From a bacterium (GTDB lineage Bacteria; Actinomycetota; Acidimicrobiia; Acidimicrobiales; Bin134), in NCBI GenBank assembly GCA_026705465.1, contig JAPPAP010000032.1:66693-130692 (forward strand): a stretch of DNA of 64,000 nucleotides, in the 5' to 3' direction. The first letter of the stretch is position 1; each line of letters starts with the position of its first letter. Shown here piece by piece: positions 1 to 64,000 of this stretch. Made by a program: the position numbers and the translations under genes. The notes beneath the pieces were generated by a model. It was given only the letters and a program-made list of their open reading frames with translations. It made no database searches and was not told the DNA's origin.

Positions 1-1292
1 ACGACGATGACGACGGAGGTGCGGCTCCTGCGCCCGCACCCGCCGAGGAAGAGCCTGCTCCTGCGGAGGAAGAGGCACCCGCACCCGCTGAGGAAGAGGC
101 TCCCATGGAGATGACCGTGCCCGACAATCCGGACAACGGCGTCACCTCCAGCTCCATCAAGGTGGGCTGGATGGGCGACCTCACCGGGCCGACCGCATCG
201 TCTCAGCAGTTCAACAGCCACGGCAGCGAGGCATATTTCGAGTGCGCAAACCGTGATGGTGGCTCCTTGGGCCGCATGTTCGAGTACCTGCCTGAAGACG
301 ACCAGTTCAACGCCGACAACGCGGCCATCAACTTCACCAAGCTCACCGAGGACGACAAGATTCTTGCCTTGGTCGGCTTGGGCGGCTCGCACATCAGCAC
401 CCAGCTCCAGCCCGATATCGAGACTCTGAACCTGCCGGTGATCGGCCCACCCCAGACCATCGACATCCAGCTTGAGGGCGACCAGTACTTCAACAACCTG
501 GCCCATTACGGCGACCAGGCCGACCTGGCTGCCGGCCACATCGCAGCCACCGTCGGTGGCATCGAGAACGCCGTGGTCATGGGTATCAGCCTGGAGGTGC
601 CCTCCGGCACCGAGTTCGCCGCCTATGTGGAGCAGTCGGTGGAGAAGGGTGGCGGAACCTACGTCAACACCCTCTACGTGGCTCCGGGTGCCTCTGAAGT
701 GACCGCGCAGATGGTGGAGCTGCAAGCCGGCATCGACGACCATGGCGTGAACTACGTCACCCTCCACGGGTCTCCGGGCGCCGGCCTGGTGGTCATGCAG
801 GGCATGGCCGACGTGGGCATCACCGACGTACCTATCATCGGCATCCACGGCATCGCGGCCAACTCGATTTGGACCGAAGGCCCGGAGTCGGTGAGCGATG
901 AGACCTTTGGCATTCACTCGTTCCTGACCGCCAATAACAACATCGAGGCCTCGGCTTTGATGGAGGAATGCGCCTCGCTGGCCGGCTACGACGGCGAGCA
1001 CCTCAACTTGAACTTCGCTCACGGATTCCTCAACGGCTACGTGTTCCACCAGGCCGTGGAGCGGGCCGCCGAGACCGGCGAGCTGAGCCGTGAGAGCCTG
1101 ACCGAAGCCCTCAAGGGCAGCTTCGACACCATGGGCATCACCTGCCCGATCGACTGGGCGGCCCACCCGCACCACAGCCAGTGCGGCGCGGCGTTCTCAC
1201 TCGACGCTGCTTCCGGCGGCATGGTGGCGGCCAATCCGTTCAGCTTCTACGCCGACAGCTTCGACGGCGAGTACGGAATCGAGATCGGCTAA
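1..1292 (+). CDS. Branched-chain amino acid-type ABC transporter substrate-binding protein (5' end missing)
   Basis: The reading frame is open from the first base, so the signal peptide and lipobox lie outside the window. The visible N-terminus is a run of Asp, then an Ala/Pro/Glu linker made of near-identical APAPAEEE units (about bases 18-108). Such linkers typically follow the lipidated Cys of actinobacterial lipoproteins. The first in-frame ATG, at 105, lies inside this linker and is unlikely to be the start. The rest looks like a periplasmic-binding fold of the Leu/Ile/Val family: IKVGWMGDLTGP opening strand, then a region resembling the NxAGG-type ligand cleft. It would capture a small solute outside the membrane for a Liv-type permease that is not in view. 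The P450 gene follows after 22 bases. The ligand cannot be told from sequence. Confidence 0.8.
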   Translation, partial: DDDDGGAAPAPAPAEEEPAPAEEEAPAPAEEEAPMEMTVPDNPDNGVTSSSIKVGWMGDLTGPTASSQQFNSHGSEAYFECANRDGGSLGRMFEYLPEDDQFNADNAAINFTKLTEDDKILALVGLGGSHISTQLQPDIETLNLPVIGPPQTIDIQLEGDQYFNNLAHYGDQADLAAGHIAATVGGIENAVVMGISLEVPSGTEFAAYVEQSVEKGGGTYVNTLYVAPGASEVTAQMVELQAGIDDHGVNYVTLHGSPGAGLVVMQGMADVGITDVPIIGIHGIAANSIWTEGPESVSDETFGIHSFLTANNNIEASALMEECASLAGYDGEHLNLNFAHGFLNGYVFHQAVERAAETGELSRESLTEALKGSFDTMGITCPIDWAAHPHHSQCGAAFSLDAASGGMVAANPFSFYADSFDGEYGIEIG

Positions 1293-1314
1293 TCGAACAA
1301 GGGGAGCCCCCGCG

Positions 1315-2547
1315 TTGTCGGACACCAGCATGATCGCCGAAGACTTCGCCGATTATCTGGCCGACAACGTGGGGGCCGACCCCTACCCCATCTTCCGCCG
1401 GATGCGGGAGGAGGCCCCGGTGGTGTGGGCTGAACCGCTCCAAGCTTGGGTGCTGACCCGGTGGGACGACATCACCGCTATGCTCGAGGACGGCGAGAGC
1501 TACGGGCCGCTGATGAACCGGCCGGGCACCTCCAGCATCTTCGGCCGGGCTATCTTGCAGATGTCGGGCGATGAGCACCGCCGCAAGGACGCCATCTTGG
1601 CCAAGCGTCTGCGCGGCCCCCGCTACCTCGGGTCCACCATCGAAGAGATCGTCTCCGGTCTGGTCCACGAGTACGGCGACCAGCTTCCGGTCGCCCCCGA
1701 GACGGCCGACTTGCGCACCGGGCTCACCGAGCCGGTTCCGCTGGGCGCTATCGCCGAGCTGATGGACATGGGCGCGGCCAGCAACTTCCGCACCTGGTAC
1801 AACGACATCGTTGCCGCGGGAACCTCCAACTTTGCCCAAGACCCGGTGGTCCATGCCAAAGGTGAAGAGGCCCGCGACGAGCTCTACGACTTCGTCACCC
1901 CCAGCATCGCCGAGCGCCGCACCTGCCCCGGCGACGAACTTCTATCCGACCTGTGCTCCATGGAGTACGAGGGCGAGCGGCTATCCGATGACGAAGTCCG
2001 CAGCTTCACCGCATTCTTGTTGTCGGCCGGTATCGAGACCACCGATCGGGCACTGGCCAATTTGGTCAAGCACCTGATCCTGCAGCCTGTGCAATGGCAA
2101 CGCCTGAAGGACAACCCGGCCCTGGCCAGCTCGGCGGCCACCGAGATCCTCCGATTCCGCCCTCCGGTGCAGGCCATTGTGCGCATGGCCAAGCAGGACA
2201 TGGAGGTCTGCGGCACCGTTATCCCGGCCGAGAGCAAGCTCATGGGCTTCATCGCCAGCGCCAACCACGACCCCGACCGCTTCGACAACCCCGAGGTGTT
2301 CGACGTGGGCCGCTTCGAGGGGGCGGAGCGCCCCAACTACACCCCGATCGGCCCGGTTCGTGCCTTCGGCGCCGGCCCCCACACCTGCACCGGGTCGCTG
2401 CTGGCCAAGCTGGAGATGGAGCGCACCCTGGAGTACTTGGTCGACCGGTTCGACAGCTTCGAGTTCGCCGGCGACGTGCCTCCCGACACCGGCATCGTGC
2501 TGCGCTCCCCTGAGACCCTCGACGTGGTTCTCCACCCCGCCGCCTGA
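1315..2547 (+). CDS. Cytochrome P450
   Basis: A 410-residue soluble bacterial P450, of usual length. The I-helix oxygen-activation motif AGIETT is at residues 238-243, the ExxR pair (EILR) at 277-280, and the heme loop FGAGPHTCTG at 351-360 with Cys358 as thiolate ligand. The start is TTG at 1315, chosen because an AAGGGGAG Shine-Dalgarno stretch lies just upstream and no better codon precedes the conserved N-terminus. It should hydroxylate an organic substrate using electrons from a ferredoxin and reductase. A candidate pair is encoded at 44210-45617. It sits 22 bases after the substrate-binding protein and may be co-transcribed with it. The substrate is unknown. The gene faces the xdhC-like gene tail to tail with only 11 bases between. 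Confidence 0.93.
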   Translation: MSDTSMIAEDFADYLADNVGADPYPIFRRMREEAPVVWAEPLQAWVLTRWDDITAMLEDGESYGPLMNRPGTSSIFGRAILQMSGDEHRRKDAILAKRLRGPRYLGSTIEEIVSGLVHEYGDQLPVAPETADLRTGLTEPVPLGAIAELMDMGAASNFRTWYNDIVAAGTSNFAQDPVVHAKGEEARDELYDFVTPSIAERRTCPGDELLSDLCSMEYEGERLSDDEVRSFTAFLLSAGIETTDRALANLVKHLILQPVQWQRLKDNPALASSAATEILRFRPPVQAIVRMAKQDMEVCGTVIPAESKLMGFIASANHDPDRFDNPEVFDVGRFEGAERPNYTPIGPVRAFGAGPHTCTGSLLAKLEMERTLEYLVDRFDSFEFAGDVPPDTGIVLRSPETLDVVLHPAA

Positions 2548-2558
2548 ACCGCCACGGT

Positions 2559-3557
2559 CTAGGAGACGAACACAGCGGGTTCAGCCTCGAAGCGCTGTTG
2601 GCAGCCGGCAGCGCAGAAGTAGTAGTCGCTGCCGTCGTGGAGGGTGTGATAGCGGGCATCGGACACCAACACGGACATCCCGCACACCGGGTCGACCGCT
2701 TCCTCGGGGCGTTCTTGAGAAACACCAGCTGAGTCCAGCGCCAATTGTCCCTCAGCCCGGCGAGCCACCAGGTCGGCCAAAACCGCTGCGGCGATCTCCC
2801 GATTGGGAATGCGACCGAGGTCAAAGCCGGCCGGTGCGCTGATGCGGATCAGATCGTCGTCGCCGAATCCCTGGGTGCGGAGGTAGTCACTCATGGCTTG
2901 TGCCCGTTTGGCCGACGCCACCAAGCCGATGTAGCCGGCGTCGGTGCCCAGCGCGGCCGCCAGAGCCACATCGTCGTAGTGCCCCTGGGTGGCCACCACC
3001 ACTGCCGTGGCCTGGTCGATAGTCAGGCTGCTCAGATCGAGGCTTGTGCGCACGAGTTCGGGGCGCTCGTGGTCGTCGGGCTGGCCGCCGTCGTCAATGA
3101 TCACTGCATCCCAGCCGATGGCGGTAGCCACTGCGGCGATGGCGTCCACCGCCGGGGAGCGGCCGATCACCACCACTTGGGGGGCGGGCAGGTTCGGCTC
3201 CAGGTAGATCTCCATCGCTCCCTCCGAATCGCACGCCATGGCAATCGAGCGCAGTCCGTCGCTGTCTTCATCGGTCTGACCAAGGGCAGGGCTGCGATTG
3301 CGGTCACGTCCGTCCGACAGGCCCAAGCAGAGCAGCCGGGGCTGGCCATGGTCCAAGCAGGCCAGCGCCTCGATGATCACGGTGGGCTCGGCGCAGGCCC
3401 CGCCCAGCCAGCCCCGCACCGTGCCGTCGGACAGGATCACCGCCTGCGATCCTTGTTGGCCCGACGACGGCGCTCGGCGCCAGATCACCGAAGCCAGCAC
3501 AAAGGGCTGGCGCAGCCGACGCAGTTCCACCGCCCGAGCCAAGACGTCGACGTTCAC
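2559..3557 (-). CDS. XdhC/CoxI-family molybdoenzyme maturation protein with C-terminal YHS domain
   Basis: 332 residues from a GTG start at 3557. The N-terminal part carries the XdhC signature: a VIWRRAPSSG strand and the GWLGGACAEP turn. The middle is a Rossmann-like XdhC_C domain (VVVIGRSPAVDAIAAVA). XdhC-family proteins bind molybdenum cofactor, help sulfurate it and load it into the apo-hydroxylase. Residues about 289-332 form a separate YHS module (DPVCGM, then YYFCAAGCQQRF), a small Cys-containing fold often tied to metal handling. The gene lies 123 bases downstream of coxL on the same strand, so it most likely matures the CO dehydrogenase. The role is inferred from family and position. 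The YHS fusion is unusual for this family and could concern the copper site, but nothing here proves that. Confidence 0.85.
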   Translation of the reverse strand: MNVDVLARAVELRRLRQPFVLASVIWRRAPSSGQQGSQAVILSDGTVRGWLGGACAEPTVIIEALACLDHGQPRLLCLGLSDGRDRNRSPALGQTDEDSDGLRSIAMACDSEGAMEIYLEPNLPAPQVVVIGRSPAVDAIAAVATAIGWDAVIIDDGGQPDDHERPELVRTSLDLSSLTIDQATAVVVATQGHYDDVALAAALGTDAGYIGLVASAKRAQAMSDYLRTQGFGDDDLIRISAPAGFDLGRIPNREIAAAVLADLVARRAEGQLALDSAGVSQERPEEAVDPVCGMSVLVSDARYHTLHDGSDYYFCAAGCQQRFEAEPAVFVS

Positions 3558-3575
3558 GAGATTGGGGACCCACCA

Positions 3576-3651
3576 GGGCGGTGGGTGGCGTCGGTGGCGG
3601 ACCTGACCGCACCGACGGTCAGGCCGCTTCCGGCGACAGGACCCGCCGCCC
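3576..3651. repeat. Dispersed hairpin element, copy A
   Basis: This 76-bp intergenic element lies between coxL and the xdhC-like gene. It folds into one long interrupted stem. Outer arms GGGCGGTGGGT and ACCCGCCGCCC pair. A second stem pairs CGTCGGTGGC with GCTTCCGGCG, with wobbles and one mismatch. An inner 8-bp stem CCTGACCG/CGGTCAGG is perfect and closes a CACCGA loop. Unpaired GG, GGA, CC and ACAGG segments are shared with the other copies. Function is unknown: repeat, terminator or processing signal, or structured RNA. Confidence 0.75.
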
Positions 3652-3680
3652 GGACAAGCGCCACGGCTCCATTCATGTGA

Positions 3681-6032
<2,352 letters not shown>

Positions 6033-6041
6033 GATTGCTCC

Positions 6042-6521
6042 TCAGCTTCCGTTGGACGACTCGGCCACTCGGGCCGCTGCCGTCTGGATGGCCTTGACGA
6101 TGTTGATGTAGCCGGTACACCGGCACAGGTTTCCTGAGATGGCCCAGCGCACCTCATCATCCGAAGGGTCGGCGTTCTCGGCGATGAGCGAGGCGCCCAC
6201 CAGCATCATCCCTGGGGTGCAGAACCCGCACTGGAGGCCGTGGTCGTCGGTGAACGCCGACTGGATGGGGTGCAGGCCGTCGGCTGTTTTGAGGCCCTCC
6301 ACGGTGGTGACCTCGGTGCCGTCGGCCTGTGCGGCCAGCACCGTGCAGGCCTTGACCGGCTTTCCGTCCATCAGCACCGTGCAGGCGCCGCAACTGGTGG
6401 TGTCGCAGCCCACGTGGGTGCCGGTGAGCCCGACCGTGCGACGGATGTGGTCCACCAGCAGGGTGCGGGGCTCAACGTCGCTGGCGTGATCGGAACCGTT
6501 GATGGTGATGGTGATTTCCAT
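6042..6521 (-). CDS. coxS: Carbon monoxide dehydrogenase small (2Fe-2S) subunit
   Basis: 159 residues, the normal length for the iron-sulfur subunit of xanthine oxidase-family enzymes. The N-terminal plant-ferredoxin-like domain has the cluster motif GCDTTSCGACT followed by a fourth Cys in KAC. The C-terminal helical domain has CGFCTPGM and CRCTGY for the second 2Fe-2S cluster. It relays electrons from the Mo centre in CoxL to FAD in CoxM. The start ATG at 6521 follows the coxM stop by two bases, and coxL follows after nine, so translation of the three subunits is probably coupled. Confidence 0.95.
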   Translation of the reverse strand: MEITITINGSDHASDVEPRTLLVDHIRRTVGLTGTHVGCDTTSCGACTVLMDGKPVKACTVLAAQADGTEVTTVEGLKTADGLHPIQSAFTDDHGLQCGFCTPGMMLVGASLIAENADPSDDEVRWAISGNLCRCTGYINIVKAIQTAAARVAESSNGS

Positions 6522-6523
6522 TG

Positions 6524-7387
6524 TCAGCTCCCTTCGGCCTGTTGGGCGGCCGCGGCCAGCCCCCGTTTGGTGTATGTGCGGACCACCTGGCGTTTCCAGG
6601 CGGCGGTCCCCCGGACGTCATCGCGGGGCTCGGCGGCGGCCGCGGCCAGTTCGGCAGCTTCGGCAAACAGGTCCTCAGAGGGCTGCTGGCCCACCAGCAG
6701 CGCTTCGGCGTCGGCCACTTTGGTGTTGATGGGGTTTACCGAGGTCAGGGCCAATCCGGCGGCCGAGATGGCCCCGGAGTCATCCAACTCCAGGTGAGAG
6801 GCCACGGCCACGGTGGCGTAGTCGCCGACCTTGCGCTCCAGCTTGAGATAGGACCCGCCGGAGCGGCCCGACGGAACCGGTATGCGGAGCCCGACCACCA
6901 ACTCGTCTTCTCCCAACGTGGAGGTAAATGCCCCGTCGACGAAGTCGGCGATGGAGATCGACCGCTCGCCGTTGGGCCCTTGCGCCACAACGTCGGCCCC
7001 GGTGGCCAACAGCACCGAGTTCCAGTCGCCCTCCGGGTCGCAATGAGCCACCGAACCGCACATGGTTCCCCGGTTGCGGACCAGGGGATCAGCCACCCAT
7101 GGGGCCGCGGCGGCAATGGCTCCAAAGGTGGCATCCGAGGCCACCACATCGGCATGGCGAACCAGCGCCCCCACTTGAAGATGGCCGTTGGACTGCTCAA
7201 TGGCATCGAGGCCCGCGATGCGGTTGATGTCGATGAGCGTCTCAGGAAACGCCACCCGCATCTTCATCATGGGGATCAGGCTCTGGCCCCCGGCCAGGAA
7301 CCGGCCGCCCTCCCCCGCGTCCGCCTTGGCCTCCACCGCCTCGCCGACAGACTGGGCCACGACTAAGTCGAATCGTGAAGGGAACAC
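6524..7387 (-). CDS. coxM: Carbon monoxide dehydrogenase medium (FAD) subunit
   Basis: 287 residues. Two FAD-binding signatures of the CO dehydrogenase flavoprotein family are visible: AGGQSLIPMMKMR at about residues 32-44, and TMCGSVAHCDPEGDW at about 107-121, matching the family's TxGGxxAHxDP pattern with Cys at one Gly position. The start is GTG at 7387, preceded by an AGGAGG ribosome-binding site. It passes electrons from CoxS to the respiratory chain. As first gene of coxMSL, its promoter should lie within 7388-7464, but no clear promoter was recognised there. Confidence 0.93.
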   Translation of the reverse strand: MFPSRFDLVVAQSVGEAVEAKADAGEGGRFLAGGQSLIPMMKMRVAFPETLIDINRIAGLDAIEQSNGHLQVGALVRHADVVASDATFGAIAAAAPWVADPLVRNRGTMCGSVAHCDPEGDWNSVLLATGADVVAQGPNGERSISIADFVDGAFTSTLGEDELVVGLRIPVPSGRSGGSYLKLERKVGDYATVAVASHLELDDSGAISAAGLALTSVNPINTKVADAEALLVGQQPSEDLFAEAAELAAAAAEPRDDVRGTAAWKRQVVRTYTKRGLAAAAQQAEGS

Positions 7388-7464
7388 AAGTCCTCCTCCC
7401 CTGGACTTCAGTTGTTCCCGTCACCCTACCCCCCTGCCAAATTCTCCGCTGAGGAAGTCAAGGC

Positions 7465-7839
7465 CTATCCCAAGCGGCGGTCCAGGCGGTCGCGGAAAGC
7501 TCGGGCGCCGACGACGACGGCACCGTGGCGGCGCACCTGGCGGGCAAGCTCCCGGTCGGAGGTGACCACGGTGGCCGCCGAAGGGTCGTCCATAGCCGCC
7601 ACCTCATCGGCAATGCGATCATCGGCCGCATTCGGGCCGCGGCGAGAGGCATAGGCCAGTTCGACGACACCATGAGAGCCGGCCGGCAAGCTGGGAACCG
7701 GTCGGCCATCGGCCACGACCAAGGCAGGCACGCCAGCATCGCCAAGGTCTTCGACCAAACGGATCAACGCGCCGTCCCGATCGGCCCACCACCCATCGGG
7801 TCGACACCCGATCACGTTCATGGCGTCAACCACAATCAC
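7465..7839 (-). CDS. NYN/PIN-like domain protein, putative RNase
   Basis: About 124 residues. The N-terminus IVVDAMNVIG is the NYN (YacP-like) opening with a conserved metal-binding Asp. Further acidic positions follow in ALVVADGRPV, NAADDRIADEV and VVTSDREL, the last resembling the PIN-fold TxDxxL motif. NYN proteins are metal-dependent ribonucleases. I place the start at GTG 7839 because a run of six G residues (7845-7850) precedes it and everything upstream in frame is repeat DNA. TTG at 7842 is an alternative. It is short for the family and stands alone between the cox operon and hairpin copy B. The RNA target is unknown. Confidence 0.65.
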   Translation of the reverse strand: MIVVDAMNVIGCRPDGWWADRDGALIRLVEDLGDAGVPALVVADGRPVPSLPAGSHGVVELAYASRRGPNAADDRIADEVAAMDDPSAATVVTSDRELARQVRRHGAVVVGARAFRDRLDRRLG

Positions 7840-7873
7840 CAATACCCCCCAGAAATTGGCCGTACTTACGGTA

Positions 7874-7949
7874 GGGCGGTGGGTGGCTCCGAGGCCAGGA
7901 CTCGGCGGCACCGTCCGCCGAGCCGCCTCGGAGACAGGACCCGCCGCCC
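7874..7949. repeat. Dispersed hairpin element, copy B
   Basis: A 76-bp element between the DyP peroxidase gene and the NYN gene. Outer arms GGGCGGTGGGT/ACCCGCCGCCC match copy A exactly. Stem two is CTCCGAGGC/GCCTCGGAG and the inner stem is CTCGGCGG/CCGCCGAG around a CACCGT loop. Both inner stems differ from copy A but are perfectly paired, so the pairing is kept while the bases change. Conserved unpaired pieces are GG, GGA, CC and ACAGG. Confidence 0.78.
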
Positions 7950-7970
7950 GGATATGCGTTTCAACGGTTA

Positions 7971-8001
7971 GGCGGGCTGGGCCCGGACAGGACCCGCCGC
8001 C
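7971..8001. repeat. Dispersed hairpin element, truncated copy B2
   Basis: This is a short relative 21 bases after copy B. It keeps a GGCGGG arm, then CCCGG, then the diagnostic ACAGGACCCGCCGCC right end. The two inner stems are missing. It looks like an internally deleted or partial copy. Confidence 0.5.
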
Positions 8002-8020
8002 ACGCCGGTTGGAATGACGT

Positions 8021-8941
8021 CTAAGCCAAGCTTGAGTCGAGGCACTCCACGGAAGGAGCGAAGTAGTAGCTGCCCGAAGCCGGGTTCGAGAAGTCGGTGA
8101 GCATGTCGCGCACCTGGCCATTGCGGCCATACATCGCATCCATGCGCTCCCGGAACGGCGCCTGGGTCTTGCAGAAGGCCATGAAGTACAGGCCCACGGT
8201 GCCATCGTGGAAGGCATACGGCGTGGACCGGCGGGCGATCTCATCCCGCTTGGGCTTGGACGCATCGGCGGTCTCGCCGTCGCGCAGCTCCACGTGGGAG
8301 AGGTGCGAGTGCGGGGCCTGCTCGTCCAAGCGGGTGGAGTCGGCCTTGGTCCGGCCGAAGTTCACCTCTTGGGTGGGCACGTCCAGCTTCTCCCAGGCCA
8401 CCAGGTCGTGGACCCAGCGCTGGGCGATAATGAAGCTGCCGCCTGCACCGGCATCGCCGTCGGGAATGATGGCCACCGCGGGCTGATCCTCGTCTTCAGG
8501 ATTACCGGTGCCGTCGATGAAACCGGTCATGTCCAGGCTCTCGCCGTAGATGAAGGTGGGGGTTTCCCGAGCCACGCTCATGCCTGAGGCGATCAGGGCC
8601 ATGCGGGCGTCCCACTGGGCCTTCCACACAATGTCCTTCTCGTCGTGGGTCATCCACAGGAGCAATTCCTCCTGGGTGCCCTTGGCCTCACGGCCGCTGC
8701 CGTCGATGGACTCCACCGTGTGATAGGGCTGGAAGTCGTCGGGAACGTCGTCGGTCAGGTCGGCCAGCAGCGTGGGGCCGAGCCCGATCACCAGATTGAT
8801 CCCCTGGGCATCGCAGTTGCTGCGGCAGTCGGAGATCGCCGACTTGATGCCCCCCAAGTCAGCCCCGTCGCCGCGGCTCAGGTGCACGTACCACTGGTAT
8901 TTGCCCATTTCGTTGAAAATTGCCGGCTGGCAGGTCGCCAT
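8021..8941 (-). CDS. DyP-type heme peroxidase
   Basis: 306 residues, matching the cytoplasmic YfeX-like branch of the family. No Sec or Tat signal is present. The GxxDG signature GFIDG is at residues 140-144, continuing GTGNPED, with Asp143 as distal catalytic residue. A His cluster at 211-216 (HSHLSH) should contain the proximal heme ligand. The C-terminal YFMAFCKTQAPFRERMDAMYG region matches the second ferredoxin-like half. These enzymes oxidise dyes, phenols or porphyrinogens with H2O2. The start ATG at 8941 has a strong AAGGAGGAG ribosome-binding site. It is divergent from the enoyl-CoA hydratase gene across a 117-base spacer that holds a 16-base palindrome. Its natural substrate is unknown. 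Confidence 0.9.
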   Translation of the reverse strand: MATCQPAIFNEMGKYQWYVHLSRGDGADLGGIKSAISDCRSNCDAQGINLVIGLGPTLLADLTDDVPDDFQPYHTVESIDGSGREAKGTQEELLLWMTHDEKDIVWKAQWDARMALIASGMSVARETPTFIYGESLDMTGFIDGTGNPEDEDQPAVAIIPDGDAGAGGSFIIAQRWVHDLVAWEKLDVPTQEVNFGRTKADSTRLDEQAPHSHLSHVELRDGETADASKPKRDEIARRSTPYAFHDGTVGLYFMAFCKTQAPFRERMDAMYGRNGQVRDMLTDFSNPASGSYYFAPSVECLDSSLA

Positions 8942-8966
8942 TGCGCATCTCCTCCTTGAAAACGTC

Positions 8967-8982
8967 GACTTCTAGCGAAGTC
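8967..8982. promoter_or_regulatory. Perfect palindrome in divergent promoter region
   Basis: GACTTC-TAGC-GAAGTC is a perfect 6-bp inverted repeat with a 4-base spacer. It lies 26 bases upstream of the DyP start and 77 bases upstream of the enoyl-CoA hydratase start. Its place between divergent genes suggests a repressor or activator site, though a 6-bp palindrome can arise by chance. Confidence 0.35.
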
Positions 8983-9058
8983 TGGCACTATTGCCGGGCA
9001 GATTCACCTTGAAGCGCAAAAATCCAGAACCCATCCTGACAATTGCAGGAGGAGGCCC

Positions 9059-9853
9059 ATGAACCCAGACAATTACGGCGCGCTGGAAGTGTCCACTGTC
9101 GACCGCATCACCACGGTGGTGCTCAACCGGCCTGAGGCCCGCAATGCCATCAACCCGGTACTACACGACGACCTGACCCGAGTATTCACCGACCTAGATC
9201 AAGACCCCGACACTGATGTGGCCATCCTCACCGGGGCGGGCGGGGCGTTCTGCGCCGGCGGCGATATTCCCTGGCTGCGCCAACTGGCCGGAAACGTCTC
9301 CGAAGTGGAGCGGGTCATCCGGGCTGACCGGCGCATCACCGAAACGGCGCTCGCTCTGGAGAAGCCCATCTTGGCCAAAGTGGATGGCCCTGCGGTGGGT
9401 TTGGGCTGCTCGCTGGCTCTGTACTGCGACTTTGTGTACGCCTCGGAGCGGTCGGTATTCGGCGATCCCCACGTATCGGTGGGATTGGTGGCTGGCGACG
9501 GGGGCGCCCTGCTTTGGCCCCAACTGGTGGGCTACGCCCGGGCCCGGCGCTATCTGCTCACCGGCGATCTCGTCAAGGCCCCCGAGGCCGCCGACATCGG
9601 CCTCATCACCGAGTGCGTGCCCGGCGACGAACTCGACGACACCGTGCAGGCCATGGCCGAGCGGATGCGCGACGGTGCCCGCATGGCCATCAAGTTCACC
9701 AAGGCGTCCATCAACGCCGGGATGCGCCAAGTGGCCATTGCGGTGGCGGACCGGGCCGCGTCCACCGAAGGGATCACCATGATGACCGAGGACTTCAAGA
9801 TCGCCCTTGACGCCTTCCTGGCCAAAGAGCCCCCCAAGTTCATCGGTCGGTAG
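9059..9853 (+). CDS. Enoyl-CoA hydratase/isomerase family protein
   Basis: 264 residues, the usual crotonase length. The CoA/oxyanion-hole segment AFCAGGDIPWLRQL is at about residues 62-75, and the second oxyanion loop GPAVGLGCSLALYCDFVYAS at about 111-130. The Asp in FGDPHVSVG sits near the second catalytic position. It should hydrate or isomerise an enoyl-CoA in the cytoplasm. AGGAGGAGG at about 9047-9055 gives a strong ribosome-binding site for the ATG. It heads a three-gene plus-strand run with an acyl-CoA dehydrogenase and an APH-like protein, implying a short acyl-CoA oxidation module. Crotonase members vary in reaction, so the exact step is open. Confidence 0.9.
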   Translation: MNPDNYGALEVSTVDRITTVVLNRPEARNAINPVLHDDLTRVFTDLDQDPDTDVAILTGAGGAFCAGGDIPWLRQLAGNVSEVERVIRADRRITETALALEKPILAKVDGPAVGLGCSLALYCDFVYASERSVFGDPHVSVGLVAGDGGALLWPQLVGYARARRYLLTGDLVKAPEAADIGLITECVPGDELDDTVQAMAERMRDGARMAIKFTKASINAGMRQVAIAVADRAASTEGITMMTEDFKIALDAFLAKEPPKFIGR

Positions 9854-9863
9854 AACAAAGACC

Positions 9864-11030
9864 GTGGACTACCCCCAAGAAGCCGAGCACCACGGGCTGT
9901 TGCGGGAGACCGTACGGCGATTCGTCGAGACCGAGATGCCCCGGGAGGTGGCCCGGCAGTGGGACCGGGAAAACCAATTCGACCGGGGCATCCTGTACAA
10001 GCTGGCCGACCTCGGGTTGTTTGGCATCACCATCCCCGAGCACTACGGAGGATCGGGGCGAGACATCACCGCCACCATGATCGTGATCGAGGAGTTGTGC
10101 CGTCGCAGCACTGCGGTGGGCAGCGGCTACATCTACGGCGCCTGCTATGCGGGCATGAATCTGGTGGACACGGCCAGCGAGGAACAGCGACAGGAGTGGC
10201 TTCCCAAGGTGGCCCGGGGCGAGATGCTGTTCTCCTACGGGTTGACCGAGCCCGATGTGGGCTCCGATTTGGCCAGCGTCACCACCACCGCCGTACGCGA
10301 CGGCGACGTGGTGCGGATCAACGGAGCCAAGCGGTTCTGTTCGGGTACCACCTACACCGACTACATCTACGCCCTGGTCAACAGCAATCCCGATGGCGAG
10401 CGCTACCACAACCTTTCGTTTGTGTTGATCCCCCCTCGCCATCCGGGGGTGACCATCGAGCCCCAGCACGCCATGGGCCTCAAGGGGTCGATGACCACCG
10501 ATGTCACCTTCAGCGATGTGGAGGTGCCCGCCAACAACATCGTGGGCGGCGACGAAGGTTGGAACCAGGGTTGGACCAAACTGGCTGGCCCCGGACTGGA
10601 TGTGGAGAAAATTGAGGTGGCCGCCATGGCTTTGGGTATCGCCACGGGAGCGGTCGAAGACGCCTGGGGCTACGCCCAGGAGCGAGTGCAGTTCGGCAAG
10701 CCCATCAGCAGCCACCAGTCCATCCGCCACATGCTCTCCGAAGGCCGCACCCAGCTCCTAGCCTCCCGCCTGATGACCTACCACGCCGCCCGATTGCTGG
10801 ATGAGGAGAAGCCGGCGTCGGTGGAAACTTCGATGGCCAAGCTGTTTGTGTGCGACACCGCCAAGGACATCGTGCTGTCGATGCAGCAGGTGATGGGCGC
10901 CTATGGCTACGTGGAAGACTTCGACATGGAGCGTTACGTTCGCGACGTGCTGGTCATGCCCATCATTGGTGGCTCCTCCGCCATCCAACGAAACAACATC
11001 TCCAATCGCCTCAAACTCGCCAAGGAGTAG
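9864..11030 (+). CDS. Acyl-CoA dehydrogenase
   Basis: About 388 residues from GTG 9864. The longer frame back to 9807 overlaps the hydratase gene and lacks family sequence, so it is not used. The N-terminal helical domain contains LADLGLFGITIPEHYGGSG. The central FAD/CoA segment is SYGLTEPDVGSDLASVTT followed by RFCSGTTYTDYI. The C-terminal domain has RVQFGKPISSHQSIRHML and QVMGAYGYVEDFDMERYVRD. Most family members introduce an alpha,beta double bond with FAD and ETF as acceptor. The catalytic Glu position near the C-terminus was not fixed by alignment. It lies 10 bases after the hydratase and 6 before the APH-like gene, so the three are likely one operon. Chain-length preference is unknown. 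Confidence 0.9.
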   Translation: MDYPQEAEHHGLLRETVRRFVETEMPREVARQWDRENQFDRGILYKLADLGLFGITIPEHYGGSGRDITATMIVIEELCRRSTAVGSGYIYGACYAGMNLVDTASEEQRQEWLPKVARGEMLFSYGLTEPDVGSDLASVTTTAVRDGDVVRINGAKRFCSGTTYTDYIYALVNSNPDGERYHNLSFVLIPPRHPGVTIEPQHAMGLKGSMTTDVTFSDVEVPANNIVGGDEGWNQGWTKLAGPGLDVEKIEVAAMALGIATGAVEDAWGYAQERVQFGKPISSHQSIRHMLSEGRTQLLASRLMTYHAARLLDEEKPASVETSMAKLFVCDTAKDIVLSMQQVMGAYGYVEDFDMERYVRDVLVMPIIGGSSAIQRNNISNRLKLAKE

Positions 11031-11036
11031 CCCGCA

Positions 11037-12401
11037 GTGACCGTAACCAAAGACCCCATGGACACTGATGCCGCCACCAAGAAGGTGGTGGCCTGGCTGG
11101 AGGACAATTTGGGGGGCACGGTCACCCATGTCGATCGTCAGGCCCGGTGGCGGCCGGTATGGTTCGCCGATCTAGAGCGCAATGGCGAGCGACTCGAGCT
11201 GTGCGTGCGGGGTGATCGCACCGATATGCCACTGGTTTTCCCACTCGACCACGAAATGCGTTTGCAATCCCTGCTCGGTGATCACGGAATCCCGGTGGCC
11301 CACGTGTACGGATGGATCGACGAGCCAGCGGCCTACGTCATGGACCGGGTTCCCGGCGAGAACCACTTCGAGAACTGCACCGACGCCGAGCGCGACGCGG
11401 TGGTGGACGACTACCTGCACATTCTGGCCCGGATGCACGCCCTTGACATCCAGCCCTTCGTTGACGGGGGCATCATGCGTGCCGACCGACCCGAGGAGTC
11501 GGGCTTGCTGGGTTTGAGGCGCTACGAGCAGTTGTACCGCAGTGTGAAGACGCTCCCCGACCCGTTCTTGGAGTTCAGCTTGGGCTGGTTGCACCGCAAT
11601 CCTCCGTTCTCCCGGGGCCGGGAGTCGGTCATCGTGTGGGACACCGGACAGTTCCATCATCAAGACGGCCGGGTGCTGGCCGTACTCGACGTGGAGATCG
11701 GTCATATCGGCGACCCGATGATGGATTTGGCCGCGTGGCGCCAGCGGGACACCGTGCTCGGGTTCGGCAACTTCGCCAAGCTGTACGACCGCTACGGCGA
11801 GCTGGCCGGCGAGCCGGTGGACTTGGACGCCATTCAGCGCCACCACTTCATGTTCACCCTCTCCAACCAGCTTCCGTTCAGCGCCGCGTTGCGACAGCCA
11901 GCCCCCGACTCCGACCTGATGACCAACCTCCAGTGGTGCTACGAGACCAACCTCTTCGCCACCGAGGCCTTGGCCGAGATCCTCGACGTGGAGCTGCCAG
12001 AGGTGGAGATGCCCGAACCCCGGGAGTCCCGAGCCGAAGTGGTGCTCAACCACCTGGTGCGCAATCTGCGCACCGTGCAGATCGAGGACGAATACCTGCG
12101 CTACAAGCTGCGCACCATGTTCCGCATGGCCCGCCACGCCGCCCGTATCGACGAGATCGGCGACGCCGTCTCCGAGGCCGACTTGGACGACCTCCACGAG
12201 CTGTTGGGGCACCGACCGGAGTCATGGCTGGCAGGCGAGGCCGAGCTCGAGCAGTTTGTGCTGGCCAACGCCGACACCGACCGCTACGACGAAGCCCTGG
12301 TCACGCTGTTCCACAAGCGCAACCTGCGGGCTCAGATGCTCCTCGGCCCCGCCGGCTCAGCCATGGCCCGCCATCTCCGCATCCAGACGTTCAGCGACTG
12401 A
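11037..12401 (+). CDS. APH-like phosphotransferase-fold protein with altered catalytic loop
   Basis: 454 residues from a GTG start. An aminoglycoside-phosphotransferase-like N-terminal half is suggested by AYVMDRVPGENHFENC, ILARMHALDIQPF and VLDVEIGHIGDPMMDLA. The last keeps the metal-binding Asp and the downstream DP..DLA of the family. The Brenner loop normally reads HGDxxxxN. Here the matching stretch is VWDTGQFHH, so His is Trp and Asn appears replaced. The C-terminal 180 residues are helical and unfamiliar. Homologues (the ACAD10/FadE36 type) are often beside acyl-CoA dehydrogenases, as here, and are thought to phosphorylate a hydroxyacyl substrate. The odd loop makes activity uncertain. 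The ROK gene ends only 3 bases away on the other strand. Confidence 0.72.
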   Translation: MTVTKDPMDTDAATKKVVAWLEDNLGGTVTHVDRQARWRPVWFADLERNGERLELCVRGDRTDMPLVFPLDHEMRLQSLLGDHGIPVAHVYGWIDEPAAYVMDRVPGENHFENCTDAERDAVVDDYLHILARMHALDIQPFVDGGIMRADRPEESGLLGLRRYEQLYRSVKTLPDPFLEFSLGWLHRNPPFSRGRESVIVWDTGQFHHQDGRVLAVLDVEIGHIGDPMMDLAAWRQRDTVLGFGNFAKLYDRYGELAGEPVDLDAIQRHHFMFTLSNQLPFSAALRQPAPDSDLMTNLQWCYETNLFATEALAEILDVELPEVEMPEPRESRAEVVLNHLVRNLRTVQIEDEYLRYKLRTMFRMARHAARIDEIGDAVSEADLDDLHELLGHRPESWLAGEAELEQFVLANADTDRYDEALVTLFHKRNLRAQMLLGPAGSAMARHLRIQTFSD

Positions 12402-12404
12402 CGC

Positions 12405-13283
12405 TCAATCAGCTCGGGGCCGGCCAGCAACGGCAGCAGCCCCGATGAGCCCGCCATCGGCACCGAGAGGGCTGGGGATGATGCGAGCTCCTCGGGAATG
12501 GACCAGGCGGCAGACGCGGTCGATCTCGGCTCGGGCGGCGTCGAAGAAGTCGTCGCCGTAGCCCAGGGCCACCGACCCGCCGACCACGGCCAGGCGAAGG
12601 TCCAAGAGGTTTGCCACCGAACCCACTCCCCGACCCACCAGCGTGCCCACTCGACGGCGCATCTCCACCGGCGCATCAGCAGGGGAGACCCCATCCAACA
12701 GATCGGCGATGGCCGTGCCCGAGGCCTGGCCCTCCAGCAGGCCCACCGCACCGGCGGCATCGGCCCGTCCGCCCTCGGCCACGAAGATGTGGCCGATGTG
12801 GCCAGCGTTGCCGTCGGCGCCGTCGAGCAGCTGCCCGTTCAAAACGATGCCGCCGCCTATGCCGGTTGAAACCACCATGGCCAGGTAATTGTCCTCCCCA
12901 ACGGCTCCGCCTACCCATCCTTCCGCCAAGGCCAGAGCCTTGGCGTCGTTGTCCACCACCGCGGGCATCCCGAGGGCCTCAGACAGTCGATCTCGAAGGG
13001 GAAAGTCCCGCCACACGGCGATGTTGAGCGGAGACAGCAGTCGATGGTTGTCTCGGGATGGCCCGCCGCTGCCCACCCCGCACACGCTCACCGGCTGGCT
13101 GTGCTCCTCGAGCACTTCCCGCGCCAACTCCACAATCAGGGTGAATAGCGCTTCTTCGTCAGCAGCCTGAGACGGCCCTCGCCGTTGGCAGAGCACTTCC
13201 CCATCAGCGGCGACCACACCGACAGCCACCTTGGTGCCGCCGATGTCCACGGCCAGCACCGGGCCGTCGAGCACTATTTCCAC
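12405..13283 (-). CDS. ROK-family sugar kinase-like protein
   Basis: About 292 residues from GTG 13283; an alternative ATG at 13313 would add ten residues. The phosphate-1 motif VLAVDIGGTKVAVGV is at the N-terminus, followed by the sugar-binding DNDAKALALAEG, the phosphate-2 STGIGGGIVLNG and the GNAGHIGHI segment. A GGSVALG adenosine motif is near the end. ROK kinases phosphorylate glucose, N-acetylglucosamine or related sugars with ATP. The Cys-rich zinc motif that usually follows GHI in many ROK proteins is absent: the sequence there reads FVAEGGRADAAGAVG. There is no helix-turn-helix domain, so it is a kinase-type member rather than a repressor. Its sugar is unknown. It is divergent from the molybdopterin hydroxylase gene, with 28 bases between starts. 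Confidence 0.83.
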   Translation of the reverse strand: MEIVLDGPVLAVDIGGTKVAVGVVAADGEVLCQRRGPSQAADEEALFTLIVELAREVLEEHSQPVSVCGVGSGGPSRDNHRLLSPLNIAVWRDFPLRDRLSEALGMPAVVDNDAKALALAEGWVGGAVGEDNYLAMVVSTGIGGGIVLNGQLLDGADGNAGHIGHIFVAEGGRADAAGAVGLLEGQASGTAIADLLDGVSPADAPVEMRRRVGTLVGRGVGSVANLLDLRLAVVGGSVALGYGDDFFDAARAEIDRVCRLVHSRGARIIPSPLGADGGLIGAAAVAGRPRAD

Positions 13284-13311
13284 GGGGAGAAAGCTAATAC
13301 GCTCGGCGACC

Positions 13312-15666
13312 ATGCGGTTCACCGGCTCCAGTGTTCCCCGACGGGAGGATCCCCGACTGCTGGCCGGCGCGGGTCGGTTTGTGGACGACATCAACCGTCC
13401 CGACCTGCTGGAAGCAGTGTTCGTCCGCAGCCCAGTGGCCCACGGGCAGTTGGTTTCTGTCGATACTGATGCCGCCATGGATACCGAAGGCGTCGTAGCC
13501 GTGCTGACTGCTGAAGATTTCGCCCAGTGCTGTTCCCCCCTAGGACTGGGCATAGCCGGCCCGCTGATCGTGCCCGCTCATCTGCCTTTGGCCGACGAGA
13601 AGGTGCGCTTCGCCGGTGATCCCGTCGCCATCGTGATAGCCACCAGCCGAGCCGCCGCTGAAGACGGCGCCGATGAGGTGGAGGTCGACATCGAGCCGCT
13701 GCCCCCGATTACCACTGCCGCTGCAATGGGCGTGAACGCCGCCGCGGTGTGGGACGAAGCCCCCGACAATGTGCTTTGGTCGGGAGGGGAGGTGTGGGGC
13801 GACCCCGACGAAGCTTTCGCATCGGCCGCCCATGTCATATCAGAGACGCTCACCCAGCACCGTCACACCTGCGTCCCCCTGGAGACCCGGTGTGGATTGG
13901 CCGAGTACGACCCGTCTACCGGCAACCTCCACTACGAGGTGTCCCATCAGAATCCCCACGCGTTGCGGGTGCACCTGTCGGCCATCTTGGGGCTGCCGGC
14001 CGCCCAGCTGCGGGTAACTTGCGACAGCATCGGCGGGTCATTCGGCCTGAAGTCCAACCCCACTCGAGAGGACGTTGCGGTGTGCGCAGCCGCACGCCTG
14101 CTGGGCCAGCCGGTGCGCTGGGTGGAGGATCGGGCCGAGAACCTGGTGGCCGGTGGCCATGCCCGCGAGGAGCAGGTGAGCATTGAAGCCGCCCTCGACG
14201 AAAACGGCGTGGTGATCGGCTTGCGGGCCGATCTGGTGATGGACCACGGTGCCTATCCGTTTTTGAATCTTCCGATGTCGCTGTTCGCCAACATCATCAA
14301 GGTGCTGCTGCCCGGCACCTTGCGGGTGCGCCACTACCAGTTCCGCGGGTCGGTGGTGGCCACCAACAAGGCCTCTTTCGTGGCCTACCGGGGGCCGTGG
14401 GAGATCGAGTGCTGGGTGCGGGAGAGGCTCATGGACCTCATCGCCCGCCGGCTCGATCTCGACCCGCTGGAGGTACGCCGCCGCAACTACATGGGAGACG
14501 AGCAGTTCCCCGGCGCCATGCTCACCGGCCCCACCCTGGACTTCATGACCATCAACCAGACCCTGGACCGGGCGGTGGAACTGGCCGACTACCAGGGCTT
14601 TCGAGCCGCCCAAGCCGAAGCCCGAGCCGAGGGGCGCCATCTGGGCATCGGCCTGTGTACCTACTTGGAGCCCGGCCCCGGTCCCACCGACTACGGCCAG
14701 GCGCTGGGATTCACTTACGAGCAGCGTTCGATGCAGCGGGCTCGCGTGAAGCTGGAGCCCGACGGCTCGGTGACGCTGTTCACCAGCCAACAGCCCCATG
14801 GCCAGAACCACGAGACCACTTTGTCCCAGGTGGTGGCCGACGAACTGGGCGTGGGCATCGACGACGTGCGGGTGGTGTGCGGAGACACCGATCAGGTGCC
14901 CTTCAACATGGTCAGCACCGGAGGGAGCCGGGCCGCCACGCTGGGCGCCGGCGCCGCCCTCGGCGCGGCCCGCATCGTGCGAAACAAGCTGCTGTCGGTG
15001 GTGGCCACTTTGCTCGAGGCCAACCCTGGCGACCTGGAGATCGTCGATGGCGTGGTGGCGGTGCGGGGCTCACCCGACCGCTCCAAGACCGTCGCCGAGG
15101 TGGCCCGACTGTCCTACATGGCCCCGTTCACCCTCGACGAAGCACTGGGCGACGGATTCGACGCATCGTTCGACTTTGAGACCCCCGCTGGCGGTTGGAC
15201 CCAGTCGACCCACGTCTGCTGGGTGGAGCTGGACCCTGGCACCGGGCTGGTGACCGTGCCTCGCTATCTGGTGGTGGAGGACTGCGGAGAGATGATCAAC
15301 CCCGCGGTGGTAGAGGGCCAGATCCGAGGCGGAGTGGCCCAAGGGATATCCGGCGTCCTCTTGGAGAAGATCGTCTACGACGACAGTGGGCAGTGCACCA
15401 CATCCACGTTCATGGACTATCTGCTCCCCACCGCGGCCGAAATCCCCCGGATCGACATCGAGCACCTCGAGGGGCCCTCTCAGGGCGACGTTCCCTGGCG
15501 GGGCGTGGGCGAAGGCGGGGCCATTGGCTCCCCCGCCGCAGTGTGCAACGCCATCGAAGACGCCCTCGCCCCCTGGGGAATCAAGATCACCGAGCAATAT
15601 CTGCCCCCCAGTCGTATCCTCCAGTTCATCTCCCCCGCCGCAGAGCCAGATAGCACCGGCAACTAG
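13312..15666 (+). CDS. Xanthine dehydrogenase-family molybdopterin-binding subunit (orphan)
   Basis: 784 residues from ATG 13312, chosen because the family N-terminus (VPRREDPRLLAGAGRFVDDI) starts there; upstream residues come from the divergent spacer. It has GGSFGLKSN, GQNHETTLSQVVADELG, STGGSRAATLGAG and the GVGEGGAIGSPAA loop with the catalytic Glu. The position that is AYRCSFR in the CoxL of this window reads AYRGPWE here, so this is neither form I CO dehydrogenase nor the AYRGAGR form II type. It probably hydroxylates an aldehyde or N-heterocycle with water as oxygen source. No small or medium subunit gene is next to it, so partners must be encoded elsewhere or borrowed from cox. The cupin gene follows within 11 bases. 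Confidence 0.87.
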   Translation: MRFTGSSVPRREDPRLLAGAGRFVDDINRPDLLEAVFVRSPVAHGQLVSVDTDAAMDTEGVVAVLTAEDFAQCCSPLGLGIAGPLIVPAHLPLADEKVRFAGDPVAIVIATSRAAAEDGADEVEVDIEPLPPITTAAAMGVNAAAVWDEAPDNVLWSGGEVWGDPDEAFASAAHVISETLTQHRHTCVPLETRCGLAEYDPSTGNLHYEVSHQNPHALRVHLSAILGLPAAQLRVTCDSIGGSFGLKSNPTREDVAVCAAARLLGQPVRWVEDRAENLVAGGHAREEQVSIEAALDENGVVIGLRADLVMDHGAYPFLNLPMSLFANIIKVLLPGTLRVRHYQFRGSVVATNKASFVAYRGPWEIECWVRERLMDLIARRLDLDPLEVRRRNYMGDEQFPGAMLTGPTLDFMTINQTLDRAVELADYQGFRAAQAEARAEGRHLGIGLCTYLEPGPGPTDYGQALGFTYEQRSMQRARVKLEPDGSVTLFTSQQPHGQNHETTLSQVVADELGVGIDDVRVVCGDTDQVPFNMVSTGGSRAATLGAGAALGAARIVRNKLLSVVATLLEANPGDLEIVDGVVAVRGSPDRSKTVAEVARLSYMAPFTLDEALGDGFDASFDFETPAGGWTQSTHVCWVELDPGTGLVTVPRYLVVEDCGEMINPAVVEGQIRGGVAQGISGVLLEKIVYDDSGQCTTSTFMDYLLPTAAEIPRIDIEHLEGPSQGDVPWRGVGEGGAIGSPAAVCNAIEDALAPWGIKITEQYLPPSRILQFISPAAEPDSTGN

Positions 15667-15676
15667 CGTTGTACCC

Positions 15677-16150
15677 GTGAGCGACAACCCCATCGGCGAG
15701 CGGCGCCCGATCCGCATTGCCGACATCGAATGGGAGGATTTCGCCGACCCTGACGAGCCCGACCGGGAACCAGGTCCATTTGTGCGCTGGTTGGTGGATC
15801 CGGCATCGGGCAACCGGGTCATGCATGTGAAGTCGTGGGCAGGCCGCAACGCCGCGGCCCATTGGCACTTGTCCGACACGGTGTACTTGGTGACAAAGGG
15901 GGAGTTCATCGTGGAGGGCGAGGAGCCCTACCAGGAAGGCGACTTGCGCTGGGTACGGGGTGGATTCGCCTACGGCCCGGAGCGTTCAGGGCCCGATGGC
16001 TGCGAGTACCTGTTCTTCAGCCTCGGCCCCTACGACAAGCTCGACCCCGACGAGCACCCGCCCCCACTGGGCCGCTGGGACGACCCCTCCACCTGGGTGG
16101 ACGGCTATCCCCAAGTGGAGCGGGCCAAGCTTATTGACAGTCCCCGATGA
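15677..16150 (+). CDS. Cupin domain protein
   Basis: 157 residues from GTG 15677. A single beta-barrel cupin lies in the second half. Motif 1 is AAAHWHLSDTVYLVTKGEF and motif 2 is around GGFAYGPERSGPDGCEYLFF. Motif 1 carries two His and no canonical Glu at the usual place, so metal binding is not assured. Small cupins like this act as dioxygenases, isomerases or ligand sensors. It sits between the molybdopterin hydroxylase and a TauD-type dioxygenase, overlapping the latter by 4 bases (ATGA). This hints at a joint oxidative pathway. The specific reaction is not known. Confidence 0.7.
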   Translation: MSDNPIGERRPIRIADIEWEDFADPDEPDREPGPFVRWLVDPASGNRVMHVKSWAGRNAAAHWHLSDTVYLVTKGEFIVEGEEPYQEGDLRWVRGGFAYGPERSGPDGCEYLFFSLGPYDKLDPDEHPPPLGRWDDPSTWVDGYPQVERAKLIDSPR

Positions 16151-17004
16151 GCCTCAAGATCACCCCGCTGGACGCTGTTCTCGGCGCTGAAGTTGACGGA
16201 TACGACTTCGCCGCACCGCCGGACTCCGAGACGGCCGATGAACTGCTGTCCGCCGTGGACGAGCACCTGCTGCTCTTGTTCCGCAACCCCGAGCCGCCCA
16301 CCCCCGCCCAAGTAACCGATTTCTGCGAATCGTTCGGCCCCCTGCGACCCACATTGGCCGACAAGTCCCGCCTTCCGGGATTCCCCGGGATCAACCGGGT
16401 GTCCAATGTAGACGTCGACGGGGTGGTCGGCACCGGGGGCACCGACGTGGTGACCTTCCACTCCGACCTCAGCTTCACCCCGCCGCTCATCGAGTTCCTG
16501 TACTTGGACGCCGTGATGCTGCCGTCATCGGGCGGCACCACCAAGTGGTTGAACCTGGTCGCCGCCTACCAAGACCTCGACGACGACATCAAGGCCCGCA
16601 TCGACGACATCGGCGTGGTCTACCGCCTGCGCGACGGCCTGGACTTCGGCAGCTACTTCAAAGCCAGCGACGGCCAGTCGCTGCTGGCCGACCGCACCTG
16701 CATCTCCCTGGTGCAGACCAACCCCCGCAACGGCCGCCGCAGCGTGTGGCCCAACACCGGTCCCGACTTCGCCGCCGACGTGGAAGGCCACGGCCCCGAT
16801 GAGGGCGCCGCCCTGCTGGCCGAGCTGTTCGCCCACTGCACCCAAGACCGATACGTGTACGAGCATCACTGGAGCGTCGGGGAGTCCGTCTTCTGGCTCA
16901 ACACCCAGACCATGCACCAGCGCGAGGCCTTCCCCCCCGACCAGGTGCGCGAACTCCGCCACGTCAACATCCTCGGCCACACCGACCCCCGCCAAGCGGC
17001 CTAA
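16147..17004 (+). CDS. TauD/TfdA-family Fe(II)/2-oxoglutarate dioxygenase
   Basis: 285 residues, the family's usual length. The iron ligands are visible as His105-Ser-Asp107 in VVTFHSDLSF and a distal His257 in NTQTMHQREAF. A following Arg at about 268-271 is in place to bind the 2-oxoglutarate carboxylate. The N-terminus ITPLDAVLGAEVDGYD is typical of the taurine/2,4-D dioxygenase group. It would hydroxylate a small carboxylate- or sulfonate-bearing compound, releasing succinate and CO2. The start overlaps the stop of the cupin gene by 4 bases, so the two are translationally coupled. The substrate is unknown. Confidence 0.9.
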   Translation: MSLKITPLDAVLGAEVDGYDFAAPPDSETADELLSAVDEHLLLLFRNPEPPTPAQVTDFCESFGPLRPTLADKSRLPGFPGINRVSNVDVDGVVGTGGTDVVTFHSDLSFTPPLIEFLYLDAVMLPSSGGTTKWLNLVAAYQDLDDDIKARIDDIGVVYRLRDGLDFGSYFKASDGQSLLADRTCISLVQTNPRNGRRSVWPNTGPDFAADVEGHGPDEGAALLAELFAHCTQDRYVYEHHWSVGESVFWLNTQTMHQREAFPPDQVRELRHVNILGHTDPRQAA

Positions 17005-17017
17005 GAGGACAAGGACC

Positions 17018-17944
17018 ATGACCACACGTCAACGCTGGTTTCGTCTTGGGTCGTTGGTGGTGGCTATCGCTCTTGTCTTCGGGATGGTCGGTTCTTCGGC
17101 TGGCGGACAGGCCCCCGATGAGCGGGATGCAGTCATTGCCCGTCTCAGAGCGCAGATCGCCGAACAGGAAACCCAGATCGCAGCCCAACGAGCACAGATC
17201 ACAACGCATGAAACCCAGATCGCAGCCCAACTAACGCAGCTGAACGACTACCGATGCCGATTCGACGTCGACACCCATTTGGTTCCCAACGGCTGCACCA
17301 ATTCTGCACCGACGCAGCCGCCCACCGCAGCGGACCTACCCGCCGGCACCATCGAGCAGCAGTGGGAGCAACTCCGTCAGTGCAATGCCAGCGGCAACTA
17401 CCAGTACTCCAACCCCAACGGAATCAACCACGGTGTCTATGAATTCAGGCAATCCACCTGGGACAGACTGGCCCGCAGCCACCACTCCCACCTAGAGGGC
17501 GTGAAGCCCAGCGACGCCGCTCCCGCCGACCAAGACCGCATGGCCTATCTCCTCTACGAAGAGCTGGGATGGCGACCGTGGCCAAGCTGCGGCGCGTCAC
17601 TGCCCGCGCTCTTGCCCGGAAGCACCCCCGCGCCCACCGCGACGACAGACCCAGCCACGATTCCGATCCCCGCGGGCACCACCCAAGCGCAGTGGGACCA
17701 CCTGATCAACTGCGAATCGACCGGAGACTACAGGGCTTACAACCCCGCCGGACCGTACTTGGGCGCCTTCCAGTTCAATCAGCCCACCTGGAACGGTGTG
17801 GCCAGCCGCCACTATCCCCATCTGGAGGGGGTTGACCCCCGCGACGCCTCCCCCGCCGACCAACACCGCATGGCCTACGCCCTTTGGGAGGAGCGGGGTT
17901 GGCAGCCTTGGCCCCACTGTGGAGCGCCGTTCCGGTCGTCTTAG
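17018..17944 (+). CDS. Secreted protein with coiled coil and two Rpf-like (transglycosylase-type) domains
   Basis: 308 residues from ATG 17018. Residues about 9-30 form a Sec signal peptide, followed by a short coiled coil built on repeated QIAAQ/TQI units (about 38-76). Two homologous domains follow, at about 110-192 and 220-302. Both fit the resuscitation-promoting-factor pattern (WxxLxxCExxGxY, QFxxxTW, GWxPWPxCG). In domain two the expected catalytic Glu is present as Cys232-Glu233-Ser234, and Cys301 can pair with Cys232. In domain one the equivalent is Cys122-Asn123-Ala124, so the catalytic Glu is lost. Rpf proteins cleave peptidoglycan and promote growth from dormancy. Domain one may only bind wall. 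It lies 13 bases after the TauD-type gene but is functionally unrelated to it. Confidence 0.8.
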   Translation: MTTRQRWFRLGSLVVAIALVFGMVGSSAGGQAPDERDAVIARLRAQIAEQETQIAAQRAQITTHETQIAAQLTQLNDYRCRFDVDTHLVPNGCTNSAPTQPPTAADLPAGTIEQQWEQLRQCNASGNYQYSNPNGINHGVYEFRQSTWDRLARSHHSHLEGVKPSDAAPADQDRMAYLLYEELGWRPWPSCGASLPALLPGSTPAPTATTDPATIPIPAGTTQAQWDHLINCESTGDYRAYNPAGPYLGAFQFNQPTWNGVASRHYPHLEGVDPRDASPADQHRMAYALWEERGWQPWPHCGAPFRSS

Positions 17945-18023
17945 CGACCCTGCTTCTGGCCTGCTGCCGCGCTGCGAGCGCCCGATACCATCGTCCCGCT
18001 CGAACAATTAAGGGAGAACGTGA

Positions 18024-18971
18024 ATGCAGGGCATGAGGATCGGGGCAATGGCAGCCGAAGGCACCGGCGATCCGCCGGTGCCGGGGATGAGCGGGCCACC
18101 GGGGTTGGACGAAATTGTGGAGAACGCCCAGCGGTTCGAGGCTCTGGGACTGGACACGGCGTGGATCGCCAACATCGAGATCGACGCGGTCACCGCATCC
18201 GCGGTGGTGGGAACGGCCACCAGCCGCATCGAGATCGCCACCGGGGTGACCCCCACCCCCATGCGCCACCCCTTCGCCCTGGCCCAACAGGCCGCTACCG
18301 CCCAGGCAGCATGCGATGGGCGGTTCACCCTGGGCATTGGCCTGTGCCACCAGGGCATGGTGGAGAACCTGATGGGCCTGTCCTACGCCCGTCCGGCCCG
18401 CCAAATGAAGGAGTACCTGGAGATCGCCGGGCCCATGCTGCGGGGCGAGGGCATGAACTACCAGGGCGACATCTACACCACCCGGTGGCGAGGCCTGTCG
18501 CACGCACCCGACACTGAGATCATTGTGGCCGCCATGGGGCCGATCATGCTGGGCCACGCCGGACGCCTAGCCTCAGGCACCTTCGTGTGGGCCACCGGGA
18601 CCAATACGCTGGCCGACTACGTGGTGCCCACCATCAGCGCCGCCGCGGAAGCTGCTGGACGGCCCCAGCCCCGGGTGGCGGCCGGATTCCCCGTCTCCGT
18701 TGTCGACGACGTCGAAGCCGGCTATGCGGCTGCCGCCCGCACCTTCGCCCACTACAAGGACATCCCCTCCTATCGGGGCATGCTCGATCGGGAAGGCAAG
18801 CCCGGCGTAGAGGATCTGGCCATCACTGGTGACGAGGCCGCGGTCACCGCCCAGCTTGAGCAAGTCCGAAATGCCGGAGTCACCGACTTCGTAGCCTTCA
18901 TCTACGACACCGACGACCAGTCCCGAGCTCGCACCGAAGCGCTGCTGGGAGAATTGTCCGGCTCAGCCTGA
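18024..18971 (+). CDS. LLM-class flavin/F420-dependent oxidoreductase
   Basis: 315 residues. The luciferase-like TIM-barrel is recognisable from LDEIVENAQRFEALGLDTAWI, IATGVTPTPMRHPFALAQQAATAQAACDGRFTLGIG and the later VVAAMGPIMLGHAGRLASGTFVW. The ATG at 18024 has AAGGGAG upstream; a GTG four bases earlier is out of frame. In actinobacteria this class mostly uses coenzyme F420 rather than FMN. Sequence alone does not settle the cofactor or the substrate. The last nine bases overlap the 3' end of a small gene on the minus strand. Confidence 0.87.
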   Translation: MQGMRIGAMAAEGTGDPPVPGMSGPPGLDEIVENAQRFEALGLDTAWIANIEIDAVTASAVVGTATSRIEIATGVTPTPMRHPFALAQQAATAQAACDGRFTLGIGLCHQGMVENLMGLSYARPARQMKEYLEIAGPMLRGEGMNYQGDIYTTRWRGLSHAPDTEIIVAAMGPIMLGHAGRLASGTFVWATGTNTLADYVVPTISAAAEAAGRPQPRVAAGFPVSVVDDVEAGYAAAARTFAHYKDIPSYRGMLDREGKPGVEDLAITGDEAAVTAQLEQVRNAGVTDFVAFIYDTDDQSRARTEALLGELSGSA

Positions 18972-19232
18972 GCTGAGCAGAGCGATATAGGAATCTGGAT
19001 TTCCGATCCAACGCAGAGCCCGCAATTCCTCTCCAGTGCGCTGACCCGATAACGCCGCGTGCAGCTCGTCGAGAGACGCCTCAAGCGTGGCTGCTGGGGG
19101 CATCCGGTCGGCCACTCCCACGATCCGGGTCTGGTCGCCGAACCGCAGCACCAGCCCCCGCAGTCCGGCGTCAATGATGCGCTGGCCCAACTCGGCGGCC
19201 AGCTCTTCGAACTCGGGGCTGACTGCCGCCAT
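18963..19232 (-). CDS. Small hypothetical protein
   Basis: 89 residues, not recognised. It has an acidic, Ala/Leu-rich N-terminal helix (SPEFEELAAELGQRIIDAGL), a short beta segment (GLVLRFGDQTRIVGVAD) and a C-terminal part ending in GNPDSYIALLSSG. There is no signal peptide or membrane segment. The case for a real gene is its position: it begins nine bases after the stop of an amidohydrolase gene on the same strand and overlaps the neighbouring plus-strand gene by only nine bases. It would be the last gene of the minus-strand P450/amidohydrolase run. Confidence 0.5.
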   Translation of the reverse strand: MAAVSPEFEELAAELGQRIIDAGLRGLVLRFGDQTRIVGVADRMPPAATLEASLDELHAALSGQRTGEELRALRWIGNPDSYIALLSSG

Positions 19233-19241
19233 CAGCCTTGC

Positions 19242-20471
19242 TCAACCCCGCAGCTCAGCGGCGGTGGGCAGGTCGAGGCTCAGCATTCGGATGGCGTTGT
19301 CCCGGCAGATGGCGTCTACCTCGGGCTGGGTCAGATGCCCCATCTGCGAGGCCAGCAGCTCCTTGGAGTGAGGCCAGGTGGAGTCGGAGTGGGGGTAGTC
19401 GGTCTCGGTGGTGATGGTCTCCAGGCCGATGGCGTCGATGTTGGCCAGACCCACCTTGTCGTCGAAGAAGCACACGAACACGTGATCCCGGTAGTAGGTG
19501 GACGGCGGCTCGGGCACCTTGTCGGCCACCCCACCCCAGGCGGCATTCTCCTTCCACACCACGTCGACCCGATCCAAGATGTAGGGCAGCCAGCCCATCT
19601 GGCCCTCTGAGTAGGCCACCTTGAGGCCGGGGAAGCGAACAAACACCCCCGACATCAGAAAGTCCACCAGCGAGTAGGTGGCGTTGGAGTGCACCAGGGC
19701 CGAGCCCACCGCGCCGGGGGCGTCGGCCGAAGTGGACACCATCTTCGAAGACGACCCGATGTGCATGCACACCACGGTGGCCGTCTCCTCGCACGCGGCG
19801 AAGAACGGGTCCCAGTAACCGGAGTGGATCGATGGCAGGCCCAGGTTGGGCGGAATCTCCGAAAAGCACACCGCCCGCACGCCCCGCTCGGCGTTGCGCC
19901 GGACCTCGGCTGCGGCCAGCTCCACATCCCACAGGGGGATGAGGCACAGCGGGATCAACCGCCCGCCGGAAGGGCCGCACCACTCCTCCACCATCCAGTC
20001 GTTGTAGGCCTGCACGCACAGCAGGGCCAGGTCCATGTCGGAGGCCTCGGCGAAGGCCTGGCCGCAGAACCGGGGGAACGACGGGAAGCACAGCGAGGCG
20101 TCCACATGGCCGATGTCCATGTCGGACAGCCGGGGATCAACCTGCCAGGCGCCAGGCTGCATCTCCTCGAAGGTGATTCCCACCATCTGGAGCTCATCGC
20201 GGGGGAAGGTCACCGCCGAGTGGGTGCGCACCATCGGATAGTGAAGATCCTCGTAGTACCAATACGCGGTGGGCCGTCCTGTGCCCTCAGTCCACGAGAA
20301 CACGCCTCCCACATAGGAGATCTCGCATGGGGCGGTCACTACTCGGGGGCCGATGTCGGCGTAGCGGGAGGGCAGCCGAGACTGCCACACATGAGGCGGC
20401 TCGATGACGTGGTCGTCTACCGAGATGATCGGCGGAATCTCAATGGCCGACTCAGCCGCCGCCGTTCCCAT
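19242..20471 (-). CDS. Amidohydrolase_2-family protein (decarboxylase/hydrolase type)
   Basis: 409 residues. The N-terminal metal motif is SVDDHVIEP (Asp-x-His type). A central His lies in VVCMHIGSSSKM and the C-terminal metal or catalytic Asp in TETDYPHSDSTWP. This is the TIM-barrel amidohydrolase_2 family, which includes gamma-resorcylate decarboxylase and ACMS decarboxylase. Members decarboxylate aromatic acids or hydrolyse ring products. It abuts the P450 gene (P450 stop and this ATG share the base at 20471) and resembles the protein from 23778-24998, for example in INRNAERG-like and LPSIHS stretches. The two look like paralogues. A ring-processing role with the P450 is plausible but unproven. 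Confidence 0.85.
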   Translation of the reverse strand: MGTAAAESAIEIPPIISVDDHVIEPPHVWQSRLPSRYADIGPRVVTAPCEISYVGGVFSWTEGTGRPTAYWYYEDLHYPMVRTHSAVTFPRDELQMVGITFEEMQPGAWQVDPRLSDMDIGHVDASLCFPSFPRFCGQAFAEASDMDLALLCVQAYNDWMVEEWCGPSGGRLIPLCLIPLWDVELAAAEVRRNAERGVRAVCFSEIPPNLGLPSIHSGYWDPFFAACEETATVVCMHIGSSSKMVSTSADAPGAVGSALVHSNATYSLVDFLMSGVFVRFPGLKVAYSEGQMGWLPYILDRVDVVWKENAAWGGVADKVPEPPSTYYRDHVFVCFFDDKVGLANIDAIGLETITTETDYPHSDSTWPHSKELLASQMGHLTQPEVDAICRDNAIRMLSLDLPTAAELRG

Positions 20472-21706
20472 TACTGCACCGCAATGGGGAACATGCCCAG
20501 AGCACCGTCGCCCTCAGGCTCGCTGCGGTCGAACTCCGCGTTCAGACCTATCAGCCCCCGGGTGAATGCGCCGGCGCGGTACTGGGGCTCATAGAAGGGC
20601 TCCAGCCTCATGTCGGGCAGCCGCCGGGTCAGCTCTTCGAACATCACCTTGAGCTGCAACCGAGCCATCGACGCCCCCAAGCAGAAATGGGTGCCGAAGC
20701 CGAAGGAGAGATGGTGGCGGGCGTCGCGTCGCACATCCAGCTCGTCGGGGTTCTCGAATACCTCGGGATCGCGATTGGCCGAGGCATACATCAACAACAC
20801 CTGATCGCCCTCGTTTAGGGTCTTGCCGTGCAACTCATGGGCAGTGGTCACCGTGCGGCGCATGTTCAAGATGGGCGACACATAGCGGATGAACTCCTCC
20901 ACCGCGGTCTCGCCGATCACCTCGGGCTCGTCAATGAGGATCTGGCGCTGGTCCGGGCTTTCTATCAGCGCCAGGCAGGTGGTGCCGATCACCGTGCGGG
21001 TGGTCTCGGCTCCGCCGTCCAGCACCAGAAGCACCTCGTGCATGATGTCCTCGTCGCTGAGCGGCTTGCCATCCAGCTCCTTGTGGCACCACATGGAGAT
21101 GAGGTCGTCTTGGGGGTCGGCCTTGCGCTTCTGGACCAGCTCGTAGGTGACGCCCATCCAGTCCTCGATGGCCCGGTCGCCCTGCACAGTGTGGAACGCG
21201 GGTCCGCCGCCGCCTTGCATGGTGGCCTCCGACCAGTGCATAACTCGAGACCACATTTCGGGGGGATAGCCCAGCCGCTCGCCAATCATGTAGGCCGGAA
21301 GCGGAGCAGCCAGGTCGTACACCACATCGCACCACCCCCGGGGCGCCACCCGGTCGATCAGCTCAGTGACCACCGCCTTGATCTTGTCCTCCTGCTTGCG
21401 AACGGCCCGAGGAGTGAATTCCCGGGCCACCAACATCCGCTGGCGCTGGTGGTCGGGGTCGTCCATGTTGATCATGGAGTCCGACATCTCGATCTTGGGG
21501 CGGCTGCCGGAGGCCGAGCTGTACAGGTCGGTGTTCTTCTCCACGGCCAGTACATCAGCGTGGCGGGATACCCCCCAGATCTCGTTCTTGGCGTCCCAAT
21601 ACACCGGGTCGTTCTCCCGCAGCCAGGAGTACACCGGGTACGGGTCGTGGGCGTACATGTACCCGTCTAGCAGGTCAATGGGCTGGATCATCTCAGCAGT
21701 CGCCAT
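20471..21706 (-). CDS. Cytochrome P450
   Basis: 411 residues. The I-helix motif GGAETT lies in LLVLDGGAETTRTVIG, the ExxR pair in VEEFIRYVSPI, and the heme loop is FGFGTHFCLGASMARLQ with its Cys thiolate. It is clearly distinct from the P450 at 1315, so the window has two families. The N-terminus PIDLLDGYMYAHDPYPVYSWLRE is that of a soluble bacterial P450. It is directly upstream of an amidohydrolase with no spacer, so a joint catabolic route is likely. Electron partners may be the ferredoxin and reductase at 44210-45617. The substrate is unknown. Confidence 0.93.
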   Translation of the reverse strand: MATAEMIQPIDLLDGYMYAHDPYPVYSWLRENDPVYWDAKNEIWGVSRHADVLAVEKNTDLYSSASGSRPKIEMSDSMINMDDPDHQRQRMLVAREFTPRAVRKQEDKIKAVVTELIDRVAPRGWCDVVYDLAAPLPAYMIGERLGYPPEMWSRVMHWSEATMQGGGGPAFHTVQGDRAIEDWMGVTYELVQKRKADPQDDLISMWCHKELDGKPLSDEDIMHEVLLVLDGGAETTRTVIGTTCLALIESPDQRQILIDEPEVIGETAVEEFIRYVSPILNMRRTVTTAHELHGKTLNEGDQVLLMYASANRDPEVFENPDELDVRRDARHHLSFGFGTHFCLGASMARLQLKVMFEELTRRLPDMRLEPFYEPQYRAGAFTRGLIGLNAEFDRSEPEGDGALGMFPIAVQ

Positions 21707-21745
21707 AAGCGGCGATGCTAGCGGGACGGGCCGGGAAACTTCCCC

Positions 21746-22330
21746 TCAGCCAGCGGCGAGATTCTCGGCCGCGAACTCCCAGTTGATCAGGTGGTCTAAG
21801 AACGCCTCCACATAAGCGGCCCGAGCGTTCTGGTAGTCGAGGTAATAGGCGTGCTCCCACACGTCCACCACCAGCAAAGCCCGGCGATCGTGTAGCAGCG
21901 GCAGATCGGCGTTGGCCGTCTGCATGATGGCGAGGCCGTTTTCGTCGGCCACCAGCCAGGTCCACCCGGAGCCGAATAGGCCCACGGCCGCGTCGGCGAA
22001 CTGGCGACGGAACTCATCGGTCGAGCCGAATGCAGCGTCGATGGCCTCTCGCATCGGTCCCGAGGGGGCACCGCCGCCATCGGGGCTCATCGATTGCCAG
22101 TAGAAGGTGTGATTCCAGATCTGGGCGGCGTTGTTGAAGATTGCGCCCTCGGCGCCCAAGACCACCTTTTCCAGCTCGGCACCCTCCCACTGGGTATCCG
22201 CGGTCAAGCGGTTCAGGTTGGCCACGTAGCCGGCGTGATGGCGCCCGTAGTGGAAGCTCATCGTGTCGGCGCTCACATAGGGTTCGAGCGCGCTCTGGCT
22301 ATAGGGAAGGGGGGGAAGCTCAAATGCCAT
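21746..22330 (-). CDS. sodB: Superoxide dismutase, Fe-type
   Basis: 194 residues from ATG 22330; the earlier in-frame start at 22354 adds residues foreign to the family. Metal ligands fit: His27 in SFHYGRHHAGY, His74 in NHTFYW, and Asp156/His160 in DVWEHAYY. Gln70 in NNAAQIWNH is the second-sphere Gln position typical of iron enzymes, whereas Mn enzymes usually carry the Gln elsewhere. It dismutates superoxide in the cytoplasm; no signal peptide is seen. Its first 11 bases overlap the end of the amidohydrolase gene, so it is translated from the same message as a catabolic enzyme, an unusual place for a stress gene. Confidence 0.93.
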   Translation of the reverse strand: MAFELPPLPYSQSALEPYVSADTMSFHYGRHHAGYVANLNRLTADTQWEGAELEKVVLGAEGAIFNNAAQIWNHTFYWQSMSPDGGGAPSGPMREAIDAAFGSTDEFRRQFADAAVGLFGSGWTWLVADENGLAIMQTANADLPLLHDRRALLVVDVWEHAYYLDYQNARAAYVEAFLDHLINWEFAAENLAAG

Positions 22331-23759
22331 ATCCGGACAACACGGTATCGGCAAAAAAATCGGGATTGATAGCCGTATACATTCGAAATGGATTTTCGAA
22401 AACGAAGGCCCGGAAGTCTTCCGTAGTGATCAGTCCCTCTTCCACCAAGCCGTGAGCCTCGTCCATGATCGATTCGATTTCGGTGACATCCCAGTGGCCG
22501 ATGTCAGATGAGAACACGGCATTGAGCCGCACCCCGCAGGGGTTTGCCGGCCCAAATGCCACATGGACGCCCCGGTCGTCAGCTTCGCATCCGAAGTAGA
22601 GCGACGAAGCGAACGACTCGGCGATCTCCTCTTCTGAGCTAACGGCCAGCTGAGTCCACTCATCTGGGTCTTCGGGTGTGCCCCCGTGGATGGGCATTTC
22701 GTGGGCGTAGGAGGCCAGGTCGTCGCCCAGAGTCGCCCGAAAGTTGTCTCCGTAGAGCTCGAAGTATCGCCCCAGCTCGTCGATGTCGAGCAGGGCAGGG
22801 TCGAAGTTGCGCTGGATAGCCTCCCAGCTGCGTTTTTCCCAGTGCTCGATGATGTCGCACAGCAGTTGGGTGCCCCACGACACGCCGCATTCCAAGAAGA
22901 CGAACGGCAGTTCGGGGATGCGGCGGGTGACCCCGCCCAAGAACAGCGCTTTGCACAGTTCGTACATCAGGGCCTGGAACTGACCGATGTGATTGGCGGT
23001 ATAGCTGGAAACGAAGGTGTGGACGCCGGGGCGGAAGGACAGTCCGCCGTGGAAGGTGGCGGCGAAGCCCAGTTCCACACAGCGTCGCCACACCGGGTCG
23101 TAGTCGTAGGCCGAGTCCAGCCCGTAGCAGTCGAACCAGTGGTGCTGGCCGGGCCACAGCCATCCCGATCGGGTCTGAAGGTCGGGATGGTCGATGGGAC
23201 GCATCACCCCCTCGGCGAACACCACTACTTTCAGGCCCAGCGCGGCGCAGTGCTCCAGTTCGGCAATGGCCTCTTCGGGGGTGTGGGCCGGGATGATCCC
23301 GGCCATGGCCATTCGGTCGGCGTAGGGGTTGTAGACGTCGGCGTAGAACTCGTTGAACGCCCGGCACAGGCCAGTGCGATAGTCGGCGTCCTCCACCGCG
23401 CAGCTGGTGAGGGTGTTGGTGGGGTACAGCACCGAGTAGTCGATGCCGACTTCGGGCAGACGCTCGTAGAGCAGCGCGGGCAGCATGGCCGTGGCCCGGT
23501 CCAGCACGTTGGCAGTGTGCGTCCCCCACCAAGCCCCCTGCGGCGAGCGGGTCCGGCGGCGCTCGTCGAGGCTGCGAGCCATCTGTGAGTTGCGCATGGG
23601 GAGGCCCTCCGAGAGGTACCGCCCATACAGATCGGCGCCCAGCACCCGCTCCAAGTGGGGTTGTTGAGCCGCGGTGATCTCCAGCACATGGCCATCGGCG
23701 TCGATCACCGGGTGCCCGAATCGGCTCACCGCTGCCTCCACATCATGTCTGGACAGCAA
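22320..23759 (-). CDS. Amidohydrolase_2-family protein
   Basis: 479 residues, longer than its two neighbours from the same superfamily. The N-terminal motif is VIDADGHVLEI and the C-terminal metal Asp is probably in FSSDIGHWDVTE. The middle contains ATFHGGLSFRPG and FLECGVSWGTQ. It is only distantly like the amidohydrolases at 19242 and 23778. Proteins of this kind are common in environmental actinobacteria and most lack a tested function. It ends 11 bases inside the start of the superoxide dismutase gene and begins 18 bases after the next amidohydrolase. The three probably share a transcript. Confidence 0.83.
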   Translation of the reverse strand: MLSRHDVEAAVSRFGHPVIDADGHVLEITAAQQPHLERVLGADLYGRYLSEGLPMRNSQMARSLDERRRTRSPQGAWWGTHTANVLDRATAMLPALLYERLPEVGIDYSVLYPTNTLTSCAVEDADYRTGLCRAFNEFYADVYNPYADRMAMAGIIPAHTPEEAIAELEHCAALGLKVVVFAEGVMRPIDHPDLQTRSGWLWPGQHHWFDCYGLDSAYDYDPVWRRCVELGFAATFHGGLSFRPGVHTFVSSYTANHIGQFQALMYELCKALFLGGVTRRIPELPFVFLECGVSWGTQLLCDIIEHWEKRSWEAIQRNFDPALLDIDELGRYFELYGDNFRATLGDDLASYAHEMPIHGGTPEDPDEWTQLAVSSEEEIAESFASSLYFGCEADDRGVHVAFGPANPCGVRLNAVFSSDIGHWDVTEIESIMDEAHGLVEEGLITTEDFRAFVFENPFRMYTAINPDFFADTVLSGYGI

Positions 23760-23777
23760 CCCAAAGTGGAGTCTGAG

Positions 23778-24998
23778 CTACGGCAGGCAGTCGTCGGGCA
23801 GCGGGTGGCGAAACAGGCGAGCCGCGTTCTCATGGGTGAGCTTGCGGATCACGTCATCGCTCAAATGGCCAAGCTTCGACTCCAGGGTGTCTTGGCATCC
23901 GGGCCAGGTGGAGTCGGCGTGGGGATAGTCGGTTTCCACCATGGTGTGGTCGAGATTCATAGCGATCACCGCGTCGATGGACGACGGATCGTTGATGGTG
24001 CAGTAGTAGAAGTTGCGCATCAGCACCTCGTGAGGGCCAATGTCGGTACCTCCGGGCCACAAACCCCGGCCATGTCCCGAGATTTCAATCTGGTGCTTGA
24101 GCCGGTCGTACATGATGGGCACCCAGCCACACCCCCCCTCCGACATGGCGATCTTGATGTTGGGGAAACGCACGGGGATGCCCGACCACACCCAGTCGGC
24201 CGCGGCGGCATAGGCGTGCATCTGGAACATGGTGGCCCCCACACCAATTGAAGGTCCGCCTGGGTCTGTGGGCATGACGTGACCCGACGACGCTACGTGC
24301 AAGCAGATCACTGTGTCGGTCTCCTCGCACGCCTTCCATACCGGCTCCCACCAGTCGCTGTGGATGGAAGGCAGGCCTATGTTGTGGGGTATCTCTGGGA
24401 GAGTGACAGCCACGAACCCCCGCTCCGCATTGCGGCGGATTTCGGCCGCGGCCAGATCGGCGTCCTTGAGCCAGGTAATGCCCATGGGGATGATTCGTTC
24501 GGGATAGGAGCCCCACCACTCCTCATACACCCAGTCGTTGAACGCCCGGGTCACGGCCAGGCCCAGCTCGGGATCGGAGCAATCGGAATAAACCCTGCCG
24601 CAGAACCCGGTGATTTGGCTGGGGAAACAGATCGACGCCCAGATGCCGCCTAGGTCCATATCGTGGATGCGAGCCTTGATGTCCCAGGAACCCCGGCGCA
24701 TGTCGGAGAATCGGGCCGGCTCCATGGTGAAGTCGTTGCGGTCTGCCCGCCCCACCAAGGCGTTCAATCCGAGCTGGGGGTAGATTTCCCCGTCGAATTC
24801 CCAGTGCTGACCGCCATCTTCGCTCTCCACGACCTTCGGTGCCCGATCGGCGAATCGGGCCGGCACCCGTCCCTCGAACAGCCAAGGAGGCTCGACAAGG
24901 TGGTCGTCAACGGAAATAAGCGTGTAGCGGATGCGCTGGGGGTCGGGGTCGGGAAGCAGCAGATCACTGGGCTTCTCGTGGATGTCGACGATGGTCAT
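23778..24998 (-). CDS. Amidohydrolase_2-family protein
   Basis: 406 residues. Family signs are SVDDHLVEPPWLF near residue 30, VICLHVASSGHVMP in the middle, and METDYPHADSTWPG-type sequence (here VETDYPHADSTWP) near the C-terminus. It is a close relative of the protein at 19242-20471, sharing the DDHxxEPP start, LPSIHS, WYEEWWG-like and TDYPH.DSTWP elements. It is first in the minus-strand run that goes on to the second amidohydrolase and the dismutase. The start is the ATG at 24998; no obvious ribosome-binding site was noted. The reaction is unknown; decarboxylation of an aromatic acid is the likeliest class. Confidence 0.85.
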   Translation of the reverse strand: MTIVDIHEKPSDLLLPDPDPQRIRYTLISVDDHLVEPPWLFEGRVPARFADRAPKVVESEDGGQHWEFDGEIYPQLGLNALVGRADRNDFTMEPARFSDMRRGSWDIKARIHDMDLGGIWASICFPSQITGFCGRVYSDCSDPELGLAVTRAFNDWVYEEWWGSYPERIIPMGITWLKDADLAAAEIRRNAERGFVAVTLPEIPHNIGLPSIHSDWWEPVWKACEETDTVICLHVASSGHVMPTDPGGPSIGVGATMFQMHAYAAAADWVWSGIPVRFPNIKIAMSEGGCGWVPIMYDRLKHQIEISGHGRGLWPGGTDIGPHEVLMRNFYYCTINDPSSIDAVIAMNLDHTMVETDYPHADSTWPGCQDTLESKLGHLSDDVIRKLTHENAARLFRHPLPDDCLP

Positions 24999-25078
24999 GG
25001 CCGAAGCCTACGGTTCGAGATGCGACCTGCGCTAGAAGCCAGCCCCCCAAACTTGGATTTCGTGCTGGTGGCTTCGGC

Positions 25079-25453
25079 TCAGTCCAGGCCAGCGGCCCGG
25101 AACGCCCGACTGAGCAACGGTGGGATCTCCCCTCCCGCGGCCTCTTCCAGATCCTCCTCATCCGCTTCCTTCATAGTGGGAAGTCGGAGGGTGCCAGAAG
25201 ACTCCGACGAGTCGGAGGCAGCGTCGTCAATCAGCACCAGCTCGGGCTCCGAAACTGGGGAACGCGAATCTGCCAGGGTCCATCCCAGCGGAACGACCAC
25301 CGCATCAGCATGGGCCCGGCACAGCGGGACGCCAGCAATGCCGGTGTCCTCCCGGATGTCCACGACATGAGCTGCCAACTCCCGGGCATTGATCAACAGG
25401 ATCGCCGAGGCACGGGCCCCGCACGACACACGCGCGCAGAACTTTCGCGACAT
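25079..25453 (-). CDS. DUF3499-like small protein
   Basis: 124 residues from ATG 25453; the track upstream to 25579 crosses the divergent promoter and is not used. The N-terminus RKFCARVSCGARASAILL and the later VPLCRAHADAVVVPLGWTL give Cys-x4-Cys and Cys-x2-His pairs that could bind a zinc ion. This arrangement resembles the actinobacterial DUF3499 family. The C-terminal 50 residues are acidic and probably disordered. A GAAGG sequence lies about 12 bases before the start. It is divergent from the gene at 25539. Function is not known for the family. Confidence 0.6.
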   Translation of the reverse strand: MSRKFCARVSCGARASAILLINARELAAHVVDIREDTGIAGVPLCRAHADAVVVPLGWTLADSRSPVSEPELVLIDDAASDSSESSGTLRLPTMKEADEEDLEEAAGGEIPPLLSRAFRAAGLD

Positions 25454-25538
25454 AGAAAAGAAATTACCTTCGCAGCAGCCAGAAATAACGGATACCCCGG
25501 TTGCACCACCTTGTGGAACCGCAGTAGATAGGTGAGGA

Positions 25539-26543
25539 ATGGAATCAGGTGGTGTCAATCGACGGGCTGTTGAAGTCATGGCCCGTCAGTTGGAGCTATG
25601 TCGGGCCGCCCCGGGCCGCCCAGCCATAGTGCTGGCCGATGAAGACACCGATCCGGCGCTTCTGAATTCTGCTGTCCAAGCCCTCAACAAGGTCGGATCT
25701 CTCCCGAGAACCGTGCTGGTCGACGATCAACCAAAGGGCGGAATGGATGCTGATCTGACCCCGCCCGACATCATCGTCAACCTTCTCAATAGCTACTCAG
25801 ACGCAGGGGAAACGTTCGTCCCCCCGAACAGCCGAGTGTTGTCGGTGGTAGCCCACAACACTGGCGAACTGCGGGGAGTGGTGCCCCACGTCGGTCTGAG
25901 CCGCCGGGTGAAGCGGGGCATGGAGCTTCTGGCAGCCGGGCAGCATCTGCATGTGGGCGACGACAAGGGCACAAACTTGAGGATTGGATTGAAGGGCGCT
26001 CGCCGCTGGAAGCACGACGGGATAGCGACAACATCGGGCGAGGATGCCCAGTGGCCTCGAGGGATGATCGGGACGGCTCCAGTTCTGGGAACGGCCAAGG
26101 GCACTGTGGTGATGTCCCCGGGCGATATCTGGCTCCCGATGGGCTGGTACGCCCGCTCCTCGGTGGTGCTGACATTCGAGGGGGGACGGATGGTGAGCAT
26201 CGAGGGCCCGCGAAGCGAGACCGATGCCATCCGAGCCCATTTGGCCTCGGTCGGCACTCCCTCGGCCTACCGGCTCGATGCCGTGGAGATCGGCCTCTTG
26301 TGGCTCGACCGCCCTCGGTCGCCGGCGCTGTTCGAACCGGGCTTCGCCGATTCCTTCGGGATTGCCGACCGCTATGGCCATGTGGTGGTCGCCACTGGCG
26401 ATTACCCCACCGTCGGCATCGCCTGTTGCCTGAGGAGCGCCACGGTGGCCGTCGACGAGGTGGCTGCCGTCCGCTCCGGGCGGCCCCAAGGCGAACTCGC
26501 TCCCGACGTCTACGAACAGGCCGCCCACCGCTACCCCCTATAA
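25539..26543 (+). CDS. Putative M29/NicX-like metalloenzyme-fold protein
   Basis: 334 residues, only tentatively recognised. The layout, with an N-terminal alpha/beta half, then VLSVVAHNTGELRGVVPH and MSPGDIWLPM...FEGGRMVSIEG, resembles the M29 aminopeptidase-like family. That family includes the ring-opening 2,5-dihydroxypyridine dioxygenase NicX. I could not place the usual metal-binding Glu and His residues with confidence. No signal peptide or membrane helix is present. It starts 85 bases from the divergent DUF3499-like gene and is followed 10 bases later by an aldo/keto reductase, likely in the same transcript. If it is NicX-like it may open a ring. This is an inference from faint similarity. 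Confidence 0.45.
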   Translation: MESGGVNRRAVEVMARQLELCRAAPGRPAIVLADEDTDPALLNSAVQALNKVGSLPRTVLVDDQPKGGMDADLTPPDIIVNLLNSYSDAGETFVPPNSRVLSVVAHNTGELRGVVPHVGLSRRVKRGMELLAAGQHLHVGDDKGTNLRIGLKGARRWKHDGIATTSGEDAQWPRGMIGTAPVLGTAKGTVVMSPGDIWLPMGWYARSSVVLTFEGGRMVSIEGPRSETDAIRAHLASVGTPSAYRLDAVEIGLLWLDRPRSPALFEPGFADSFGIADRYGHVVVATGDYPTVGIACCLRSATVAVDEVAAVRSGRPQGELAPDVYEQAAHRYPL

Positions 26544-26553
26544 GGTCAGCCCA

Positions 26554-27486
26554 ATGGAAGAACGCAGTATTGGAAGTTTGTCGGCCTCGGTGATCGGGCT
26601 GGGGTGCAACAACTTCGGCATGACCATCGATGCCGATGCCACCCAGACGGTGGTCGATGCCGCGATGGATGCCGGGATCAACTACTTCGACACCGCTGAC
26701 CTGTACGGGCGGGGCAAGTCCGAAGAGTTTCTCGGCGCTGCGCTGGGCAGCCGGCGCGATCAGGTGATTGTGGCCACCAAGTTCGGCCACCCCGGTGCTC
26801 TGCCCGAAGGGCAAAGGGGTGGAGACCCGGCCTGGATTCGCCAAGCGGTCGAGGCCAGCCTCACCCGGCTGAACACCGACCGAATCGACCACTATCAGCT
26901 CCACATGCCCGACCCCGACACCCCCCAGGCGGAGACTCTGGGAGCACTCCAGGAACTGGTCGATGAGGGCAAAATTCTGGAGATCGGCTGTTCCAACTTC
27001 AACGCCGAGCAGATCGACGAGGCGGAGCTCGCCGCGGCACAAGCCGAAGCGGGCAACTACGCCAGCGTGCAGAACCACTACTCAGTATTGACTCGTGACG
27101 TGGAGGATGAGGGCGTGGCAGACGCCTGCGAGCGCACCGGGATGACGGTGGTTCCCTATTTCCCCCTGGAGTCCGGGCTGCTCACCGGCAAGTACTCGGG
27201 GATGACGCCCCCTGAGGGATCGCGGCTCTCCCTTTGGAAGGGCGAGATGCGAGACATGTTCTTGAGCGAGGGCAACTTGGCTGCGGTGGATCGGCTCACC
27301 AACTACGCCGCCGACTCTGGTCACAGCATTTTGGAGCTGGCCATCGGGTGGCTGGTGTCCAACCCGGCGGTGGCCACCGTCATCTGCGGAGCCACCAAGC
27401 CTTCCCAGGTGGCCTCCAACGTGGCTGCGGCCGATTGGGCTATGTCCCCTGCTCAGCGATCCGAGATCGCCGAACTGGCCTCATAG
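26554..27486 (+). CDS. Aldo/keto reductase
   Basis: 310 residues, normal AKR length. The catalytic tetrad is readable: Asp and Tyr in NYFDTADLYGRGKSE, Lys in VIVATKFGHP, and His in IDHYQLHMPDP. The C-terminal NADPH-binding region is AIGWLVSNPAVATVICGATKPSQVASN. It reduces an aldehyde or ketone with NADPH in the cytoplasm. It follows the M29-like gene by 10 bases. Its last 34 bases overlap, on the other strand, the 3' end of the phosphosugar mutase gene. The substrate is unknown. Confidence 0.9.
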   Translation: MEERSIGSLSASVIGLGCNNFGMTIDADATQTVVDAAMDAGINYFDTADLYGRGKSEEFLGAALGSRRDQVIVATKFGHPGALPEGQRGGDPAWIRQAVEASLTRLNTDRIDHYQLHMPDPDTPQAETLGALQELVDEGKILEIGCSNFNAEQIDEAELAAAQAEAGNYASVQNHYSVLTRDVEDEGVADACERTGMTVVPYFPLESGLLTGKYSGMTPPEGSRLSLWKGEMRDMFLSEGNLAAVDRLTNYAADSGHSILELAIGWLVSNPAVATVICGATKPSQVASNVAAADWAMSPAQRSEIAELAS

Positions 27487-29096
27487 ATCAACTCTCGAAC
27501 CGACTCGCTCAGAGTAAGGAGGGGGTCTGGCACTTGGATGTCGCCGACCACCTCGATGTAGCCCTTGATCTGGGGTTCCGTGCCACTGGGGCGCAGCGAA
27601 ACCCGGCTGCCGTCGGCCAGATCGAAGCGGAGCACATCGGCGGGGTACAGCCCCCCAACCCCGTCTCGATAGTCGGTTGTCTCTACGACTTCGACGTTGC
27701 CGAACCGGTGGGGCAGCCCGTCCCGAATCACACCCATCACCTCTGAGCCAGCCCGCCCGTCCAACCCCACACTCACCTGATCGCTGCGGTGGAGGCCGAA
27801 CTCGTCCATCAGCTCTCCAAGCCGCTCAATAGGGGTTCGTCCGTCCTCCATGACCAGCGCTCGGCACATGGCCACAAACTGCACCGCGGCACTGATGCCG
27901 TCCTTGTCCCTCACCTGTTCGTTGCAGGCAAAACCCAACGCCTCCTCATAGCCGAACACCAGCCTCCACGGCAGGTCGTCGTCTCGGGGCTCTAAGTTGT
28001 CGGCCGCTCGGGCGATCCACTTGAACCCGGTCAGCGTCTCCACGTGGGTGGCCCCACGGGCCGCGGCGATGCGGCCCACCAGCCGACCCGACACAATGCT
28101 GTTGGCCACCACTCGCTCGGTGCCGCCGGGGGTGGTCCGCAGCATCCAATCGCACAGCAGAGCGCCTATTTCGTCGCCGGTCAGGATGCGCCACTCGTTG
28201 TCGTAGGCCCAGACGGCGGCAGCCAACCGATCGGCGTCGGGGTCGGTGGCCAGCGCCAGCGGCGTGTCGATCTGCTCGGCGCGGTGGATGAGCTTGGCCA
28301 AGGTGTCGTGATCTTCCGGATTTGGCGACACCACGTTGCGGAAGAGAGGGTCGGGCTCAGCCTCGTCTTCCACCGCATACGGTCGTCCATTGTCGATGGA
28401 ATCGAGGGCCCGGCTCAATAGGGGTAGACCGACACCCTGGAGCGGGGTGTAGGCAAGAGGGTGGAACGGTCCGCGGATTGCCACATTGGACAAGATGGCG
28501 GTCAAGTATTCGACGCTTACATCGGCCCTTTCCCCCGCTGCCAGCGGCAATTCCCGAGGAGGCAGCGGTTGGGAGGCCATTGCCTCTTCGATGGCTTGGT
28601 CATGAGGCGGAATGATCTGGGCTCCGTCGCCCAAGTACACCTTGATACCGTTGTCGCCAGCTGGATTGTGACTGGCGGTGACCATGACGCCGGCGTCGGC
28701 CCCGAGATGGTCCACGGCAAAGGCCAGTACCGGGGTGGGTGTCTTTGGTGTCAGCATCACGGGGCGGCAACCGGCAGCCGCGAGCACCGTAACCACGTCG
28801 TCAGCAAACACATCGGAGTTCTGGCGGGCGTCAAAGCCGACCACGACCTTGGCGCCCGAGCCAATATGGGCAGCCAACGCCGCCGCAGTCTGTCGAACTA
28901 CTACCCGGTTCATGCGGTTGGGGCCCGCGCCCATCGGGCCGCGGATGCCGGCGGTGCCGAAGCGGAGTCGGTTGCCGAAGCGGTCGTCGACCCCGGCTTG
29001 ATCGCCGGTTTTGATGAGCAGCTCGAGTTCAGCCCGGGTCACCGGGTCGGGGTCGGCGGCCAGCCACTCCTGGGGCGTGGGGGCCTGGGCACTCAC
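27453..29096 (-). CDS. Phosphosugar mutase (phosphopentomutase/phosphoglucomutase-like)
   Basis: 547 residues from GTG 29096; the extended frame up to 29588 is antisense to the PNP gene and is rejected. The alpha-D-phosphohexomutase motifs are in order: the phosphoserine loop VMVTASHNPAGDNGIKVY, the Mg site DPDADR, the sugar loop FGYEEALGF and the phosphate-binding SLRPSGTEPQIK. It moves phosphate between C1 and C5 or C6. Its start overlaps the stop of purine nucleoside phosphorylase by 4 bases (GTGA). Phosphopentomutase acting on ribose 1-phosphate from PNP is therefore the likeliest role. Phosphoglucomutase activity cannot be excluded. Confidence 0.87.
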   Translation of the reverse strand: MSAQAPTPQEWLAADPDPVTRAELELLIKTGDQAGVDDRFGNRLRFGTAGIRGPMGAGPNRMNRVVVRQTAAALAAHIGSGAKVVVGFDARQNSDVFADDVVTVLAAAGCRPVMLTPKTPTPVLAFAVDHLGADAGVMVTASHNPAGDNGIKVYLGDGAQIIPPHDQAIEEAMASQPLPPRELPLAAGERADVSVEYLTAILSNVAIRGPFHPLAYTPLQGVGLPLLSRALDSIDNGRPYAVEDEAEPDPLFRNVVSPNPEDHDTLAKLIHRAEQIDTPLALATDPDADRLAAAVWAYDNEWRILTGDEIGALLCDWMLRTTPGGTERVVANSIVSGRLVGRIAAARGATHVETLTGFKWIARAADNLEPRDDDLPWRLVFGYEEALGFACNEQVRDKDGISAAVQFVAMCRALVMEDGRTPIERLGELMDEFGLHRSDQVSVGLDGRAGSEVMGVIRDGLPHRFGNVEVVETTDYRDGVGGLYPADVLRFDLADGSRVSLRPSGTEPQIKGYIEVVGDIQVPDPLLTLSESVRELIYEASSAISDR

Positions 29097-29902
29097 AGCG
29101 CTTGGATAACGGTGCGCAAGACTTCGGAGACCCGGCCCTGAGCGGCTTGGCCCGCGTCGAGCACTTCTTGGTGGTCGAGCGCGCCGCCCATGCCTGCGGC
29201 TGCGTTGGTGACCAGCGATACTCCGGCCACTTCGGCCCCCAGATGGCGGACGGCGATGGCCTCCAGCACCGTGGACATGCCCACTAAGTCGGCCCCCAGG
29301 CGGGCCAGCATGGTGATTTCCGCCGGGGTTTCGAAGTGCGGCCCCACCAATCCGGCATACACCCCCTCGCCAATTGACGGATCGATCAGACGCACCGCCC
29401 CGCGGATTCGGGATGAGTAAAGGTCGGTCAGGTCGGTGAAGCGAATGGCGTAACCATCGGGAGGCGCCGGGCCGAACAGCGGAGACTGCCCGGTCAAGTT
29501 GATGTGATCGCTGATAAGTACCGGCTGGCCCACCCCGAACGCCGGATTCATGCAACCGGCCGCGTTGGTAAGGACCACTGTGGAACACCCCGCAGCCACC
29601 GCGGCCCGCACGCCGTGGACTACATCTGCCGGGGAATGGCCCTCATAGAGGTGTACCCGGCCGGCCATTACCAACACCCGCCGGTCGCCCACAGTCACCG
29701 AGCTGAGCGTGCCCCCATGACCGGGTACTGACGGCTGGTGGAATCCGGTGACAGTCTCGGAGGCCACGACTTCCTCCACGGTGCCCAACTCCTGGACAAC
29801 ATCGGCCCAACCCGAGCCCAACACCACCGCAGCATCAAAGCGATCGCCTAATCGCTCGAACAGCTCGACTCCGGCCTGCTCGGCTCGCTCGAATGGGTTC
29901 AT
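29093..29902 (-). CDS. punA: Purine nucleoside phosphorylase (trimeric type)
   Basis: 269 residues. The phosphate-binding VLGSG is at the N-terminus and PGHGGTL and GRVHLYEGH follow. The purine site has GPHFETPAE and VTNAAAGM, with Asn expected to contact the base. This is the homotrimeric PNP that splits inosine and guanosine into base and ribose 1-phosphate. It is coupled to a phosphosugar mutase by a 4-base overlap. A PfkB-type nucleoside kinase gene lies 54 bases upstream, so the set salvages purine nucleosides. The start is the ATG at 29902. Confidence 0.92.
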   Translation of the reverse strand: MNPFERAEQAGVELFERLGDRFDAAVVLGSGWADVVQELGTVEEVVASETVTGFHQPSVPGHGGTLSSVTVGDRRVLVMAGRVHLYEGHSPADVVHGVRAAVAAGCSTVVLTNAAGCMNPAFGVGQPVLISDHINLTGQSPLFGPAPPDGYAIRFTDLTDLYSSRIRGAVRLIDPSIGEGVYAGLVGPHFETPAEITMLARLGADLVGMSTVLEAIAVRHLGAEVAGVSLVTNAAAGMGGALDHQEVLDAGQAAQGRVSEVLRTVIQAL

Positions 29903-29956
29903 GTCCCGATGGTAGGTGGCGCCGGTGACACTTCCCTCACCGCTATGGAGGGGAAG

Positions 29957-30934
29957 CTAGGGCACCAAACTGGCCAGCGATCCAGAGGGGCGGGCGCCGA
30001 ACTGGCTAATGGTCTCGGTGGCGGCTAACGAGCCCAGCCAACCGCACTGGGCCAAGTCCATCCCCCGAGTCCAGCCGTAGAGAAATCCCGAAGCGTACAG
30101 ATCCCCCGCCCCGGTGGTGTCCACCACTTTTGATGCGGGGGCAGCCGGTACCTCGATGATCTCATCGGGGGTGACCAAAACCGAGCCACCCTCACCTTGG
30201 GTTAGAGCGGCCACCGCGCACCGCCCCTGCACAGCGGCCACCGCGGCTTCGAAATCGTCACCGGTCTCATACAGCGTGCAGATCTCGTGCTCGTTGCCGA
30301 ACAGCAGGTCGATGGGACCGTCTACCAAATCGAGCCACTCCTGGTGGTGCCGTTCCACGCAGAAACTGTCGGACAGCGTGAACGAGATCGTCCCCCCAGC
30401 GGCCGAGCAGATTGAGATGGCTTTCCGGATGGCCTCCTTGGTTATATCCACATCCCAGATATAGCCCTCGCAATAGAGCACTTGGGTCGCGCCCACCAGG
30501 GTGGGGTCGATGTCGTCAGGATGCAGCTCGGTGCTAGCCCCCAAATAGGTGTTCATGGTTCGAGCCGCGTCGGGAGTCACAATGATGAGGCACCGGGCGG
30601 TGGGGGGCCCGGCGATGGCCGGGGCCACCTCGAAGCGCACCCCCAGCGCCCGAATGTCGTGGGCGAATACTTCGCCGAGCTGATCGTCGCGCACCTTGCC
30701 GATGTAGCCCACCTGCCCCCCGAACGAGGCCACCCCAGCCACCGTGTTGGCCGCCGAGCCTCCGGATGTCTCAATGGCCGGGGCCATGGCCCCATAGAGC
30801 TGCTCGGCCCGGTCGGCGTCGATCAGGGTCATCGCTCCTTTGACCAGGCCTTGGGCATCGATGAAGTCGTGCTCCTCGGTGCTGATCACGTCGACAATGG
30901 CGTTGCCGATCCCGACTACGGCCAGCTTGCCCAT
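29957..30934 (-). CDS. PfkB-family nucleoside kinase, probably adenosine kinase
   Basis: 325 residues. The N-terminal sugar-binding signature GNAIVDV is followed by SGGSAANTVAGVASFGG, and the ATP/anion-hole motif DTTGAGDLYASGFL is near the C-terminus. The N-terminal half is close to the bacterial adenosine kinase type within PfkB. It would phosphorylate adenosine or another nucleoside to the 5'-monophosphate. The PNP and mutase genes downstream on the same strand support a purine role. Ribokinase or inosine-guanosine kinase are alternatives. An aldo/keto reductase gene ends 17 bases upstream. Confidence 0.83.
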   Translation of the reverse strand: MGKLAVVGIGNAIVDVISTEEHDFIDAQGLVKGAMTLIDADRAEQLYGAMAPAIETSGGSAANTVAGVASFGGQVGYIGKVRDDQLGEVFAHDIRALGVRFEVAPAIAGPPTARCLIIVTPDAARTMNTYLGASTELHPDDIDPTLVGATQVLYCEGYIWDVDITKEAIRKAISICSAAGGTISFTLSDSFCVERHHQEWLDLVDGPIDLLFGNEHEICTLYETGDDFEAAVAAVQGRCAVAALTQGEGGSVLVTPDEIIEVPAAPASKVVDTTGAGDLYASGFLYGWTRGMDLAQCGWLGSLAATETISQFGARPSGSLASLVP

Positions 30935-30951
30935 TCCGCTTTCCCTCGCCG

Positions 30952-31923
30952 CTAACCGGAGAAGATGTAATCGAGGTCGGCGTCAGCCAGAACTGTGCCC
31001 TCAGCGGCGATGTTCTCTTCCACTTCGCCGATTGTGGCGTTGGCCACGATGACCAGGGGGCTGAAGTCGGCGTGGAGCGCCCAGGCCAGCGCCACTTGGC
31101 TGAGGTTCAGGCCAAGTCGGCGGCCCACCTCGGCGGCCCGCTCTCGCCGAGCCCAGTTGTCGTCGTTGAAATAGCACCGGGCGGTGTCGGCGATGAATCC
31201 CTCGGCGGCTTCCAACTCAGCCCGGCTGATCCGTTCGCTCAGGAAGCCACCGGCCAGGGGTGACCAAGCGACCACGTCCACCTCTCGGTCTTGATGCCAC
31301 TGCCGGTCGGCTTCCCGTTCAGGTCCGGTGAGGGTGACCACATCGGGCCAAGGATCATCGAGCTGGTTGGCAAGGCTGTAGTGGGCGCTATTGGCCACCG
31401 GGCCCCTCAAGTCATGGGCATCGGCATAGTCCAACGCCGCCTCAATGCGAGCCGTCGTCCAATTGGACACCCCCCACGCCCCGATGTGGGCCCGGTCGAT
31501 GGCGGCGTTGACCGCCTCAACCAGAATGCCGATCTCGACGGTCGGGTCGTCGCGGTGGAACATCCAGAGGTCGAGCCGATCGATGCCGATCTGCTGTCGC
31601 GACTTGTCGATGTCCTCGACGATTGCCTCGGGATTTACTCGGGGGTGTGTCCATTCGGGTGGGGCAGGATGGCACCCCTTGGCGATGATGGCGATGTCTT
31701 CATGGCCGCCTCGGTGGCTGATCCACCGGCCGAGCATGGCGTCAACGCTTATGTCGCCGAAGGCGTAGTTGACTGCGGTGTCGAATGCAGTGATTCCCCC
31801 CTCAACCGCGGCATCGAGCATTTCCAGGCGAGTCTCCTCGTCGAGAGCGAACAGGCTGATCGCCCCTTGGACCACACGGCTAACAGGAGCATCTACACCG
31901 GGAAGTTCGACGTACTGCATCAT
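30952..31923 (-). CDS. Aldo/keto reductase
   Basis: 323 residues. The catalytic Asp and Tyr are in FDTAVNYAFGDISVD, the Lys in IAIIAKGCHP and the His in LWMFHRDDP. The cofactor end includes ALAWALHADFSPLVIVANA. It differs clearly from the aldo/keto reductase at 26554. It overlaps the upstream Gfo/Idh/MocA oxidoreductase by 4 bases, so the two act as a pair, perhaps on a sugar or cyclitol. The next gene down is the nucleoside kinase. Substrate unknown. Confidence 0.86.
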   Translation of the reverse strand: MMQYVELPGVDAPVSRVVQGAISLFALDEETRLEMLDAAVEGGITAFDTAVNYAFGDISVDAMLGRWISHRGGHEDIAIIAKGCHPAPPEWTHPRVNPEAIVEDIDKSRQQIGIDRLDLWMFHRDDPTVEIGILVEAVNAAIDRAHIGAWGVSNWTTARIEAALDYADAHDLRGPVANSAHYSLANQLDDPWPDVVTLTGPEREADRQWHQDREVDVVAWSPLAGGFLSERISRAELEAAEGFIADTARCYFNDDNWARRERAAEVGRRLGLNLSQVALAWALHADFSPLVIVANATIGEVEENIAAEGTVLADADLDYIFSG

Positions 31924-32906
31924 GAACCGCCTTCTTCAAAGGGGTAGACAACTCCGAGTTTGCCTCGGATCTCATCGCACAAGCCGGCCATCTCCAACGT
32001 CAAAGACAGCGGCATGCGCTCGCTCTCGCTGCGCCCGGCCCGCACGCAGTCGACCACCTCTTGGATCTCATATTCGAACCCGTTGGCCCGATGGGGAATT
32101 GCCTCGGTCTCCTCTTCGCCCCCGGCCCGCAGGATGGCCCGGTCGGCGGCAAAGAAGACCGGGATCTCAATCGACCCTGCAGTGCCGCTGATCACCGCAT
32201 TGAGGTCCAGGTTGGCCACGGTGGCGCAGCCAAGCTGAGCCAACCCACCGCCGGGATACGACGCGGCTATGGACACGATCTCGTCCACGCCGGTCTCGCC
32301 CACTCGGCCAACTACTCCGCACTCCGAGGGATGGGATCCGTAGAGCCAATGGGCGATGGTCAACGGATACACCCCGACGTCAAGGAGACTGCCCCCGGCG
32401 AGGTCCGGATTGAACAACCGATGCTCAGGCATTACCGGGGCAGCGAAGCCGAAAGAGGCCGTCACCTGCCGAACTTCCCCGATGCGACCCTCGTCGACCC
32501 AACGACGCACCGCCTCGTAGATGGGCAGGAACCGCGTCCACATGGCTTCCATGGCGAACACGCCCGCATCGCGGGCCGCGATCACGATCCGAGTTGCGCC
32601 TTCCAGGTTGGGTGCGAGCGGCTTCTCCACCAAGACGGCAACCCCTGCCTCAATGCAGGCCAGGGCTGCTTCAACATGGGACGGGTGGGGGGTGCAGATG
32701 TATGCCGCATCAAGCTGTTCGGCTTGCAGCATCTCACCCACCGATCCGTAATCCGCGGCGATGCCTTGCGCTCGGGCAAATGCCTTGGCCCGCTCTGCAT
32801 TCCTCCCCGCCACCGCTGCGACTTCGGCACCTTCCACGACCTCTATGGCGGCCAAGAACTGCCCGGAGATGTGGCCGTGTCCAACCATGCCGAATCGGAA
32901 ATCCAT
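31920..32906 (-). CDS. Gfo/Idh/MocA-family NAD(P)-dependent oxidoreductase
   Basis: 328 residues. The Rossmann start FRFGMVGHGHISGQF carries the nucleotide-binding Gly pattern, and VLVEKPLAPN is the conserved EKP motif with the cofactor-positioning Lys. The C-terminal half is the family's alpha/beta substrate domain with DVGVYPLTIAHW. Members oxidise or reduce hydroxyls on sugars, inositols or related compounds. It is the first gene of the minus-strand run and is divergent from pepN with 25 bases between starts, so the two promoters must overlap the coding ends. Confidence 0.88.
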   Translation of the reverse strand: MDFRFGMVGHGHISGQFLAAIEVVEGAEVAAVAGRNAERAKAFARAQGIAADYGSVGEMLQAEQLDAAYICTPHPSHVEAALACIEAGVAVLVEKPLAPNLEGATRIVIAARDAGVFAMEAMWTRFLPIYEAVRRWVDEGRIGEVRQVTASFGFAAPVMPEHRLFNPDLAGGSLLDVGVYPLTIAHWLYGSHPSECGVVGRVGETGVDEIVSIAASYPGGGLAQLGCATVANLDLNAVISGTAGSIEIPVFFAADRAILRAGGEEETEAIPHRANGFEYEIQEVVDCVRAGRSESERMPLSLTLEMAGLCDEIRGKLGVVYPFEEGGS

Positions 32907-32931
32907 ACCATCCTCTATCTAACATCTCCCG

Positions 32932-35454
32932 ATGGCCGGAGACTCATCGAACCCCTATCGGTTGCCCCGAGACGTGGTGCCGCGGCGGTATGAGCTGCGG
33001 TTAGAGCCTGATCTGGAGGCGTCTACGTTTGCGGGGACGGTGGCGATGGACGTCGAGGTGCTGGAGCCGGTGGGCGAGATCGTGCTCAACGCCGCTGAAT
33101 TGGAGATCGCTGGCGGGGACTTGGACGGGGTGGCACTGGCGGGGATTGACATCGACGACGAGCACGAGCGGGCGGTGCTGCGGTTGGGCGAGCCTGTGTC
33201 GCCGGGGCCAGCCCGGTTGAAGCTCAGCTTCACGGGCACGCTCAATGATCAGCTTCGGGGGTTCTATCGCTCGACATTCACCGACGACGATGGCGATGGG
33301 CGGGTGATCGCCACCACCCAGTTCGAGTCCACCAACGCCCGGCGGGCGTTTCCGTGCTGGGACGAGCCCGATCTCAAGGCGGTGTTCGAGGTGACCCTGG
33401 TGGTGCCCGAGAACCTGATGGCGGTGTCTTCCGGGGCCGAGAGCGACTCCCAGCCCACCGGCGACGGCCGCCGAGCGGTGACTTTCGCCCCCACCATGGA
33501 GATGTCCACCTACCTGCTGGCCTTCATTGTCGGCCCCCTGGAGGCCACCGACCCAGTGGACGTCAACGGCACTCCATTGCGCATAGTCCACCCTGTTGGC
33601 AAGGGACACCTCACTGAATTCGCCCTGGACGCAGGGGCGTTTTGCCTCGGCTTCTTCGAGGACTACTTCGCCATCGACTACCCCGGCGACAAACTCGACC
33701 TGGTGGCCATCCCCGACTTTGCCTTCGGGGCCATGGAGAACATGGGCTGCGTCACCTTTCGGGAGATCCTGCTGCTACTCGATCCCGACTCCTCCACCCA
33801 GCAGGAGCGCCAGACCGCGGTGGACGTGATCGCCCACGAGCTAGCCCACATGTGGTTCGGGAACCTGGTCACCATGAAGTGGTGGAACGGCATCTGGCTG
33901 AAAGAGGCGTTCGCCACCTTCTGCGAGATGCTGGCAGTGGACGCCTACCGCCCCGATTGGAAGCGGTGGCTGGCCTTCGGATTGTCTCGGGCCGCGGCCT
34001 TCGACGTGGATGCCCTGGCCGCCACCCGGGCCATCGAGTACCCGGTGGTCTCCCCCGCCGACGCCGAGGGCATGTACGACCTGCTCACCTACGAGAAGGG
34101 TGCCGCCGCGGTGCGGATGCTGGAGCAATACCTCGGGGCCGGCGAGTTCCGCGATGGGGTCCGCCACTACCTTCAGCGCCACTCCTACGCCAATACCGAG
34201 ACTCACGACCTGTGGGATGCGCTGACCGAGTCCACCGGCGAGCCCGCCCGCGACGTGATGGATTCATGGATCTTCCAGGGCGGCCACCCAGTGGTGTCCG
34301 CCTCGGCCAACGACGACGGCACCGTCACACTCAGCCAAAGCCGGTTCCGCTACGACGGGCAGCCCGACGACGCCCTCTGGCAGGTGCCGGTGGTAGCCGC
34401 GGTGGGCACCGACACCGAGGAACACACTGAGCGGCTGGTGCTGGAAGGCCCGGTGGCTCTGAATGCTGAGAACCCTGCTTGGGTCATGGTGAATCCCACC
34501 GCCGACGGCTTCTACCGAGTGGCCTATGAGGGTGGGCTGCTCGATCAACTACTGGATGGCGGCCCCGATCTGGACCCGCTCCAGCGGTACGTGCTGGTAG
34601 ACGACCAATGGGCCTTGACGGTGGCCGACCGATTGGGCGTGGCCGAATTCCTGGCGTTCGCTGAGCGTATGGCTGCTCCGGAGGATGACTTAGCGGTGTG
34701 GCGACGCCTGGCCGGCACGCTGGGCACCCTCGACCACATGGTTCCCGACGCGGGGAGGACCGGACTCCAGGCCCGAGTGAAGCACATGGCCGGCCCGGCC
34801 TGGGGCCGGGTGGGCTGGAATCCAGTGGCCGGCGAGGATGACCGCGTTGGCGAACTGCGGGGCGTATTGGTCCGCACCCTGGCCGTGGGAGGCAATGACG
34901 CCGAGGCCATCACCCAGTGCCGAGATTTGATGGCCGCCGAGAGCGTCGACCCCGCCTTAGCCGCGGCCGCCATCGCGGTAGTGGCCGCTACCGGTGACGG
35001 GGCCGACTACGAGGAGATCCGTCAGCGCTACGAGAACGCCCCCACCCCGCAGCTCGAGTTGCGCTATCTGATGGCGCTCACAACCTTCGACGACCCCGCT
35101 CTGATGGACCGCACTCTGGCGGCCACCCTGGACGGCACCGTGCGCAGCCAAGATGCCGGATTCGTGCTCCGGGGCTGTCTCGAGAACCGCAGTCTCGGCC
35201 CCCAGCCCTGGGCATTCATCGTCGAGCACTGGGACGACATCAACCAGCGCCTCCCATCGGCCATCGTCCCCCGAATGCTGGGCGGTATTAGCGCCCTCTC
35301 CACCCCCGAGCTGGCCGTCGAAGTCGAGGAGTTCCTAGAAGCTCACCCAGTCCTCCAAGGTCCCCTCATCGTCGCCCAACACCTAGAACGCCTAAAGATC
35401 AACGTCCAACTGCGAAGACGAGTCCAGGAGGAAATCGGAGGAACAAACTCCTGA
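32932..35454 (+). CDS. pepN: M1-family aminopeptidase N
   Basis: 840 residues, full length for the actinobacterial M1 family. The exopeptidase signature GAMEN is at 266-270 and the zinc site HELAH begins at His302, followed about 18 residues later by the third ligand Glu in WLKEAFATF. The N-terminal beta-sandwich has FYRSTFTDDDG and TQFESTNARRAFPCWDEPD. The long helical C-terminal domain is intact. It removes N-terminal residues from peptides in the cytoplasm; no signal peptide is present. It is the only plus-strand gene between the Gfo/Idh gene and the hopanoid operon, and hairpin copy C begins four bases after its stop. Confidence 0.95.
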   Translation: MAGDSSNPYRLPRDVVPRRYELRLEPDLEASTFAGTVAMDVEVLEPVGEIVLNAAELEIAGGDLDGVALAGIDIDDEHERAVLRLGEPVSPGPARLKLSFTGTLNDQLRGFYRSTFTDDDGDGRVIATTQFESTNARRAFPCWDEPDLKAVFEVTLVVPENLMAVSSGAESDSQPTGDGRRAVTFAPTMEMSTYLLAFIVGPLEATDPVDVNGTPLRIVHPVGKGHLTEFALDAGAFCLGFFEDYFAIDYPGDKLDLVAIPDFAFGAMENMGCVTFREILLLLDPDSSTQQERQTAVDVIAHELAHMWFGNLVTMKWWNGIWLKEAFATFCEMLAVDAYRPDWKRWLAFGLSRAAAFDVDALAATRAIEYPVVSPADAEGMYDLLTYEKGAAAVRMLEQYLGAGEFRDGVRHYLQRHSYANTETHDLWDALTESTGEPARDVMDSWIFQGGHPVVSASANDDGTVTLSQSRFRYDGQPDDALWQVPVVAAVGTDTEEHTERLVLEGPVALNAENPAWVMVNPTADGFYRVAYEGGLLDQLLDGGPDLDPLQRYVLVDDQWALTVADRLGVAEFLAFAERMAAPEDDLAVWRRLAGTLGTLDHMVPDAGRTGLQARVKHMAGPAWGRVGWNPVAGEDDRVGELRGVLVRTLAVGGNDAEAITQCRDLMAAESVDPALAAAAIAVVAATGDGADYEEIRQRYENAPTPQLELRYLMALTTFDDPALMDRTLAATLDGTVRSQDAGFVLRGCLENRSLGPQPWAFIVEHWDDINQRLPSAIVPRMLGGISALSTPELAVEVEEFLEAHPVLQGPLIVAQHLERLKINVQLRRRVQEEIGGTNS

Positions 35455-35457
35455 GGT

Positions 35458-35535
35458 GGGGCGGGGGGTGGCTCCGAGGCCAGGACTCGGCGGCACCGTC
35501 CGCCGAGCCGCCTCGGAGACAGGACCCGCCGCCCC
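35458..35535. repeat. Dispersed hairpin element, copy C
   Basis: This 78-bp copy fills the gap between convergent pepN and hpnH. From GGTGGC to the right end it matches copy B base for base, including CTCCGAGGC/GCCTCGGAG, CTCGGCGG/CCGCCGAG and the CACCGT loop. Only the left arm differs (GGGGCGGGGGGT against GGGCGGTGGGT), and it still pairs with ACCCGCCGCCCC. Near identity to copy B across 27 kb implies recent spread or gene conversion. Here it could serve as a two-way terminator. Confidence 0.8.
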
Positions 35536-35545
35536 GCCGGACGCG

Positions 35546-36553
35546 CTAGTTGGTACCGACCGCGGCCCGAATGGACTCACGCAGCGACTTCATGGTGGCG
35601 AACACCGCGGTGGGCTCGTAGCCGCAGTGGGCCATGCAGTTCTCGCAGCGGGGATCCCTCCCCCGGCCGTAGCTGTCCCAGTCGGTGGTCTCGATCAGCT
35701 CCTGGTAGGTCTCGGTATAGCCGTCAGCCATGAGGTAGCAGGGCCGTTGCCAGCCGAACACTGAGTAGCTGGGAATGCCCCACGCAGTGCACTCGTATTC
35801 CACCTTCCCCTCGAGGAAGTCCAAGAACAGGGGCGTATGGTTCAGCCGCCACTTCTTGCGCTTGCCGTCGGAGAAGGCATCCCGGAACAGGCTCTTGGTC
35901 TGCTCCACCGGCAAGAAGTGCTCCTGGTCGGGAGCCTTCTCGTAGGCGTAGCCCGGCGAGATCATCATGGAGTCGACTTCGAGATCGTCGTTCAAGAAAT
36001 CGAGCACGCTGCGCACGTCGTCGGGGCTGTCGGTGCTGAAGAACGTGCTGTTGGTGGTGACCCGGAACCCCTTCTCTTTGGCTTCGTTGACGGCCTCCAC
36101 GACCTCGTCGAACACCCCCTCGCGGGCCACGGCCAGATCGTGGCGCTCCTGGAGCCCGTCCACGTGGACCACGAACGAGAAATAGGGCGACGGCGTGAAC
36201 TTGTCCATCTTGCGCCGAAGCAGCACCGCATTGGTACACAGGTACACGAACTTCCTGCGCTTGATGAGCTCGTCCACCATCTCGTCGATCTGCGGATGCA
36301 GCAGCGGCTCGCCCCCGGCGATAGACACCATCGGGGCCCCGCACTCCTCCATGGCCGCCACGGCCTCGTCAACACTGACCCGCTTGCGCAGCACCTCGGT
36401 GGGGTACTGGATCTTGCCGCAGCCGGGGCATTCCAGGTTGCAGGCGAAAAGCGGCTCCAGCTCCACGATCAGCGGATACTTCTCACGGCGGCGCAGCTTG
36501 TTCTTGAATACGTAGGTGCCAACCCTCACCGCTTGGCGAACAGGGATGGGCAT
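35546..36553 (-). CDS. hpnH: Adenosyl-hopene transferase, radical SAM
   Basis: 335 residues, the HpnH length. The radical SAM cluster motif is Cys38-x3-Cys42-x2-Cys45 in FACNLECPGCG, followed by the SAM-binding GGEPLLHP. A C-terminal Cys cluster is in PRCENCMAHCGYEPTAVF. HpnH joins 5'-deoxyadenosyl to diploptene, the first step of extended (C35) hopanoids. It is the last gene of the hopanoid operon and begins one base after hpnG. Its presence means the strain should make bacteriohopanepolyols, not only diploptene or diplopterol. Confidence 0.95.
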   Translation of the reverse strand: MPIPVRQAVRVGTYVFKNKLRRREKYPLIVELEPLFACNLECPGCGKIQYPTEVLRKRVSVDEAVAAMEECGAPMVSIAGGEPLLHPQIDEMVDELIKRRKFVYLCTNAVLLRRKMDKFTPSPYFSFVVHVDGLQERHDLAVAREGVFDEVVEAVNEAKEKGFRVTTNSTFFSTDSPDDVRSVLDFLNDDLEVDSMMISPGYAYEKAPDQEHFLPVEQTKSLFRDAFSDGKRKKWRLNHTPLFLDFLEGKVEYECTAWGIPSYSVFGWQRPCYLMADGYTETYQELIETTDWDSYGRGRDPRCENCMAHCGYEPTAVFATMKSLRESIRAAVGTN

Positions 36554-36554
36554 G

Positions 36555-37112
36555 TCAGCAAACCTCCTTGGACAGCACCGGCGTCAACCGGCGGATTGTC
36601 CGCAATGCTCGATAGATCCTCGCGGGAGCAACCACAGACCGCAGCTCATGGCTGGGAGTGTCGGTCACCACCCGCACCACCGCGGCCGAACCGCGATGAT
36701 GCTCCAACAGCCAGGCCGACTCCATGTCAACCGCCACCGCCCCCCGGTCAGCCAGTTCTTTTCGGCGGGGGCCGATTGCCAACTCAGCCACGCTGGCCAC
36801 CGGACCGGTGTGCACGGTAAACCCGGCAGATTGCAGGCTCTTGGCCACCGCATCTGCTCCGGGCAAGCCAATCGGCGATACATTGTCGGCCGACACTTCG
36901 GTGGCCACCACGACGTCGCCCGGGTCGATGCCGTCAACCACCGCCCCGCCCATGCCGACCACCGCCACCGGGCCGCTGCGCGGCTCAACTGTGCGGCTGC
37001 GTTTCGGACCCATACCGGTACACACCACCGTCGCCCCGCTTCCAGCTCGGCGGATTCCCCGCCGGGCGGCTCGGGCCTCCATAGCCAACGGACAGAGCAC
37101 CACCAGGGTCAC
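36555..37112 (-). CDS. hpnG: Hopanoid-associated phosphorylase
   Basis: 185 residues from GTG 37112, which overlaps the shc stop (GTGA). Frames reaching further up are inside shc and are not used. It has the nucleoside-phosphorylase-like pattern: ATVVCTGMGP near the start, VAVVGMGGAVVDGIDPGDVVVA, and AVDMESAWLLEH with the base-binding ME pair. HpnG removes adenine from adenosylhopane to give a ribosylhopane. It is about 20-30 residues shorter than many family members at the N-terminus, but the core motifs are complete. Confidence 0.88.
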   Translation of the reverse strand: MTLVVLCPLAMEARAARRGIRRAGSGATVVCTGMGPKRSRTVEPRSGPVAVVGMGGAVVDGIDPGDVVVATEVSADNVSPIGLPGADAVAKSLQSAGFTVHTGPVASVAELAIGPRRKELADRGAVAVDMESAWLLEHHRGSAAVVRVVTDTPSHELRSVVAPARIYRALRTIRRLTPVLSKEVC

Positions 37113-38995
37113 CCCTCCCCCGTTGTCGCCTGCATCCAGCGGCCCAGAGCCATCAACGGGAACACCAGGCGGTAGAGGTGGTACCGAATGTAGAAGTCTC
37201 CAGAGAAGCCGGTGCCGGTGTACCAGGGCTCGTCCCAGTCGCCGTCGTCGCGCTGGTTTTCCAGCAGCCAAGCCACCCCTCGCCGAGCCGCCTCCTCGTC
37301 GGCCCGGCCCGCCGCGACCAGCGCCAGCAGCGCCCACGCCGTCTGCGACGGAGTGGACTCCCCCCGCCCTCGCCAGTTGTCGTCGACATAGGAGCGCATG
37401 TCCTCGCCCCACCCGCCATCGTGGTTCTGCACCGACTCCAGCCACCGGCAGGCTCGCACCACCCGGTCATCATCGGCCGGCACTCCGGCGCTGATCAACG
37501 CCGGGACCACCGCCCCGGTGCCGTAGATGTAGTTGGCCCCCCAGCGCCCATACCAGGAGCCGTCCTCCTCTTGTTGGGCGGTGAGCCACTGAATCCCACG
37601 GGCCATTGCAGTCCGGTCGACTGGGAAGCCCATCTGGTCGCCATCCAGCTCGGCGAGCATCTCCACCACATGGGCGGTCACGTCGGCCGACGGCGGATCG
37701 ATGACCTCTCCGAAATCGCAGAACGGCAGCTCAGCCACCAGTGGAGAGCAGTTGTCGGCGTCAAATGCAGCCCAGCCCCCATCGGAGCATTGCATGCCCT
37801 GGGCCCAAATCACCGCCCGGTCCAATGCCTTTTGCACCTGCTTGGCATCGGGATGGCGGATGCGACGCAGGGCGAGGGCCACCTCGGCCGTATCGTCCAG
37901 ATCAGGGTAGTAGTTGTTCTCGAATTCGAACGCCCATCCTCCCGGTGCCAGATGGGGGCGCTGCTCGGCCCAGTCGCCCACGATCTGGACCTCCTGGTCG
38001 ATGAGCCAGCGGGCCCCCGCCATCATCTGCGGGTCTTCGGGGTCCACGCCTGCGTCGGCCAGCGCGAGCAGCGCCAGACAGGTATCCCAAACCGGCGACT
38101 GGCAGCACTCCAGCCGACGCATGTCGTCTTCGACGATGGTCCAGGCGTCGAAGCCGGCCAGCCCTTGGGCCAAGATCGGATGGTGCAGGGAATAGCCCCG
38201 CACGTACAGAGCCAACAGCGAATACACCCACGGCGGCTGGATGCCACCCCAGCAACCGTCAGACTCCTGACGGGCGATGATCCATTGCTCGGCCCTGCTG
38301 AGCGCCCACTCCCGTACCCGCCGCTGCGGGCGGTTCTCGTAGAGGTGCAGCACCTGATCGAGACGCTGGAATCGCCGAGCTGGACTCCCAAGCGGGGCGA
38401 GCTCCCGCTCTGGAGGGATGGCCCCGGTGCGGATCTCGTCCAGGTTCAGTCCCATAGACCGAACCGGGCGGTGAGCGCCCACCACAGTCAAAGCGACCAG
38501 TGTTTGGCGGGCCCAGCAAGCGAAGTCATAGATGTTCAGCGGAACCTGCTTGGGCAGAAAGATCACTTCTGGGGGCAGAGCGGGCAGATCCTCCCATCGC
38601 CAGAGGTCGAACAGCGCCATCCAGATTCGGGTGAATACCCGGCTGCGCTCCAGCCCTCCCTCAGCACGGATGTAAGCGGCGGCCTTGGCCATGTGGTCGG
38701 CATCAGCGGGATCTCCGGCGTAGCGCAGCGCCCAATAGGCCTCCACGGTCACCGACAGATCGGCCGGACCCTGGTAGAAGGTGGCCCATGTGCCGTCGGC
38801 TCGCTGGTTGTGGCGAATCCAGTTTGCCGTTTGCCGGGTGACCTCGGGGTCGGCGATGCCCAAGAATTCCCGGAGGAATAGATCCTCGGCCTCGATCGAC
38901 ACATTGGTCTCGAGCTCGTCTTTCCACCAACCCTGGGTGTCTTGAAGGCTGAGGAGCCGTTCAGTGGCCTTGGCCAAAGATTGCTCAACGCCCAT
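37109..38995 (-). CDS. shc: Squalene-hopene cyclase
   Basis: 628 residues from ATG 38995; the frame runs up to 39196 but that part is inside the upstream gene. The catalytic acid motif DLDDTA is at 365-370, fitting SHC's DxDD. QW repeats are spread through the chain, for example QESDGCWGG near 243, CSDGGWAAFD, QEEDGSWYG and QNHDGGWG. The enzyme is a monotopic membrane protein that folds squalene into hopene. Its ATG shares a base with the stop of the prenyl synthase gene, and its own stop overlaps hpnG. Confidence 0.96.
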   Translation of the reverse strand: MGVEQSLAKATERLLSLQDTQGWWKDELETNVSIEAEDLFLREFLGIADPEVTRQTANWIRHNQRADGTWATFYQGPADLSVTVEAYWALRYAGDPADADHMAKAAAYIRAEGGLERSRVFTRIWMALFDLWRWEDLPALPPEVIFLPKQVPLNIYDFACWARQTLVALTVVGAHRPVRSMGLNLDEIRTGAIPPERELAPLGSPARRFQRLDQVLHLYENRPQRRVREWALSRAEQWIIARQESDGCWGGIQPPWVYSLLALYVRGYSLHHPILAQGLAGFDAWTIVEDDMRRLECCQSPVWDTCLALLALADAGVDPEDPQMMAGARWLIDQEVQIVGDWAEQRPHLAPGGWAFEFENNYYPDLDDTAEVALALRRIRHPDAKQVQKALDRAVIWAQGMQCSDGGWAAFDADNCSPLVAELPFCDFGEVIDPPSADVTAHVVEMLAELDGDQMGFPVDRTAMARGIQWLTAQQEEDGSWYGRWGANYIYGTGAVVPALISAGVPADDDRVVRACRWLESVQNHDGGWGEDMRSYVDDNWRGRGESTPSQTAWALLALVAAGRADEEAARRGVAWLLENQRDDGDWDEPWYTGTGFSGDFYIRYHLYRLVFPLMALGRWMQATTGEG

Positions 38996-39993
38996 CAGAA
39001 ATCCCTTCCCACGATGAAATCGGCCAGCAACCGAAACTCCTCCATCACTTCGTCTACGACCTCCTCGCGCGTTGCCAAAGAATCGAGAGCGGAAACAGCC
39101 AGGTCGTAGTGGGTCCGGGCCAACTCCTGAGTGCCTTCCTGGCCACCCCCCGCCTCCACCAATGCTCGGGCTGCGTCCACTCCTCCGGCATCCCATTCGG
39201 GACGGGAGTACAGCTCAGCCAGCTCGTCGGCCACCGAGGTGCCGCTGTTGAGGGCGATCACCACCGGCACCGACTTCTTGCGCTCCCGAAGGTCGGCCCC
39301 TGAGGGCTTGCCGGTACGCTCGGGATCGCCCCAGATGCCCAGAAGATCGTCCACTGCTTGGAACGCCACTCCCATCTGGGCCCCGAATTCGGACAGCCCA
39401 TCGACCACCGAGTCGTCGGCCTCGGCCAGAATCGCCCCGACCGAGGTTGCGTACGACAACAGCGCCCCGGTCTTGCCCTGCTCCATGGCCAGACACTCCT
39501 CCAGGGTGACGAGAGGCTTGTCCTCGAAAGCCATGTCCATGCTCTGGCCGGCGATCATTGCCGAAACAGCTCCGGTCAGATGCTTGGCCGCCTTGACCCT
39601 GGGCGGTGTGGGGTCGGACAGCAAGACCTCATAGGCCAGATTGTGAAGAGCGTCTCCCGACACCACGCCGGCCCCGATGCCGAACTTGGCCCATACCGTG
39701 GGCCGGTGTCGACGCTCGGCATCGTTGTCGATGATGTCGTCGTGGATCAGCGAGAAGTCGTGAATCAACTCGATGGCCACCGCTCCGGGCACTCCGGTGT
39801 CTGATGGGGCGCCCACGGCCTCGGCCGACAATATGGCCAGCGCCGGGCGGGTTCCCTTGCCTGGGCTTTGGAAGTGGTATTCGGCGGGTTCTCTCAGCTC
39901 AGGACACAACCCGCTCAGTGCGGCGGCGATGGCCGGGTCGACCAGATCCCTGGCTCGCTTAAGGATGCCGGGAACCGGTACTTCCCTACTCAC
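38995..39993 (-). CDS. Polyprenyl (farnesyl/geranylgeranyl) diphosphate synthase
   Basis: 332 residues. The first Asp-rich motif is SLIHDDIIDNDAERR and the second reads VDDLLGIWGD, with Gly where DDxxD has its last Asp, as in actinobacterial IdsA-type enzymes. GKGTRP near the start binds IPP phosphate. A Phe five residues before the first DD suggests a short product such as FPP, the squalene precursor. This choice between FPP and GGPP is an inference. Lying between hpnE and shc with overlapping ends, it probably supplies FPP for the operon. Confidence 0.9.
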   Translation of the reverse strand: MSREVPVPGILKRARDLVDPAIAAALSGLCPELREPAEYHFQSPGKGTRPALAILSAEAVGAPSDTGVPGAVAIELIHDFSLIHDDIIDNDAERRHRPTVWAKFGIGAGVVSGDALHNLAYEVLLSDPTPPRVKAAKHLTGAVSAMIAGQSMDMAFEDKPLVTLEECLAMEQGKTGALLSYATSVGAILAEADDSVVDGLSEFGAQMGVAFQAVDDLLGIWGDPERTGKPSGADLRERKKSVPVVIALNSGTSVADELAELYSRPEWDAGGVDAARALVEAGGGQEGTQELARTHYDLAVSALDSLATREEVVDEVMEEFRLLADFIVGRDF

Positions 39994-41468
39994 GCGCTCA
40001 TCCTCTCTTGGTCAATCCCTGACTCTGGTACGCCCATGTGGTGACCAGAATTGTCGTCGGATGATCGGGCAGGCCTGGATGCAACTGCGGTGCGGCAGTG
40101 ATCCAGGGCCATATCGGCCGCCAGCTTGCCGGAGCGGACCGCGCCTTCCATGGTGGCAGGCCAGCCGGTATCGGTCCACGCTCCGGCCAAGAACAGCCCG
40201 TCGATGGCAGTGGCCGGACCGGGACGAAGTCGCCGGGTGCCGGGACGCCCGGCAAAGGTGGCCCGGTGTTCTCGGGTGACCACGGCGTCGATCACCTCAG
40301 CCTCAGCCGACAACGGCAGCAGTTCGGCGAGAGCAGACCGGTAGCGCTCGATCATCTCCGCCGGCCTCTCGCCGATCTCATCGAAAGCCGCCGACTGCGA
40401 CACCGCCACAACCTGCTCGCCGCCATCCCCAGCGCTAGCCCGCACCCCCGGGTCATTCTCAGCCCAGTTGGCGGCCTCGGTTCGGTCGAACACGAATTGC
40501 ACCGGGGAGTCCAGAGCTGCGGTGAAGGGCACATCCATGACCTGGCGATCGAACACGAAATGCACGTTGACAATGGGCGATACCCCGAGGTCGACCAGCT
40601 CGGATTGCCCCGGCACGGTGCTGGGAGGCAGCAGGCCGTCCACAGCATCGTGGGGCACGGCAAGAATCACCGCGTCGGCGTCAAGCCGCCGCCCGTCCAC
40701 CGTAACCGAGGGTCCTTCACCCACCGATTCCACGTGGGCTTGAAGCTGGATTTGGCCGCCTTGGGCGGTGATCGCCCGGGTCGCGGCATCCCCGTGGAGA
40801 GCAGCCAAAGGCACTCGGGTCCAGCCCAGATCGCCAGCATCGGCGCTGTCCAAGAGCCCAGTGCGGAACACCTTGACAGCCAGGCTGAGCGAGGCATCGT
40901 CGGCCCGGAGGTTCACGGTGGGCAGGCAGATGAGATCCCACATCCCGGCAATAGCCCGATCGGTCTCGCCGCGAAATCGCAACCATCCCCCAAAGCTCAT
41001 CTCGTCGGTGCTCGGATCATCAGGATCAAGGCGACGCAAGGCCAGCGCGGAGCGAATCGCCCGCAGCCGATCGGCCACCGAGAGCGGGCTGTAGCCCAGC
41101 AGTGAGCGGGCCAGATGAAGGGGGGCCGGGGCGCCGGTTCGGAATATGCGGGCCCGACGGCGACTGGGGCGCATCACCGAAACAGACATACGGCGCTGTT
41201 CGGTCACCTGGTCGGCCACTCCCAGGCGCTCCAACAGGACCCGGTACTCGGTGCAGCACCGCATGAAGACGTGCTGACCGTTGTCGAACCAGCGGCCGTT
41301 GCGTTGGAACGACCAGGTAGCACCACCCAACCGGGGAGCCCGCTCATAGAGCGTCACCATCGCTCCGCCGTCGGCGGCGGACACCGCCGCGGCCAGCCCG
41401 GCGAGCCCGCCTCCGACCACCGCGATCTTCGGCTTGGCGCTCGGCGTGAGGGTCACGGACGAACTCAT
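39990..41468 (-). CDS. hpnE: Hydroxysqualene dehydroxylase, FAD-dependent
   Basis: 492 residues. The N-terminal FAD dinucleotide fold is IAVVGGGLAGLAAAVSAADGG with ERAPRLGGATWSF. The C-terminal FAD loop is GLFLAGAWTDTGWPATMEGAVRSG. It belongs to the phytoene desaturase/amine oxidase fold. In the three-step HpnCDE route it reduces hydroxysqualene to squalene. Start and stop overlap hpnD and the prenyl synthase gene by 4 bases each. Confidence 0.94.
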   Translation of the reverse strand: MSSSVTLTPSAKPKIAVVGGGLAGLAAAVSAADGGAMVTLYERAPRLGGATWSFQRNGRWFDNGQHVFMRCCTEYRVLLERLGVADQVTEQRRMSVSVMRPSRRRARIFRTGAPAPLHLARSLLGYSPLSVADRLRAIRSALALRRLDPDDPSTDEMSFGGWLRFRGETDRAIAGMWDLICLPTVNLRADDASLSLAVKVFRTGLLDSADAGDLGWTRVPLAALHGDAATRAITAQGGQIQLQAHVESVGEGPSVTVDGRRLDADAVILAVPHDAVDGLLPPSTVPGQSELVDLGVSPIVNVHFVFDRQVMDVPFTAALDSPVQFVFDRTEAANWAENDPGVRASAGDGGEQVVAVSQSAAFDEIGERPAEMIERYRSALAELLPLSAEAEVIDAVVTREHRATFAGRPGTRRLRPGPATAIDGLFLAGAWTDTGWPATMEGAVRSGKLAADMALDHCRTAVASRPARSSDDNSGHHMGVPESGIDQERMSA

Positions 41469-42319
41469 GTGGTGACTCCGGCCAGACTGCGAAGGGCTAC
41501 CCAGGCTTTCTCCCTGGTGGGCAATGACATCCGCCTCTCCAGCACCTCAGTTGGCGCGGCAGCAATACGGGCCAGCAGGCGGTGGTAGATCCCGGCCATC
41601 GCACCGGTACAGGCCCGGCTGCGTCGATCCAGCATGTCGAGCAGCTTCAGCCCTTGCGCGAAGTGCCGTTCGGCTCGCTCCGCCTCGAAGGCCACCAGCT
41701 TGCCCACTGCGTCGGGCGGGCCGGTCAGATCGGGGGCGCAGCCGAATCGCTCGATGTCCGCGGTTGGCAGGTAGGTCCGGCCCATGCCCCGGTCCTCCAC
41801 GATGTCTCGCAGAATGTTGGTGATCTGAAGAGCGACACCCAGCACATCGGCCAGCTCGGCGGCCTCTTCGGGATCGCCGCTGGTGCCGAAAACCCCGAGC
41901 GACAGGCGGCCCACCGATCCGGCTACCAGTCGGCAATACTCCTCGGTCTCCTCAATGGTGGCGTACACCTTCCCAGTAGCGTCCTGCTCGCAACCGGCAA
42001 CGATCTCGTTCAGTGCCGCCGTCGGGATGGGGAAGCGGTCGATGGCATGGCGCAGACCCACCAGCACCGGGTCGTTGGCATCGCGGAGCCCGCCGTCCGC
42101 CAGCGTGTCGATATCAGCCCGTATCTCGGTCAGGTGGGCCAGCTTCTCATCTTGGGGCAGTGGGCCATCGCCCACATCGTCGATGCGCCGGGCCATGGCG
42201 TACAGCGCCGACATGGCCTGGCGCTTCGGCTTGGGCAGTAGGCGGATGCCGTAGGAGAAATTGCGGGCCTCGGCTCGGGTGATCTCCTCACACCGCTGAT
42301 AGGCGTCGGCCGCCTTCAC
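41465..42319 (-). CDS. hpnD: Presqualene diphosphate synthase
   Basis: 284 residues of the squalene/phytoene synthase family. The two Asp-rich motifs are ARRIDDVGDG and LRDIVEDRGMGRTYLP. NFSYGIRLLPKPKRQAMSALYAMARR is typical of HpnD. It condenses two FPP molecules to presqualene diphosphate. Its start overlaps the stop of hpnC by 4 bases. Placement between hpnC and hpnE supports this over phytoene synthase. Confidence 0.94.
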   Translation of the reverse strand: MKAADAYQRCEEITRAEARNFSYGIRLLPKPKRQAMSALYAMARRIDDVGDGPLPQDEKLAHLTEIRADIDTLADGGLRDANDPVLVGLRHAIDRFPIPTAALNEIVAGCEQDATGKVYATIEETEEYCRLVAGSVGRLSLGVFGTSGDPEEAAELADVLGVALQITNILRDIVEDRGMGRTYLPTADIERFGCAPDLTGPPDAVGKLVAFEAERAERHFAQGLKLLDMLDRRSRACTGAMAGIYHRLLARIAAAPTEVLERRMSLPTREKAWVALRSLAGVTT

Positions 42320-43218
42320 CCTCGCCTCCAGCGTGTTGCCATGTCCTGCACGGCGCGAACCGCTTTGGCATCGGTCGCCTGGCCAGGAGTGACGAGGCGA
42401 ACCACGTGGGCCGCCGTGCGGACCTTCGATGGGGTCCGCAGCTTGTTGAGCACGTCGTAGTCAGCCCTGGCTATGGCGTCCAGAGCGGCCATTCCGCCGC
42501 CGGCATAGCCGGCCACGGTCACCTTGGCCCAACCGCTGAGAGAGGCTACCAGCGGCCCTCCCCGACTCAGCAGCCCTCGGGCCGTGTCGCATTGGTGGGC
42601 CACCAACCGGCGGAGTGGGTCCGAAGCCCGGGCCGCCCCGAGATCCTCCTCGACCACGCCGAAGCGGGCCATCTCATCAGCCGGGAAGTAGATGCGCCCC
42701 TTTTGGGTGTAGTCCTCGCCGATGTCTTGGAGATGCTCCACCAGTTGCAGGCCAGTACACACCGCATCGCTGAGGGCGATGCGCTCGGGGGTGGCCGCGC
42801 CGAACACCGCCAATACCAGCCGACCCACCGGATTGGCCGAAAGCGTGCAGTACTCGGCCAACTCGGCCTGGGTCTGATAGCGGGTCTTGCGCTGATCGAC
42901 TCGGTTGGCCTCGATGAGCGCCAAGAACGGCTCATCGTCGATATCAAGTTCGTCGAGAAGAGGAGTGATCTGGACCATCACGGGGTGGGTGGCATCGCCG
43001 GTGCGTGCTCGTTGGAGCTCCGCTTCGATCCAGTCCAGCGCGGCCAAGCGATCGCCTTGAAATTCGTCTCCGATGTCGTCCACCAGTCGGGCGAATCCGT
43101 AAATGGCCAGAAGATGGGCGCGGGCGCGCGCCGGCACTGCCTTCAACGCAACCGGGAAGTTCTCGCTTCCCCTCTGGTCCATGATCGAGTTCAAGTCGAA
43201 CCCGACTTCAGCCTGCAC
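42316..43218 (-). CDS. hpnC: Hydroxysqualene synthase
   Basis: 300 residues of the squalene/phytoene synthase fold. The motifs are GFARLVDDIGDE and LQDIGEDYTQKGRIYFP. SENFPVALKAVPARARAHL is the HpnC N-terminal hallmark. It converts presqualene diphosphate to hydroxysqualene. The start is taken as GTG 43218 with a GCGGGGG ribosome-binding site; an ATG twelve codons further in, just before the conserved SENFPV, is possible. It is the first gene of the hopanoid operon and follows a regulatory spacer of 130 bases. Confidence 0.93.
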   Translation of the reverse strand: MQAEVGFDLNSIMDQRGSENFPVALKAVPARARAHLLAIYGFARLVDDIGDEFQGDRLAALDWIEAELQRARTGDATHPVMVQITPLLDELDIDDEPFLALIEANRVDQRKTRYQTQAELAEYCTLSANPVGRLVLAVFGAATPERIALSDAVCTGLQLVEHLQDIGEDYTQKGRIYFPADEMARFGVVEEDLGAARASDPLRRLVAHQCDTARGLLSRGGPLVASLSGWAKVTVAGYAGGGMAALDAIARADYDVLNKLRTPSKVRTAAHVVRLVTPGQATDAKAVRAVQDMATRWRRG

Positions 43219-43244
43219 AGCACCCCCGCTGTTTTTCGGGCTAA

Positions 43245-43260
43245 CCCGCTGGTCAGCGGG
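43245..43260. promoter_or_regulatory. Perfect 7-bp hairpin in the hopanoid operon leader
   Basis: CCCGCTG-GT-CAGCGGG is a perfect inverted repeat 27 bases upstream of the hpnC start. It is flanked by two direct copies of CGGGCTAAC (43237-43245 and 43257-43265). It may be an operator, or a hairpin in the 5' leader. The direct repeats favour protein binding. Confidence 0.4.
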
Positions 43261-43319
43261 CTAACAAGACTTTCTATGACATTGATCTGACAATCGTTAC
43301 CCAATTGCAAACAAAAGAA

Positions 43320-43333
43320 TGACCATCAGGTCA
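43320..43333. promoter_or_regulatory. Candidate operator upstream of the hopanoid operon
   Basis: TGACC-ATCA-GGTCA is a perfect 5-bp inverted repeat with a 4-base spacer. It sits in the AT-richer stretch between hpnC and the MerR/TetR fusion gene, about 100 bases upstream of hpnC. A short dyad like this in a promoter beside a TetR-type gene is a typical operator candidate. No clear -35/-10 pair was identified. Confidence 0.4.
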
Positions 43334-43348
43334 CCTTTTTGTACGCGC

Positions 43349-44143
43349 TCAATCCGAAGCTGTCAAGGCATTGACGGCTCCGCCGTCTTCGAACTTGGGA
43401 CGATCGGCGAAACGGCCCATCAGGCTCTCGGCGAATATGTGGGCGATAGCGTCCATTATGAGGGCCCCGGCGAGCCGGTGGCCTCTGGGATCATCGGACA
43501 AAGCCTCCCCAAGTCGCTCAGCCAGTCGCCAGAACACCCGCTGGGCGGCGGCGGCGTGCTCCACCTGGCCCTGCACCGAGCGCTTGGCCACCTCCAGCAT
43601 GATGGGCAGGCCGGGTAGCAGGGTTTCAGCCAAACGGCGGGTGAGCTCTTGGCGGCTCAATCCGACTTGACCGGCTACTGCGGCGGCGAACTCCTCGGCG
43701 GTGTTGTCCACCACCGCTTCCACCGCGTGAAAGAACAGGTCTTGTTTGGAGCGGTAGTGGCGGTAGAAGGTGCCTTTGGCCACTCCGGCCAAGGTGCAGA
43801 TGTCGGCCACGCTCACCTCGGTGTAGCCCCTCAGGGCAAATTCCTGAATGGCCATGTCGCGCAGTTGCTCCCCGCTGTCGGGCACCTTGGCCATATCGGC
43901 GTTGTCGGTGCTCTCGGCGTCCATGATCTGGGCGATGTGGCGCAGCGGAAGACGGTGGCGCTCTCGCAGATCCCTGATCCGCTCGACGGCATCGACGTGG
44001 CGTTGGTCGTAAAGGAAGCGGTTGGCGGCGGCTCGTCGGGGCAGGGGCAACAGACCCAGCCGTCGATAGTGGTGGATAGAGGCAGCCGGTACTCCGGTGC
44101 GGGCTACCAGCTCACTGATGGAGAACTCACCGGGAGTGCCCAT
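43349..44143 (-). CDS. Transcriptional regulator with fused MerR and TetR DNA-binding domains
   Basis: 264 residues. Residues about 7-74 are a MerR winged helix: FSISELVARTGVPAASIHHY, then RRLGLLPLP, NRFLYDQRHVDAVERI and LPLRHIAQIMD. Residues about 94-140 are a TetR helix-turn-helix (AIQEFALRGYTEVSVADICTLAGVAKGTFYRHYRS in pieces). The rest is a helical TetR ligand domain, including EVAKRSVQGQVEHAAAAQRVFW. Each type normally works alone, so one chain with both is unusual. It is directly upstream of the hopanoid operon on the same strand, with 130 bases between. It likely controls that operon and perhaps itself. The inducer is unknown. Confidence 0.88.
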   Translation of the reverse strand: MGTPGEFSISELVARTGVPAASIHHYRRLGLLPLPRRAAANRFLYDQRHVDAVERIRDLRERHRLPLRHIAQIMDAESTDNADMAKVPDSGEQLRDMAIQEFALRGYTEVSVADICTLAGVAKGTFYRHYRSKQDLFFHAVEAVVDNTAEEFAAAVAGQVGLSRQELTRRLAETLLPGLPIMLEVAKRSVQGQVEHAAAAQRVFWRLAERLGEALSDDPRGHRLAGALIMDAIAHIFAESLMGRFADRPKFEDGGAVNALTASD

Positions 44144-44153
44144 GCCTCCACTC

Positions 44154-44209
44154 TTATTCGCTTTGCTCTGCCACCGCCAGTGCGTCTTCGAAGCTGATGC
44201 CCCGAATCG
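44154..44209 (-). pseudogene. Relic of a duplicated reductase C-terminus
   Basis: Just after the reductase stop, in a shifted frame, the DNA encodes RGISFEDALAVAEQSE and a stop (44156-44154). The reductase itself ends GTSFEEAIKIAEQE. The DNA is similar too: both have AGCTTCGAAGA followed by a GCC/GCA-rich stretch and GCAGAGCA or GCCGAGCA. This looks like the tail of a tandem paralogue left after deletion. A frameshifted extension of the reductase is a less likely reading. Confidence 0.5.
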
Positions 44210-45409
44210 CTACTCCTGCTCGGCGATCTTGATGGCTTCTTCGAAGCTGGTGCCCTGTTCGATGAGGTTGCGATACTTCATCACGTGGCGGGGTCGATTG
44301 AACCCGAGGACGCCCACCAGTCGGCCAGCCCGGCCGTAAAGGGCTGCGAACCGCCGCTCCTCGGTCGACCCGGTGATGATGCGCACCTCGTCGTCGGGGG
44401 CGGCTCGTCCCGCCAGTTGGATCTTTCGGTCGTACTGATCGCTCCAAAACCACGGGACCGGGGCGTAAGGCTGGACCTCGCCGTCGGAGGCCAGCAGGCG
44501 GAGCGCCGCATGCTGGCCCTGAGCGATGGCGTTGTCCCAATGCTCCACCCGCATGGTCTCGCCGAAGAGGCGGTTGGGCCAGCGGGCCACGTCCCCGGCG
44601 GCGGCAATTCCCGGCGCGGCCAGACAGGTCTCGTCGCACACCACTCCGTTGTCCAAGGTCAGGCCCGAGCCCTCCAGCCACTCGGTGTTGGGAATCACGC
44701 CGATGCCCACCACCACCACGTCGGCTTCCACAGTGGTTCCGTCGCTCAGATTCACCCGTTCCACCCGGCCATGGCCCTCGAAGCCGTCGACGCCCACGCC
44801 GAGGCGAAGGTCCACCCCATGGTCCCGGTGCACGTCGGCGCATACGGTGCCGACCTCGGTGCCCAGAACGCGGCCCAACGGCACCGGGAGGGCTTCGATC
44901 ACGGTTACCTCTAAACCCCGCTCCCGGGCGGTGGCCGCCACCTCCGCGCCGATGAATCCAGCACCCACCACTGCCACCCGCTGTGGAGAGGCCTCTAGCT
45001 CGGCCCGGATGGCCAGACAGTCGTCCAAGTCCCGCAGGGTGTAGATGCCGCCCAGCCCGTTGGTGGGCAGCTCCCGGCACCGGGCCCCAGTGGCGATGAG
45101 AATGCCGTCGGCGGTCACCGCCGAACCGTCGTCGAGGGCGATAGTGCGGCTGGCCACATCGAGTCCAACCGCCCGGCGGCCCAGTCGCCAGTCGGCGCCT
45201 AGTTCCTGGAGCGAGTCATCGTCGGACAGCGCGATGCGGTCTTGTTCCCATTCCCCGGCCAGGAGCTGTTTGGACAGGGGAGGCCGGTCGTAGGGCTGGT
45301 GGGGCTCATCCCCAATGATGGTGATAGTCCCGTCGAATCCTTCTCGCCGGAGCGACTCCGCTGCTCGGGTTCCGGCCAGCGACGCTCCAACAACGGCTAG
45401 TGAGCGCAG
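44210..45409 (-). CDS. FAD/NAD-dependent ferredoxin reductase, apparent CTG start
   Basis: 399 residues if started at CTG 45409. The FAD motif LAVVGASLAGTRAAESLR lies right after that codon, so it must be included, yet no ATG, GTG or TTG exists in frame between the upstream stop and this motif. A GAGGAG ribosome-binding site ends ten bases before the CTG. The NAD motif is VAVVGAGFIGAEVAATARERG, and a C-terminal FAD contact is in GIAAAGDVARWPN. It passes electrons from NAD(P)H to ferredoxin for a P450 or other oxygenase. The ferredoxin gene ends 7 bases upstream. The P450s at 1315 and 20471 are candidate clients. Confidence 0.88.
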   Translation of the reverse strand: MRSLAVVGASLAGTRAAESLRREGFDGTITIIGDEPHQPYDRPPLSKQLLAGEWEQDRIALSDDDSLQELGADWRLGRRAVGLDVASRTIALDDGSAVTADGILIATGARCRELPTNGLGGIYTLRDLDDCLAIRAELEASPQRVAVVGAGFIGAEVAATARERGLEVTVIEALPVPLGRVLGTEVGTVCADVHRDHGVDLRLGVGVDGFEGHGRVERVNLSDGTTVEADVVVVGIGVIPNTEWLEGSGLTLDNGVVCDETCLAAPGIAAAGDVARWPNRLFGETMRVEHWDNAIAQGQHAALRLLASDGEVQPYAPVPWFWSDQYDRKIQLAGRAAPDDEVRIITGSTEERRFAALYGRAGRLVGVLGFNRPRHVMKYRNLIEQGTSFEEAIKIAEQE

Positions 45410-45416
45410 CGGGCGC

Positions 45417-45617
45417 CTACTCCTCGGCCACGGAGATGGCCTGCTTGGGGCAGCGCTGGACCGATTCGTTCACTCGCTCGCGGGCCTCATCCCCCGGGGT
45501 CTCGTTCAGCAGGTACAGAAAATCGTCGTCGCGTACCTCGAAAATGTCAGGAGCGACCTGCATGCAAATGGCGTTGCTCTCACACAGGTCGTAGTCCACG
45601 ACCACCCGGTATCCCAT
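45417..45617 (-). CDS. 3Fe-4S-type ferredoxin for P450 systems
   Basis: 66 residues from ATG 45617, which has GGGAGG about six bases upstream; the longer frame from 45671 is not needed. Three cluster cysteines are visible: DLCESNAICMQVAPDIF gives two and RCPKQAI the third. Missing the fourth Cys, it is of the 3Fe-4S class used by actinobacterial P450s. The start VVVDYDLCESNAIC is typical. Next to the ferredoxin reductase, it should form the electron chain for a P450. Confidence 0.9.
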   Translation of the reverse strand: MGYRVVVDYDLCESNAICMQVAPDIFEVRDDDFLYLLNETPGDEARERVNESVQRCPKQAISVAEE

Positions 45618-45697
45618 CGGATCCTCCCATCTCCCAAAAAGACACCCCGACCCTACCCAACCAACCCCCACCCCGTCACCATCGAACCTCCTGTCCG

Positions 45698-46033
45698 TTA
45701 CAGGCAGTGGTGTTGGGTGTAGACGCGGATTTCTTGGCGGGCTAGGGCGACGGCTTCTTCAAGGGCGAAGGCCCGCTCGAATAGCTCTTGGAGATCTTCG
45801 ATCTCGTCGATCTCCCGGGAGGCGTTGGCCACGGTGGTGACCGCCTCACGAATGTCCGGCGGTGCGGCATCTTCTAGGGCATCCAACTGGGTCAATTCGA
45901 CTTCCCCTTCAGCCGGCCGCATGCCCACACCGTCTTCGGCCAACTCGCAAAACGCCACCAGGTCCCCCTTGTCCTCACCACCACACGCCGTCAGAAGAAG
46001 AACCAACACCAGCAAAAGCGACAAGCCCCGCAT
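45698..46033 (-). CDS. Small predicted lipoprotein
   Basis: 111 residues. The N-terminal LSLLLVLVLLLTACGG is a lipoprotein signal with Cys17 as lipid anchor. The mature part is acidic and helical (ELAEDGVGMRP..., EIDEIEDLQELFERAFALEEAV) and holds two further Cys. Family not recognised. The ferredoxin gene starts 80 bases downstream on the same strand; a link is not evident. Upstream lies a 203-base spacer packed with hairpin-element copies. Confidence 0.7.
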   Translation of the reverse strand: MRGLSLLLVLVLLLTACGGEDKGDLVAFCELAEDGVGMRPAEGEVELTQLDALEDAAPPDIREAVTTVANASREIDEIEDLQELFERAFALEEAVALARQEIRVYTQHHCL

Positions 46034-46058
46034 ACGCCAATGACAGTAGCCCTAGAGG

Positions 46059-46080
46059 GCGGCGGGTCGTGTCGGAGCCA
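46059..46080. repeat. Hairpin element fragment, inverted right end
   Basis: GGCGGCGGGTCGTGTCGGAG reads as the reverse complement of the right end of the dispersed element (ACAGGACCCGCCGCC, with one change in ACAGG). It points opposite to full copy D, 12 bases away. Confidence 0.4.
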
Positions 46081-46091
46081 GAACAGGGTAG

Positions 46092-46179
46092 GCGGGCTGG
46101 TGGGTGGCGCCGGAGGCGGACCTGGCGCACGCGAAGCACGCCAGGCCGCCGTAGAGCGACAGGACCCGCCAGCCTGCCG
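46092..46179. repeat. Dispersed hairpin element, copy D
   Basis: An 88-bp diverged copy. Its long outer arms GGCGGGCTGGTGGGT and ACCCGCCAGCCTGCC pair over 15 positions with two G-T wobbles. GG, GGA, CC and ACAGG keep their relative places. The inner stem CCTGGCG/CGCCAGG is again a different sequence that still pairs, around a larger loop. The second stem is weak here. It lies between the lipoprotein and thiolase genes, both on the minus strand. Confidence 0.65.
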
Positions 46180-46189
46180 GTGTGAAGAG

Positions 46190-46218
46190 CCGCCTCGGAG
46201 ACAGGTCCCGCCGCCCGT
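46190..46218. repeat. Hairpin element fragment, right end
   Basis: GCCTCGGAGACAGG followed by TCCCGCCGCCC repeats the right-hand third of copies B and C, with one change (T for A before CCCGCC). It lies 11 bases after copy D and has no left half. Confidence 0.5.
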
Positions 46219-46236
46219 CTATAGGTACATTCATCG

Positions 46237-47403
46237 TTAGGAAGTGGGCTTGTCGGCGCCCACGATCCACATGGCGTAATACTGCGCGCCACCGCCGTAG
46301 GCGTGGCCGAAGGACTTGCGGGCGCCGTCCACCTGGTGGTCGCCGGCCATGCCTCGAACCTGGAGGGCGGCCTCGGCGAATCGGATCATGCCCGACGCTC
46401 CGATGGGGTTGGACGACAGCACGCCGCCCGAGCAATTTACCGGCAAATCGCCGCCGTCGAGATGAGTGGCCCCGTCCTCAACCAGCTTCCAGCCGTCTCC
46501 GATCTCGCAGAATCCCAGGCTCTCCAGCCACATCGGCTCGTACCACGAGAACGGCACATAGATCTCTACCTCGTCGATCTCCGCCCTCCGATCGGTGATG
46601 CCCGCCTGGGCGAACACGTCGTCGGCGCAGTCCCGGCTGGCCTGGGGATTCACCTCGTCGCGTCCCGGGAAGTTGTTGGCCTCGCTGCGCAACGCCGCGC
46701 CGTGGATCCAGGCCACCGGCTTGGTCGAAGCGTCCCCGGCGGCCTCGTCGCCCAGCACTATCGCGCAGGCCCCGTCGGACGATGGGCAGGTCTCGGAAAA
46801 CCGGATCGGCTCCCACAGCATGGGCGACTCCACCACCTGGTCGAAGGTCAGGTCTTGCTGTTGCAGGTGGGCATACGGATTGCGCAGCGCGTGCTGACGG
46901 TCTTTGAACGCCACCATGCAGCCGATCAGCTCGGGGGCGTTGGTGCGGGCCATGTACTGGCGGATGATGGGCGAGAAGTAGCCGCCGGCCCCGGCATTGA
47001 TCGAAACCGAGAACGGCTGGGGCAAAGACAGCGCCCAGGTGGCGTTGGACTCCGACTGCTTCTCGAATCCCAGGGTGAGCACCCGGCGGTGGATGCCGGC
47101 TTGAACCAGCGAGGCGGCCACCACCGCGGTAGACCCGCCCACCGATCCTGCGGTGTGGACCCGCAGCAGCGGCTTGCCCACCGCGCCCAGCGCCTCGGCC
47201 AGGAACAGCTCGGGCTGCATAACACCCTCGAAAAAGTCGGGGGCCTTGCCAACCACCACGGCATCAATATCGTCCCAACCCACCTCGGCGTCCTCCAGCG
47301 CCCGGTAGGCGGCCTCCCGCACTAGGCCGGGCAGTGACACGTCGCCCCGGGTGGTCTGATACTTGGTCTGGCCGACACCCAGCACTGCGGTGCGCTCAGC
47401 CAT
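46237..47403 (-). CDS. Thiolase-fold lipid-transfer-type protein
   Basis: 388 residues from ATG 47403. The thiolase/SCP2-like fold is indicated by AVLGVGQTKYQ, LRVHTAGSVGGSTAVVAASL, CPSSDGACAIVLGDEA and a C-terminal GHAYGGGAQYYAMW. The active-site Cys loop of true thiolases reads HTAGSVGGS here, so the nucleophilic Cys is absent. Such Cys-less members act with DUF35 partners as retro-aldolases or thiolase-like scaffolds (the Ltp2/ChsH2 type in sterol side-chain breakdown). The start overlaps the stop of the next thiolase-fold gene (ATGA), and two DUF35 genes are upstream. Confidence 0.85.
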   Translation of the reverse strand: MAERTAVLGVGQTKYQTTRGDVSLPGLVREAAYRALEDAEVGWDDIDAVVVGKAPDFFEGVMQPELFLAEALGAVGKPLLRVHTAGSVGGSTAVVAASLVQAGIHRRVLTLGFEKQSESNATWALSLPQPFSVSINAGAGGYFSPIIRQYMARTNAPELIGCMVAFKDRQHALRNPYAHLQQQDLTFDQVVESPMLWEPIRFSETCPSSDGACAIVLGDEAAGDASTKPVAWIHGAALRSEANNFPGRDEVNPQASRDCADDVFAQAGITDRRAEIDEVEIYVPFSWYEPMWLESLGFCEIGDGWKLVEDGATHLDGGDLPVNCSGGVLSSNPIGASGMIRFAEAALQVRGMAGDHQVDGARKSFGHAYGGGAQYYAMWIVGADKPTS

Positions 47404-48461
47404 CACTCCCCCTCCATCACGCACACCAGGTTCTGCTGGAGAAACAGCCCCGACGCGGCATGGCCCAGTACCCGGTCGGCCCGACCATCGTGAATCTGGC
47501 GGGCGGCGTCGGCGATGCGCATGAGGCCGGCGGCCATCATGGTGTGGCCGGCCAATGCTCCGCCGGTGGCGTTGACCGCGGTATCGGAGCCCAGCCCGAG
47601 TTCGGCCTCCAAGATGTGTTCTTGGGTGGTGAACGGAGCGGCCAGCTCAGCGGCGTCCAAACGATCGTTGCCTGCCCCGGCCTCCACGGCCGCCTTGCGG
47701 GCGCTGGGGGCCCTGGTGAGATCGCGCACCCCCGGTTGGTGGGGGTCGATTCGATGGTCGATGCCTCTGATCCACGCCGGTCGCTCGCACAGCTCCCGGG
47801 CCCGGTCGCCGGCCGCCAACACCACGGCCACGCCTCCGTCGGCGGAGGCCGCGCAGTCGCTGGGCCGCAGCGGGTCGGCAATGGGTTCCTCGGCCAGCAC
47901 CGAGTCGACGGTGGCGTCAGCGGAAGACCGCACGGCCAGCGGGTTGTCGGCCGCGCCGTTGAGGCTGCGGACCGCGATCTCAGCCAAACGCTGCTCGTTG
48001 ACCACTCCCGACTCCAGCATGATCCGAGCCTGGAGGGCGGCCATGGCGAAGGCGTCGGGCCATAGCGGCCCCAGGTAGTAGGGGTCGAGTTGGGTGGAGA
48101 GCACGTCGCGCAGCGATCCGGGCGACGACTTGCCGTAGCTGTACACCAGCGCGGTGTCTATGCCGCCAATCTGGAGCTTGACCCACGACTCATACAGCGC
48201 CCAGGCCCCGTCCATCTCCACATGGCTCTCGCTGATGGGCGGCACCGCGCCCACCGCGTCCAAGGTGTGGACGAACGAAAACGCCTGCCCGGCCAGGAAG
48301 TCGCTGCTTCCCGAGCAGGTGAAGCCGATGTCGTCTTGAGTGAAGCCCACCGCGCCCCGGGCCTCGTTGATGATCGGCACCATCAACTCCACCTCGGTGG
48401 TGTGGGTGAGGGCCTTTTCCTGGCTCTGGGCCACCGACACCACGGCGATGTCGCGCGTCAC
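47403..48461 (-). CDS. Thiolase-fold lipid-transfer-type protein
   Basis: 352 residues, shorter than its partner. Family signs are IAVVSVAQSQEK at the start, ASADGGVAVVLAAGDRA in the middle and NATGGALAGHTMMAAGLMRIADAARQI at the end. At the nucleophile position the sequence runs through ESHVEMDGAWAL, with no Cys, so it too is not a classical thiolase. It overlaps the DUF35 gene upstream by 4 bases. The pair of unequal Cys-less thiolase proteins with two DUF35 proteins suggests a hetero-oligomeric complex on acyl-CoA. Confidence 0.82.
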   Translation of the reverse strand: MTRDIAVVSVAQSQEKALTHTTEVELMVPIINEARGAVGFTQDDIGFTCSGSSDFLAGQAFSFVHTLDAVGAVPPISESHVEMDGAWALYESWVKLQIGGIDTALVYSYGKSSPGSLRDVLSTQLDPYYLGPLWPDAFAMAALQARIMLESGVVNEQRLAEIAVRSLNGAADNPLAVRSSADATVDSVLAEEPIADPLRPSDCAASADGGVAVVLAAGDRARELCERPAWIRGIDHRIDPHQPGVRDLTRAPSARKAAVEAGAGNDRLDAAELAAPFTTQEHILEAELGLGSDTAVNATGGALAGHTMMAAGLMRIADAARQIHDGRADRVLGHAASGLFLQQNLVCVMEGE

Positions 48462-49072
48462 CCCTCCTCCCCCGCAGCTTGCTCTCCCGACTCAGCGGCC
48501 TGCTTGGCGTGCCAGGCGTTGGTGCCCGCGGCGGTTACCGGTATGTCGGGCTCGCCGGTGGGCTCCCAATACAGGATGTTCTCCGCGGTGCGGCCCAGTT
48601 GGTCGTCGGGCTTCCACACCGCCCGCACCCGCATCCCCATGCGCACCTCGGAGGTATCGATCCCGGCCACCAACCCGAGGAAGCCGATGTCGGCGCCGTC
48701 GAGGTGGATCCAGGCGCTTACGTAGGGGATCTCCAAGTCATCCCGACCCGGAATGGGCAGTCGGGTCACGCAGAAGCCCCCCACATGGCCGGTGTCGGGC
48801 AGCTCCACATAGTCGGGTGTGGCCGCGCCGTGGCGGGGATCCACCCCTCGAGGCGGCACGAACACCGCCCCATCCACCGGCGAGCGCTGGCCCAGGATCT
48901 TGCGGTCGGCAAAGGCGTTCAAATATCCGGATGAGGCCGAACCGGGAATGAAGTCGTACTCCAAGCGGATTGGAGTACGCACCGAACGCACCGGTTCCAC
49001 ATCGGCCAGCTTCTCGGGCAGGCGTACCTCACCCGACAGCGCGGCAGGAGGAATGCTCGGATCGGCGCTCAT
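48458..49072 (-). CDS. DUF35 OB-fold acyl-CoA-associated protein
   Basis: 204 residues. The OB-fold part has GFCVTRLPIPGRD, VSAWIHLDGADIGFLGLV and VRMGMRVRAVW. The usual rubredoxin-like zinc ribbon before it (CxxC...CxxC) is degenerate: KILGQRSPVDGAVFVPPRG has Ser and Asp where Cys would be. DUF35 proteins bind acyl-CoA next to thiolase-like aldolases. It overlaps both neighbours by 4 bases. The loss of zinc cysteines is shared with the second DUF35 protein here. Confidence 0.8.
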   Translation of the reverse strand: MSADPSIPPAALSGEVRLPEKLADVEPVRSVRTPIRLEYDFIPGSASSGYLNAFADRKILGQRSPVDGAVFVPPRGVDPRHGAATPDYVELPDTGHVGGFCVTRLPIPGRDDLEIPYVSAWIHLDGADIGFLGLVAGIDTSEVRMGMRVRAVWKPDDQLGRTAENILYWEPTGEPDIPVTAAGTNAWHAKQAAESGEQAAGEEG

Positions 49073-49515
49073 TGCCCCGCTCCCTCGGGGACGAATCCCT
49101 CCAGATCAGCGATATGTCCCTCGCGCTCCGATCGCCACCGAACGGTCACCCGCATTCCGACCGACAGCTCGTCGGGGCCGCCCACCAGCAGCCCGTGGAC
49201 CATGGGGGTGTCGGCCCCGTCAAGGCGGATCATGCCCAAGCCGTGGGGCTGGTCCCAAGGCGACTGCGACCGGGGCGGATCCACCCAGGTCCAGCTCACC
49301 AGCTCACCGCCCGGCCCCACCTCCACCAGTTCGGTCAACGGGGCTGATGTTTCCGGGTCATACTCAGTGGGCGGGCACAGCACAGTGCCGTCGGGGCGGC
49401 GGATGCCCAAAACGATCCCCTCCCGCAGACCGGTCAGAAAAGCCCCGATCACCGGGCCGGTGGTTCGGGTGAACGGGTACTCCAGTACCAGATCGGCCCG
49501 CAGGCGCTCGGCCAT
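49069..49515 (-). CDS. DUF35 OB-fold acyl-CoA-associated protein, second copy
   Basis: 148 residues from ATG 49515; upstream frame is inside the next gene. It has GIRRPDGTVLCPPTEYDP (degenerate ribbon with one Cys), VSWTWVDPP and MIRLDGADTPMVHGLLVGG, then VGMRVTVRWRSE. Same fold as 48458-49072 but only loosely similar. It probably binds acyl-CoA with one of the thiolase-fold proteins. It lies 4 bases downstream of the PEP-utiliser-domain gene. Confidence 0.78.
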   Translation of the reverse strand: MAERLRADLVLEYPFTRTTGPVIGAFLTGLREGIVLGIRRPDGTVLCPPTEYDPETSAPLTELVEVGPGGELVSWTWVDPPRSQSPWDQPHGLGMIRLDGADTPMVHGLLVGGPDELSVGMRVTVRWRSEREGHIADLEGFVPEGAGQ

Positions 49516-49519
49516 CTGC

Positions 49520-49882
49520 CTAGCCCTGCCCGTCCACCGAGATGGTGCCCGCGTCGGTGTCGATGACCACTGGAGCACCGTCGGCTGGCTCATCCCCGTC
49601 GAACTCAACCCCCATCAAACACGGGATCTGGAAGTCTCGGCTGATGATGGCCAGGTGGCTTTCGATGTCGCCCGATCGGCACAGAATCCCGGCCAGGTCG
49701 GCCTCGATGGGGGCCAAGAATGTGGCCCCGGCGTCTTTCACCAGTGCCACCGTCTCCGAGGCGACATCGTCTCCGGCGTCTAGCACGGCGATCACGTCAT
49801 CGGGCGTGTCGAAGCGCATCAGCCGACCCTGGCCGGAGATGCCGGAGAACACCGGGCTGCCCCGGCCAACAACGCCGCCCAT
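49520..49882 (-). CDS. Stand-alone PEP-utilising enzyme swivelling domain
   Basis: 120 residues. The sequence GILCRSGDIESHLAIISRDFQIPCLMGV fits (in pieces) the phosphohistidine domain of PEP synthase and PPDK, with the phosphorylatable His in ESHLAI. In those enzymes it swings between ATP- and PEP-binding domains. Here it is alone, with no ATP-grasp domain beside it. It may work with a partner encoded elsewhere or have a binding role. It sits between a DUF35 gene (4 bases) and the alcohol dehydrogenase gene (37 bases). Confidence 0.8.
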   Translation of the reverse strand: MGGVVGRGSPVFSGISGQGRLMRFDTPDDVIAVLDAGDDVASETVALVKDAGATFLAPIEADLAGILCRSGDIESHLAIISRDFQIPCLMGVEFDGDEPADGAPVVIDTDAGTISVDGQG

Positions 49883-49919
49883 CAGTTATCGACCCCCAGG
49901 CCCGTGAATCGCACCGGCA

Positions 49920-51002
49920 TCAAAACTCGATGACCTGGCGCACGACCTCGCCGTTGCGCACCGCTTCCAGCGCGGGGTTTATCTCGTCGATGGTGATGCG
50001 CCGGGTGATCATGCGCTCCAAGTCGAGTTTGCCGCTCTTCCACAACCGCAGCAGCTTGTGAAAGTCGGTGCGCACGTCGGTGCCGCCGTAGTAGGAGCCG
50101 ATCAAGGTCTTCTCGTTGTAGAAGAGCTCGAAGGCGCTGAACGACACCATCTCCTCCATCCGGCCCACACCCACGATGCAGCAGGTGCCGCCCCGACGGG
50201 TCATGTCGTAGGCGGTGCGCATCAAGGCGGGAATGCCGACGCACTCCAGGGCGAAATCGAACCCATCGCCCCCGGTGATCTCGTTCTTGGCGTCCTCCAG
50301 ATCTTCGGGCAACACCGCGTGGGTGGCACCGAAGGAGATCGCCTCGTCCAGCTTGGCCGGGTTTTTGTCCACCGCCACGATCTCGGCCGCGCCGGCGATC
50401 CGGGCGCCTTGGATGGCGGCCACGCCCACACCGCCGGCACCGAACACCACCACCGATGAGCCCGGGCTCACCTTGGCGGTGTTGAGCGAGGCGCCGGCGC
50501 CGGTCATCACCCCGCAGCCAATGAGAGAGGCCACGTCCAACGGAATGTCGGGGTCGATCTTCACCACGCCCTGGCGGGGCATGATCAGCTTCTCGGCGAA
50601 GGTGCCCGCCCCGGCCATGCCGAACAGGTCGGTGCCTGCCTGGCGGAACTTCGTGCGAGCCATCGAAGCCAATGCGATGTTGGGGCACAGATTCGGCTGG
50701 TGGCGACCGGTGCAGTACACGCAATTCCCGCATGAAGGCGACCACACCACGATCACATGGTCGCCGGGGGCCAATTCGTCAACGTTGGAACCGACCTCCT
50801 CGATGATCCCCGCGCCCTCGTGGCCAAGCACCGCCGGCGGGGCCTGGGGAATGGTCCCGTTCATGGCCGAAACATCGGAGTGGCACACTCCGGTGTGGGT
50901 GATCTTGATGGCCACGTCGTCGGGGCCCATCTCCACCAACTCAACGTCGTCGCACACCTCGAGGTTGACGTCGCCCGTTTCTCGCATAATCGCCGCAAGC
51001 AT
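49920..51002 (-). CDS. Zinc-dependent alcohol dehydrogenase (class III-like MDR)
   Basis: 360 residues. The catalytic zinc motif is GVCHSDVSAMNG with GHEGAGIIEEVGSNV, and the structural zinc lobe is CGNCVYCTGRHQPNLC. NAD binding is in VVVFGAGGVGVAAIQGARIAGA. It oxidises an alcohol or reduces an aldehyde. It is the first gene of the minus-strand thiolase/DUF35 run, so it likely acts on the same acyl or alcohol chain. It is divergent from an unrecognised gene across about 120 bases. Confidence 0.92.
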   Translation of the reverse strand: MLAAIMRETGDVNLEVCDDVELVEMGPDDVAIKITHTGVCHSDVSAMNGTIPQAPPAVLGHEGAGIIEEVGSNVDELAPGDHVIVVWSPSCGNCVYCTGRHQPNLCPNIALASMARTKFRQAGTDLFGMAGAGTFAEKLIMPRQGVVKIDPDIPLDVASLIGCGVMTGAGASLNTAKVSPGSSVVVFGAGGVGVAAIQGARIAGAAEIVAVDKNPAKLDEAISFGATHAVLPEDLEDAKNEITGGDGFDFALECVGIPALMRTAYDMTRRGGTCCIVGVGRMEEMVSFSAFELFYNEKTLIGSYYGGTDVRTDFHKLLRLWKSGKLDLERMITRRITIDEINPALEAVRNGEVVRQVIEF

Positions 51003-51122
51003 TGAAGGATCGTAGGCCGAGCCTGCCTTTCACGACACACCTAGCTGCCAAACCAAACCACGCAAGAACTTCGCCTTTCCGACTGAATGCAGTTGAAGCG
51101 CCTTTGGCTAGTCTCATCAGCC

Positions 51123-52280
51123 ATGCCGCAGACCATGCCGCTGGACACCCAGGAACTGAACCGAATGGTGGAGTTCTGGGACATCCTGGTGTCGGAGAAC
51201 TCCAAGCGGCGCACCGGCCTCACCTCTGGGCTCATTCCGGTGCGGGAGTACACCAGCTACTCGGGCATGGAGGCCTGGCTGCGGTGGCCCGACATCTTGG
51301 CCCGCTGCGACGAGGTACTGGAGGCCTCCGAGTTAGGGGCCAGGATGCGGGGTCCGGGCACCCAGACCACCAACGCCCACCCCTTCGCCCTGGTGTGCAT
51401 CCCGTTCGGCGGTTGGAGAGCGCTGGAAGAGCTGTCGGCCATGGGACTCACCACCCAGGTGGAAGACGTGGAAGATCGGGTGCGATTCCTCATGGACTAC
51501 TGGATCCGCTGGGTGGAGCCCTGGCGGGGCGACGGCTTCCGCTCTTGTTGGGACGCGGCCGACACGCTGCGGACCTGCGACCCAGAGATCATCGACACCC
51601 TCTATGAGGCTGCCTGGCCGATGGACGGCGACGGCGACAACCGCACGGCCCGCCGATTCGTGGCCGGACTCCAGCAGTACCTGTTTCTGTTGTACCTCGA
51701 CACCCGGCTGGGCACAGGGGACACCGGCCCTTACCCGCTGCCCAACGGCCGCCACATGATCGTTCGGGAGTTCTCGTCGCTGGCCCAGAGCTGGATCCCC
51801 TGGAGCCACGTGGCCGCCGATGTCCCCTACCAGAACCTGGTGGTGGGCCTGGTGTTCCGCCCCGGCATCCATAACCGGGTGAACGACCTGTCCACCACCT
51901 TCTCAGTGCCGGCCGACAACCTGGCCTGGCTGGAGGCCATGTCGGTGTTCGAGCCCCGGCCCGGCGGGAAGCTGGTGCCGGTGGACCGGGAGGAGATGCC
52001 CGAGATCCTGGCGGCGATCAAGAAGGCCCAGGGCGACGCCTACCGGCTGATGAACACCTGGACCTTCGAGGAGAAGGTCCACAACGGCACCTACGTCTAC
52101 TTCCGGGGCCTGATGTGGCCGTTCACCAACATGCTGGACATCGACGACGAGTTCGACTGGTCGCTCCCCCACCCCCACACCGCCGAGACGGTGTGGCCCA
52201 TCTTCGCCGGCGGCCTGCCCGAACAGGAAGGCGCTGAAGAGGTCACCTTCCCAATGTTCCCCCGCCTAGAAAGCGCCTAA
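51123..52280 (+). CDS. Hypothetical protein, unrecognised
   Basis: 385 residues from ATG 51123; ATGs at 51087 and 51135 are alternatives. I do not recognise the family. It is soluble, Trp- and Asp-rich (WIRWVEPWRGDGF, SWIPWSHVA, WTFEEKVHNGTYVYFRGLMWPF), with no signal peptide, membrane helix or nucleotide motif. Scattered His (HVAADV, RPGIHNRV, LPHPHTAE) could bind metal but no known pattern is met. It is 3 bases upstream of an LLM oxidoreductase, so it is probably a partner or successive step in that pathway. Confidence 0.7.
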   Translation: MPQTMPLDTQELNRMVEFWDILVSENSKRRTGLTSGLIPVREYTSYSGMEAWLRWPDILARCDEVLEASELGARMRGPGTQTTNAHPFALVCIPFGGWRALEELSAMGLTTQVEDVEDRVRFLMDYWIRWVEPWRGDGFRSCWDAADTLRTCDPEIIDTLYEAAWPMDGDGDNRTARRFVAGLQQYLFLLYLDTRLGTGDTGPYPLPNGRHMIVREFSSLAQSWIPWSHVAADVPYQNLVVGLVFRPGIHNRVNDLSTTFSVPADNLAWLEAMSVFEPRPGGKLVPVDREEMPEILAAIKKAQGDAYRLMNTWTFEEKVHNGTYVYFRGLMWPFTNMLDIDDEFDWSLPHPHTAETVWPIFAGGLPEQEGAEEVTFPMFPRLESA

Positions 52281-52283
52281 CCC

Positions 52284-53294
52284 ATGAAGTTCGACATGCC
52301 GCTATCCGCTGATCTGGCGGGGGCCCGGGACCAAGCCCAGGCCTACGAGGCCATGGGGGTCGACGGGGTGTTCACCTTTGAGGGCCAGCGAGACGTGTTC
52401 TTCCCGCTGCTGAGTGCGGCCCAGGACACCAGCCTCGACCTCTACACCAACGTGGCCATCGCCTTGCCCCGAAGCCCGATGCACCTGGCCTACCAGTCGT
52501 TCGACCTGCACCGGCTGTCGGATGGGAAGTTCGCCTTGGGCCTGGGGTCGCAGATCAAGCCTCACATCACCAAGCGCTACAGCGCGGTGTGGGACCGCCC
52601 GGTGGCCCAGATGCGGGAGCTGATGGCCGCCACCAAGGCCATCTTCGCCCGGTGGCAGGACGGCGATGCCCTCGACTTCAAGGGCGACTACTACACCTTC
52701 ACCCTCTCCACTCCGATCTTCGAGCCCGAGCCGCTGGAGTGGGGGACGCCGCCCATCTGGGCCGGGGCGCTGGGTCCGAAGATGACCAAGATGGTGGCCG
52801 AGACTGCCGACGGCATCTTGATCCACCCGTTCTGCTCCGAGCACTTCCTGCGGACCAAGACACTGCCCGCAGTGGAAGCGGGCCTAGCCGCCGCCGGGCG
52901 CAGCCGGGACGACTTCCTCTTCGGCGTGGGGGTGATTGTCGGGCTGTACGGAGACGACGCCGACGAGTCAGAGGCTTGGCGAGTGGAGCAGCTCTGCCGT
53001 TCCAACCTCGGCTTCTACGGCTCCACTCCGGCCTACCGGGTGGTGCTCGACGCCCACGGCTGGGGCGAGCTCCAAGACGAGCTCAATCGCCTCACCAAAC
53101 AGGGCCGCTGGGGCGACATCGGCGACGTGTGGGACGACGAGATGGTCCACACCCTCAGCATTCAGGGCACCCCGGCCGAAGCTGCCGCGGAGATTCACAA
53201 CCGCTTCGGCGGTCTGGCCGACCGCGTCCACCTCTCCCTCCACGGCGCCCCCCAACCCCTGGTCGCCGAGCTGTTCGCCAACCTCAAGGGCTGA
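52284..53294 (+). CDS. LLM-class F420-dependent oxidoreductase
   Basis: 336 residues. The luciferase-like barrel shows in ARDQAQAYEAMGVDGVFTFEG, LYTNVAIALPRSPMHLAYQS and KFALGLGSQIKPHI, then WAGALGPKMTKMVAETADGILIHPF. It resembles the actinobacterial F420-dependent TIGR03617-type proteins; this is by recall, not a search. It differs from the LLM protein at 18024. It follows the unknown 51123 gene by 3 bases. It is tail to tail with the intradiol dioxygenase gene with 3 bases between. The substrate is unknown. Confidence 0.87.
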   Translation: MKFDMPLSADLAGARDQAQAYEAMGVDGVFTFEGQRDVFFPLLSAAQDTSLDLYTNVAIALPRSPMHLAYQSFDLHRLSDGKFALGLGSQIKPHITKRYSAVWDRPVAQMRELMAATKAIFARWQDGDALDFKGDYYTFTLSTPIFEPEPLEWGTPPIWAGALGPKMTKMVAETADGILIHPFCSEHFLRTKTLPAVEAGLAAAGRSRDDFLFGVGVIVGLYGDDADESEAWRVEQLCRSNLGFYGSTPAYRVVLDAHGWGELQDELNRLTKQGRWGDIGDVWDDEMVHTLSIQGTPAEAAAEIHNRFGGLADRVHLSLHGAPQPLVAELFANLKG

Positions 53295-53297
53295 ACG

Positions 53298-54122
53298 TCA
53301 ACCGCCGAGCGGCTCGAGTACGAAGTCGTAGCGGCATTCGCCGTCACTCATGTCCACCACCAGGGAGTTTCGGACACCGAACACCGCGTCAGTGTCGAGG
53401 TAATCGCTGTCCTGGTCGAACAGGTGGGTGATGACTGGCTTGTATCCGGAGGCGGAGACCACGAAGTGGACGTGGGCCGGACGCCAGTTGTGACGGCCGT
53501 TGGCGAACAAGAGCTCCCCGGCTGGCCCATCGCCGGGGATGGAATACGCCACGGGACGGGTGGTGACCACTTCGTAAGCGCCGTCGGAGGCGGTGGTGAA
53601 CACCCCCCGCATGTTCATCGGCGTCTGCTCCGGATCCTGCACGTCGTAGAGCCCGTTGGCGGCGGTCTGCCACACATCTAGTTCCGCGCCTTCAACCGGA
53701 TTGCCCGCCAAATCATGTACGAACCCCTTCATCGCAAGCGGCTTGTCGCCGGGCATCCGATCGATCACGATGCTCTCCCCCATTTCTTTGCGAGGGGCGC
53801 CTTCCATGTGGAACGGGCCGAAAACGGTGGGTTCGGTGCTCCCGTCGGCGGCAACGTGGTTGATCATCTCCACCAGCATCGACACTCCCAGAGTGTCAGA
53901 CATCAAGATGAACTCTTGGCGCTGCTCATCGCACATCTTCCCGGTGGCGGTCAGAGCCTCGATGCCAGCGAACCACTCTTGGCGGGTCAAACCCACTTCC
54001 TCCACAAAGGCCAGAAGATGACGGATAGCCGCAGTGGTGATCTCGGCCAACCGAGGATTGGGCGAATCCTCATAGCGAGACAGCACATCGGCGAGATGCT
54101 CGGCGGGGGTGATATTGGCCAC
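53298..54122 (-). CDS. Intradiol dioxygenase, probably hydroxyquinol 1,2-dioxygenase
   Basis: 274 residues from GTG 54122, with an AGGAGG site just upstream; the frame to 54365 is not used. The non-heme Fe(III) ligands are Tyr159 (NGLYDVQ), Tyr193 (PVAYSIP) and His217/His219 (RPAHVHF). The N-terminal helical dimer domain contains EWFAGIEALTATGKMCDEQRQEFILMSDTLG. Catechol and hydroxyquinol enzymes share these. Hydroxyquinol is favoured because maleylacetate reductase is in the same gene run and no muconate cycloisomerase is seen. The product would be maleylacetate. Confidence 0.87.
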   Translation of the reverse strand: MANITPAEHLADVLSRYEDSPNPRLAEITTAAIRHLLAFVEEVGLTRQEWFAGIEALTATGKMCDEQRQEFILMSDTLGVSMLVEMINHVAADGSTEPTVFGPFHMEGAPRKEMGESIVIDRMPGDKPLAMKGFVHDLAGNPVEGAELDVWQTAANGLYDVQDPEQTPMNMRGVFTTASDGAYEVVTTRPVAYSIPGDGPAGELLFANGRHNWRPAHVHFVVSASGYKPVITHLFDQDSDYLDTDAVFGVRNSLVVDMSDGECRYDFVLEPLGG

Positions 54123-54160
54123 GATTCCTCCTGGTTCTGTGGGGTTTGTCTGGCTGACGA

Positions 54161-55342
54161 TTAGGCAGATTCCAACACCAAGGCAATGCCCTGACCGACG
54201 CCGATGCACAGGGCCGCCACGCCCCATCCGCCAGTCCTTTTGAGCTGGTGGGTCAGGGTGACCGATATTCGAGCCCCCGATGCACCGATCGGATGGCCGA
54301 TAGCGATAGCCCCGCCATTGGGGTTGACGATGCCCCGGTCCAACTCGGGCCATTCTTTGAGACAAGCCAGCGTCTGGGCCGCGAACGCTTCGTTCAACTC
54401 GAATACCGACAGGTCTGACCAGTTGATCCCGGCTCGCTTCAAGGCGGTGTGGACTGCCTCCACCGGGCCAATGCCGTACATGTGGGGGTCAACGCCGGAA
54501 ACAGCCCGGCTGGCTACTCGAGCCAGCGGAGGTCGCCCGATCAAATCCAACCCAGCCTCCGAGGCCAGCAGCAGGGCAGCAGCGCCGTCGTTCATCGGCG
54601 AAGAGTTACCCGCCGTGACCGAGCCGTCGGATCGAAACGCCGGCCGCAGCCGAGCCAGTGCGTCGGCGGTGGTTTCAGGGCGGATGCACTCGTCCCTCTC
54701 CAGCTCCGCGTCCCACGGAGGCACCACCTCATCGTCGAATCGGCCTGCCCGCCACGCGGCAACAGCCTTCTGATGGCTGCGCAGGGCGTAAGCATCTTGC
54801 ACTGGCCGGGAGATCCCATAGGCATCGGCCAGGATTTCGGCCCCCTCCCCCAACGCCACCGTCCACTGGTCGGGGTGGCGGGGGTTCACCATCCGCCACC
54901 CAAGTGTGGTGGAGTGCATCTGCTGATGACCCCGCTCGTAGGGACGCTCCGGTTTGGCCACTACCCAGGGGGCCCGGCTCATCGACTCCACTCCGCCAGC
55001 AATCACCACGTCGGCATCGCCCACCGCCACCTCCCGGCTAGCTCCGACCACCGCCTCCAATCCCGACCCGCACAGCCGGTTCTGGGTGACACCAGGCACC
55101 GAGGTGGGCAGCCCGGCCAACAAGCTGGCCATCCGGGCCACGTTGCGGTTCTCTTCCCCTGCCCCATTGCTGTTGCCGAAATACACGTCGTCGATCTGAG
55201 CCGGATCCAGGTCGGGACACCGCTCAATCAGCGCGGCAATCACCCCGCCGGCTAGGTCATCGGGCCGAACTCCGGCCAATCCACCTCCGATGCGGCCTAT
55301 CGGCGTCCTCACCGCGTCGACAATGAACACCTCGCCGGTCAC
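54161..55342 (-). CDS. Thiolase, probably 3-oxoadipyl-CoA or acetyl-CoA acyltransferase
   Basis: 393 residues from GTG 55342, overlapping the livM stop. Catalytic residues are intact: nucleophile Cys in QNRLCGSGLEAVV, His in GGAIAIGHPIGASGAR and Cys in CIGVGQGIAL. The CIG motif has Val in place of the second Gly. It cleaves a 3-oxoacyl-CoA with CoA. In this operon, after maleylacetate reductase and a CoA-transferase, 3-oxoadipyl-CoA is the logical substrate, giving succinyl-CoA and acetyl-CoA. This is inferred from context. It lies 38 bases before the intradiol dioxygenase. Confidence 0.9.
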   Translation of the reverse strand: MTGEVFIVDAVRTPIGRIGGGLAGVRPDDLAGGVIAALIERCPDLDPAQIDDVYFGNSNGAGEENRNVARMASLLAGLPTSVPGVTQNRLCGSGLEAVVGASREVAVGDADVVIAGGVESMSRAPWVVAKPERPYERGHQQMHSTTLGWRMVNPRHPDQWTVALGEGAEILADAYGISRPVQDAYALRSHQKAVAAWRAGRFDDEVVPPWDAELERDECIRPETTADALARLRPAFRSDGSVTAGNSSPMNDGAAALLLASEAGLDLIGRPPLARVASRAVSGVDPHMYGIGPVEAVHTALKRAGINWSDLSVFELNEAFAAQTLACLKEWPELDRGIVNPNGGAIAIGHPIGASGARISVTLTHQLKRTGGWGVAALCIGVGQGIALVLESA

Positions 55343-56400
55343 TGACCCTCTTCCACGACTGCTTCTGGCTCTGCCGATTGAGGCGGTGAATTTGTGCTCA
55401 GTCCTCCCGCCAAGCTTCGGCGAACCGGGAAGAACTGCAATGGACGCCACTGCTGGATCAGCCCATAGACGCCCTTGGGAGCCACCGTGGCCATCACCGC
55501 GGCAATGCCGCCCAGGATGATGAACCGCCAGGCGTCGGCGTCACCGAGCTGTTCGTCGATGATCCAGTACACCAGCACGCCGATGATCGGCCCAGTGGTG
55601 GAACCGACCCCGCCGATCACCACCATGAATATCACCAGCGCGGTCCACCGGGTGACGCTGAACGCTGACCCCGCGGTGGTCGAGGTGGTGTGGAGCAAAA
55701 TCACCGCCCCGGTGCATCCGGTCCAAAACGCCACCACCACCCAGGTGACCAACTGGGCTCGCCCAATGCTCACCCCCAGGCTTCGGGCTCCCCCTTCGTT
55801 GTCCCGAGCCGCCCGTAAAGCCAATCCCAGCCGGCTGCGCAGCACCAGCACCACGATGGCCGTGCCCCCAACCGCCAGGGCCAGGGCCAGCCAGTACACC
55901 GAGTTGGTCCGGGTCTCCAGCGAATAGCCGCCCAGCGACTCCCGAGTGAGGGCCCTCACGTCGCCGCCCCGGAAATCGTTGCTCTCGGTAGTCAGCAGCC
56001 TCATCACCTCGGCCACCACCCAGGTGCCGATGGCGAAGTAGCCGCCCCGCAGCCGGAAGGCGAACGCCGCCACCGGTATCGACAGAGCCGCAGCCAGCAG
56101 CCCAGCTAGCGGTATGGCCACATACGGGTCTACGCCTCCCACCTCGGCCATTTGGAGCAGCCCGTACACGCCGATGCCCACAAACATCTGCTGGCCGATG
56201 GAGACCAGGCCCGCGAACCCAGCCAGCAGGTTCCACATCTGGGCCAGGGCCAGGTAGTACAAGATGGCCACCAGCGGGGTTTGGAGGCTGCCGTCGGAAT
56301 CCCACCACGGCAGCGTTGCCAACACCACCACCAAGGCGCCGAAGCCGATGAGGCCAACGGTGGACTCCGGGGTGCGTCGGGAGATGCGATAGCCGCTCAT
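55339..56400 (-). CDS. livM: Branched-chain-type ABC transporter permease
   Basis: 353 residues from ATG 56400, sharing four bases with livH (ATGA). It has about nine to ten hydrophobic helices, and the LivM/LivH EAA-like region is around ALRAARDNEGGARSLGVSI. LAGFAGLVSIGQQMFVGIGVY is a hallmark of the LivM group. The C-terminus carries an unusual polar tail after GVYGLIQQW. It forms the membrane channel with LivH. Its stop overlaps the thiolase start (GTGA). Confidence 0.9.
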   Translation of the reverse strand: MSGYRISRRTPESTVGLIGFGALVVVLATLPWWDSDGSLQTPLVAILYYLALAQMWNLLAGFAGLVSIGQQMFVGIGVYGLLQMAEVGGVDPYVAIPLAGLLAAALSIPVAAFAFRLRGGYFAIGTWVVAEVMRLLTTESNDFRGGDVRALTRESLGGYSLETRTNSVYWLALALAVGGTAIVVLVLRSRLGLALRAARDNEGGARSLGVSIGRAQLVTWVVVAFWTGCTGAVILLHTTSTTAGSAFSVTRWTALVIFMVVIGGVGSTTGPIIGVLVYWIIDEQLGDADAWRFIILGGIAAVMATVAPKGVYGLIQQWRPLQFFPVRRSLAGGLSTNSPPQSAEPEAVVEEGQ

Positions 56401-57275
56401 CCCTGCCTCCGTCCCAACAGGCCCGATGGTCGCACCGCCAGCACCACCAAGAAGATCAGGTGGCCGAACAGCGGCCCGGAGAGCACGTTGTACTCCACAT
56501 CGACCTGGTTGCCCACCGTCTGGGCCACGCCCAGGATGATGCCGCCCAGCAACGTGCCCCAAAGAGAGCCCAAGCCGCCGATCACCACCGCCTCGAAGGC
56601 GAAGATGAGCTGAGCCGGCCCGTCGGTGGGACCGAAGGTCTGGCGGATGCCCAAGAAGAGACCGGCCACCGCCACGGTGGCGAAGGCGATGGCCATGACC
56701 ACGGCGTAGATATTGCGGTCGTTGATGCCCATTAGCCGGGCAGTGGAGGGGTTGTCGGAGGTGGCCCGGAATGCCCGGCCCATCCGGGTGAACGACAAGA
56801 AGAGCTGAAGGCCCACCAGCACCACCACTGCCACCCCCAGAATCAGCACGGGGAACCAGCCCACCGCAATGTCATCGGTGAACTCGATGCTGCGGGTTTC
56901 GAATGAGCCGACATCGAGGCCTTGGGAATCGGCCGAATACTGCTCAAGCAAGGCGTTTTGGATCACCACCGCCAATCCAAAGGTGACCAGGATGGACGGA
57001 AGGGGATCGGCGCCAATCGACCAGTTGAATCCGAACCGCTGGAGCACATATCCGCCCGCCGCCATAATCGGCACCACCAAGGCCATGGTCACGAAGGGGT
57101 TGACATCCAACGTGGAGGCGAACGACACCGCCAGGAAGGCCGCCAGGATGGCCAGGTCTCCGTGGGCCAGGTTGACGAAGCGCATCACCCCAAAGGCCAG
57201 TGACAATCCGGTGGCAAACAGGGCGAACAGCCCACCCAACAAGATGCCCTGGACGATGGCGTTAACCCACTCCAT
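56397..57275 (-). CDS. livH: Branched-chain-type ABC transporter permease
   Basis: 292 residues, normal LivH length, with about eight membrane helices. Family signs are GLFALFATGLSLAFGVMRFVNLAHGD near the start, MGRAFRATSDNPSTARLMGI (the ATPase-contact loop) and AVVIGGLGSLWGTLLGGIILG near the end. It pairs with LivM as the channel of the importer. It begins one base into the livF stop. Position inside the aromatic operon suggests import of an aromatic acid or a related solute. Confidence 0.92.
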   Translation of the reverse strand: MEWVNAIVQGILLGGLFALFATGLSLAFGVMRFVNLAHGDLAILAAFLAVSFASTLDVNPFVTMALVVPIMAAGGYVLQRFGFNWSIGADPLPSILVTFGLAVVIQNALLEQYSADSQGLDVGSFETRSIEFTDDIAVGWFPVLILGVAVVVLVGLQLFLSFTRMGRAFRATSDNPSTARLMGINDRNIYAVVMAIAFATVAVAGLFLGIRQTFGPTDGPAQLIFAFEAVVIGGLGSLWGTLLGGIILGVAQTVGNQVDVEYNVLSGPLFGHLIFLVVLAVRPSGLLGRRQG

Positions 57276-58015
57276 CAGTTCTCGACCCCGTCTGCTCTGG
57301 TCTCGGGACGGTGTCCCATGCCGAAGTAAGCCGCGGTGATGTCGGCGCGGTCTAGATCGGCCGACGGCCCCTCAAGCGACACCCGCCCTTCTAGAAGGCA
57401 CACCACTTGGTCGGCCACTGTCATGGCTTGGCCGATGTCCTGCTCCACCACCAGGGCAGTGGCCCCGTGGGCGGTGATCTCGGGCAGTGCGGCATAGAGC
57501 TGGCGCACCACCACCGGGGCCAGGCCGAGCGATACTTCGTCGAACAGGATCAGCCGAGGGTTGGCCATGAGCGCCCTCCCGATGGCCACTGCCTGCTGCT
57601 CGCCGCCCGACAGCACCGCCGACGGACGGCCCAAAAGCGGCGCTAACAGGGGGAACACCTCCACCACCCGCTCTACCGTCCAAGGTCCGGGTCGCCGACC
57701 GTGGCCTCCCACCAACAAGTTCTCCCGCACATTCAGGCTGGGAAACAGCAGTCGGCCCTCGGGCACCATGGTGATGCCCTCGGCCACCCGCTTATGCGCC
57801 GGAACCGAAAGCAGGTCCTGTCCGTCGAATCGAATCGATCCCGACCATGTCGGAACGAGCCCGGTGATGGCCCGCAGCAACGTGGTCTTGCCGGCACCGT
57901 TGGCCCCGATCACCGCCAAGGTCTCGCCCTCGTTCACCGTGATCGAGATGTCGTAAAGAGCCCGAAAATCGCCGTACCCCGACGACAGCTCCGAGACCTC
58001 CAACAGCGGGCTCAC
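57275..58015 (-). CDS. livF: Branched-chain-type ABC transporter ATPase
   Basis: 246 residues from GTG 58015. Walker A is GANGAGKTT, the signature LSGGEQQAVAIGRALM and Walker B LILFDEVSLGL, followed by the H-loop region. LEVSELSSGYGDFRALYDIS is a typical LivF start. It forms one half of the LivFG ATPase that drives uptake. Its start overlaps the livG stop by 4 bases. Confidence 0.94.
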   Translation of the reverse strand: MSPLLEVSELSSGYGDFRALYDISITVNEGETLAVIGANGAGKTTLLRAITGLVPTWSGSIRFDGQDLLSVPAHKRVAEGITMVPEGRLLFPSLNVRENLLVGGHGRRPGPWTVERVVEVFPLLAPLLGRPSAVLSGGEQQAVAIGRALMANPRLILFDEVSLGLAPVVVRQLYAALPEITAHGATALVVEQDIGQAMTVADQVVCLLEGRVSLEGPSADLDRADITAAYFGMGHRPETRADGVEN

Positions 58016-58740
58016 TCCGGCTCCACCCCCATGTACACCTCCTGCACCTCGGGGCTGGCCATGACCGTCTCCGGCTCGCCTTCGGCGATCTTGACCCCAA
58101 AGCTCATGGCCATGATCCGGTCCACCACCCGCAGCAAAGCGTGAACGATGTGCTCAATCCACACGATGGTGACTCCATCGGCGTGAATCGACTGAATGGT
58201 GCCCACCAGCTCGTCCACTTCGCCCTCGGTGAGGCCCCCAGCAATCTCATCGAGCAACAGGATGGTCGGCTCGGTGGACAGAGCCCGGGCCAACTCCAGC
58301 CGCTTGCGTCCCAACAGCGGCAACGATCCGGCGGTGCGGTTGGCATCGGCCAGCATGCCGGCCCGCTCCAGCGACGACACCACGATGTCCACCGCGTCGG
58401 CCTCCCGTCGGGGCACGCCGGAGCCGAACACCGCCCCCACCAGCACGTTCTCGAACACGGTCATCCCCTCAAACGGCCGGGGGATCTGCGAGGTGCGGGC
58501 GATACCCATTCGACAGCGGGCTTCGGCCGGAGTCCGGGTGACGTCCTCCCCTTGGAACAGCACTCGCCCTTCGTCGGGTGACAAGTCGCCAGCCAGCAGG
58601 TTGAGCATGGTGGTCTTGCCCGCGCCGTTGGGGCCGACCACGCCGAGGGCGTCACCGGGTTCCACCGACAACGACAGGTCGTCGATCACCCTCACCCCGA
58701 AGGACTTCACCAGCCCTTCGACGGTCAGCAGCGCTGACAC
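58012..58740 (-). CDS. livG: Branched-chain-type ABC transporter ATPase
   Basis: 242 residues. Walker A is GPNGAGKTT. The signature region reads SLPLLGRKRLELARAL, with the non-canonical signature usual for LivG, and Walker B is ILLLDEIAGGL. MGIARTSQIPRPFEGMTVFENV is typical LivG. It pairs with LivF. It starts 63 bases after the stop of the substrate-binding protein gene, a spacer in which I see no clear terminator or promoter. Confidence 0.93.
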   Translation of the reverse strand: MSALLTVEGLVKSFGVRVIDDLSLSVEPGDALGVVGPNGAGKTTMLNLLAGDLSPDEGRVLFQGEDVTRTPAEARCRMGIARTSQIPRPFEGMTVFENVLVGAVFGSGVPRREADAVDIVVSSLERAGMLADANRTAGSLPLLGRKRLELARALSTEPTILLLDEIAGGLTEGEVDELVGTIQSIHADGVTIVWIEHIVHALLRVVDRIMAMSFGVKIAEGEPETVMASPEVQEVYMGVEPE

Positions 58741-58803
58741 CTCAGCTCACCCCCTACCGGCCGCAGGCCGACTGCTGGGACAGTCAGTCCGCGTCCGCTT
58801 TGA

Positions 58804-60153
58804 TCAGCTTATGGGAACGATGTCGGCATCCTTGGGGACGCCGGGTAGACCGGAGTTAACGTTGATGGCCAACTCCAGCGGATACTTCGTTCCGGCAACC
58901 CACTGCCCCGACACCAGCGGTGTCTTGGCAAAGTTGGGAATCGGGAAAGCGTTGAAGTTGATGTTGCCAACCACGGTGTCCAGATTGGTAGCCCCGATGG
59001 CGTTGATCAGCGCCTGCTTGTCGGCTGAACCAGCCCGTTTGGCGGCATCCACCGCCACTTCGAACAGAGCGTGAGCAAATCCCAGCGGCTGGGTCCATTG
59101 GTCCCCCGTGGCCGACTCGAAGGCCGCGGCAAGCTCGGCTGCGCTCTGTCCGGTGAGGCTCGACGAGAACGGATGGCGGTTAGTCCACCAGACCTCTGAG
59201 CTGAGTCCTTCGCCTTGGGGATAGGTCTCCACCGCGGAGGGGAAAAGCAGCGCCTTGGCCATCGTCATCACCGGGGGGTTGAAGCCCTGCTGCAAGGCCT
59301 GAGACTGGAAGGTGGCGAACACCGGCGGGGGCACCACGCCAGACACGATCTCCACCCCGGCATCCTTGAATTGGCTGATGATGGCGCTGTAGTCCTGAGT
59401 GGCCAGGTCAAATCGACCAACGTCCACCACAGTGAATCCAGCGGCCTCCAATGCGGGCGGAAAGCCCACCACCGGATCGCTCCAGGCGTTGCCGTCAGGG
59501 TCATTGGGCCACATGCCGCCCACGACCTTGGCCACTCCGGCCTGATTCCACAGCTCGATGAAGTTACCGATGATGTCTTCGAGACCCCAGAAGAAGTGGT
59601 AGTTCCACTCCGAGGCCACCGGGGGCTCGGGAAAGTCGGGTCCGAGACCTCCACCGGTGCCCAGATAGTGGGCCTGCCACGGGGCCACGCTGGTCAGGCA
59701 CGGCACCTCGCCCAAGTCGCAGGCTGCTGCAACCGGCACCGAGATGTCCGGGGTTCCTGCGGCCAACACGATGTCGGCGCCCTCGCTGATAAGGGCAGCG
59801 GTAACCTCGCCAGCTTTGGCTGGATCGGACTCGGCGTCCTTGTCGGCGATCTCGACGTTGCCGCCCAGAGCCGCGGCCATCGCTCCGAGCACAAAGGTGT
59901 CCGCCTCACCGAAGGGGGCCAGCGGGCCGGTGCGAGGGGTGACGTAGCCGATCTTGATCGGCGGGATTTCCGGCGCGGCAGCCGTCGGTGCCGCAGTCGG
60001 CGCGGCAGTGGCTGGGGCAGCGGTGGCCGCGGGCACAGCGGCATCGTCGTCGTCGCCGCAGGCCGCGGCCACCAGTCCACCGCCAATCGCCACCACTGCG
60101 GCGTTGCGGATGAACTCCCGCCGGGACGTGCCCGGATTCTGTTGATTTGTCAT
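58804..60153 (-). CDS. Tat-exported lipoprotein, ABC importer substrate-binding protein
   Basis: 449 residues. The N-terminus has a twin-arginine motif (SRREFIRN, Arg11-Arg12), a hydrophobic stretch and a lipobox with Cys32 (AAAC), then GDDDD and an Ala/Pro/Thr linker. The rest is the periplasmic Leu/Ile/Val-binding fold (IKIGYVTPRTGPLAPFGEAD). It captures solute for LivFGHM. It lies inside the hydroquinone/hydroxyquinol gene run, overlapping maleylacetate reductase by 4 bases. An aromatic acid or related precursor is therefore a likelier ligand than an amino acid. It differs from the partial binding protein at 1-1292. Confidence 0.92.
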   Translation of the reverse strand: MTNQQNPGTSRREFIRNAAVVAIGGGLVAAACGDDDDAAVPAATAAPATAAPTAAPTAAAPEIPPIKIGYVTPRTGPLAPFGEADTFVLGAMAAALGGNVEIADKDAESDPAKAGEVTAALISEGADIVLAAGTPDISVPVAAACDLGEVPCLTSVAPWQAHYLGTGGGLGPDFPEPPVASEWNYHFFWGLEDIIGNFIELWNQAGVAKVVGGMWPNDPDGNAWSDPVVGFPPALEAAGFTVVDVGRFDLATQDYSAIISQFKDAGVEIVSGVVPPPVFATFQSQALQQGFNPPVMTMAKALLFPSAVETYPQGEGLSSEVWWTNRHPFSSSLTGQSAAELAAAFESATGDQWTQPLGFAHALFEVAVDAAKRAGSADKQALINAIGATNLDTVVGNINFNAFPIPNFAKTPLVSGQWVAGTKYPLELAINVNSGLPGVPKDADIVPIS

Positions 60154-61241
60154 GAAATGGTTCCCTTTGTTGATGGCGGATCGCCCGGCCTCCGTCCGAA
60201 ATAGGCGTTGTCCAGCATCTGCCGGATGCCGCCTTCTTCAGGGGGCCGCACGTTGGCCGCCGCTTCGGTTACGACCCGTCGGGCCGCTTCATCGAGACCT
60301 TCAGCGGGCATGCCGATAGCCTCGAGACTGGTTGGCGCACCGATGGCGGCGGCCAAGTCGAACATGGCGCCAGGCACGCCGGGAGCATCGACTCCCAGCG
60401 CACCGGCGATACGAGCCATGCACTCGGGGATGGCCGGGGCGTTGTAGGCCAGGGCATGGCCCAGCACCACAGAGTTCATGTCGCCGTGGTTCAAATTGAA
60501 CATCCCGCCTAGTACATGGCAGGTCTTGTGGTGCAGGGCGGTTCCGCTGCCGGCCAGGGCAACTGCGGCCAAATATGCGCCGTAGAGCACATGCGAGCGG
60601 CCGTCCAGGTTGTCGGGCTCATTCACTACAACCGGCAGTCCGGTGTGGAGCGCGGCAATGGCCTCGATGGCCATGGCCGACACCACTGGATTTGCCCCCG
60701 GTCCATACAGAGCCTCCACCGCGTGGGCCATGGCGTTCATCCCCGACGGCCCTGCGATGTGAGCGGGCAGCGTGAGGGTCAACTCCGGGTCGTAGACCAC
60801 TACCTTGGGCTTGACCCGAGGATCCTTGCCGGTCTGCTTGTGGTCGCCATCGGTGAGGCCCCAGATGTCGGTCATCTCCGATCCGGCATAGGTGGTCGGT
60901 ACCGCGATCAACCTGACGTCCAATGTTCGGGCGATGATCTTGCCAAACCCGGTAGCCGATCCCCCTCCAATCGTCACCACCGTGTCGGCCTCAACGTCAC
61001 GAGCCATGACAATGGCCGCATCAGCTTGGGCGATTGGCACATGCTGGGTGACGTCATCAAAACGCCCAACCGCTAAGCCACCCAAAATGGCATTGACCTC
61101 GGCGGCCAACTGATCTTCCTCCCGGCTGGCCACCACCAGCACCCGGCGACTGCCCAAGGCGGCCAACTCGTCGGCCAACTTGTGCCTCGATCCCATGCCG
61201 AACACCACCCGGCCTGCCAAAACGTCGTAGGTGAAGTTCAT
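60150..61241 (-). CDS. Maleylacetate reductase
   Basis: 363 residues of the iron-type alcohol dehydrogenase superfamily. VVTIGGGSATGFGKIIA binds the dinucleotide, and PTTYAGSEMTDIWGLTDGD followed by KVVVYDPELT is typical of maleylacetate reductases. The central DxxxH-type region reads GPSGMNAMAHAVEALY, and a further His-rich stretch is HHKTCHVLGGMFNLNHG. It reduces maleylacetate to 3-oxoadipate with NAD(P)H. The gene is coupled by 4-base overlaps to the CoA-transferase beta gene and the binding-protein gene. Confidence 0.92.
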   Translation of the reverse strand: MNFTYDVLAGRVVFGMGSRHKLADELAALGSRRVLVVASREEDQLAAEVNAILGGLAVGRFDDVTQHVPIAQADAAIVMARDVEADTVVTIGGGSATGFGKIIARTLDVRLIAVPTTYAGSEMTDIWGLTDGDHKQTGKDPRVKPKVVVYDPELTLTLPAHIAGPSGMNAMAHAVEALYGPGANPVVSAMAIEAIAALHTGLPVVVNEPDNLDGRSHVLYGAYLAAVALAGSGTALHHKTCHVLGGMFNLNHGDMNSVVLGHALAYNAPAIPECMARIAGALGVDAPGVPGAMFDLAAAIGAPTSLEAIGMPAEGLDEAARRVVTEAAANVRPPEEGGIRQMLDNAYFGRRPGDPPSTKGTIS

Positions 61242-61990
61242 GACGCGGCCTTCAAATCCCGTAGGACCGTGAGCTCGTCGGAAGATGGCACCGGTGTGAC
61301 TTCAACCTCATCGGCCACTTGAAGATCCCAGCCGGTGGCATCCCGCACGTCGTCTATCGACACACCGGGATGAACACTGGTCAAGGTCAGCTCCTTGGTG
61401 ACTGGGTCAGGACGCAGCACGCACAAATCGCTGATCACCGCTGACGGACCTCGACCCCGAAGCCCCATCTGCTCCCGGCAACCGTTCCCCGTGCCGTGCC
61501 CCAGCGAAGTGACGAAGTCGAGCTCCTCTACAAACGCCCGACGGCTGTGGCGCAGCGTGATAATCACCTCGCCGCAGTTGGCCGCGATCTCTGGGGCGCC
61601 TCCGGCACCAGGAAGCCGCACCGAGGGCCTGTCGTAGGCGCCGATGACGGTGGTGTTGATGTTGGCGAACCGGTCGATTTGGGCAGCTCCCAAGAACCCC
61701 ACGTCGATACGCCCGGCTTGAAGCCAATAGCTGAAGATTTCCACCACTCCGACGTTGGCCACCGCGCTCTCCGAGAGAACGCCATCGCCGATGGAAGCCG
61801 GCAACCGATCGGGCCGCGACCCAATGCAGCCAGACTCATAGATGAGCACAGCACTGGGAGCGTGCATCCTCCACGCAACATTGGCTGCGGTGGAGGGGAG
61901 CCCGATGCCTACGAAGCACACCGCGCCATCGGTCAGTTCCCGGGCTGCAGCCACCGCCATCATCTCATCCGATGTCCACTGGTTACTCAC
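61238..61990 (-). CDS. CoA-transferase beta subunit (3-oxoadipate type)
   Basis: 250 residues from GTG 61990. The family I CoA-transferase beta fold includes CFVGIGLPSTAANVAW, the catalytic Glu in IYESGCIG, and GAAQIDRFANINTTVIG. The Glu forms the acyl-CoA intermediate. With the alpha subunit it moves CoA from succinyl-CoA to 3-oxoadipate. CatI/CatJ- or IpdA/IpdB-type functions are close relatives, and the choice here rests on the neighbouring genes. It overlaps the alpha gene by 4 bases. Confidence 0.86.
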   Translation of the reverse strand: MSNQWTSDEMMAVAAARELTDGAVCFVGIGLPSTAANVAWRMHAPSAVLIYESGCIGSRPDRLPASIGDGVLSESAVANVGVVEIFSYWLQAGRIDVGFLGAAQIDRFANINTTVIGAYDRPSVRLPGAGGAPEIAANCGEVIITLRHSRRAFVEELDFVTSLGHGTGNGCREQMGLRGRGPSAVISDLCVLRPDPVTKELTLTSVHPGVSIDDVRDATGWDLQVADEVEVTPVPSSDELTVLRDLKAAS

Positions 61991-62796
61991 GCGATCCCCT
62001 CGGTCACGCCGGCCAGCCAATCAGCAAAGGCGTCGCGGCTTCGGGCAATGGGATCCCAGGCGGCGTAGAAAGCGTTGTCCCGATCGCTGTAGTCATGGGC
62101 GTACGAAGGATGAGCCCCGCCAGGCACCACCGCCACTGCGTCCACTGCCCATGCCGGAAGCACTACACCACCGGTGCGGACTGCGAATTCGTCCACCACT
62201 TCTTCCACGGTCACGATGCTGTGTCTGCTGGCCAGCACACACTCCTTCTGCACCCCGGTAATCCCCCAGTACATGACGTTGCCATCGCGGTCGGCCTGCT
62301 GGGCGTGGATGACCCCCACATCGGGGTTGATTGCCGGCACTGCGGTGAGCTCCTCGCCTGTGAACGGGCAGGAGACCGCGGCGATGGTCTTGGTGTGGTC
62401 GGCCAGGCTGGTGCCCACATACCCCCGCAGCACGCCGAAGGGCAACCCGGCCGCCCCAGCCCGCCACCGCTCAGCCAGCCCGGCGTGCGAGTGCTCTTCC
62501 ACCTCGACGGGGCACGGGTACTGGTTCTCCACCGCGTCGCGCATCCGGTGCAGCGACCCGACGCCGGGGTTTCCTCCCCATCCGAAAATCAGCTTGCGGA
62601 CACAGCCGGCCCCGATGAGCTGGTCATACACCAGATCGGGGGTCATGCGGACCACGGTCAGGTCCCGGCGACCCTGGCGGATGACCTCATGGCCGGCAGC
62701 AAACGGGATCAGATGGGTGAATCCCTCGAGGGCGATGGTCTGGCCGTCCTCCACATAGCGGCTCACCGCCTCTTGGAGTGACAGGAATTCGCCCAT
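61987..62796 (-). CDS. CoA-transferase alpha subunit (3-oxoadipate type)
   Basis: 269 residues. The alpha-subunit fold shows in GQTIALEGFTHLIPFAAGHEVIRQG, LIGAGCVRKLIFGWGGNPGVGS and the EVDEFAVRTGG-like end (VVDEFAVRTGGVVLPAW). It makes the CoA-binding half of the enzyme. It is upstream of the beta gene and 37 bases downstream of pnpD-like. 3-oxoadipate is the inferred acceptor because the only upstream product in the run is maleylacetate. Confidence 0.86.
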   Translation of the reverse strand: MGEFLSLQEAVSRYVEDGQTIALEGFTHLIPFAAGHEVIRQGRRDLTVVRMTPDLVYDQLIGAGCVRKLIFGWGGNPGVGSLHRMRDAVENQYPCPVEVEEHSHAGLAERWRAGAAGLPFGVLRGYVGTSLADHTKTIAAVSCPFTGEELTAVPAINPDVGVIHAQQADRDGNVMYWGITGVQKECVLASRHSIVTVEEVVDEFAVRTGGVVLPAWAVDAVAVVPGGAHPSYAHDYSDRDNAFYAAWDPIARSRDAFADWLAGVTEGIA

Positions 62797-62833
62797 CGCC
62801 GCCTAATGCCTTCTAAGTCGCTCGGATCCAGGC

Positions 62834-63817
62834 CTAGAAGTCCACCGGATGAACCGGCGCCTCACCGTTGGCGATCATCTCGGGGATACGGGGGGAGCCG
62901 TTCTCCCACACCAGCAGCATCGAGCGCTTGGGGGCATAACCCTGGTGGCGGATATCAGCGGGCATGGCAGCTACATCACCTGCCCTCATGACAACCCGGG
63001 CCCGCTTGGCCCCGGTGTCGCGGTCCTCTACGTCCCACTGGATCTCGTCACTGAGCTGCACAAACCACTCCACCCGATCGTTGCCGTGGATCACCGGCAA
63101 GATGAACTCCTCCGTAGTCGGGCAATACAGGCTTTCCTTGCAGGCCGACACCACCGATGGGTTCCAGGTGACATCAGAGCGAGAGAGATAGGCGAACAGG
63201 TTGAATGAGCACACTTGATCCTCGTAGCCGGGTTCGGCTGAAATCACCGGCTCGTCTTGGGGGACATCGGCAAATCCCCGGTTGATGGGGAATCCGGACT
63301 CATCGGAGCGGATGGGCTCATCGCCGGGCACGCCCACCATGCGCTGGGCCACCACCCGCTTGCGGGTCACCGCCATGTCGTTTTCACCCCGGCTGGGACC
63401 ATACGCGCTGCCTGTCTCCATGGGGGCAGCAAACGGGTCGTAGCCCTCGTTGGTCCAGTCCGACAGCATGGCTGTAAAGCAGGACATCAACTCGTCGTGG
63501 TCGAAGTTCTCGTTGTAGTCCACCTCGGCCCGGCGATAAGCCTCGTTGAATCGACCAGCGAACATGTCCACATTGCCGTAGTGGTTCATCGTGCCGATCA
63601 CCGCGTCGAAGTTGACTATGCCGTAGAAGAAGCCCCAGGCCACGTCCCGCTGCACGCAGCGGAGCCATTGGCCAATGTCCATTTGGTGGCTGCCGGTGGG
63701 CCAGGTGATGGTGGCGAAGTACTCGTCGCGGCTGAAGGTGAAGCCTCCAATGGAAAAATCCTTGTAGCCGCTTGCGTTGGGACCTGTCTCAGTCATAGTC
63801 GTCTCGATCATGGTCAT
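62834..63817 (-). CDS. pnpD: Hydroquinone 1,2-dioxygenase large subunit
   Basis: 327 residues, about 37 kDa, as for the HapD/PnpD subunit. The Fe(II) ligand set known from the PnpCD enzyme (His, Asn, Glu and a later His) can be laid onto His244, Asn246 and Glu250 in IHGNDRVE, and His291 in DIRHQGY. The 47-residue gap between the two His equals that recalled for PnpD (His256 to His303); this is from memory. It opens hydroquinone to 4-hydroxymuconic semialdehyde. A small-subunit gene begins upstream, 13 bases away, as in pnpC-pnpD. The semialdehyde dehydrogenase is not in the window. Confidence 0.88.
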   Translation of the reverse strand: MTMIETTMTETGPNASGYKDFSIGGFTFSRDEYFATITWPTGSHQMDIGQWLRCVQRDVAWGFFYGIVNFDAVIGTMNHYGNVDMFAGRFNEAYRRAEVDYNENFDHDELMSCFTAMLSDWTNEGYDPFAAPMETGSAYGPSRGENDMAVTRKRVVAQRMVGVPGDEPIRSDESGFPINRGFADVPQDEPVISAEPGYEDQVCSFNLFAYLSRSDVTWNPSVVSACKESLYCPTTEEFILPVIHGNDRVEWFVQLSDEIQWDVEDRDTGAKRARVVMRAGDVAAMPADIRHQGYAPKRSMLLVWENGSPRIPEMIANGEAPVHPVDF

Positions 63818-63830
63818 TGCTGTGCTCCTC

Positions 63831-64000
63831 TCAGACCGTCTGGCAGATATCGGCCCAGCGATACACCGTGTCGGGGCCTTCGATGGTTTGCAGCAGCACG
63901 ACGGCCACCCCGTCGCTGTGTAGTCGGTAGGCCTTGCCCGCGGGCAACAGCGTCATGTGGCCCCGACCGGCCTGGACTCGCCCCATGGGCTTTCCCGCCG
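63831..64000 (-). CDS. pnpC: Hydroquinone dioxygenase small subunit, partial (5' end outside window)
   Basis: Only the last 55 codons are inside the window. The translation runs GKPMGRVQAGRGHMTLLPAG, then AYRLHSDGVAVVLLQTIEG and ends RWADICQTV. The MTLLPAGKAYRLHSD stretch has the beta-turn pattern of a cupin. The gene is just upstream of pnpD and in the usual order and spacing for a two-subunit hydroquinone dioxygenase. The assignment depends on that context. Confidence 0.7.
   Translation of the reverse strand, partial: AGKPMGRVQAGRGHMTLLPAGKAYRLHSDGVAVVLLQTIEGPDTVYRWADICQTV

Follow-up and report, generated by a model that had tools for sequence, protein, structure and literature searches.

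Can one protein that joins two DNA-binding domains of unlike families control the synthesis of hopanoids, the bacterial counterparts of cholesterol? The question is raised by a gene for a MerR-TetR fusion regulator (here called REG) in the window, by which we mean the whole stretch of 64,000 nucleotides that was analysed; the gene lies beside a hopanoid operon (Table 1). A sequence-only reading had proposed, from its place directly upstream of hpnC, that it exerts a dedicated control of hopanoid synthesis. Comparison of genomes shows the fusion, its synteny, a predicted operator and the co-loss of the two, and the conserved synteny, the conserved predicted operator and the co-loss give this proposal comparative support. 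We consider it quite probable that REG is a transcription factor dedicated to the hopanoid operon, acting locally via a predicted composite operator.

Table 1. Features of the REG-hpn locus, with coordinates in the window.
Feature	Coordinates	Strand	Basis or remark
Ferredoxin reductase, upstream of REG in the genus	44210..45157	minus	Frame extends upstream past 45157
MerR-TetR fusion regulator (REG)	43349..44143	minus	264 aa; start codon at 44143, stop at 43349-43351
MerR winged-helix domain, aa 7-76 (PF13411)	43916..44125	minus	Pfam and AlphaFold2
Flexible linker, aa 80-87	43883..43906	minus	pLDDT <50; variable in genus alignment
TetR helix-turn-helix, aa 96-138 (PF00440)	43730..43858	minus	Pfam; AlphaFold2 helices 90-105, 112-119, 123-129
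Compact C-terminal domain of TetR type with four helices, aa 133-241; putatively for ligand binding and dimerisation	43421..43747	minus	AlphaFold2; fold match FasR 6o6o
Predicted composite operator GTACAAAAAGG-TGACC-TGAT-GGTCA-TTCTT-TTGTTTG	43308..43344	minus	Genus footprint; order-wide motif
Inner operator core TGACC-N4-GGTCA, exact palindromic arms	43320..43333	no strand	Order-wide motif
hpnC, squalene synthase, first gene past the predicted operator	42316..43218	minus	TIGR03464 288.8 bits, cut-off 250
hpnD, presqualene diphosphate synthase	41465..42319	minus	TIGR03465 281 bits, cut-off 278.6
hpnE, hydroxysqualene dehydroxylase	39990..41468	minus	TIGR03467 395.5 bits, cut-off 283
Polyprenyl (FPP/GGPP-type) synthase	38995..39993	minus	PF00348; NCBIfam matches below cut-off
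Squalene-hopene cyclase (shc)	37109..38995	minus	TIGR01507 741 bits, cut-off 431

The REG gene is read on the minus strand (44143 to 43349) as one frame of 264 codons without an internal stop; the plus-strand frame over 43349-44143 is interrupted by a stop. The earlier claim of two DNA-binding domains in a single uninterrupted frame is borne out by Pfam, in which MerR_1 matches residues 7-76 (E 3.8e-15, 56.2 bits, cut-off 21.6) and TetR_N matches residues 96-138 (E 2e-17, 63.1 bits, cut-off 24); the MerR winged helix-turn-helix also scores above the cut-off of PF00376 (29.5 bits). The AlphaFold2 model, a monomer without DNA built from 49 homologues (mean pLDDT 86, pTM 0.62), contains a complete MerR winged helix (helices 9-16 and 20-28, wing 36-45, helices 47-63 and 67-78), a disordered linker at 80-87, the TetR helix-turn-helix and four more helices at 133-241, the TetR protein portion spanning residues 90-241. 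Where the dimerisation helix and short effector domain of a MerR protein are expected, REG has a flexible linker and a TetR protein. A 'full TetR ligand domain' had also been claimed, of which a helical domain at 133-241 is indeed predicted; it is however compact, and no Pfam TetR_C family matches these residues. The C-terminal domain is shorter than usual in TetR proteins, with fold matches at a TM of about 0.6 of the target, and the closest solved folds to REG are TetR proteins, FasR (6o6o) first, with FadR-type acyl-CoA sensors also listed. In the genus alignment both DNA-binding domains are strongly conserved and the linker and C-terminal tail are variable, residues 80-87 being the least conserved inner stretch.

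The chance that an assembly error or a frameshift fused two genes is negligible, since the fusion is present in 19 of the 22 genomes of the genus (18 full length, one cut by a contig end), including the single-contig assemblies G020 and G021, and the same fusion occurs in many other families. We therefore rejected this origin of REG, and the fusion is not absent from relatives either, the other way in which the reading could have failed. Within the genus REG is 84-91% identical and syntenic, the gene order reductase-REG-hpnC-hpnD is retained wherever the contig allows, and a squalene-hopene cyclase is present in 21 of the 22 genomes. In G006 and G016, whose genomes are reduced, the hpn operon has been kept and REG lost. 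The named relatives are sponge-associated Acidimicrobiia MAGs, including Candidatus Poriferisocius. In one of them, Candidatus Poriferisocius aerobius (L034, positions 4260-4300), REG runs almost straight into hpnC, without the gap, the predicted operator or the start of hpnC, owing to either a deletion or an assembly fault.

In the window, HpnC, HpnD, HpnE and the cyclase all score above their NCBIfam cut-offs. The best score of the prenyl synthase of the operon was to NF041169, the cargo prenyl transferase of family 2 encapsulins, and lies below the cut-off (351.9 vs 450 bits). When the 397 genomes of the order were searched with a profile, REG was detected in 67 of them (E<=1e-14), which belong to 35 genera and at least 12 families; the REG of G101 was added by hand, giving about 68 of 397 genomes. 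Homologues from outside the genus share 27-45% identity with the window protein. Wherever the contig reaches far enough, the gene order is nearly always REG, hpnC, hpnD, hpnE, the prenyl synthase and shc, with REG directly upstream of hpnC and on its strand. The clear exceptions are loci interrupted by a contig end, many loci being MAG contigs that stop in the REG-hpn region, and the REG of G080 (L084), for which 4 kb of downstream sequence were read and no hpnC was found. A strong HpnC match was found in about 83 genomes of the order, 64 of which have REG. The co-occurrence with hpn operons, proposed earlier as a check, is thus marked: hpnC is present in 64 of the 68 genomes with REG vs 19 of the 329 without (Fisher 2e-51, not corrected for kinship, the related genomes in these counts not being independent samples).

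The composition of the locus varies in places. The dxs gene encodes the first enzyme of the MEP isoprenoid pathway, and in family f32 (L079, L087, L090, L100, L118) it stands between the operator and hpnC and heads the hopanoid operon (TIGR00204 577 bits, cut-off 466). A dxs gene heading the operon was also seen at a contig end in L099. In a subclade of family f16 (L088, L091, L092, L094, L098, L116) the MerR domain is shortened: its profile match extends only to position 58, the last MerR helices are absent, and the TetR domain begins almost immediately afterwards.

We searched the phylum as well, and family f107, which does not belong to the class, also has REG beside its hpn genes (E about 1e-90 to 1e-96). 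Two of its loci (L149 and L150) have a gene of the YjbQ family between REG and hpnC. Weaker MerR-TetR fusions, three to six per genome, occur in f81, f87, f94, f101 and other families, and no hpn genes were found in the flanks of these that were read. They share with REG the domain order, and both Pfam domains were confirmed above cut-off in diverse members of the hpn-linked and the unlinked groups, but they form a separate clade: in a tree of 60 sequences the hpn-linked REG proteins fall on one side of a 100/100 branch, apart from the non-hpn fusions. Because of these fusions elsewhere in the phylum, the MerR-TetR architecture itself is not unique, and we rejected, in the form in which it was made, the claim that chains with DNA-binding domains of two families are rare, as paralogous fusions are common in other families. 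The hpn-linked REG proteins are an old family.

In the genus alignment, one block of the gap between REG and hpnC, GCGTACAAAAAGGTGACCTGATGGTCACTCTTTTGTTTGCA, is nearly invariant and the sequence after it varies; the block is also conserved where REG ends earlier, being non-coding there over its whole length. In other families the core TGACC-N4-GGTCA recurs in the same gap. At the 26 loci with short gaps we counted 15 perfect cores in 6.4 kb of gap vs 2 in 424 kb of remaining sequence, an enrichment of about 500-fold; a core with at most one mismatch is present in 21 of the 26 loci and in none of the other five, and GAC...GTC is invariant over 38 of 38 sites. Outer half-sites resembling GTACAA and TTGTAC lie about 11 bp, or one helical turn, outside the inner ones. 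They are weaker, with at most about 0.5 bit per position, and their position varies by 1-2 bp; nevertheless, both flanks are enriched in the GTACAA-like half-site: none of 2000 shuffles attained the observed mean, and the same held in a reduced set of 21. The predicted 37-bp operator of the window consists of inner and outer inverted repeats nested on one dyad axis, and we regard 43308-43344 as the probable operator.

The location of the site in other families speaks for an operator that serves the first gene for isoprenoids or hopanoids, and not for a terminator of REG. In f32 it lies about 8-45 bp after the REG stop, i.e. ahead of dxs, and in two f16 loci (L072 and L075), whose REG-hpnC gaps measure 2.5 and 1.0 kb, it lies 74-84 bp before hpnC, the starts of hpnC being extrapolated from alignments. 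It is thus highly improbable that the inverted repeat is a REG transcription terminator, or an RNA hairpin in the hpnC leader, and not a protein site, although the window site scores terminator-like on both strands and folds in an RNA consensus. The arms are invariant in sequence across families, as the 38 GAC...GTC sites show, whereas compensatory changes would be expected of an RNA stem; a T-run is missing from many sites; the site of L072 and L075 is 0.95-2.4 kb from REG and beside hpnC; and the site vanishes together with REG in G006 and G016. A search of Rfam gave no match above the gathering score.

We then asked how specific the site is. The core pattern has 17 matches in the window genome vs 10 for the control. 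A flank weight matrix built from other genera was applied to 15 of these 17 cores, two on C40 being left out, and among the 15 only the hpn site has matching flanks (22.9 bits, the next 14.4). On these 15 cores, a wider regulon in the window genome was rejected. The composite pattern GTACA-N4..7-TGACY-N4-RGTCA occurs in 43 of the 397 genomes: 15 members of the genus have exactly one copy each, in the REG-hpnC gap, eight further occurrences are in the REG-hpnC gaps of other families, and there are 20 elsewhere vs about 17 for a reversed-pattern control. The operator site was not found in G006 and G016, which lost REG and kept the operon, and 17 of the 18 hpn operons without a detected REG have no core upstream of hpnC, a set which includes G042, where dxs meets the contig end and which may not be a true negative. 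In L101 (G109, positions 1600-1660) a perfect core stands ahead of hpnC although the MerR-TetR fusion was not found there; the genes upstream of that hpnC resemble a sigma factor and DnaG. The marks of the hpn operon regulator clade, a MerR-TetR fusion adjoining hpnC and TGACY-N4-RGTCA before the first biosynthetic gene, are both present. Autoregulation through the same motif was rejected, as no core with fewer than two mismatches was found in the 250 bp upstream of REG.

How might REG act? Our preferred reading is that it would be a lipid-sensing and probably repressing regulator dedicated to hopanoid synthesis. We suggest that a REG dimer, held together by the C-terminal helices of the TetR part, would bind the predicted composite operator between REG and the first biosynthetic gene. 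One pair of helix-turn-helices would make contact with the inner TGACC/GGTCA arms; the second pair, on the same face of the DNA, would meet the GTACAA/TTGT arms that lie 11 bp outward. Our guess is that the TetR domains read the inner arms and the MerR domains the outer ones. The bound dimer would block the promoter of hpnC (or of dxs-hpnC), and would be released when a hydrophobic signal of the pathway, such as an isoprenoid, an acyl-CoA or a hopanoid-like compound, enters the TetR pocket; the hydrophobic class of the ligand is suggested by analogy with the fold neighbours FasR and FadR (PMC7382501) and by the pathway itself.

As an alternative, the TetR domain alone may read the operator, the MerR winged helix being a leftover or an aid to dimerisation and the outer half-sites being TetR contacts or promoter elements, and REG would then be an ordinary TetR-type local regulator with an appendage. 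We hold this reading to be rather unlikely. It would fit the retention of the inner core in the f16 subclade with the shortened MerR domain, as well as the low information of the outer half-sites. However, the helix-turn-helix and wing of the MerR domain are among the most conserved parts of REG and are kept even in the shortened forms, and the outer half-sites are placed symmetrically, one helical turn out. As a tentative proposal, to which we give slightly less than an even chance, the MerR and TetR heads of one dimer would define a two-headed class of regulators, with REG as its founding member, that reads a nested four-part operator and sets the flow of isoprenoids into hopanoids across much of this actinobacterial order.

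As to the direction of control, the canonical members of the MerR family activate transcription. The protein at the top of the fold matches, FasR, is described as a TetR-like transcriptional activator (PMC7382501). REG could accordingly be an activator that switches hpnC on, by a MerR-like remodelling of the promoter or by a FasR-like activation through the TetR fold, which we consider possible but the less probable course. A promoter with a 19-bp spacer and the dyad centred in it, as MerR-like activation would have it, was not recognised, and neither a sigma-70-type promoter around the site nor a consistent -10 element or fixed TANNNT position near it was found, in scans that are weak for actinobacteria. 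In several members of f16 the distance from the end of the core to the predicted start of hpnC is about 12-25 bp, which fits occlusion better, and for this reason we lean somewhat towards repression.

Both the domains of REG and its kind, that of a local one-component regulator, are known, and the architecture and the proposed target are new. In the open-licence literature, in which earlier work may be missed, we found no description of MerR-TetR fusions. REG resembles lipid-sensing TetR regulators, especially FasR (6o6o, PMC7382501) and FadR-type proteins, in having a TetR helix-turn-helix followed by a helical C-terminal domain, and in its relation to lipid synthesis genes. It differs from them, at a sequence identity of about 20%, in its extra N-terminal MerR winged helix, its shorter C-terminal domain and its proposed target, the hopanoid operon. 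TetR proteins usually repress from a palindromic operator close to the gene that they control; for REG a conserved palindrome is predicted by comparison. Among proteins of this type, the closest earlier case of a chain with two DNA-binding units is Mce3R of Mycobacterium tuberculosis, a double TetR chain (9b7y) that binds a non-palindromic site (PMC11667970), is tied to lipid-related genes and matches the TetR part of REG in phmmer; in place of two TetR units, REG combines MerR with TetR, and the site predicted for it takes the form of a nested palindrome. With the MerR family (TipA, CadR and BmrR types) REG shares the complete winged-helix domain, PF13411 being above cut-off, but a whole TetR protein replaces the usual effector part.

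That regulators of hopanoid synthesis are little known agrees with our search of the open-licence literature, in which we found no dedicated regulator of the hpn operon, only the control of the tailoring gene hpnP by EcfG in Rhodopseudomonas palustris, as cited in PMC4337730 (Kulkarni et al. 2013). On that account EcfG and REG have in common the transcriptional control of a hopanoid gene; EcfG, however, belongs to a general stress sigma pathway, and its target here is a tailoring methylase, whereas REG is proposed to be a dedicated regulator of the operon with a predicted operator of its own. REG accompanies the hopanoid genes of many related lineages, and the same nested site is almost always there as well, so that the protein is a strong candidate for a dedicated switch. 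It offers a concrete candidate protein with a concrete predicted 37-bp target for the core of hopanoid synthesis, from which a lineage-wide regulon prediction follows, and its two unlike DNA-binding domains with a nested operator would make a simple system for how TetR- and MerR-type reading combine. Knowledge of the hopanoid switch would also aid the interpretation of hopane biomarkers.

Some minor observations concern the flanks of the REG gene. A small ferredoxin-like frame precedes the ferredoxin reductase upstream of REG. We had considered that the reductase might be truncated and rejected this, as its frame continues upstream beyond 45157 and the gene is intact. At 44154-44210 on the minus strand, a second frame past the reductase stop repeats its tail, the first ending in TSFEEAIKIAEQE and the second in ISFEDALAVAEQSE, each followed by a stop, as if the end of the gene had been duplicated. 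On the other side, the hpnC leader (43218-43300, minus strand) contains a genus-conserved hairpin, CCCGCTGACCAGCGGG, in which the changes are mostly wobble, and a second genus-conserved hairpin, ACAGC-GGGGGT-GCTGT, with a likely ribosome-binding site in its loop. These hairpins may reflect a translational control of hpnC, or chance conservation.
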